Positions 1 to 21,880 of a stretch of 21,880 nucleotides of DNA are shown in pieces. Within the stretch, counting starts at the first letter, position 1; every line of letters starts with the position of its first letter. Made by a program: the position numbers and the translations under genes. This stretch comes from a virus, in IMG/VR virus record IMGVR_UViG_3300042868_004679, positions 1 through 21,880 of that record; one strand, 5' to 3'. The notes under the pieces are model-generated. The model saw nothing but the letters and a program-made list of their open reading frames with translations, was not told the origin of the DNA and made no database searches.

Positions 1-765
1 AAGCTTTTCAACATCATTATTTTGAATGATTTTTTTAACAGCTGTTTTAACATCTTCAAGTTCAGGAAATTCATTTCCTTCAGCATCTCTTGCCTCATCT
101 ATCGATTCCATTTTACTTCTAATCTTATTAGCAATAGTACCTAATTGAGATTTATCAACACCCAAACTATCAACTACTTGTGCAACTAATTGTAATTTTT
201 GATTGTTGTTAAGTTTAGCATCTTTGATTTTATCAAGTGCCATTGCCAATTTCATCTTAACAGCCGATGGAATTGTAGCGTTTGGTAGTTCGGTAGCTAT
301 TGATTCTTTTTTAGATGCTCTTAAATCTGCCAAGTCATCACCTTCAATATCACCATCCTTATCAACATCTAATTTATGTTGGTCTCCTTTTAATTCTTCG
401 TTCTTTTCACCTTTACCATTCCAAGCACTATCTACTTTATCAAAGAATGCTTTTTTCTCCTCATCACTCATAGATGGGATAGATTTACCTGCTTTATCCA
501 AAGCCTTTTGAAAGAATGCCTGATATTCAGATTCTTCTATCATTACTTCCTTAACTAATTCTTTTAGTCTTTGTCTAGTGATGTTCATATTTTCTTTTTT
601 GTTTGGTAGACCTTTATGTGATGTAGATGCGTAATCTTTAGCGTCTTTTTTACTCATCGAATCAGCTGCTTTCTCAACTTCTTTAGATGGTGCTTCCATG
701 TCTCCTTTTTGTACTGCATGAACCATACCCATAAATCGTTGTTGTGCTTTTGATTGTGCTGGCAT
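1..765 (-). CDS. DUF3008-like protein with EF-hand-type loop (partial, runs off left edge)
   Basis: The frame stays open from the ATG at 765 to the window edge (255 codons, no stop), so the C-terminus is missing. Residues 1-59 start MPAQSKAQQRFMGMVHAVQK and end with a KxxAKDYASTSHKGLP stretch, which I recognise as the DUF3008 pattern seen in phages and bacteria. A second module starts near Met60 (MNITRQRLKELVKEV). It has a charged helix with EEKKAFFDKVDSAW, then a 12-residue loop DVDKDGDIEGDD at residues 133-144 with the acidic spacing of an EF-hand or dockerin calcium loop. The rest is Lys/Asp/Glu-rich and probably helical. The start follows the previous stop by one base (TAATATG), suggesting translational coupling. 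Met60 could be an internal start. The role is unknown; the position downstream of portal suggests a head or prohead component. Confidence 0.8.
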   Translation of the reverse strand, partial: MPAQSKAQQRFMGMVHAVQKGDMEAPSKEVEKAADSMSKKDAKDYASTSHKGLPNKKENMNITRQRLKELVKEVMIEESEYQAFFQKALDKAGKSIPSMSDEEKKAFFDKVDSAWNGKGEKNEELKGDQHKLDVDKDGDIEGDDLADLRASKKESIATELPNATIPSAVKMKLAMALDKIKDAKLNNNQKLQLVAQVVDSLGVDKSQLGTIANKIRSKMESIDEARDAEGNEFPELEDVKTAVKKIIQNNDVEKL

Positions 766-766
766 A

Positions 767-1456
767 TTATAAAGTTCTAATTTTTTCTGAAAGATTCATT
801 AATCTCTCTTTTATCTTATGTAAACTTTTATTTGTTCTTTTATAGTAATCATCTCTCTTAACCCCATTCTCATTTTTTATCTTAGAATACCAATTAACGA
901 ATTTTTCTACTTCACCTAATTGTTGTTTGATAGATGTTATACCCTTACTCATTTTAGCTTTGGGAGAACCATCTTCATTTTTAATTGCCAACCAACGATT
1001 TTCATTTAAACTAGCCTCATCATCATCCTTTGCTAATACCATACCACTTTTATCAGCAATTTCACCAGAATCACTACAATCAGTTGCGGTTGGTTTAATT
1101 TCTAATGGTTTTTTAGAATTAGCAGGAACATCATTTTTTAACCAGTCTTTTTCTTCACCAACAACAGTTGCTCCAGATAATTTAGCTAATTTAGCATTTT
1201 TACCAGCAACATCAGATGGTTTTGAAAATGGTGCACCAGCACTACTTGTTATTCCTTCTTCTAAATCATCAACAACTTCACCACCAGTTACATTTGCCAA
1301 TCTTTTGTTTTTCTTTGCAGTTTGACCTGGTTTAGAAAATGCGTTTGGAGTATCATATCCAGCAACTGCGCCAGTTCCAGTCATTTCTTCCAATTCCTTT
1401 TCCGATTGGATTTCTTTAACAATAGTTCTGATTATTTCTTTTAATCTAGCTTCCAT
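767..1456 (-). CDS. Head-region hypothetical protein with internal FSKP repeat
   Basis: This 229-aa protein starts with an amphipathic helix (MEARLKEIIRTIVKEIQSEK) and a Gly-rich TGTGAVAGY stretch. Two copies of a degenerate repeat of about 27 residues follow, 37 residues apart (about 38-64 and 75-100). They share F-S-K-P-x3-A-x-K-N-x-[RK]-L-A-x-[VL]-[TS]-G-x2-V-V. The C-terminal third is Lys-rich and helical (about 150-229). The ATG overlaps the upstream stop by one base (TAATG), so it is translated with the 289-aa gene before it, and the next gene begins one base after its stop. I do not recognise a characterised family. Its place behind portal and its L-K-E site near the N-terminus fit a scaffold, core or internal head protein, but this is inference. 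Confidence 0.85.
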   Translation of the reverse strand: MEARLKEIIRTIVKEIQSEKELEEMTGTGAVAGYDTPNAFSKPGQTAKKNKRLANVTGGEVVDDLEEGITSSAGAPFSKPSDVAGKNAKLAKLSGATVVGEEKDWLKNDVPANSKKPLEIKPTATDCSDSGEIADKSGMVLAKDDDEASLNENRWLAIKNEDGSPKAKMSKGITSIKQQLGEVEKFVNWYSKIKNENGVKRDDYYKRTNKSLHKIKERLMNLSEKIRTL

Positions 1457-2325
1457 TATTTTAATTTAGATTTTAATTCTTTAATTAATTCATATGAAAG
1501 CATAATAGATGAAACCTGTCCATCAGTTATACTTTTGCCCATTTTCATTTTTTCCAAAATAGAAATAGTTTCAGATAACTTAATAGTAGTAACTTTATCT
1601 TGTATTTTTAATTTGATTGATTTTAATTCAGATACAATTTTTGGTAATTCTACTGAAAGATAATCTTTAAATTTAGATGTATTTGAAATATTGTTAATAT
1701 ACTCTTTTAACAAATTCTTTTGGCTTGTATCTAAATTAGTATATTTTTTATTGAAAGTTTCAACAAGTATTTTATAGGTTAATAATCTTAGGTCTTTATC
1801 TTGTTGTTTATATGATTCGATTAGTTTAGTATCTTCTATTTTGTTAGTTTTTGTAGATGTTCTAGCTATAATATTTTCAATTAAGGTTACTTTTGAATTA
1901 AATATATCTTTAATATCATAATTTTCAGATTTTTTAGATTCAAACACTTTATATATAGATGCTAAAACTTTGTAATTTGTTATTGGTGATGAAAGAAATT
2001 GTTCTAATTCAAATTTCTCATTAATTTGCTTAATAAGATTGTATTTTTCTTTTGCAAGTTTACCTTCGTTTAATTTAGAATGAGCTTGAGATACAGTATC
2101 TACAAACATCTCAGCTTTACTTTCTGAATTATATTTTTCCTTTAATAATAAATCATAAAGACGTAATTCTTTATTTAATTCAGTCCCAGATGCAAAAAAC
2201 TCTTTTACAATGTTTTTTGCGTTTTCTGTTTTATCACCATTAAGTACTTCCAATGTTATTTGTCTTACCAAAAGCTCAAACAACACTCCGGTATTCTTAA
2301 CCTTAGAATGTTTTATTTTTTTCAT
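1456..2325 (-). CDS. Conserved helical protein downstream of portal (possible head core or assembly protein)
   Basis: This 289-aa protein is Lys- and Glu-rich and appears almost wholly helical, with no membrane segment and no Cys. It begins MKKIKHSKVKNTGVLFELLV, a start I associate with uncharacterised proteins next to portal genes in T4-type marine phages (recollection, not a search). It is the first gene after the portal, in the place where T4-type phages keep prohead core and scaffold genes. It heads a tightly coupled trio: its stop overlaps the next ATG, and that gene abuts the one after. A candidate phage promoter box lies at 2368-2375. The size is close to that of the T4 gp22 scaffold, but I see no motif that proves it, so scaffold is only one possibility. 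Confidence 0.85.
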   Translation of the reverse strand: MKKIKHSKVKNTGVLFELLVRQITLEVLNGDKTENAKNIVKEFFASGTELNKELRLYDLLLKEKYNSESKAEMFVDTVSQAHSKLNEGKLAKEKYNLIKQINEKFELEQFLSSPITNYKVLASIYKVFESKKSENYDIKDIFNSKVTLIENIIARTSTKTNKIEDTKLIESYKQQDKDLRLLTYKILVETFNKKYTNLDTSQKNLLKEYINNISNTSKFKDYLSVELPKIVSELKSIKLKIQDKVTTIKLSETISILEKMKMGKSITDGQVSSIMLSYELIKELKSKLK

Positions 2326-2367
2326 TTATTTCCCTATATTTAACCTACTGTCTATAAACTAACACAT

Positions 2368-2375
2368 ATAAATAT
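2368..2375 (-). promoter_or_regulatory. Candidate phage promoter box (ATATTTAT)
   Basis: On the minus strand this reads ATATTTAT inside TTTATATTTATATG. It starts 43 bases upstream of the ATG at 2325 and lies in the 67-base gap after portal. It matches the ATAYTTAT element ahead of the other transcription-unit heads in this window. It is the most distant of the set from its gene, so support is weaker here. Confidence 0.4.
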
Positions 2376-2392
2376 AAACTTTTTAATGTTTA

Positions 2393-4174
2393 TTAAAATT
2401 TGATGTCATCTAACAGGTTATTTTCATCTAAAAGGTCTGATTTTTGTGATTTTTCACTTAAAATCCTCTTTTTTGCCGAAATCCCATTAATATATTCTTG
2501 TGCTAATTTTTTACTTGATTCAATTGAACGAGTTTCTCTCTTACGTTCTTTTTCGTTTTCTTTGTTTCCCAATGGGTCTCTGCCATATGGATGTTTATCT
2601 TTACCATATGTATTACCTTCTCTTGGTCTACCACCTTTATTATCCACAATCTCCTGCTTCATTTTTTCAATCTCCTCCTCCACATTTTGTGGTTCGGGTT
2701 GATTAGCAGGGTCTTGTCCTTGCTGTTCTATTGAATTATATCTAAATCTATCTTTAAGGTCTAGTATCATTTTAGCTCTCTCCATATCCATTTCATCCTC
2801 ACTCATGCTAAATACATTGTGATATACCCAATCAGTAGATAACATATTCATTCCTTTGATATCAGTTGCTAATCTAACTTTCTCACTCCATAAGTTTACC
2901 TTCTCTTGCTCATATATTGTAGATGAGTTAGTTAAAGTAAGTTGGAAGTTTGTCATTTCAGAATCATCAATACCCTGTCCAGCTAAGTGAACGATTGCAA
3001 TCTTATATAATTCACTAACAATTGTTCTTTGAATTCTTTCGATAGTTCTAGCAAAACGAACATCTTCTGCAGCCAATGTAGCTTTACCATTAACGTTCTC
3101 ATCATATGATAAGTAAGCCTTTGGAACTTTTAATGCAGCAAATAGTTTAGCTTTTAGATAATCAATATCTTCAACCGCTGCATAGTCTAATCCAGCTAAG
3201 TTTTCAATTGATGTACCACTATCTCCACCTCTAACAGGTAAGAAGAAATCTTCAGTAAGATTCTGAATATTGTATTTTAAGTTGTAGTCACCACTATTTT
3301 TATCAACAAATGGAGTTTTCTTCATTTTATTGATAATCTTTTGCATATAGTTATCAACCTCTTGCGGGTTAATGTTACCAATATCAATTTTGAACACTCT
3401 TTTTTCAGGTGCTCTCATAATACGATGGATTAACATCGCATCTTCCATAAGCGATAATTGTTTCCAAACCCTACGGCCGTTTTCAATCATAGCCTTACCA
3501 TATGGAAGGAAGTTTGTATCTGAAAGTAATCGGAAGTGAGCCATTTCATAGTTCTCATATTCCTTTTTACCAAATCTATCTAATTCAACTTTGTATTTAA
3601 CATAGTTTTGATTCAATGGGTCAGTACCTTCCAATCTTTCCGTATTATATACAGAATATGGAGTTACATTAATAATACCCTTACCTTCAGCTATTTCCAA
3701 TGCTAAAAAGAAATCACCATACTTTACCAAATTTCTTACCCAAGGCCACAAATTAAATTCTATGTTTATTACATCATAGAATAAGTTATGTAGGATTGCA
3801 CTTACATTTTCGTTTGATGATTTGATTGCCAATACATCACCAAATTCATTTTTTGTTGTTGATTCATCAGCGTATATATCTAATGCAGATGCTATAATTG
3901 GGTCATTATCCATAGCATCATAATCTCTGAATAATTCTCTACGAACTTGGTGGTATGCCATTGATTGGGCACCCTGATTAGTTTCGTAGTAAGACCTTTG
4001 TAACTTTGTATATCTATCTCTAAGATTTACGAAGTTTGTATTCATTTGACGTTCTTCGGTATCTACTACTCTACGCTTACCATCTTTATCAACAGTTACT
4101 ATTGCGTTTGTTGAGAATAGTTTTTTCAGTCTACCAAAAAAACTCCTGTCATCTATTTCTTCTTGTTCTGCCAT
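2393..4174 (-). CDS. Portal vertex protein, T4 gp20 type
   Basis: This 593-aa protein forms the dodecameric ring at the unique head vertex through which DNA is packaged and the tail is joined. Family features visible by eye are NDPIIASALDIYADEST (about 90-106), VKYGDFFLALE (150-160), the MAHFRLLSDTNFLPYGKAM segment (211-229), and the gp20-type core from MRAPEKRVFKIDIGN (253-267) through NLTEDFFLPVRGGDSGT (305-321) to EDIDYLKAKLFAALKVPKAY (335-354). The C-terminal 110 residues are charged and Gln/Lys-rich, with a GRPREGNTYGKDKHPYGRD stretch and an acidic LLDENNLLDDIKF end, and are probably flexible. The length is near that of T4 gp20 (524 aa) with a longer tail. It starts 7 bases after the 145-aa gene and probably shares its transcript from the box at 4647-4654. 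No sheath or tube gene separates it from the terminase. Confidence 0.95.
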   Translation of the reverse strand: MAEQEEIDDRSFFGRLKKLFSTNAIVTVDKDGKRRVVDTEERQMNTNFVNLRDRYTKLQRSYYETNQGAQSMAYHQVRRELFRDYDAMDNDPIIASALDIYADESTTKNEFGDVLAIKSSNENVSAILHNLFYDVINIEFNLWPWVRNLVKYGDFFLALEIAEGKGIINVTPYSVYNTERLEGTDPLNQNYVKYKVELDRFGKKEYENYEMAHFRLLSDTNFLPYGKAMIENGRRVWKQLSLMEDAMLIHRIMRAPEKRVFKIDIGNINPQEVDNYMQKIINKMKKTPFVDKNSGDYNLKYNIQNLTEDFFLPVRGGDSGTSIENLAGLDYAAVEDIDYLKAKLFAALKVPKAYLSYDENVNGKATLAAEDVRFARTIERIQRTIVSELYKIAIVHLAGQGIDDSEMTNFQLTLTNSSTIYEQEKVNLWSEKVRLATDIKGMNMLSTDWVYHNVFSMSEDEMDMERAKMILDLKDRFRYNSIEQQGQDPANQPEPQNVEEEIEKMKQEIVDNKGGRPREGNTYGKDKHPYGRDPLGNKENEKERKRETRSIESSKKLAQEYINGISAKKRILSEKSQKSDLLDENNLLDDIKF

Positions 4175-4181
4175 AATTTAT

Positions 4182-4619
4182 TTACCATTTTCTACAAGAC
4201 CAATATCTTGCTTTTGTTCTAGGACCAGGATTATCACAATTATGTCTTGCTCTGAAAGATTTTCTTCTATCAGGATTAGACTTCTTAATTCTCATTGTTT
4301 TATCTCCAAAGTTTACTTTAATTACCTTTCCTGTTTTTGGGTTCTTAACATAAACTTTAAACTTCTTAACATCACCTTGAGATGGTTTGCCTAATTTTAC
4401 TTCTCTACCTTGGTATTCTGCTTCATAAACACAATTACAATTTGCTTCTTCTAATTGAATTGAATATCCTTTTAAAAAGTTTATAAAATCATCCATATCT
4501 TCTTGCTCAACATCCAATTCATCATAATCATCAATTGGATTATCTTGTGGTGTATCCCCCATTGAATATGCATTATCTACATACTCATCTTCTTTTAGGA
4601 TATTTGTTAATTTAATCAT
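4182..4619 (-). CDS. Small acidic-basic virion-region protein with conserved Cys/Trp C-terminus
   Basis: This 145-aa protein has an acidic N-terminal half (DDYDELDVEQEDMDDF, about 31-46) and a strongly basic C-terminal half. It begins MIKLTNILKEDE, a short amphipathic segment similar to the N-termini of other proteins in this window and containing an L-K-E site. The C-terminal segment, FKVYVKNPKTGKVIKVNFGD then RRKSFRARHNCDNPGPRTKA and ending RYWSCRKW, is a pattern I have seen in uncharacterised proteins of T4-type phages; I know no proven function. Cys residues at C128 and C142, plus the CNC near residue 61, could bind metal or form a disulfide. It sits between the large terminase and the portal, suggesting a role in head or packaging. 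Alternatives remain open. Confidence 0.85.
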   Translation of the reverse strand: MIKLTNILKEDEYVDNAYSMGDTPQDNPIDDYDELDVEQEDMDDFINFLKGYSIQLEEANCNCVYEAEYQGREVKLGKPSQGDVKKFKVYVKNPKTGKVIKVNFGDKTMRIKKSNPDRRKSFRARHNCDNPGPRTKARYWSCRKW

Positions 4620-4646
4620 AGAATTTGTATTTTGACATTATATAAC

Positions 4647-4654
4647 ATAAATAT
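4647..4654 (-). promoter_or_regulatory. Candidate phage promoter box (ATATTTAT)
   Basis: On the minus strand this reads ATATTTAT inside ACGATATTTATGTTATATAA. It starts 28 bases upstream of the ATG at 4619, in the 52-base gap after the large terminase. It matches the shared ATAYTTAT element and would drive the 145-aa gene and portal. Confidence 0.5.
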
Positions 4655-4671
4655 CGTAAATTATCAAAACA

Positions 4672-6267
4672 CTACAACCATTGAGATAAATCTTCAAATC
4701 CATCACCAATTCTCATCTTCCAAGGGTTATCATCCATAGTGCTACCACCACCATAAATACCATTATAAGTATTTGATGTAATACCACCTACCGCACTTTT
4801 TGTTAAATCAATACCTTCTTGTCTTAATCTAAGCGCAGTATCCCTAACCCACATACCAATTGAAAATGCCATTACCAAGTCATCGTTGTAACCCTTCATA
4901 GCTTCAGCTCTACCATTCATATAAATAAACGTAAATAACTCATCTATCAAACGAGTAGAACGAACTATAACTGATTTCTCTCTAAAGTAATCAGTTAATT
5001 TAGATATAATCAAAGGTCTAGTTTTAGATGTAGTTGAAAATCCGGCAACCAATCCTCTATCCTCAGCTCTATATTTATTTGTCATTTGATTCTCTACATC
5101 GATATATTTTAAATCCTTACTCATATAGAATAAGTTTTTATATCCTCTATCAATTACTTGCTGAATTGTTGCCCATCCAATATTTGCATTCTCTATTACA
5201 AGTAAAGCATCATTATATTCCGTTGAAAGTGCTACTAAGAAGTTTCCAAAATCTTTTGTATCAACTTTGCCTTTATATTCAGCTACTTGAGTTGAATTAA
5301 CTACATCAATTACATGACACGTTGAATAATCGGCTCCATCGCCTCTAGCCACATCGGCTACTACCATATATGATTTTTGATAATCAGCATGTTCCCATTT
5401 CCAAAGATTTCCATCAAATCCACCTTTCTCAATTGGTTCCTGAATATATGTTTCTTTATAGAACATTAAAGTTTCCGGTTCAATTACAGTTTCACCAGAA
5501 GATACGAAGTCACAATCACATTCCTGTGCTGCTTTCTTTATACCTAATAATTCCTCTTGCTGGTCTCTCCATTTTTGGTCTCTCTCAGGATGTACTGTCC
5601 AATGTAATCTGATTGTGTTGAATGGATTTCTACTTTCCTCAGCTCCTAACCAAGTTTGGTGAAACCAATTACCGACACCATTAGGAGTAGATAATGCAAT
5701 ACAACTACCACCCGTAGATAGAGTTGATTGAGCTGCTACCCAAATCTCGTCGATATCATCAATGAAAGCGGCCTCATCAAATATAAGAAGTGATAAGGCT
5801 TCCGAACGTCCTGCATCAGGAGAACTAGCAATAGCCTTAATTTGAGAACCATTTGTTAAACGAAGGGAAAGCTTATTATCTTCCATAGACCCGTTTTTAA
5901 GCCAACTAGGAAGCAATTCATGCATTACTCTTACCTTTGTTACCAAGTTCTTTGCAACATCTTGCTTTGTTGCAATAACTAATACGTTAAAATCACCATT
6001 AAATATCATTTTCCAAAGAGCGTATCCAGCCGATAGGGTTGAGATGCCAGTTTGTCGTGATTTCAATACTATATTAAATCTATTACCTGCAAATTGAGTT
6101 AGTGTCTTTTCCTGAAATGGAAATAAGTGGAAAGGTATCTTACCTCTAACTGGATGTTGAATCATACAATACTTCTTCATAAAGTGAATCGGGTCTACCG
6201 CACACTTTTTGTATTCTTCTGCAATAATATCTTTTAGAGATTTCTTTTGTGTTATACCAGTACTCAT
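4672..6267 (-). CDS. Terminase large subunit (gp17-type packaging ATPase/nuclease)
   Basis: This 531-aa packaging motor cuts concatemeric DNA and pumps it through the portal. The N-terminal ATPase has a deviant Walker A, KSRQTGIST (69-77), Walker B LLIFDEAAF (160-168, catalytic Glu165) and coupling motif ALSTPNG (191-197). The C-terminal RNase H-like nuclease shows three acidic positions: Asp305 in VVADVARGDGADYS, Glu359 in LLVIENANIGW, and Asp462/Asp463 in YNDDLVMAF. The protein is shorter than T4 gp17 (610 aa) but all core motifs are present, so it looks intact. The ATG follows the stop of the preceding zinc-ribbon gene by one base (TAATATG), implying co-translation. It probably belongs to the transcript that starts at the box at 6972-6986. 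Confidence 0.96.
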   Translation of the reverse strand: MSTGITQKKSLKDIIAEEYKKCAVDPIHFMKKYCMIQHPVRGKIPFHLFPFQEKTLTQFAGNRFNIVLKSRQTGISTLSAGYALWKMIFNGDFNVLVIATKQDVAKNLVTKVRVMHELLPSWLKNGSMEDNKLSLRLTNGSQIKAIASSPDAGRSEALSLLIFDEAAFIDDIDEIWVAAQSTLSTGGSCIALSTPNGVGNWFHQTWLGAEESRNPFNTIRLHWTVHPERDQKWRDQQEELLGIKKAAQECDCDFVSSGETVIEPETLMFYKETYIQEPIEKGGFDGNLWKWEHADYQKSYMVVADVARGDGADYSTCHVIDVVNSTQVAEYKGKVDTKDFGNFLVALSTEYNDALLVIENANIGWATIQQVIDRGYKNLFYMSKDLKYIDVENQMTNKYRAEDRGLVAGFSTTSKTRPLIISKLTDYFREKSVIVRSTRLIDELFTFIYMNGRAEAMKGYNDDLVMAFSIGMWVRDTALRLRQEGIDLTKSAVGGITSNTYNGIYGGGSTMDDNPWKMRIGDGFEDLSQWL

Positions 6268-6268
6268 A

Positions 6269-6952
6269 TTAATCGTTAAGTGGTCTTACTAAATCGTAAT
6301 TTTTATCTTTTAATTTATCGTAAGCCTCATTTCTTAATTTAGTAGCTTGTTCAATCTCACCTTCAAACTTAACAATCTCTAAAAGTATTTCTGCTTTAAG
6401 TTCTTCTACATCTCTTTCCATACTCCAAGTTTCAATCTTACCATCTTCTTGAACTACTTCATAAGTTTGCTTTGCATCTCTATAAGCTTGTTTAAATTGG
6501 GCTACAACATCATTACCATGTGCAATCATATTAGAGTATATTTTATAATCTTCATATGCTTCCCACAATCCATCATATTTAATTTGAGCTTCTCTTAAAG
6601 TAAGGCAGTGTAAACAATATCCAGTTTTAGATATTAATTTTTTATCAACTCTACCTATTTTGATTGTTTTGCAATTTTCAGATTTACAAGTGTTTAACTT
6701 ATCTAAATAAGCTCTTGTTTCAGCCATTATATCACCCAGTTCTGATGTTTGTACTTTACCAGCTGCTAATTGCTCCCAAGATTTGCCATCATCATCAGTC
6801 CATTTTTCACCAACCTTACGTTTTATAATTTCTTTATCTGCTCCAGAAAATGAAATAAATGATTCCTTTTCGTATTCAGCACCATGCATTACCATATCTA
6901 CCAACTTCCTACGAGTTGGATGCATAAACTTTTTATTGAATTCCTTTGCCAT
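6269..6952 (-). CDS. Zinc-ribbon protein upstream of terminase (candidate small terminase or packaging accessory)
   Basis: This 227-aa protein is coupled by a one-base gap to the large terminase gene. Residues 45-62 contain RKVGEKWTDDDGKSWEQ. Four cysteines follow as C89-x4-C94 and C113-x2-C116, about 18 residues apart, which is the layout of a treble-clef or zinc ribbon. The C-terminal half (about 120-220) is charged and probably a long coiled coil. I recall similar VG-x-WTD-x-DG-x-WEQ plus CxxC proteins in T4-type phages, without an established role. Small terminase subunits are usually encoded just ahead of the large one and are helical DNA-binding oligomers, so TerS is a reasonable hypothesis from position. 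The zinc ribbon is not typical of TerS, so the call is uncertain. The gene follows a strong copy of the shared promoter box. Confidence 0.88.
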   Translation of the reverse strand: MAKEFNKKFMHPTRRKLVDMVMHGAEYEKESFISFSGADKEIIKRKVGEKWTDDDGKSWEQLAAGKVQTSELGDIMAETRAYLDKLNTCKSENCKTIKIGRVDKKLISKTGYCLHCLTLREAQIKYDGLWEAYEDYKIYSNMIAHGNDVVAQFKQAYRDAKQTYEVVQEDGKIETWSMERDVEELKAEILLEIVKFEGEIEQATKLRNEAYDKLKDKNYDLVRPLND

Positions 6953-6971
6953 ATTACTTACGATATATTTG

Positions 6972-6986
6972 TATATATAAGTATAT
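6972..6986 (-). promoter_or_regulatory. Candidate phage promoter, 15-mer class
   Basis: On the minus strand this reads ATATACTTATATATA and lies 20-34 bases upstream of the ATG at 6952. The same 15-mer occurs exactly at 10376-10390 and 14076-14090, each time just upstream of a minus-strand gene. It would serve the zinc-ribbon and large terminase genes. Confidence 0.6.
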
Positions 6987-7003
6987 CAAAATAAAGAAAA
7001 CGA

Positions 7004-9940
7004 TTATTTATCGAAGAAAATACCTAAAATTTGATTTAGGGGTGCGAATGCACCTGTTAATTTGTAAGTGTTACCACCATAGACAAATACAATACCCTCA
7101 TTTGGTACAATCTTTTCGAATCCACCAAGTGCATTTAAGCGAGATAACTCTAATTTCAATTTTTCAATCTTCTTAGGGTCACCACTTGCTTTTACTTGAG
7201 ATATTGTTGATTGTAAACGGGCCACCATTTGTCTTTTAGCACTATCAGGGTTTGCTGTAAGAACCGAATCCATAAAGGATAGTACATCCGCACCAACTCC
7301 TAAGAATATCTCCTCAAATCTCATTAGATTTTGCTTTCCTATCTTTTGTTGGTCTTGCTTATCAGTTGCATCGGCCCAAGCTCTTAATTTTTCATCAGTT
7401 ATTTCTGCTATACGGAAACTTTTATCGTTAAAAGCCCATCTTTTTACTAATCCTATCTTTTGTTGTGAATCTAATTTTTTTGCTTTCTTTTCTACAAAAT
7501 TAGTCCACCATGCTTGATGATAATCAGCAACACCATCAGAATCGTGCAATCCAAATTCAGATTGTAATTTAGAAATCATCCCTAAATACTTTCCTTGCAA
7601 TTTAGAAAGGTGTTCTGATTTAGGAAGTTTATTAATTGGCGGTCCCTGTATTGTGTATTTTGATTGAACGTGTGCATTTACTTGCTTAATCATCCCACCT
7701 AATATACTTGCAGCTTGTTGATTTTCACCAATAATTACACCATCTTTATCATATTCAAATGTACCATGAAATACCAATAGTGGTTGGTTATATGGAATTA
7801 CGTTTACGGATGTTGGATATATTACTTCCAAATTCATAAAACATGCACCATTTTTGAATATCTTTTTTCTTTGTGGTTCGGATAGGGCTCCAATTGCTTT
7901 TGATAAATCTTGCATAGCGAAGTTGTATGCATCAGTCAATCCACCTCTACCAGCAAACTTATCTGCCACCTGTCCTATTGTCATAGCACCCTCACCTTTG
8001 TTCTTTAGGTGTGATTTGTTACGAGCTGCAACTAATCTACCATTTACCCAACTAACTGCCAATGCCTGACCATCAGTCTTCTCTCTTGCTAATTCTAAAT
8101 CACCATTAAGTGCTCTTACTACTATTTGTTTTAAATCACCAAATGTAAGATTCATTTCAATATCAAACGGATGGTTCATATGTCCATAAGCCCCACCTTC
8201 CAATAGGATTGATTCATTAACACTTTCTTTTTTTGAAGATTCAAGTTGTTTTCTGATTTTATCTATTTCAGCTCTAACCTTCATTTGTGCCGGAGAGTTT
8301 GGCATCATCTTAAAAGCCTTATTATATAATACTACCAATTCCCTTTCTAAATCTTTCAATCCTTCGTTTGTTGGATTTTCTATATTAGCTAACTTATCAT
8401 AATAGTTTATATCTTCCCATAAATGGTCCATAGCGATTTCAGTTGCAATACGAACATCAGTTGTATGTTCCATTTCAACTTTAATACCTTTCATTAATTT
8501 AGGTTTGATATATTCTTTTGCAAATTGCGTTGGGTCATAATATCCGTTAGAATCATATTTCTTAGCCAAATCAATTATAGTTTTACCTTTTGCCAAGCCA
8601 CCAGGAATTTTATCTTCATCAATCTCCTCATACCCACTCATTGCTTTGTTGTTAAGTTTTTTACTATTCTTCTTAACATCTTTACTATCAGGTGCTCCAT
8701 TAATATATCCACCCGGCAAACTCAAACCTATACCAGCTCCACCACCAAGTCCCATCTCATCTAATATAGAATCAAAATCAGAAACTATTTCTTTGATATC
8801 TTCTTTTGAAATTATTGTATCTTTTTGATTATCAGGCAATTCCCAAAATCTTTTAGGTTTATTTATAGCTTTTTTAGGTTTTATTTCTTTCCAATCTTCA
8901 ACAGTATGTGGGTCATCAGCTGGATTTAATGTACTTTTTTCTACATTATTTATTTTGTAATATGATTTTCTAAATTGAGTTTCAGTATCTTTTGTTTTAC
9001 CAACTCCTCTCATATTATCCGCTTTGGGTTTATCTAATTGAGTATATCCACCCTGCTTATACCAATTTTCAGGCTTTTCTTTATTTAATATTCGTTTGTT
9101 TCTATCTGCAACAAATGAGGTATCCGGTTCAGCTGTTCCGCTGAATCCTGCGTTGGATGCTGCTTCTTTTAAATTTTCTTTTTTAGGAATTCTAAATGTT
9201 ACTGCTTTCTTACCATTGATTGTTGGCATTCCCCACTCATCTTCACCTATTGATTTAACAACTACTTTTTTATTTTTAAATTTACCCATTAACAAAGTAT
9301 CACCAACTTTTACGTTTAGTTTAATTTCTTCATTAATACATTCTTTTAATCCCTTTAATTTAAGAGTAATTAATTTGAATATTTGAGAATCAAATTTTGG
9401 ATATGCTTTTGTAAAGTTTTTCTTTCTTTCTTCCGAACTACCAGCACTTAACCAATAACGAACATCAGTACCACTTATAGGATTTGGTTGTGAAGGTGAA
9501 GCATATACATATCCTTTATCTAAATACCCCTGCTCTACTTTACCTTTATATGGAGTGAAATATTTACCACCTAATCGGTTTTGGTCCTTCTCACCAACTA
9601 CAACTACTAAACCAGTTGTATCCGAATCATACTTATTTAGTATTTCTTCAGGTGCATATGGATTTTTTACATTAACAATTTTAGATGATGGTATCCCAAA
9701 CATCTGCATCATTATTGCTTTCTTTTCCTTAAAATTAAATGGAGATTTCTTTGAATCGGTAACATTAGAAGTTCCGATATATACGCTATCCTTTCCGAAC
9801 TTGCGTACTAAATTTTCATAAGTTGCGTAATGGCCCTTATGAAATGGTTGAAAGCGGCCCGAATAGACAACAACTACTTTGTCCATTTGAGCCGCTTCTC
9901 CCAATATTGTTTCTATTAAAAAGTTTGATAATTCGTTCAT
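7004..9940 (-). CDS. Multidomain NMNAT-like nucleotidylyltransferase / DUF5661-like / ligase-type nucleotidyltransferase fusion
   Basis: This 978-aa protein has several distinct parts. Residues 20-195 form an HxGH nucleotidylyltransferase domain: GRFQPFHKGH (28-37), VGEKDQNR (115-122) and ISGTDVR (155-161), as in NMN adenylyltransferases and related enzymes. Residues 207-252 look like a small beta domain (VGDTLLMGKFKNKKVVVKSI). Residues 397-417 are Gly-rich (GLSLPGGYINGAP). Residues 436-518 match the DUF5661 pattern, IPGGLAKGKT, then GIKVEMEHTTD, then AMDHLWED. Residues 580-978 show covalent-nucleotidyltransferase motifs in order: I, EKTDG (Lys621 nucleophile), Ia, AARNKS (638-643), III-like, FMNLEVIYP (701-709), IV, EGIVF (948-952), V, YKLTG (959-963). 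DNA/RNA ligases and capping enzymes share these. The substrate is unknown; RNA or NAD metabolism are options. The N-terminus MNELSNFLIETILGEA resembles a T4 capsid-targeting peptide. No stop or frameshift interrupts it. Confidence 0.9.
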   Translation of the reverse strand: MNELSNFLIETILGEAAQMDKVVVVYSGRFQPFHKGHYATYENLVRKFGKDSVYIGTSNVTDSKKSPFNFKEKKAIMMQMFGIPSSKIVNVKNPYAPEEILNKYDSDTTGLVVVVGEKDQNRLGGKYFTPYKGKVEQGYLDKGYVYASPSQPNPISGTDVRYWLSAGSSEERKKNFTKAYPKFDSQIFKLITLKLKGLKECINEEIKLNVKVGDTLLMGKFKNKKVVVKSIGEDEWGMPTINGKKAVTFRIPKKENLKEAASNAGFSGTAEPDTSFVADRNKRILNKEKPENWYKQGGYTQLDKPKADNMRGVGKTKDTETQFRKSYYKINNVEKSTLNPADDPHTVEDWKEIKPKKAINKPKRFWELPDNQKDTIISKEDIKEIVSDFDSILDEMGLGGGAGIGLSLPGGYINGAPDSKDVKKNSKKLNNKAMSGYEEIDEDKIPGGLAKGKTIIDLAKKYDSNGYYDPTQFAKEYIKPKLMKGIKVEMEHTTDVRIATEIAMDHLWEDINYYDKLANIENPTNEGLKDLERELVVLYNKAFKMMPNSPAQMKVRAEIDKIRKQLESSKKESVNESILLEGGAYGHMNHPFDIEMNLTFGDLKQIVVRALNGDLELAREKTDGQALAVSWVNGRLVAARNKSHLKNKGEGAMTIGQVADKFAGRGGLTDAYNFAMQDLSKAIGALSEPQRKKIFKNGACFMNLEVIYPTSVNVIPYNQPLLVFHGTFEYDKDGVIIGENQQAASILGGMIKQVNAHVQSKYTIQGPPINKLPKSEHLSKLQGKYLGMISKLQSEFGLHDSDGVADYHQAWWTNFVEKKAKKLDSQQKIGLVKRWAFNDKSFRIAEITDEKLRAWADATDKQDQQKIGKQNLMRFEEIFLGVGADVLSFMDSVLTANPDSAKRQMVARLQSTISQVKASGDPKKIEKLKLELSRLNALGGFEKIVPNEGIVFVYGGNTYKLTGAFAPLNQILGIFFDK

Positions 9941-9957
9941 TATATAGTTGTTCCTAT

Positions 9958-9965
9958 ATAAATAT
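9958..9965 (-). promoter_or_regulatory. Candidate phage promoter box (ATATTTAT)
   Basis: On the minus strand this reads ATATTTAT inside GAATATTTATATAGGAACAA. It starts 18 bases upstream of the ATG at 9940, in the 31-base gap behind the 127-aa gene. It closely resembles the plus-strand copy at the right edge (AATATTTATATTAGAAAAC). Confidence 0.5.
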
Positions 9966-9971
9966 TCGATA

Positions 9972-10355
9972 TTATTCTTTTACTACTTTATTACTAGCTG
10001 ATTGAGCTTGTTGTTCAGCCAATTGCTTTCTAGTTGGTGCACCTGGTTGATACTGAACCGTACCATCTTGTAAATTAAGTCTTCCAGCTGGATATTTATC
10101 ATCTAATACATCTAAAGTTTGCTTTAATTCAGCACTCGTATTTTTAAATTCAGCCTCCCCTTGCTCAAGTAAAGAATCCAATCTAACCAATTCATCTGCT
10201 ATTTCTTTTTTTCTAATATAAATTTGTCCAAACTCAAGTAATAATTGATTTGATTTATCATTTAATGAGTTTATTGTATCTAAAATAGATTCATCTACTT
10301 TAGCTATTTCAATCTCAATAGATTGCTTTTGTGGGATGTTATCTAATCCTGCCAT
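9972..10355 (-). CDS. Coiled-coil protein, longer paralogue of the 94-aa protein
   Basis: This 127-aa protein is mostly a charged coiled coil (about 20-85), followed by the motif KYPAGRLNLQDGTVQY (87-102) and a polar tail rich in Gln and Ala. Residues 24-104 align without gaps to residues 12-92 of the 94-aa protein at 13779-14063. By hand count about a quarter of positions are identical, including the shared YP-x-G-x-L-x-L-x2-G-x-V-x-Y signature. The two genes flank the glycosyltransferase pair and carry the same 15-mer upstream. The function is unknown. Small coiled-coil virion or chaperone proteins would fit, but nothing proves it. Confidence 0.85.
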   Translation of the reverse strand: MAGLDNIPQKQSIEIEIAKVDESILDTINSLNDKSNQLLLEFGQIYIRKKEIADELVRLDSLLEQGEAEFKNTSAELKQTLDVLDDKYPAGRLNLQDGTVQYQPGAPTRKQLAEQQAQSASNKVVKE

Positions 10356-10375
10356 AATGTTGTTTTTGTTGTTTA

Positions 10376-10390
10376 TATATATAAGTATAT
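10376..10390 (-). promoter_or_regulatory. Candidate phage promoter, 15-mer class
   Basis: An exact copy of ATATACTTATATATA on the minus strand, 21-35 bases upstream of the ATG at 10355. The surrounding sequence, with AT repeats running into AAAC, is also nearly the same as at 14073-14090, so the upstream region and the gene may have been duplicated together. Confidence 0.6.
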
Positions 10391-10404
10391 TGTTTTTTTA
10401 TTTT

Positions 10405-11553
10405 TTATAAGAATTTTTCTAATTCTTTTATTACCATTTCCGATGTTATTGATTTAGTACACTCAAATTGTCGTTCCGTTCCTTTGTGGTCTGGGCACCA
10501 ACTCCAATCTCCAGCGTTTAAACGAATTCTATTAAAACATCCCTCACACTTTCCTTTAGGAGCTGCAACTCTATAACAGTCTTTCATTTCTGCCCAGTCA
10601 TACGAAAATCCACTAATTAAAACAGTAGGAACATCTAAAGACCAACTCAACCAACTCAAACCACTACCAATACCAATAAATGCTTTTGATTTTTTCATTT
10701 CAAGCATAACCAATTCAATAGGTCCTTTTGGATGATGTACGATTCCTTTTGGTAATTTATTTCCCATATAATCATCTCCCTCCTTTGATACTAATCTAAT
10801 TGTGTATCCTTTGTTATTCAACCAATCTACTACATCTTGCCAGCCAGTTGGATTATTCCAAAATTTAGATTGGGCAGTTCCAAACACACCAATACAAACT
10901 TGCTTTAAATTTGAATCAGGTTTTGTTTTTATATTTTTTAATTTTGGTTTTATTTCTTTATATTCCAATCCCAAAATATCAGAACACATTTTTTGCATTG
11001 TTTGAGTTTTTGGGTCAATTGGATTTTTAAATAAATTTATAGAACTATCATCATTATAAAATATACCAACAGAATACATTGCATATAAATTTTCAACAGC
11101 TGTACCAGGATTGACAAATTCAATTTCAGGATATTGACTCATAAACATATCATTCATAAATGTAGATACAATTAATTTACAATTATGCTTTTTTCTAAAT
11201 TCATCCATATATGGAAACCATGCTAAAGAATCGCCCAAAGCTTTTGAATCTAATGGAATATAAACTCTTTTATCTTTTGCATTATAAACATATTCATACC
11301 ATATTTTATCATTTTGATAAATAACAATTTTCCATTCTATAAAATATTCTATACTACATTTACACCAACAATTATTTTTTATATTTGTAGAGTAATGTAC
11401 CTTTCCAGTTTTATTATCTATAAATTTAACTGTATATTCAGAATCTATGTTTCCTTTAATTTCAACATAAGGTCCTTTAACAAAGTGAATTATCACTTTA
11501 TTTTTTACCTCAACTATATTATTTTTATTTTTCTTTAAATTATCGTATATCAT
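10405..11553 (-). CDS. TibC/AAH-type autotransporter O-heptosyltransferase (GT9-like) with Cys4 metal site
   Basis: I place the start at the ATG at 11553 (382 aa). A longer reading from 11562 would need a TTG, whereas this ATG overlaps the previous stop by one base (TAATG). Residues 20-95 form a beta-rich domain (VKGPYVEIKG, then VKFIDNKTGKVHYST). Next come YIPLDSKALGDSLAWFPY (98-115, Asp108 at the catalytic position of this family) and a GT-B C-terminal half with GIGSGLSWLSW (294-304). Near the end is C336-x2-C339-x13-C353-x11-C365 within KCEGCF, DWSWCPDHKG and QFECTKSIT. These match bacterial autotransporter heptosyltransferases such as TibC, which bind iron through four cysteines, form dodecamers and add heptose to Ser of beta-helical proteins. 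Acceptor and donor here are unknown. GC is very low in the N-terminal half (22 of 120 bases at 11281-11400). Confidence 0.88.
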   Translation of the reverse strand: MIYDNLKKNKNNIVEVKNKVIIHFVKGPYVEIKGNIDSEYTVKFIDNKTGKVHYSTNIKNNCWCKCSIEYFIEWKIVIYQNDKIWYEYVYNAKDKRVYIPLDSKALGDSLAWFPYMDEFRKKHNCKLIVSTFMNDMFMSQYPEIEFVNPGTAVENLYAMYSVGIFYNDDSSINLFKNPIDPKTQTMQKMCSDILGLEYKEIKPKLKNIKTKPDSNLKQVCIGVFGTAQSKFWNNPTGWQDVVDWLNNKGYTIRLVSKEGDDYMGNKLPKGIVHHPKGPIELVMLEMKKSKAFIGIGSGLSWLSWSLDVPTVLISGFSYDWAEMKDCYRVAAPKGKCEGCFNRIRLNAGDWSWCPDHKGTERQFECTKSITSEMVIKELEKFL

Positions 11554-13724
11554 TAACTCCAAGTTTTAATTGTTAAATCTAATAAAGAAAATCCCTCCGC
11601 TTGCTTACTATACACTTTGTTTGTTGTATATCTAGGTCTTGGGTGATTTATAAATACATGATTATACCAAAGGTCACCAACATCCCAACCACAATCTTTA
11701 AGTCTATCTTCCCACCACTGCTTTTCTCTATTTGGAATTAAATAACAATGTGCAAGGTCTTGATTTGCTGCTGTCTTTGAAAACAACTCATCTATCTTTT
11801 CTTTTTCTCTTGATGGGTTATCTGCAAATGATATGAATGGTACATTATCTCTCTCTGATAAGAAACATGCTCTATGTACTATTTCAACAAATTCTTCCAA
11901 ACCAGTATAGATAAATGCATCTGCTTCAAATACTAAAGTGTAATCAAAGTTTTCAGTATCCATTGTTTCCAATGCCATTCTATGTGCTAAATAACATCCA
12001 TAATGTCTACCAGTCATCCAACCCAAACCAGCACCAGGGTATAACTCACCCGGCTTATTATCTTTACTTATATGCTCAGGCCTTCTACAATTTTCAGCTG
12101 GTGCGAATCCTTCGTATGGTTCATTTACAATTGGTTCGTAATACATACCATATTTTTCTAATTGTTTAATAGATTGAATAGATACCCTTTCTCTCATATC
12201 ATTCGGCCTAGTCAACATATGTTTTATTTGAATACGAGGTTTCTTACGAATAAATGAACGAAATCCTTTATCAAACTGCTCATAGAAAAATTCATTTGCA
12301 GCTTGTGTTACTCCGTGAAATACTGTATAATCATCTCCACTAATAATTCCACCTGGCTTTACTTTGTTGTACCAAACTTTTACATCTTCCATTAAAGAAT
12401 CGTAAGAATGCCCAGCATCTAACATAATAAAATCTATACTACCATTTTGAAATTGATTAGCTGCATTATGTGAAGTATCTTTAATTGTATCAAATGTACC
12501 ATAGTTATCTGATAGAACTGTATTATCTATGAATTCATAAAATATATCTCCATTAAATGCTCCAACAATATTTTGGTGTAATGCCTCATCATCAGTTCCT
12601 TTCCACGTATCTACGCTTGTAAATTTAATATCCTTGCCAGACTGTTTAATTTTTGTTGCTAAATGATTTGTTGATTTACCAAACCATGCTCCTACTTCTA
12701 CAAATATCTCACCACCTTTAGCGGATTCAACCATTTCATTATATAAATCAGTATATGCAAACCAACCCGGTATTTCATTAAATTCAGGTTCTAATGTTTC
12801 TAATATAACTCTCTTAGTTAATTTCAAATCATCATTAATATAAGTTACTAATGAATTATTATCGTATGTATCTAAGTAAGTGTGTAACTTTCTAAATATA
12901 GAAGGTAATTTATATGATAGAGCTTCTTTAACTGATAATGGATTTAATTCTATTTTAGATGAAAAATAAAACATATCACATGCAGCATAAAATGTATCTA
13001 CATCGGTACGCTCTCCCCAGACTACACAATTTTCAGGTTTATAATCCATTAAAGGTCTCCAATAATCTTCAAAGTTTCCGGCCTGATTTCCTACGAAGTG
13101 AAATTTAATTTTATATTTTTCTAATTGTCTTGCTATTGCAAATATTTCTCCTTGATTTTTACCAGGTGCAAATAAACCAACATTAAGTACGTGCTTCCAA
13201 TTTGGGTCTAATCCTAATTCTTTTTGAGCAGCTTCGTTATCAAAGATATAATCTTCAATTGGATACTCCCATAAGTCGGTTTCAACTTCAGTTTCAATGA
13301 ATCTTTTTCTACTCCATTCGGATACTAAAACATATCTATCCGGATGATAAACTATTTCGGATGGATTTGTTAGTGAACCATGTGTAGATGCTACAATAAA
13401 ATAATTTCTATCTTTTGTAAAAATCTGGTCTAATATAAATGGTGCTAAATCAAATTGAGGTATTTCCTGAAAATGTATGATATCAGGGTTAAACTGATTT
13501 ATTACATTTAGTATTTCAGATTTATCATCTCCTAACGTATGAACCTCTACTAAAGATTTTATTCTATTTTTTTGAACTACAAATGCAATTCCACCACTAT
13601 TGTTTATTTCAACAACTTGAATATCAAAATCTTTAATAAAATGTTTTACCTGTTTATATAGGTATTGTGGTTGCCCTCCCGTAGATAAGTGGGGAGCAAT
13701 ATAAAGTAACTTCTTTTTAGACAT
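11553..13724 (-). CDS. Three-domain glycosyltransferase (GT4) / methyltransferase / GT25-like glycosyltransferase
   Basis: This 723-aa protein has three parts. Residues 1-310 are a GT-B fold glycosyltransferase of GT4 type: LLYIAPHLSTGGQPQYLY (6-23), LNVGLFAPGKNQGE (180-193) and the donor-binding SSKIELNPLSVKEAL (255-269), in place of the common E-G-F-G-x4-E-A. Residues 320-480 are a class I SAM methyltransferase-like domain: IFVEVGAWFGKST (340-352, motif I), SVDTWKG (370-376), DFIMLDAGHSYDS (431-443) and VKPGGIISGDDY (455-466). Residues 500-723 resemble GT25 LPS glycosyltransferases, with GRHYGCYLAHRMALE (572-586) and DYTLVFEADAFI (594-605), where EAD replaces the usual EDD. It probably makes or modifies a glycan with the heptosyltransferase translated right behind it. 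It is the only gene here that follows a Bacteroidota-type promoter. The acceptor is not known. Confidence 0.88.
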   Translation of the reverse strand: MSKKKLLYIAPHLSTGGQPQYLYKQVKHFIKDFDIQVVEINNSGGIAFVVQKNRIKSLVEVHTLGDDKSEILNVINQFNPDIIHFQEIPQFDLAPFILDQIFTKDRNYFIVASTHGSLTNPSEIVYHPDRYVLVSEWSRKRFIETEVETDLWEYPIEDYIFDNEAAQKELGLDPNWKHVLNVGLFAPGKNQGEIFAIARQLEKYKIKFHFVGNQAGNFEDYWRPLMDYKPENCVVWGERTDVDTFYAACDMFYFSSKIELNPLSVKEALSYKLPSIFRKLHTYLDTYDNNSLVTYINDDLKLTKRVILETLEPEFNEIPGWFAYTDLYNEMVESAKGGEIFVEVGAWFGKSTNHLATKIKQSGKDIKFTSVDTWKGTDDEALHQNIVGAFNGDIFYEFIDNTVLSDNYGTFDTIKDTSHNAANQFQNGSIDFIMLDAGHSYDSLMEDVKVWYNKVKPGGIISGDDYTVFHGVTQAANEFFYEQFDKGFRSFIRKKPRIQIKHMLTRPNDMRERVSIQSIKQLEKYGMYYEPIVNEPYEGFAPAENCRRPEHISKDNKPGELYPGAGLGWMTGRHYGCYLAHRMALETMDTENFDYTLVFEADAFIYTGLEEFVEIVHRACFLSERDNVPFISFADNPSREKEKIDELFSKTAANQDLAHCYLIPNREKQWWEDRLKDCGWDVGDLWYNHVFINHPRPRYTTNKVYSKQAEGFSLLDLTIKTWS

Positions 13725-13740
13725 ATTTTATTAATTGTAA

Positions 13741-13772
13741 CAAAGATACAAAATTATTCCCAAACTACCAAA
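13741..13772 (-). promoter_or_regulatory. Bacteroidota-type promoter (TTTG-N20-TATCTTTG)
   Basis: On the minus strand the -33-like TTTG (13769-13772) and the -7-like TATCTTTG (13741-13748) are 20 bases apart. This fits the known Bacteroidota primary sigma consensus of TTTG or TTG and TAnnTTTG. The box ends 16 bases before the ATG at 13724. No ATAYTTAT box is present in this gap. Confidence 0.6.
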
Positions 13773-13778
13773 TTTATT

Positions 13779-14063
13779 TTATTCTGCAGATTCGTATATT
13801 ACTATACCTTCATTTAAATCAAGTTCGCCCATAGGATATTGCTTCTCCAAATCTCTAATTGTGGTTGTGAATTTACTATCATTTAGTTCAAACTCCATTT
13901 CCATAGATTTTTGTTCTTCCATAAGCTTGGTAATCTCAGTTTTAAAATTTCTTAATTTTAAATGAGTTTGACCAATACCAATAACTAATTCGTTTGCTTT
14001 AGTTTGCATACCTCTTAGGTCATCTATTAACTCTTGTGATAATTTTTCTGTTTTTTGTGCCAT
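13779..14063 (-). CDS. Small coiled-coil protein, paralogue of the 127-aa protein
   Basis: This 94-aa protein is helical and charged through about residue 74, then ends with QYPMGELDLNEGIVIY (75-90). It aligns without gaps to the 127-aa protein at 9972-10355 (see that entry) but lacks its N-terminal dozen residues and the polar C-terminal tail. It is preceded by the 15-mer promoter candidate and followed by the glycosyltransferase pair under a separate host-type promoter. The function is unknown. A membrane segment or catalytic motif is not apparent. Confidence 0.85.
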   Translation of the reverse strand: MAQKTEKLSQELIDDLRGMQTKANELVIGIGQTHLKLRNFKTEITKLMEEQKSMEMEFELNDSKFTTTIRDLEKQYPMGELDLNEGIVIYESAE

Positions 14064-14075
14064 AACGTTAATGTT

Positions 14076-14090
14076 TATATATAAGTATAT
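14076..14090 (-). promoter_or_regulatory. Candidate phage promoter, 15-mer class
   Basis: ATATACTTATATATA on the minus strand, 13-27 bases upstream of the ATG at 14063. It is one of three exact copies in the window, and the only motif in the 30-base gap after the 89-aa gene. Confidence 0.6.
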
Positions 14091-14093
14091 ATA

Positions 14094-14363
14094 TTATGAA
14101 TTTTTAGGAAATGGATTTTCTCCCAATATATCTTCAGGCCAAAGAGCTATTAATTCATCTCTTGATGATATGTTATCAATACTAATATCCGTTAGATTTC
14201 TTAATACTTCCTTTTGAGCTACAATTTGAGTTCGCAATTCTACATTTTCGGATTCTATTGCTCTAATAAATTGAACATCCAAATCATTAAATAATTTTGT
14301 TCTTTTTTTTCTAATTTTGGATTTCATAAGTTCCAAAGCCTTATTTGTATTGTATGTAAACAT
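14094..14363 (-). CDS. Small protein resembling phage tail-assembly chaperone C-terminus
   Basis: This 89-aa protein has a basic helical N-terminus (MKSKIRKKRTKLFNDLD, 13-29), a helix through about 55 and a C-terminal LRNLTDISID then ALWPEDILGENPF. A segment like Q-x2-LR-x-LTD followed by a WP near the C-terminus resembles small tail proteins of the Phage_tail_APC type (YRQALRDI then WP), from memory. It is the second small gene after the giant tail protein, a usual place for fibre-assembly helpers. It starts 11 bases after the previous stop and has no promoter box of its own, so it is likely co-transcribed. Confidence 0.8.
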   Translation of the reverse strand: MFTYNTNKALELMKSKIRKKRTKLFNDLDVQFIRAIESENVELRTQIVAQKEVLRNLTDISIDNISSRDELIALWPEDILGENPFPKNS

Positions 14364-14374
14364 AATATATTATT

Positions 14375-14692
14375 TTATAATGAACCACTTGCTTTTAATT
14401 CCAACCATTCATCGTGAGTCATATCAAATGTTGCTGGATATATAAAGGGATTATTTAACAAATTATATGAGCCAGACCCCCATCCATCAGGATTTGAAAA
14501 ATCAAATGCATAACATTCCATTTCATTATAATAATTAAATGGTAGTTGACTTGCTAATATTATTACATATGGGCTTCCAACTGGAATATCTCTTTTGCAT
14601 ATCCATTCCAAATCATACAATGGGTTTGGTCGTAACCAGCATCCCATATTTGGCTCATCTTTACTTTCAAAAATAACTACTATTTCTTCCAT
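14375..14692 (-). CDS. Small hypothetical protein downstream of giant tail protein
   Basis: This 105-aa protein is rich in aromatic residues, Pro and Asn. Visible segments are MGCWLRPNPLYDLEWICKRD (about 16-35), IPVGSPYVIILASQLP (36-51) and a C-terminal THDEWLELKASGSL. The IP-x-G-x-PY-x-I-I-x4-LP pattern resembles the start of short phage tail and fibre-assembly proteins, from memory only. It lies 17 bases after the giant tail gene with no promoter box of its own, so it is probably on the same transcript and may help fold or attach the fibre. No enzyme motif is visible. Confidence 0.8.
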   Translation of the reverse strand: MEEIVVIFESKDEPNMGCWLRPNPLYDLEWICKRDIPVGSPYVIILASQLPFNYYNEMECYAFDFSNPDGWGSGSYNLLNNPFIYPATFDMTHDEWLELKASGSL

Positions 14693-14709
14693 AATTTTAT
14701 TTTTTTATT

Positions 14710-17700
14710 TTACATAACTACCATTATAGATAATTCATCCATATTGTTTAAAGTATCTACGTTATTATCCTGTGTTCTGAAGTTTGTGAATGTATTATCT
14801 CCGGAGAATTTACCAGTATCAAATGTACATTCAACAGGTGCACTTCCACCATCACTTATTCTAGTACCGTATACAAATATAGATGGTGTATATCCAAAAG
14901 TTCCACCAGCTGAATTTGTTAATGCATAACTCACAGTATAACTACCTTGAGCTACTGCTGTCAATGATGTAATACAACCACCAACAGATGCAACATTTGG
15001 TGTGGCTGGGGCACCGGTGGCATTATTGGCCATCGTCCACCTGCCATACCCTTTAATCATAGGATATCCAGGCACATCATGTCCCAAATTAGTTCCAAGA
15101 TTACTTTTATGATATTGTTTGTCGGTAAGTATTCCACCTTCAACATATGTGTATATTCCTGTTGTATCAGGAGTTGTAGCGTGTCTTAAATATTTACCAG
15201 CACCAGCTGCGGTTTGGAAACCACCACCATTAACAATAGTACCTGCTGATACAGCTTCAACACTCAATCTATTAGAAGCACCTGCTTCCGCAAAAACAAC
15301 ACTAGCATCAGAACTTTCATAATATGGGGCATTGGATGTATCGGAGGATTCCACTGTATATGAAACAAGTAATTTCACTTTATAATAAGTGTTCGCTGTC
15401 AAATTTGAAGAAACAGTAAATATTTTTGGGTCAGTTAAAGTTGATGTTTGGCTTGTTGCATAATAAGTAGTGTAACCACCACCATAAAACGAAGTACCAT
15501 ATATATCAGCTTCGCTAAGCATCGACCCGTATGCATATGCTGAAGTTGATGTACCATATGCTACTATATCATTTGTTCCATCTGGTGTTATTACCAATGA
15601 AACTCCGATATTTGCATATGCAACACCGGCCGCAGAAGCTCTACCAGAAGTATATGCACTAGTTGGATTCCATACATACGTTACATTGTGCTGTCCTCCA
15701 TTAGCAGATGCTCTGAATCTACCCAATTCGTGATATATTCCAGTATAAAAGAAAGTATTATCGCCATTTAAACTAATTTCATCAACAACAGTTGCTGCTG
15801 TTGGAGTTATTAATAATGGTGTAGTCGTTCCTCCACTTGCGTTTGGACTACCATCATCTGCCTGAACACCTGCAGGGTTTGGTAATACTAATTCCGTATT
15901 TGCCGTAAATCTTACTGCATTATTTACATCTTTTACTTGAATTGATTCTTGTGCAGCATCTAATCTAATTCTACTATTTGCTGTAATATAAAACGCTTGT
16001 GCATTTAATGTCCATGCACCAAATGTTGCTTCCGATGAATTAAGTATTCCTTTAAAGAAAGCTGTACCATCAGCTTTTAAAGCAAATCCAGGAGTTGTTA
16101 TAGTACCATTTGCTAAGCTGATAAACGTACCAACATTAGAATATGGGAAAGCTTCAACTGATGCCGAGTAATTTGTTGAGGTTATTAAATTAGTTGCAAC
16201 CATATTAGTTACAATTGCACCTGCTCCTATATAAGTTATTGGACTTCCAGCTTCAATTGAACTAATAGCTGCCATTGCTCCCAATGAACTACTAAATGTA
16301 TTAAGTGCAGTTGTTGCGTTTGAACCAGCCGTACTGATTGCTGTGGATTGTGCAGCATTTGCTTTGGCTTGTGCACCACTTGTTGTTTCAGCATCACCAC
16401 CAGTTACTGTAATAGAACCTTTAATTTCTAAATCAGTACCCGTCCATCTCATAAACCTACTATTATCTCCATTAACTAAAGAAAATCTAGGTTTGAATGT
16501 ACTTGCAGTTCCACCATCATCATATATACCCATCCAAATTCCACTACTACCATATCCGATTGTACTATATTGTCCAATTGCCATATACGGGTCTTCTCTA
16601 CCACCAGCCAATACAATGTTTGCAAATGCACTACCACTATTGTTACCAACGTTGATTGTATTTTTTACAAATGATTCATCAAATATTGCAATCTTAGCTG
16701 CCACAAAGAATTCTTGTTGACCTAAAAATTGCCACCATGCATTATCAGCTCCAGCCGTTGGGGCCCTTGAACCAACCAAAGTACCTGATTTATTATATGT
16801 TTGTGGTCCACTACCACTTATAGCTGCGTAATATGTTGTTGGGTTAGTTCCATATATTACGGCATCTCTACGAAAATTTCTAGTCTCAACCGAACCACTA
16901 TAATTTGTTAAACTACTCCATTCACCTCTCATTACAATACCAGGCCCAGTAGAACCTTCAAATTGTACAGATAATGATTGTGTTTTATAAAGAGTTTGTC
17001 TTCCTTCACATTCTACTTGATAAACAATTTCACCATTTGGATTTGTGTTAGGGTCTGTCCATCCAACTATATTTGGCATTTGAGCAGGAACTCCAGTAAC
17101 ATAACTTGCAGGTAACCAACTATTTGCTAATGTTATATGAGATGATTTTGAATATATGGAAACTCTACATTGATTTTGATATCCAGTTACTCCATATGCA
17201 TCTCTTTGTGGTGAAGTAAATCCAGCAGGTTTATTTGTTAATTCAATTCCACCTCTATAAACTCTAATATCAGTACCAGTATTTGTTAATGTGAATTGCC
17301 CAGATACTTTATAAACTGCTGATGAGTTTTCATTTGTTAAATTTACTACATATGGTGCAGGCGGTTCAAATTGTACAGATATTGATTGTGTTACAAATTG
17401 AACTTGTCTATTATTTTCAAAATCAATTTTATATACAATCTGCCCACTTTTATTTACTGCAGGTGCGTACCATGCAGCTATATCATCAATTGAAGCAGGA
17501 TTGCTTGTTGGAAATTTATTAGATGATTGTGTAACAAACGAAGATGTAAAAAATATTGATGCCGATGAGAATCCTAAATTACCAATATAGTTTCCTAAGA
17601 AATCATAAACATCATTTGCTGCATTATATGTTGGCGTATTTACATTTGATAATTGTTCCGTACCTTTAAATGTAGTTATCTTCATACCACTACCACTAAA

Positions 17701-20700
17701 TGAAGTATTCCACAAATCAGCCGTAATTGTTGTACTTTCATTTGATGCTACTAATTTATATGCATCAGCCCCAGCTTTAATACCAGCAATTGTTAAAGAG
17801 TTTTCTGCTCTAATTGGTGCCGTTGGAGATGAATTACCATCTCTAATTCGTACAGTCCAAGTTGCATTTTCGCCCGGCCCAGTTGCATCACCACCACCTA
17901 TTTCAGCAGTTGCGTATTTTGAACCAGCAGAATCTTCACCAACAATACCAGTGTAATCAGTATCATCTTTATAAAATTGAAACCAAACTGCTCCGGTTGT
18001 ATTTGTTGCAGTTGCCGTTAATATAATTGGGTCTAATGGTGAAGATACAACTCCATCTTTATTAAAGTTTACAGTATCAAAAGATGCTTTCAAATTAACA
18101 CTTCTAGCATTTGGTGGAGCTACATTCTTTGTAAATGTTTGAGTTCTTTGAATTACAGAAGATGTATATTCGTGACCAGGTCCTAAAGCGTATGGATATA
18201 CAACAATGTTATATTGTGCACTAGCCGATACAAATGGATAATCAAATCTTTGAAATGATACAGTTGCCGTATTAAATGATGAACTTGCTATTGAACCAGT
18301 TCTAATATTTGATGTTACCACAGAAGCTCCATTTTGTATTCTAAATGTACCTGGAGCAGTTGATTGTGTTGTAAATCTTAAAAAGTCATCGCCATCTTTT
18401 ACCTGTATTGTTGTATTAGCTGCCGTGTAATCTGAAATATATCCAACCTCATCTGCTTTTAAATTTGGTGCATTTGGAGTTATAACTACTTGAATTGGTG
18501 GAGCTCCTTCTAATATTTTTGTATAATTAACAACAACACTTGCAGTATAAATTGATGAAGTAAAATATGGGTGTATTATTAATGGATATGTAATACTTCC
18601 ACTTAATTGTCTTAAATCGGAAGATGCACTTACTATTAATGAAGATGTATATGCAGCTCCGTTTGATGATGTAAATTGTACGTTACCGGCTTTAAGATTA
18701 CTTTCAATAATAGATGCGGTTGCTATATAAAATTGTCCATGTGATGAAAACTTATTATCACCAGCACTACCAGTAAAAGAAAGATATCTAGAACCTTGCT
18801 TTAATCTAATATCGGTAATTGATGGTTTATAATCACCAACAATACCTCTTGAATTTGCACCCAATGTAATTGATGAAGGAACTACTTCAAATATAATTGT
18901 TTCATCGCCAGGAGCACCATCAGGCGTAATTGTAAAAGATTGGTCTACCGATACCGATGCCGAAGTCCAAGGTTCAGTATAAGTAAAACTAACCAATAAT
19001 TGTTTACTTTGAGATAATGGTGAACTTAATGGATATGCCGATGCGTTTACTCTAGATGGGATTATATTTCCATTCTCATCATATGCAGCAACAGTTATAT
19101 CTTCAGCACAACTAAATGTTGTATAGTGCATCCAATATTCAGGAACCCAATCTTTATTAATTGACATTGATGGATATACTTCAAATGAACAACTTATAGG
19201 TGCTTCAAATGTACCCCTACGATAAAAAGATGCGGTTGCTGATGAATACGTTGGTCTAAAATTATTTTCTATTCTTGGATTAATTGAAAATTGATTTGTA
19301 TCAAATAATACAAGTCCAGTATCCAAACCATCTTGAATATCCGTTAATGTTAATGTAGTTAATATAGAGCCAGACAAGTTAGATGACCCAGTTGGAATCA
19401 TATAAAGAGTCAACTGACCATTTATTGAATCTCTATTGAATATTGCATTATAGTTTACTTCACCAGAACCAGTTATACCGGGCTTAATTCCTCTAATAAA
19501 TTGAGATGCACTCGCATCTGCCAAAGTTAAATAAGTAGAACCCGATTGTACGTGCAACATAGTATTTGAACGTCCTTTTGGTAAACCACTTTGTAATAAA
19601 ATTTCATTTACACCATCAATACGAATAGCTTGAACTTCTAATGAAGATGATGGATGTGAATTTCTAATTATAGTTCCATCATACGGTCTAATCTCATAAT
19701 TAACACCACCCTTACCATCTATTACTCTAGTGATAACCATTGAATCCTCAACACCCTCACACTCAACAGTATATTCAATAAATTGTACTACCAATTCTTC
19801 TAAAGCTTCATCTCTTGAACCTGTAAAGTTTTGTACCGTTAAAATAACATTATTGTTAGACCCGTTATTATCAATTAGATATCCCGGAAATTGCCCTCCC
19901 AAATAACCAGGCGTTATAATAGGTGCATACATTGATGATGATAACTCCGTGCCAAAGAAATCAAATGAACGTGACGTAAATGTATAAGAACCAGTTAAAT
20001 AATTTTTCTTAATATCAACATTAATAACAGTTGGCGGAACTGGATTACCATTACCAGAACCAGAATCAAATTGAAAATATAAAGATGATGGAATTAATTC
20101 AATACTTTTATTAATTACATTTAAGTTACCACCATCAAATGTTTTCGTTTCACTAACAACTACGGGAATATAGTTATTGTTTATATCATAAAATTGAAAT
20201 AAAAACTCAAAAGTTTCTCTTGGTAATGTTCTTGGTACAGGTTGTATAAACGTAATCTCATCGGGAGAAAAAGAACTTTCTTGCGATGCCCTTAAGCTAA
20301 CATCAGAAATATACCAACCATTTCCCTTTACATCAAAATACAATCTTGTATCAGATAATCCCTCTGCTTTAAAATTAATTGTTTTTGGTGTTTTTTGTAA
20401 TAAAGAATTATCAGAATATATTTTTATAATTTCTTGAGATGCTCCTACTTTTGTTGTAGTACCACCATATGTAATTTGTTTAGAACCGCTTATATAAACT
20501 GAAATGTAATTTGTTGGATTTAAATTTTCTAATAATCTAGTATTAAAATTTAATGTATATTCCGCATTTTCTGTTATTGCTATTGACTTGGTTGTAAAAT
20601 AATTATAAGGTCCTCCATTAGCATCCAATTTTACAGAATTGAATAAAAAGTTTTGATTAAATAAAGTTGATAAATTATTAGAAGATGTTACCCAATAATT

Positions 20701-21765
20701 TTTAAAATTGGAATTATCAAATAATCCATAGAATTCTTGATTCTTTGTTGTTGATTCTAAATCAACTAATAATTCATTTGATTCTAATTGTATTTCTTGA
20801 ATGAATTGAAAATCTGCTAAGTCTGATTGTGATTTTCTAAATACTTTTACTCTAGCAACATCACCAACAAATGTATTTAAATCACCAATAGTTATTTTTG
20901 CAAAAGAACCCGTTAATGCTGTTTTTAAATTATCAACACCTTCCGTATAATTAAAAGATGCAGTATATCCCTGTCCTATAAAATCAGTAACAATTCCATT
21001 TACAGTATATGGTGTTGATATTGTTAAATTTCTATCATTTACTAAATTATCGGCTTGTAAACTAACTCCCAAATCGGTAAATTGAATATCAGTACCAATA
21101 ACAGAACCAGTCCAAAATGTATCATCTGTAGTTGTTAGTAAATATGATGTTGGTAGTGTATAATTAGTTAAAGTTTCTCCTTCTCTTGGAGATTGTGCAG
21201 TTCCATCTGCAATACCTTTTTGAATTTTTTGAATTACAATATTATTAAATATCGGCTTTACTATCTCATTTATAGTTACTTGAGGTCTACGATAGAATCT
21301 AACTTTATCTTCGTTACTTAATAATCTATTAATTTGAAATGTTCTTTCCCATTTTAAATTATAAATTCCCTTCCATTCATCCGGCACATCTTGTGTATTA
21401 CCATTCGCATCTATATATGTCTTTGCTTCACCTAATATAGTTACCTTACCCAATCCAATTGGTGTATCTTCATAAACATAAACAGCAACTACTTTAGATA
21501 GTCCCTCATAATATTCAGGAATACCATTACCAGGTTCCCAATATACTGGATTTCCTTCTACATCCAATATCTCAACTTTAAGTTCAGTAGATTCTTTTAA
21601 ATACTGAGAACCTTCTATAAGAAATCCATTCTTACCACCAGTAAATGTATCTTTGAATTCAGTTATTCTAAAATAATCCGAATTTGGATTTGTGTCATTT
21701 AAAAATGTTCCGTAATTAGTAAGCGGAGTTGTTAAATTTTCTGCGTATTTTTTTATTACTGCCAT
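14710..21765 (-). CDS. Giant modular tail/fibre (host-recognition) protein
   Basis: This 2351-aa reading frame is uninterrupted and Ser/Thr/Asn-rich, with no signal peptide. Approximate regions: 1-350, N-terminal beta domains of a type seen in tail proteins (ITEFKDTFTGGKNGFLIEG); 355-510, a jelly-roll or CBM-like segment ending GNGWYISDVSLRAS; 510-850, beta-rich, with a VECEGVEDSMVITRVIDGKG stretch; 857-1600, a string of Ig-like modules of about 130-150 residues, several opening with a GAPGDE, GAPPIQ or GADAYK-type linker after ITP or IAG; 1630-1790, a domain with EWSSLTNYSGS; 1790-1840, an Ala/Ser-rich helix (GAQAKANAAQS) followed by ITYIGAGAIVTNMVATNLI and FGAWTLN, typical of central-fibre or J-like tips; 1900-2351, a Gly/Tyr/Ser-rich C-terminal receptor-facing part. 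No clear intramolecular chaperone domain is visible. It is the first gene of the minus unit, preceded by a promoter box at 21787-21794. It is probably the receptor-binding or baseplate-tip protein and a plausible acceptor for the nearby glycosyltransferases. Confidence 0.9.
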   Translation of the reverse strand: MAVIKKYAENLTTPLTNYGTFLNDTNPNSDYFRITEFKDTFTGGKNGFLIEGSQYLKESTELKVEILDVEGNPVYWEPGNGIPEYYEGLSKVVAVYVYEDTPIGLGKVTILGEAKTYIDANGNTQDVPDEWKGIYNLKWERTFQINRLLSNEDKVRFYRRPQVTINEIVKPIFNNIVIQKIQKGIADGTAQSPREGETLTNYTLPTSYLLTTTDDTFWTGSVIGTDIQFTDLGVSLQADNLVNDRNLTISTPYTVNGIVTDFIGQGYTASFNYTEGVDNLKTALTGSFAKITIGDLNTFVGDVARVKVFRKSQSDLADFQFIQEIQLESNELLVDLESTTKNQEFYGLFDNSNFKNYWVTSSNNLSTLFNQNFLFNSVKLDANGGPYNYFTTKSIAITENAEYTLNFNTRLLENLNPTNYISVYISGSKQITYGGTTTKVGASQEIIKIYSDNSLLQKTPKTINFKAEGLSDTRLYFDVKGNGWYISDVSLRASQESSFSPDEITFIQPVPRTLPRETFEFLFQFYDINNNYIPVVVSETKTFDGGNLNVINKSIELIPSSLYFQFDSGSGNGNPVPPTVINVDIKKNYLTGSYTFTSRSFDFFGTELSSSMYAPIITPGYLGGQFPGYLIDNNGSNNNVILTVQNFTGSRDEALEELVVQFIEYTVECEGVEDSMVITRVIDGKGGVNYEIRPYDGTIIRNSHPSSSLEVQAIRIDGVNEILLQSGLPKGRSNTMLHVQSGSTYLTLADASASQFIRGIKPGITGSGEVNYNAIFNRDSINGQLTLYMIPTGSSNLSGSILTTLTLTDIQDGLDTGLVLFDTNQFSINPRIENNFRPTYSSATASFYRRGTFEAPISCSFEVYPSMSINKDWVPEYWMHYTTFSCAEDITVAAYDENGNIIPSRVNASAYPLSSPLSQSKQLLVSFTYTEPWTSASVSVDQSFTITPDGAPGDETIIFEVVPSSITLGANSRGIVGDYKPSITDIRLKQGSRYLSFTGSAGDNKFSSHGQFYIATASIIESNLKAGNVQFTSSNGAAYTSSLIVSASSDLRQLSGSITYPLIIHPYFTSSIYTASVVVNYTKILEGAPPIQVVITPNAPNLKADEVGYISDYTAANTTIQVKDGDDFLRFTTQSTAPGTFRIQNGASVVTSNIRTGSIASSSFNTATVSFQRFDYPFVSASAQYNIVVYPYALGPGHEYTSSVIQRTQTFTKNVAPPNARSVNLKASFDTVNFNKDGVVSSPLDPIILTATATNTTGAVWFQFYKDDTDYTGIVGEDSAGSKYATAEIGGGDATGPGENATWTVRIRDGNSSPTAPIRAENSLTIAGIKAGADAYKLVASNESTTITADLWNTSFSGSGMKITTFKGTEQLSNVNTPTYNAANDVYDFLGNYIGNLGFSSASIFFTSSFVTQSSNKFPTSNPASIDDIAAWYAPAVNKSGQIVYKIDFENNRQVQFVTQSISVQFEPPAPYVVNLTNENSSAVYKVSGQFTLTNTGTDIRVYRGGIELTNKPAGFTSPQRDAYGVTGYQNQCRVSIYSKSSHITLANSWLPASYVTGVPAQMPNIVGWTDPNTNPNGEIVYQVECEGRQTLYKTQSLSVQFEGSTGPGIVMRGEWSSLTNYSGSVETRNFRRDAVIYGTNPTTYYAAISGSGPQTYNKSGTLVGSRAPTAGADNAWWQFLGQQEFFVAAKIAIFDESFVKNTINVGNNSGSAFANIVLAGGREDPYMAIGQYSTIGYGSSGIWMGIYDDGGTASTFKPRFSLVNGDNSRFMRWTGTDLEIKGSITVTGGDAETTSGAQAKANAAQSTAISTAGSNATTALNTFSSSLGAMAAISSIEAGSPITYIGAGAIVTNMVATNLITSTNYSASVEAFPYSNVGTFISLANGTITTPGFALKADGTAFFKGILNSSEATFGAWTLNAQAFYITANSRIRLDAAQESIQVKDVNNAVRFTANTELVLPNPAGVQADDGSPNASGGTTTPLLITPTAATVVDEISLNGDNTFFYTGIYHELGRFRASANGGQHNVTYVWNPTSAYTSGRASAAGVAYANIGVSLVITPDGTNDIVAYGTSTSAYAYGSMLSEADIYGTSFYGGGYTTYYATSQTSTLTDPKIFTVSSNLTANTYYKVKLLVSYTVESSDTSNAPYYESSDASVVFAEAGASNRLSVEAVSAGTIVNGGGFQTAAGAGKYLRHATTPDTTGIYTYVEGGILTDKQYHKSNLGTNLGHDVPGYPMIKGYGRWTMANNATGAPATPNVASVGGCITSLTAVAQGSYTVSYALTNSAGGTFGYTPSIFVYGTRISDGGSAPVECTFDTGKFSGDNTFTNFRTQDNNVDTLNNMDELSIMVVM
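16957..16984. repeat. 28-base direct repeat, copy 1 (inside giant tail gene)
   Basis: Matches 17365-17392 at 27 of 28 bases. The offset is 408 bases, exactly 136 codons, and both copies encode T-Q-S-[IL]-S-V-Q-F-E on the minus strand. This marks the junction between consecutive Ig-like modules and suggests fairly recent duplication or strong constraint. Confidence 0.8.
17365..17392. repeat. 28-base direct repeat, copy 2 (inside giant tail gene)
   Basis: Partner of 16957-16984, differing at one base. It encodes the same module-end peptide one repeat unit (136 residues) earlier in the protein. Confidence 0.8.
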
Positions 21766-21786
21766 TTAATTATTCTATTATATTAA

Positions 21787-21794
21787 ATAAATAT
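21787..21794 (-). promoter_or_regulatory. Candidate phage promoter box (ATATTTAT) for giant tail gene
   Basis: On the minus strand this reads ATATTTAT inside CCAATATTTATTTAATATAA, starting 22 bases upstream of the ATG at 21765. It lies in the divergent intergenic region and is one of the eight ATAYTTAT copies. Confidence 0.5.
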
Positions 21795-21815
21795 TGGTAA
21801 AAAATAATTACTTTA

Positions 21816-21823
21816 ATATTTAT
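21816..21823 (+). promoter_or_regulatory. Candidate phage promoter box (ATATTTAT) facing right
   Basis: On the plus strand this reads ATATTTAT inside TTAATATTTATATTAGAAAA, 32 bases before the ATG at 21856. It is the only copy found in the plus orientation, and it precedes the only candidate plus-strand gene. Read on the minus strand it also gives TATAAATA, the T4 late promoter consensus, 52 bases before the giant tail gene, so the direction is not settled by sequence alone. Confidence 0.45.
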
Positions 21824-21855
21824 ATTAGAAAACTAAAGAAATCTAAAGAAACGTT

Positions 21856-21880
21856 ATGAAGAAGTACGCAATGATACAAA
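21856..21880 (+). CDS. Possible start of divergent plus-strand gene (partial)
   Basis: An ATG at 21856 opens a frame encoding MKKYAMIQ up to the window edge. Support is indirect: a promoter-like box 32 bases upstream, a purine-rich leader (AAAGAAATCTAAAGAAACG) and the absence of any minus-strand gene over this stretch. Eight codons are too few to identify a product, and the frame could close just beyond the window. Confidence 0.4.

Follow-up and report, generated by a model that had tools for sequence, protein, structure and literature searches.

What does a phage do with an HxGH-type adenylyltransferase and a ligase-type nucleotidyltransferase joined in one reading frame? The window analysed here, a 21,880-base IMG/VR virus record, raises this question through a 978-aa ORF on its minus strand, which runs from position 9940 to 7004 and is predicted to encode a precursor polyprotein. 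All coordinates given below are on the minus strand.

Layout and genomic setting of the reading frame

A first-pass annotation had placed the motifs of both enzymes in this single ORF, and the translation bears this out. GRFQPFHKGH lies at residues 28–37 (HKGH, residues 34–37, 9830–9841) and ISGTDVR at residues 155–161 (9458–9478), followed in order by motif I EKTDG (8069–8083), the motif Ia-like ARNK (residues 639–642, 8015–8026), the motif III-like NLEVIY (7817–7834), motif IV EGIVF (7085–7099) and the motif V-like YKLTG (7052–7066). Two domains are predicted to carry them: an HxGH adenylyltransferase fold of the NMNAT/PPAT type (residues 21–195, 9356–9880) and an RNA-ligase-like nucleotidyltransferase fold (residues 582–978, 7007–8197). 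The DUF5661-like segment suspected between the two enzymes is a genuine Pfam match in the variable middle region (DUF5661, residues 483–522, 8375–8494; 5.3e-8, above the cut-off), for which we found no paper in the open-licence literature. Pfam recognised no MPTase or ART domain in the window protein, and when six long relatives were searched for packaged middle domains, their linkers gave nothing above the Pfam cut-off. The layout had also been called unusual. It is indeed uncharacterised within the literature and databases searched, but it is not unique, as many phage contigs and deposited relatives share it.

Directly downstream lies a gene of unknown function (6269–6952) with a homologue downstream in 43/79 loci checked, then the terminase large subunit (4672–6267; downstream in 70/79) and a T4-like portal protein (2393–4174; 57/79). 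Terminase and portal are on the minus strand, as is a nearby 2351-aa protein taken for a fibre, and from these neighbours we infer a T4-like phage. A role in packaging proper was considered and set aside: despite the terminase downstream in 70/79 loci, the pair sits among replication genes in the cyanophages S-PM2, P-HM1 and Syn33.

The C-terminal domain has a predicted RNA-ligase-like fold

Residues 565–978 matched nothing above a cut-off in Pfam, PHROGs or NCBIfam. In an alignment of 72 C-terminal domains, 24–88% identical to that of the window, twelve positions are the same in 72/72 rows: Glu620, Lys621 (the predicted nucleophile), Asp623 and Gly624 of motif I, Arg640 of ARNK, Glu705 of NLEVIY, Glu948, Gly949 and Val951 of motif IV, and Lys960, Thr962 and Gly963 of YKLTG. 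Such invariance lifts the motif series above chance.

The AlphaFold2 model of residues 565–978 has pLDDT 90.7 and pTM 0.87 and is disordered up to residue 582 (pLDDT <50 at construct residues 1–18, window residues 565–582). Structure comparison with VIA returned RNA ligases at all of ranks 1–28, led by the Naegleria RNA ligase (Z 9.5, 196 aligned, 4.0 Å) and including T4 Rnl1 and TbREL1 (both Z 9.0) and fungal tRNA ligase and Rnl2 (both Z 8.7); DNA ligases scored Z 5.8–7.4 among the best 50 rows. For the solved ligases the aligned ranges start before motif I and end past motif V. Foldseek against the PDB found no solved structure at E <0.001 (best 8e-3), and RNA ligases make up the first 14 rows except for a single entry, titled putative DNA ligase, that takes two of them. 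In BFVD, four phage proteins of 714–944 aa match the model at E 4.7e-21 or better, with annotated RNA ligases further down the list. The model and the VIA ranking agree with the RNA/DNA-ligase fold that had been anticipated for the last ~400 residues.

Between motifs III and IV the domain carries ~200 inserted residues that are mostly helical, and the chain stops 15 residues past YKLTG, with no domain after motif V. It has the KxDG of motif I, motifs Ia, III and IV in order and, by prediction, the nucleotidyltransferase fold of the ligase superfamily. The usual form of motif V in the RNA ligase superfamily contains two lysines; YKLTG contains one, Lys960, and we therefore call the domain ‘RNA-ligase-like’ and do not file it as a superfamily member. 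A family profile run against PDB sequences gave weak matches only, led by ribosomal protein eS6, which we take as chance, like a PgdA_N match of the C-terminal part below the cut-off. By tblastn the family occurs in three phage records at 35–36.5% identity, of which Microcystis phage Mel-JY01 is an isolate and the other two are uncultured huge phages; viral-contig scans supplied many more members, and a genome collection gave nine loci, from metagenome-derived assemblies. Judged by its modelled fold, the C-terminal domain is an RNA-ligase-like family that Pfam, PHROGs and NCBIfam leave unnamed.

The N-terminal domain resembles NMN and pantetheine-phosphate-type adenylyltransferases

The N-terminal assignment draws on Pfam (PF01467; CTP_transf_like at residues 25–161, 7.4e-9, above the cut-off), on PHROGs, where the N-terminus matches cytidyltransferase families, and on an AlphaFold2 model (pLDDT 88.8). 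The best solved match of this model is the NMN adenylyltransferase NadM (VIA Z 12.8, 166 aligned, 3.1 Å), also a top match by sequence, and NaMN and NMN adenylyltransferases hold the top Foldseek ranks; PPAT ties with NadM structurally (Z 12.4). With Pfam, model, VIA and Foldseek in agreement, the NMNAT/cytidylyltransferase-type fold proposed for this part stands, and both HxGH and ISxTxxR are present.

The suggestion that the protein serves NAD supply fared less well. Besides the tie with PPAT, 26 of the 100 distinct relatives with a readable motif depart from HxGH (74 HxGH, 18 GxHH, 6 TxGH and 2 TGAH, a count that leaves out 26 HxGH-domain matches not fitting the motif expression), and NadV was not found in 16 of the 17 records of relatives, which include fragments.

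The two enzymes occur together

Among the matches listed, an HxGH-type partner accompanies 100 of 104 distinct ligase-like domains with intact 5′ ends (93 fused, 7 in a neighbouring gene, 4 without), and two of the four partnerless ORFs begin ~100 bases from a contig end. This count drops ligase-like domains that were truncated (37) or identical to another (59) and is separate from 82 further ORFs cut at the 5′ end, of which 31 show the partner and 51 do not; adding the 31 gives a partner in 131/135, again among the matches listed. Some loci were found partly through HxGH-side patterns and others through ligase-side patterns only; at loci of the latter kind the partner is present in 45/45. Family and locus counts refer to the matches listed and are hence lower bounds: at least 124 fusions were seen, of which 18 were recognised by motif only; the HxGH domain leads in 114 of the 124 and the ligase-like domain in 10. 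The pairing of an HxGH enzyme with a ligase-like enzyme is real, whether as a fusion, in which either domain may come first, or as neighbouring genes.

Other nucleotidyltransferases occur in this company. Of five HxGH proteins tested that lie close to GC71-type genes on marine contigs, four combine the HxGH domain with a Pol-beta-type nucleotidyltransferase domain in one chain, and RlaP, of Pol-beta type, is described in the portion of PMC7824862 consulted as working alongside phage RNA ligases. Genes of the RNA_ligase family lie elsewhere in 4/17 records of relatives (three above the family cut-off), and three of those four also have, within ~3 kb, an AAA_33 gene that may encode a polynucleotide kinase. 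Simple tRNA repair by the window-type enzyme would be redundant in these four records, and in phages with separate RNA_ligase genes the ligase-like enzyme may have another RNA task.

Cyanophages carry a structurally similar pair

Synechococcus phage S-PM2 encodes a 591-aa protein in which an HxGH-type domain comes after KWDG and EGFV motifs, and in P-HM1 and Syn33 the pair consists of the adjacent genes T4-GC71 and T4-GC190 (phrog_455 and phrog_3041/395). The S-PM2 fused protein is matched by 522 phage records, of which 459 bear the name Synechococcus, Cyanophage or Prochlorococcus; 201 of the 522 cover it to ≥80% in one place. In BFVD the window’s ligase-like fold reaches the S-PM2 protein at E 1.4e-6, but with TMq 0.40 and rmsd 10.6. 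The window family and GC71 share, by eye, the order HxxH, KxDG, basic residue, E/D, NxIxY, EGxV, K. A sequence-profile link between the two was rejected as not significant (hhalign P-value 0.091, or 0.048 with a deeper profile), and an S-PM2 search with A2 for this link found nothing; the relationship therefore rests on structure and motif order. On these grounds the adjacent cyanophage genes appear to form a structurally similar pair. S-CREM2 gp160 was dismissed as a ligase-like partner, its translation being without the motifs.

Cleavage-type sites flank the folded domains

The T4-type prohead-protease consensus is (L/I)xE↓(A/G/S), and T4 likewise provides the form of a capsid-targeting sequence. 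The 978 residues contain just three [LI]xE[AGS] sites, all outside both folded domains. One candidate lies after residue 15, where a capsid-targeting-like N-terminus (residues 1–16, 9893–9940) ends in ILGE↓A; another after residue 259 (LKE↓A, 9161–9172); and the last after residue 581 (LLE↓G, 8195–8206), at the start of the ordered ligase-like domain.

This placement recurs in 31 non-redundant relatives, drawn from 138 proteins and not including the window protein. Their linkers hold 78 sites against 26.7 (SD 5.4) after shuffling, an excess of ~3-fold, while the HxGH domain has fewer than shuffled (2 against 6.6, SD 2.5) and the ligase domain far fewer (4 against 22.5, SD 4.5). A site sits exactly at the ligase border in 28/31 (135/138 before redundancy removal). 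Reversed or substituted control motifs show no excess in the linkers and are over-represented in the ligase domain, and composition alone therefore does not set site numbers there.

The family N-termini resemble the targeting sequences of T4 internal proteins. With related sequences counted as independent, such N-termini occur in 13/54 family proteins against 28/554 control ORFs, and in 13/37 cyanophage-type HxGH proteins against 11/370 controls; among cyanophage ligase-like (GC71) proteins they occur in just 3/22. A Peptidase_S77 gene, the T4-type prohead protease, is present in 18 of 19 records of relatives, the exception being a 48-kb fragment; none was seen within the 21,880-base window. 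T4 internal proteins are packaged via a targeting sequence and trimmed by gp21, according to the consulted parts of PMC3012670 and PMC9958956. An NMNAT or cytidylyltransferase is reported in the virion proteomes of S-SCSM1 (PMC9602691), S-SZBM1 (PMC9146016) and S-CREM2 (PMC10665884, whose authors warn of possible carry-over), again from the consulted parts of these papers. SSZBM1_141, the ligase-like neighbour of the S-SZBM1 HxGH protein, is not named in the consulted text of PMC9146016.

Taken from sequence, the fusion looks cleavable in the head. The earlier view of one joined enzyme holds for the ORF, which is single, but the two enzymes may not act fused, because their joints carry prohead-protease-type sites.

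Proposed role and alternatives

We postulate, with a probability of about one half, that the gene encodes two AMP-transferring enzymes as a polyprotein that is packaged in the head and cut, and that these enzymes most likely repair RNA ends early in infection. The precursor would be made together with the head and packaging genes, and its short N-terminal sequence would direct it into the forming head. There a T4-type prohead protease would cut the (L/I)xE↓(A/G/S) joints to give the HxGH adenylyltransferase, middle pieces and the RNA-ligase-fold enzyme, and the freed pieces would remain inside the capsid until they pass into the host along with the DNA. Nucleophilic attack by Lys621 on ATP (or NAD+) would then give lysyl-AMP, from which AMP would pass to a 5′-phosphate, most likely of damaged RNA, for rejoining or modification. 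Within the same adenylyl economy, the HxGH enzyme would use ATP to adenylylate a phosphate acceptor. Several findings weigh against this role: SSZBM1_141 is not named beside the virion HxGH protein of S-SZBM1, few GC71 proteins (3/22) begin with a targeting-like sequence, the window shows no prohead-protease gene, motif V has a single lysine and nothing behind it, RNA_ligase genes exist elsewhere in 4/17 records, Foldseek gives no solved structure at E <0.001, and control motifs are over-represented in the ligase domain.

Other readings of the pair differ in what joins the enzymes. They could share a cycle in which the HxGH enzyme makes NAD+ from NMN and ATP and the ligase-like enzyme consumes this NAD+ in making its lysyl-AMP and gives back NMN, effectively an ATP-driven recycling of NMN. 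NadM as a top match in both sequence and structure would fit this, as would a pairing that is near universal among the relatives examined, whatever the order. We nevertheless think such a cycle improbable, since PPAT is structurally tied with NadM, HxGH is altered in 26/100 relatives, NadV occurs in 1/17 records, Pfam recognises no NMN-binding ligase Ia domain, and cleavage-type sites at the joint speak against channelling. Those same sites, three in the window protein and enriched in linkers, would suit a counter-defence kit in which the enzymes share no chemistry and are joined only for packaging, one restoring NAD+ after a host NADase and the other mending nuclease-cut RNA; the NMNAT-like proteins detected in cyanophage virions and the known domain-rich injected phage proteins (PMC5512222, in the part consulted) point the same way. 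This too we consider unlikely, as the cyanophages examined also keep the pair adjacent or fused outside the head cluster, a sign of a shared task, and NadV is mostly missing.

The ligase-like domain, which has no OB or C-terminal RNA-binding domain, might also be no ligase at all; it could be a covalent nucleotidyltransferase used for capping RNA or for adenylylating a protein or small molecule. A chain ending 15 residues after YKLTG and the mostly helical ~200-residue insertion would accord with this, but RNA ligases fill VIA ranks 1–28, with T4 Rnl1 and editing-ligase folds among the closest, and the first vaccinia capping enzyme row appears at Foldseek rank 43 or 44, which leaves this reading with a small chance.

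The packaged, cut polyprotein for RNA end repair would place ready-made nucleotide and RNA enzymes in the phage head, a prediction that comes down to three cut sites and one catalytic lysine. It would offer a function class for a protein family unnamed in the libraries searched, and suggests that cyanophage genes annotated ‘hypothetical’ and ‘cytidyltransferase’ form one functional pair. The same two enzymes occur together in many aquatic phages, which may have this unstudied tool in common for the early phase of infection. In its widest form, as a capsid-delivered, protease-cut polyprotein with an undescribed two-enzyme AMP-transfer pathway that repairs or marks RNA at the start of infection and is common to T4-like cyanophages, freshwater phages and huge phages, the proposal is tentative, and we would bet against it. 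In the consulted parts of open-licence papers on NMNAT or cytidyl(yl)transferase with RNA ligase, on cyanophages and on prohead-protease polyproteins, neither the pair nor a cut two-enzyme precursor is described.

Comparison with known systems

The window protein shares its N-terminal fold, GRFQPxHxGH and ISxTxxR with NadM-type NMN adenylyltransferase and PPAT; unlike them it has no recognised Nudix domain, its family shows the altered HxGH motifs, and NadV is missing from nearly all records of relatives. Its C-terminal domain is like the RNA ligases (Naegleria Rnl, T4 Rnl1 and Rnl2, TbREL1, fungal tRNA ligase) in predicted fold, in the ordered motifs I, Ia, III and IV and in one motif V lysine. 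It differs in being only 8–15% identical over the aligned part, in its large helical III–IV insertion with nothing after motif V, and in the conserved HxxHPxD stretch before motif I and the HxGH partner. Cyanophage T4-GC71/T4-GC190 similarly has a KxDG/EGxV protein adjoining or fused to an HxGH-type protein, but in the genomes looked at (S-PM2, P-HM1, Syn33) it is not placed as the window gene is, lying instead among replication genes.

Polyvalent proteins are likewise large phage proteins of many domains for which packaging and injection are proposed, and some carry peptidase domains that process them; in the consulted part of their description (Iyer et al. 2017, PMC5512222), unlike here, RNA ligases are mentioned only under 2H domains and no HIGH nucleotidyltransferase is named. 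T4 internal proteins and Alt provide a parallel for an N-terminal targeting sequence and a prohead protease, and T4 IPI is injected with the DNA (PMC3012670 and PMC9958956, in the parts consulted). As described there, the T4 internal proteins lose small N-terminal peptides, whereas the window chain would release several enzymes.

Genes flanking the glycosyltransferase pair

Two adjoining genes in the window, encoding a glycosyltransferase-9-like protein (10405-11562; Pfam match below cut-off) and a 723-aa protein (11553-13724, minus strand), possibly represent a phage glycan-modifying pair located upstream of the head genes. The larger protein combines Pfam matches to glycosyltransferase group 1, Methyltransf_24 and glycosyltransferase family 25, the last of these weak and below cut-off. 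Small minus-strand proteins lie on either side of the pair (9972-10355 and 13779-14063), and each of them matches the same ORFs in the compared phage records L172 and L261, suggesting that they are a duplicated small protein.

Domain combinations and N-termini in other phages

The HxGH domain recurs in other single-chain contexts on marine phage contigs. A 1047-aa protein (L360:5408-8548) joins it, with a match just below cut-off, to RimK-like ATP-grasp and Zn_protease domains, and in a 998-aa protein (L362:1840-4833) a PAP2 domain and a Pol-beta nucleotidyltransferase domain share the chain with it. In the relative encoded by a 484-kb phage (L082, LR756508.1), the HxGH domain is preceded by an extra N-terminal ParB-like region; this region matched PF02195 below cut-off (4.4e-4) as well as PHROG ParB-like families.

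Separate ligase-like genes are found in the phage records L160, L174, L200 and L212, with which the 462-kb phage record L083 was grouped by architecture. Near these genes in the first four, several further ORFs also have capsid-targeting-like starts, whose presence on neighbouring ORFs suggests a cluster of packaged proteins; such starts resemble the targeting sequences of T4 internal proteins.

What the first reader, a model, noticed from the sequence alone, without database searches (positions are those of the whole stretch)
10405..11553. Phage-encoded autotransporter-type O-heptosyltransferase with an intact four-cysteine metal site
Seen: an N-terminal beta domain, ALGDSLAW and C-x2-C-x13-C-x11-C with DWSWCP-H and QFECTKSIT. 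Known: TibC/AAH-family enzymes use such cysteines to bind iron, form dodecamers and heptosylate Ser on beta-helical autotransporters. Inference: a tailed phage has taken such an enzyme and may glycosylate its own beta-rich tail protein or a host surface protein.
Basis: partly seen in the sequence, partly recalled or inferred. Interest (0 to 1): 0.72.

Follow-up and report, generated by a model that had tools for sequence, protein, structure and literature searches.

The report
Phage enzyme sugar-coating collagen-like tail fibres
This freshwater phage gene encodes a relative of the E. coli protein-sugar-attaching enzyme TibC; such genes tend to travel with collagen-like Gly-Ser/Thr-Ser/Thr repeat proteins, which in phages are tail fibres, so it probably decorates the phage's own tail fibres with heptose, though nothing has been tested at the bench.

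Summary
On the minus strand, 10405-11553 encodes a 382-aa TibC/Aah-family protein (TIGR04414, 281.8 bits, cutoff 200; closest solved fold TibC, E 9e-35). Catalytic Asp108 and four iron-finger cysteines (336, 339, 353, 365) are invariant in 152 aligned homologues. The source is a T4-like freshwater phage fragment; at least 584 viral contigs encode relatives, the closest in conserved synteny with a three-domain partner, p723 (GT4, methyltransferase, GT25-like).

The donor is less certain. TibC's adenine-binding Arg286 is Val here, but 56 of 130 phage loci have an HldC-like nucleotidyltransferase directly after the gene, 45 of them with an HldA-like kinase too.

In 10 of 12 bacterial genomes with relatives, the Gly-Ser/Thr-Ser/Thr repeat found by pattern search lies only within 6 kb of the enzyme gene. 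Of 22 large viral contigs picked solely by that repeat, 14 encode the enzyme, against 0 of 17 T4-like controls. The phage repeat proteins tested are collagen-like tail fibres.

Best reading: a cassette that O-glycosylates the phage's own collagen-like fibre shafts. No repeat fibre lies in this 21.9-kb fragment, and no chemistry is shown.

The parts
10405..11553 (-). TibC/Aah-family O-glycosyltransferase, 382 aa: N-terminal beta domain, GT-B catalytic domain (Asp108, Thr226, Lys230, Trp301), four-Cys iron-finger (Cys336/339/353/365)
   Evidence: TIGR04414 281.8 bits; PDB TibC E 4.5e-53; model pLDDT 92.8 and Foldseek TibC TM 0.86; residue mapping
11553..13724 (-). p723: GT4 glycosyltransferase (about 1-317), methyltransferase (about 337-480), GT25-like C-terminal domain (about 490-723); stop codon overlaps the start of the TibC-like gene
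   Evidence: Pfam; modular relatives lacking or fusing single domains; model and Foldseek hits to BshA, MeT1 and COLGALT1; TTAATG overlap
   Evidence: no Pfam, PHROG or PDB match; conservation profile; repeat scan negative; a homologue in L056 has a GTSGTT-type linker
9972..10355 (-). p127: small conserved gene directly after the enzyme here; in many relatives HldC-like and HldA-like genes lie between the enzyme and this gene
   Evidence: synteny
4672..6267 (-). Terminase large subunit: shows that the window is a tailed, T4-like phage
   Evidence: PHROG terminase; 57.6% to Flavobacterium phage immuto, 55% to Microcystis phage Mel-JY01
2393..4174 (-). Portal protein
   Evidence: phrog_213 E 1.2e-59

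Best explanation
The gene is the protein-priming member of a phage late-module glycosylation cassette. The TibC-like enzyme, with an intact four-Cys iron finger, transfers a heptose (most likely from ADP-heptose) onto Ser/Thr of the phage's own Ser/Thr-rich collagen-like Gly-X-Y tail-fibre shafts; the translationally coupled p723 (GT4, methyltransferase, GT25-like) then extends and caps the glycan. Shown by sequence, model and comparison: family, fold, catalytic and metal residues, phage origin, pairing with p723, association with collagen-like repeat genes. Inferred: the sugar, the acceptor, the order of steps and the effect on the fibre (stiffening, protection or altered adsorption).
For: Family and fold. 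Invariant Asp and Cys. Conserved synteny and repeated fusion of GT4, methyltransferase and TibC domains in unrelated phages. HldC-like and HldA-like genes directly downstream in 56 and 47 of 130 loci. Repeat association: 10 of 12 bacterial genomes, 14 of 22 repeat-selected viral contigs, 0 of 17 control contigs. Repeat proteins are Pfam Collagen plus Peptidase_S74, PHROG tail fibres. Long contigs of the window's own type carry many repeats.
Against: No repeat fibre in the window, and its genome is not held beyond 21.9 kb. Several enzyme-bearing contigs show no repeat by the pattern, though most of these are fragments. Controls come from two T4-like lineages, so the contrast is not corrected for kinship. 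Arg286, needed for TibC activity (PMC4358343), is Val. GmhA- and GmhB-type enzymes are mostly absent from the phages. The closest relatives of the window lack the HldC/HldA-like pair.
Confidence: 0.5

Rival explanations
1. The enzyme glycosylates the neighbouring 2351-aa tail protein, and the collagen association is secondary.
For: p2351 is near the enzyme in the window-type synteny; 20.8% Ser+Thr; hypervariable C-terminus typical of a fibre tip; a homologue has a GTSGTT linker.
Against: No repeat or autotransporter-like motif in p2351; enzyme-bearing phages of other layouts lack p2351 but have collagen-like fibres; bacteria with the enzyme have a collagen-like neighbour.
Confidence: 0.2
2. 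It is a protein O-glycosyltransferase acting on a phage structural protein but uses a non-heptose or differently activated sugar.
For: Arg286, which contacts adenine, is Val in the 80 closest homologues and most phage ones; Pro300 is Gly.
Against: HldC-like and HldA-like genes adjoin the enzyme gene in many relatives and score best to the heptose families; Lys230, Thr226 and Trp305 equivalents are kept.
Confidence: 0.2
3. It modifies a host surface protein or glycan during infection, for example to block superinfection.
For: Phages are known to carry surface-modifying glycosyltransferases (general knowledge).
Against: Gene lies in the structural module between tail and packaging genes, coupled to p723; near tail sheath and fibre genes in unrelated phages.
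Confidence: 0.07
4. It is a plain LPS heptosyltransferase of the GT9 family carried as a passenger gene.
For: Weak Pfam GT9 hit (E 0.0008, below cutoff).
Against: TIGR04414 281.8 bits against 25.3 for LPS heptosyltransferase I; beta domain and iron-finger regions match TibC.
Confidence: 0.02

Closest known systems
TibC / AAH bacterial autotransporter heptosyltransferases (BAHT; TIGR04414; PDB 4rap, 4rb4)
   Same: Domain order, fold (TM 0.86), catalytic Asp, Thr/Lys phosphate contacts, Trp, four iron-finger Cys
   Different: Arg286 to Val, Pro300 to Gly, thumb loop about 3 residues shorter; phage tail-module setting; probable acceptor collagen-like repeat, not autotransporter passenger; about 29% identity
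Phage protein A0A6J5SVC1, 'Glycosyltransferase Aah/TibC' (uncultured Caudovirales phage, UniProt/BFVD)
   Same: Same family, 49% identity, phage-encoded: phage carriage was already in annotation
   Different: 924-aa fused protein; no acceptor, donor or pathway known to us for it
Virus-encoded heptose-nucleotide enzymes (reported in PMC11573728)
   Same: HldC-like and HldA-like genes next to the enzyme gene in many relatives
   Different: Absent from the window itself; that commentary calls their role in viruses unsolved; TIGR02199/TIGR02198 cutoffs not reached
Collagen glycosyltransferases (human COLGALT1, GT25) and glycosylated bacterial collagen-like proteins such as BclA (the latter from general knowledge)
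   Same: Gly-X-Y repeat acceptor class; p723 C-terminus has weak GT25 similarity (28 of 48 members) and a Foldseek hit to COLGALT1
   Different: Priming enzyme here would be TibC-type; repeats are Ser/Thr without hydroxylysine; acceptor evidence is association only

Membership tests
TIGR04414 / BAHT family | Score above the curated cutoff (200 bits) | tested here: met
   281.8 bits, nearly full length
TIGR04414 / BAHT family | Four cysteines of the iron finger | tested here: met
   C336, C339, C353, C365 align to TibC C339, C342, C358, C370; invariant in 152 homologues
TIGR04414 / BAHT family | Catalytic Asp110 and donor-contact residues Thr226, Lys230, Trp305 | tested here: met
   D108, T226, K230, W301
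TIGR04414 / BAHT family | Arg286 adenine contact (reported as highly conserved and needed for TibC activity, PMC4358343) | tested here: not met
   Val282; Arg kept in only 5 of 19 genome-contig homologues that otherwise fit the family, so it is not defining for this branch but bears on the donor
TIGR04414 / BAHT family | Beta-hairpin thumb with hydrophobic tip for dodecamer assembly | tested here: inconclusive
   Tyr262-Met263 in place of Phe-Val, Phe363 kept, loop about 3 residues shorter
TIGR04414 / BAHT family | Iron binding, dodecamer, heptose transfer to Ser of a protein | not testable with these tools
   needs purified protein
TIGR04414 / BAHT family | Partner autotransporter gene nearby | tested here: not met
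   no autotransporter in the window; phage structural genes instead; bacterial relatives have collagen-repeat neighbours
LPS heptosyltransferase (GT9, WaaC/WaaF) | Score above LPS heptosyltransferase cutoffs | tested here: not met
   25.3 bits against a cutoff of 185.3
Collagen-fibre glycosylation cassette (proposed here) | Enzyme gene co-occurs with Ser/Thr collagen-like repeat genes | tested here: inconclusive
   Met for relatives: 10 of 12 bacterial genomes, 14 of 22 repeat-selected viral contigs, 0 of 17 controls; not decidable for this phage, held only as 21.9 kb without the repeat

The most novel reading that the evidence does not exclude
TibC-type enzymes of this large phage and bacterial branch are dedicated glycosyltransferases for Ser/Thr-rich collagen-like repeats, and many phages carry part of the pathway (HldA-like kinase, HldC-like nucleotidyltransferase, TibC-like priming enzyme, GT4/methyltransferase/GT25 extension) to build glycosylated collagen tail fibres; autotransporter glycosylation would be one branch of a wider family.
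Probability: 0.45. Interest if true: 0.82.

Novelty: new variant of a known kind. Interest (0 to 1): 0.7.

Why it matters
It would give a concrete role to virus-encoded heptose-nucleotide genes, whose function in viruses a 2024 commentary called unsolved (PMC11573728), and a likely acceptor class for a widespread branch of TibC-like enzymes. Glycosylated collagen-like tail fibres would then be a common, unstudied trait of freshwater T4-like and huge phages, relevant to host recognition and to how a collagen-like shaft is stabilised without hydroxyproline. It is directly testable: the isolate Mel-JY01 carries both the enzyme domain and collagen-like repeat proteins, and several methanotroph genomes have the two genes side by side.

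Tried and rejected
1) Plain LPS heptosyltransferase: rejected by scores and fold. 2) Repeat scan of p2351: negative. 3) GmhA-type isomerase (PF13580): 1 of 16 records; heptose epimerase: only hits below the cutoff; TIGR01656 phosphatase family (GmhB-type): 0 of 19. The phage pathway is at best partial. 4) Literature: no paper found joining BAHT enzymes to phage genomes (two reviews only), none with the repeat strings, none on Mel-JY01; this covers only the open-access library. 6) The first repeat pattern missed Ser AGY codons at the second position and was widened; even the wider pattern misses Mel-JY01, whose repeats are broken up by GTG, GTD and CGG-coded Arg units but are plain in the protein.

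Full report
Observation. The window is a 21,880-base virus record. On the minus strand, 11553-10405, an ORF of 382 aa starts inside the stop codon of the upstream gene (TTAATG) with GGAG just before it. NCBIfam assigns TIGR04414 (autotransporter O-heptosyltransferase Aah/TibC) at 281.8 bits against a cutoff of 200; the only PDB sequence relatives are the two TibC entries. The AlphaFold model (pLDDT 92.8) matches TibC 4rap first (E 9e-35, TM 0.86), plain GT9 enzymes far behind (E about 1e-8). Atomic distances could not be measured.

Key residues. Mapping onto TibC (PMC4358343: Asp110 base, Thr226 and Lys230 phosphate, Arg286 adenine, Trp305 heptose O4, Cys339/342/358/370 iron, Phe265/Val266 thumb tip) gives D108, T226, K230, V282, W301, C336/C339/C353/C365 and Y262/M263. 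The Asp and the four Cys are invariant in 152 homologues. Val stands in place of Arg286 in all 80 closest homologues and 39 of 50 further viral ones; 5 of 19 genome-contig homologues have Arg. Pro300, the stereoselectivity residue, is Gly. The family assignment is firm; the donor is not settled by sequence.

Phage setting. TerL and portal are present. TerL is nearest to Flavobacterium phage immuto (57.6%) and Microcystis phage Mel-JY01 (55%), so this is a T4-like freshwater phage; its host is unknown, perhaps a Bacteroidota or a cyanobacterium. In nearly all close relatives the order is p2351, small genes, p723, enzyme, p127, p978, p227, TerL, portal. BFVD already holds a phage protein named Aah/TibC, so phage carriage as such is not new.

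Partner p723. It has GT4, methyltransferase and GT25-like parts (model). Foldseek hits are mostly GT4 enzymes such as BshA, with MeT1 methyltransferase and, at rank 43, human collagen galactosyltransferase COLGALT1; the last is suggestive only. The parts occur apart or fused to the TibC domain elsewhere: GT4 with TibC in huge phage LR756501, GT4 at one end and TibC at the other of a single 1226-aa protein in Mel-JY01, lone GT4 before the enzyme in L118. This recurrent joining supports one pathway.

Donor genes. Directly after the enzyme gene, 56 of 130 phage loci have a ~129-aa HldC-like nucleotidyltransferase; 45 of these, and 2 more loci, have a ~250-aa HldA-like PfkB kinase. Both types score best to the heptose families TIGR02199 and TIGR02198 (90-122 bits, below the equivalog cutoffs). 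The HldC-like proteins read end in FSTT/FSTS-type motifs, most without the Arg of the (F/L)xxGRSTT motif linked to NTP promiscuity (PMC11573728). The window and its closest relatives lack both genes there and would depend on host donor or on genes elsewhere.

Acceptor: bacteria. In genomes of Methylobacter, Methylomicrobium, other Methylococcaceae, a Polaromonas bin, several gammaproteobacteria and a Schekmanbacteria bin, a (Gly-Thr/Ser-Ser/Thr/Ala)n repeat gene lies near the enzyme gene, mostly within 1 kb, several with an apparent signal or lipoprotein start. Pattern searches of 12 such whole genomes found all matches within 6 kb of the enzyme gene in 10; the other two have a looser repeat gene 41 bp away. 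The genomes were chosen by the enzyme, not by the repeat. Chance is negligible (about 2e-21 if genomes were independent), but they form only a few clades.

Acceptor: phages. Of 22 viral contigs of 58 kb or more chosen only by the repeat, 14 encode the enzyme; of 17 T4-like contigs of 45 kb or more chosen by terminase, none has the enzyme and none the repeat (Fisher p 2.5e-5 without kinship correction). Seven phage records without a close relative of the enzyme, T4 included, lack the repeat. Phage repeat proteins tested are Pfam Collagen with a Peptidase_S74 end and PHROG tail fibres; bacterial neighbours tested also hit Collagen. Contigs of the window's own type of 274, 168, 136 and 126 kb carry many such repeats, in giant fibres where these were read. 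Within 10 kb of the enzyme, however, only 3 of 110 window-type loci show it: there the fibre genes lie elsewhere in the genome.

Tree. The window protein lies in a phage clade next to the Methylococcaceae clade (quick tree). E. coli TibC is a very long branch whose place is unsure. The autotransporter role need not be ancestral for this branch.

Mechanism. The best-supported reading is that, late in infection, the enzyme primes Ser/Thr of collagen-like fibre shafts with heptose and p723 extends and methylates the glycan. By analogy with glycosylated collagens (general knowledge) this could stabilise a triple helix or alter adsorption; that is inference.

Verdict. A real, well-placed enzyme; a new variant of a known kind by setting, active-site change and probable acceptor. 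Sugar and acceptor need bench work.

Noticed in passing
window 7004-9940 (-): p978 has an NMN-adenylyltransferase-like N-terminus (GRFQPFHKGH) and, further on, a KTDGQ motif that resembles a nucleotidyltransferase/ligase motif; the immuto homologue is annotated as NadR-type.
   Followed up: no
window 9972-10355 and 13779-14063 (-): p127 and p94, small coiled-coil-like proteins on either side of the glycosylation cassette, cross-match each other in relatives and may be paralogues.
   Followed up: no
L072 11149-11538; L033 11146-12265; L137 11149-12283: HldC-like and HldA-like genes directly downstream of the enzyme gene in relatives, a split version of HldE.
   Followed up: yes
L002 4750-8430 (Microcystis phage Mel-JY01): Annotated 'methyltransferase FkbM' but has a GT4 domain at the N-terminus and a TibC-like domain at the C-terminus.
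   Followed up: partly
L087, L090, L096, L102, L103 (genome bins, incl. one named Nitrosotalea): These contigs look phage-derived (tail genes beside the enzyme gene), so their organism names are probably binning artefacts.
   Followed up: no
G006 (contig of L119) 61790-71851: Three NDP-sugar epimerase-like genes in one phage contig (below the heptose-epimerase cutoff).
   Followed up: no
L084 record (LR756504.1) 430122-430517: A SIS_2 (GmhA-like) gene about 27 kb from the TibC-like gene in a 636-kb phage.
   Followed up: no
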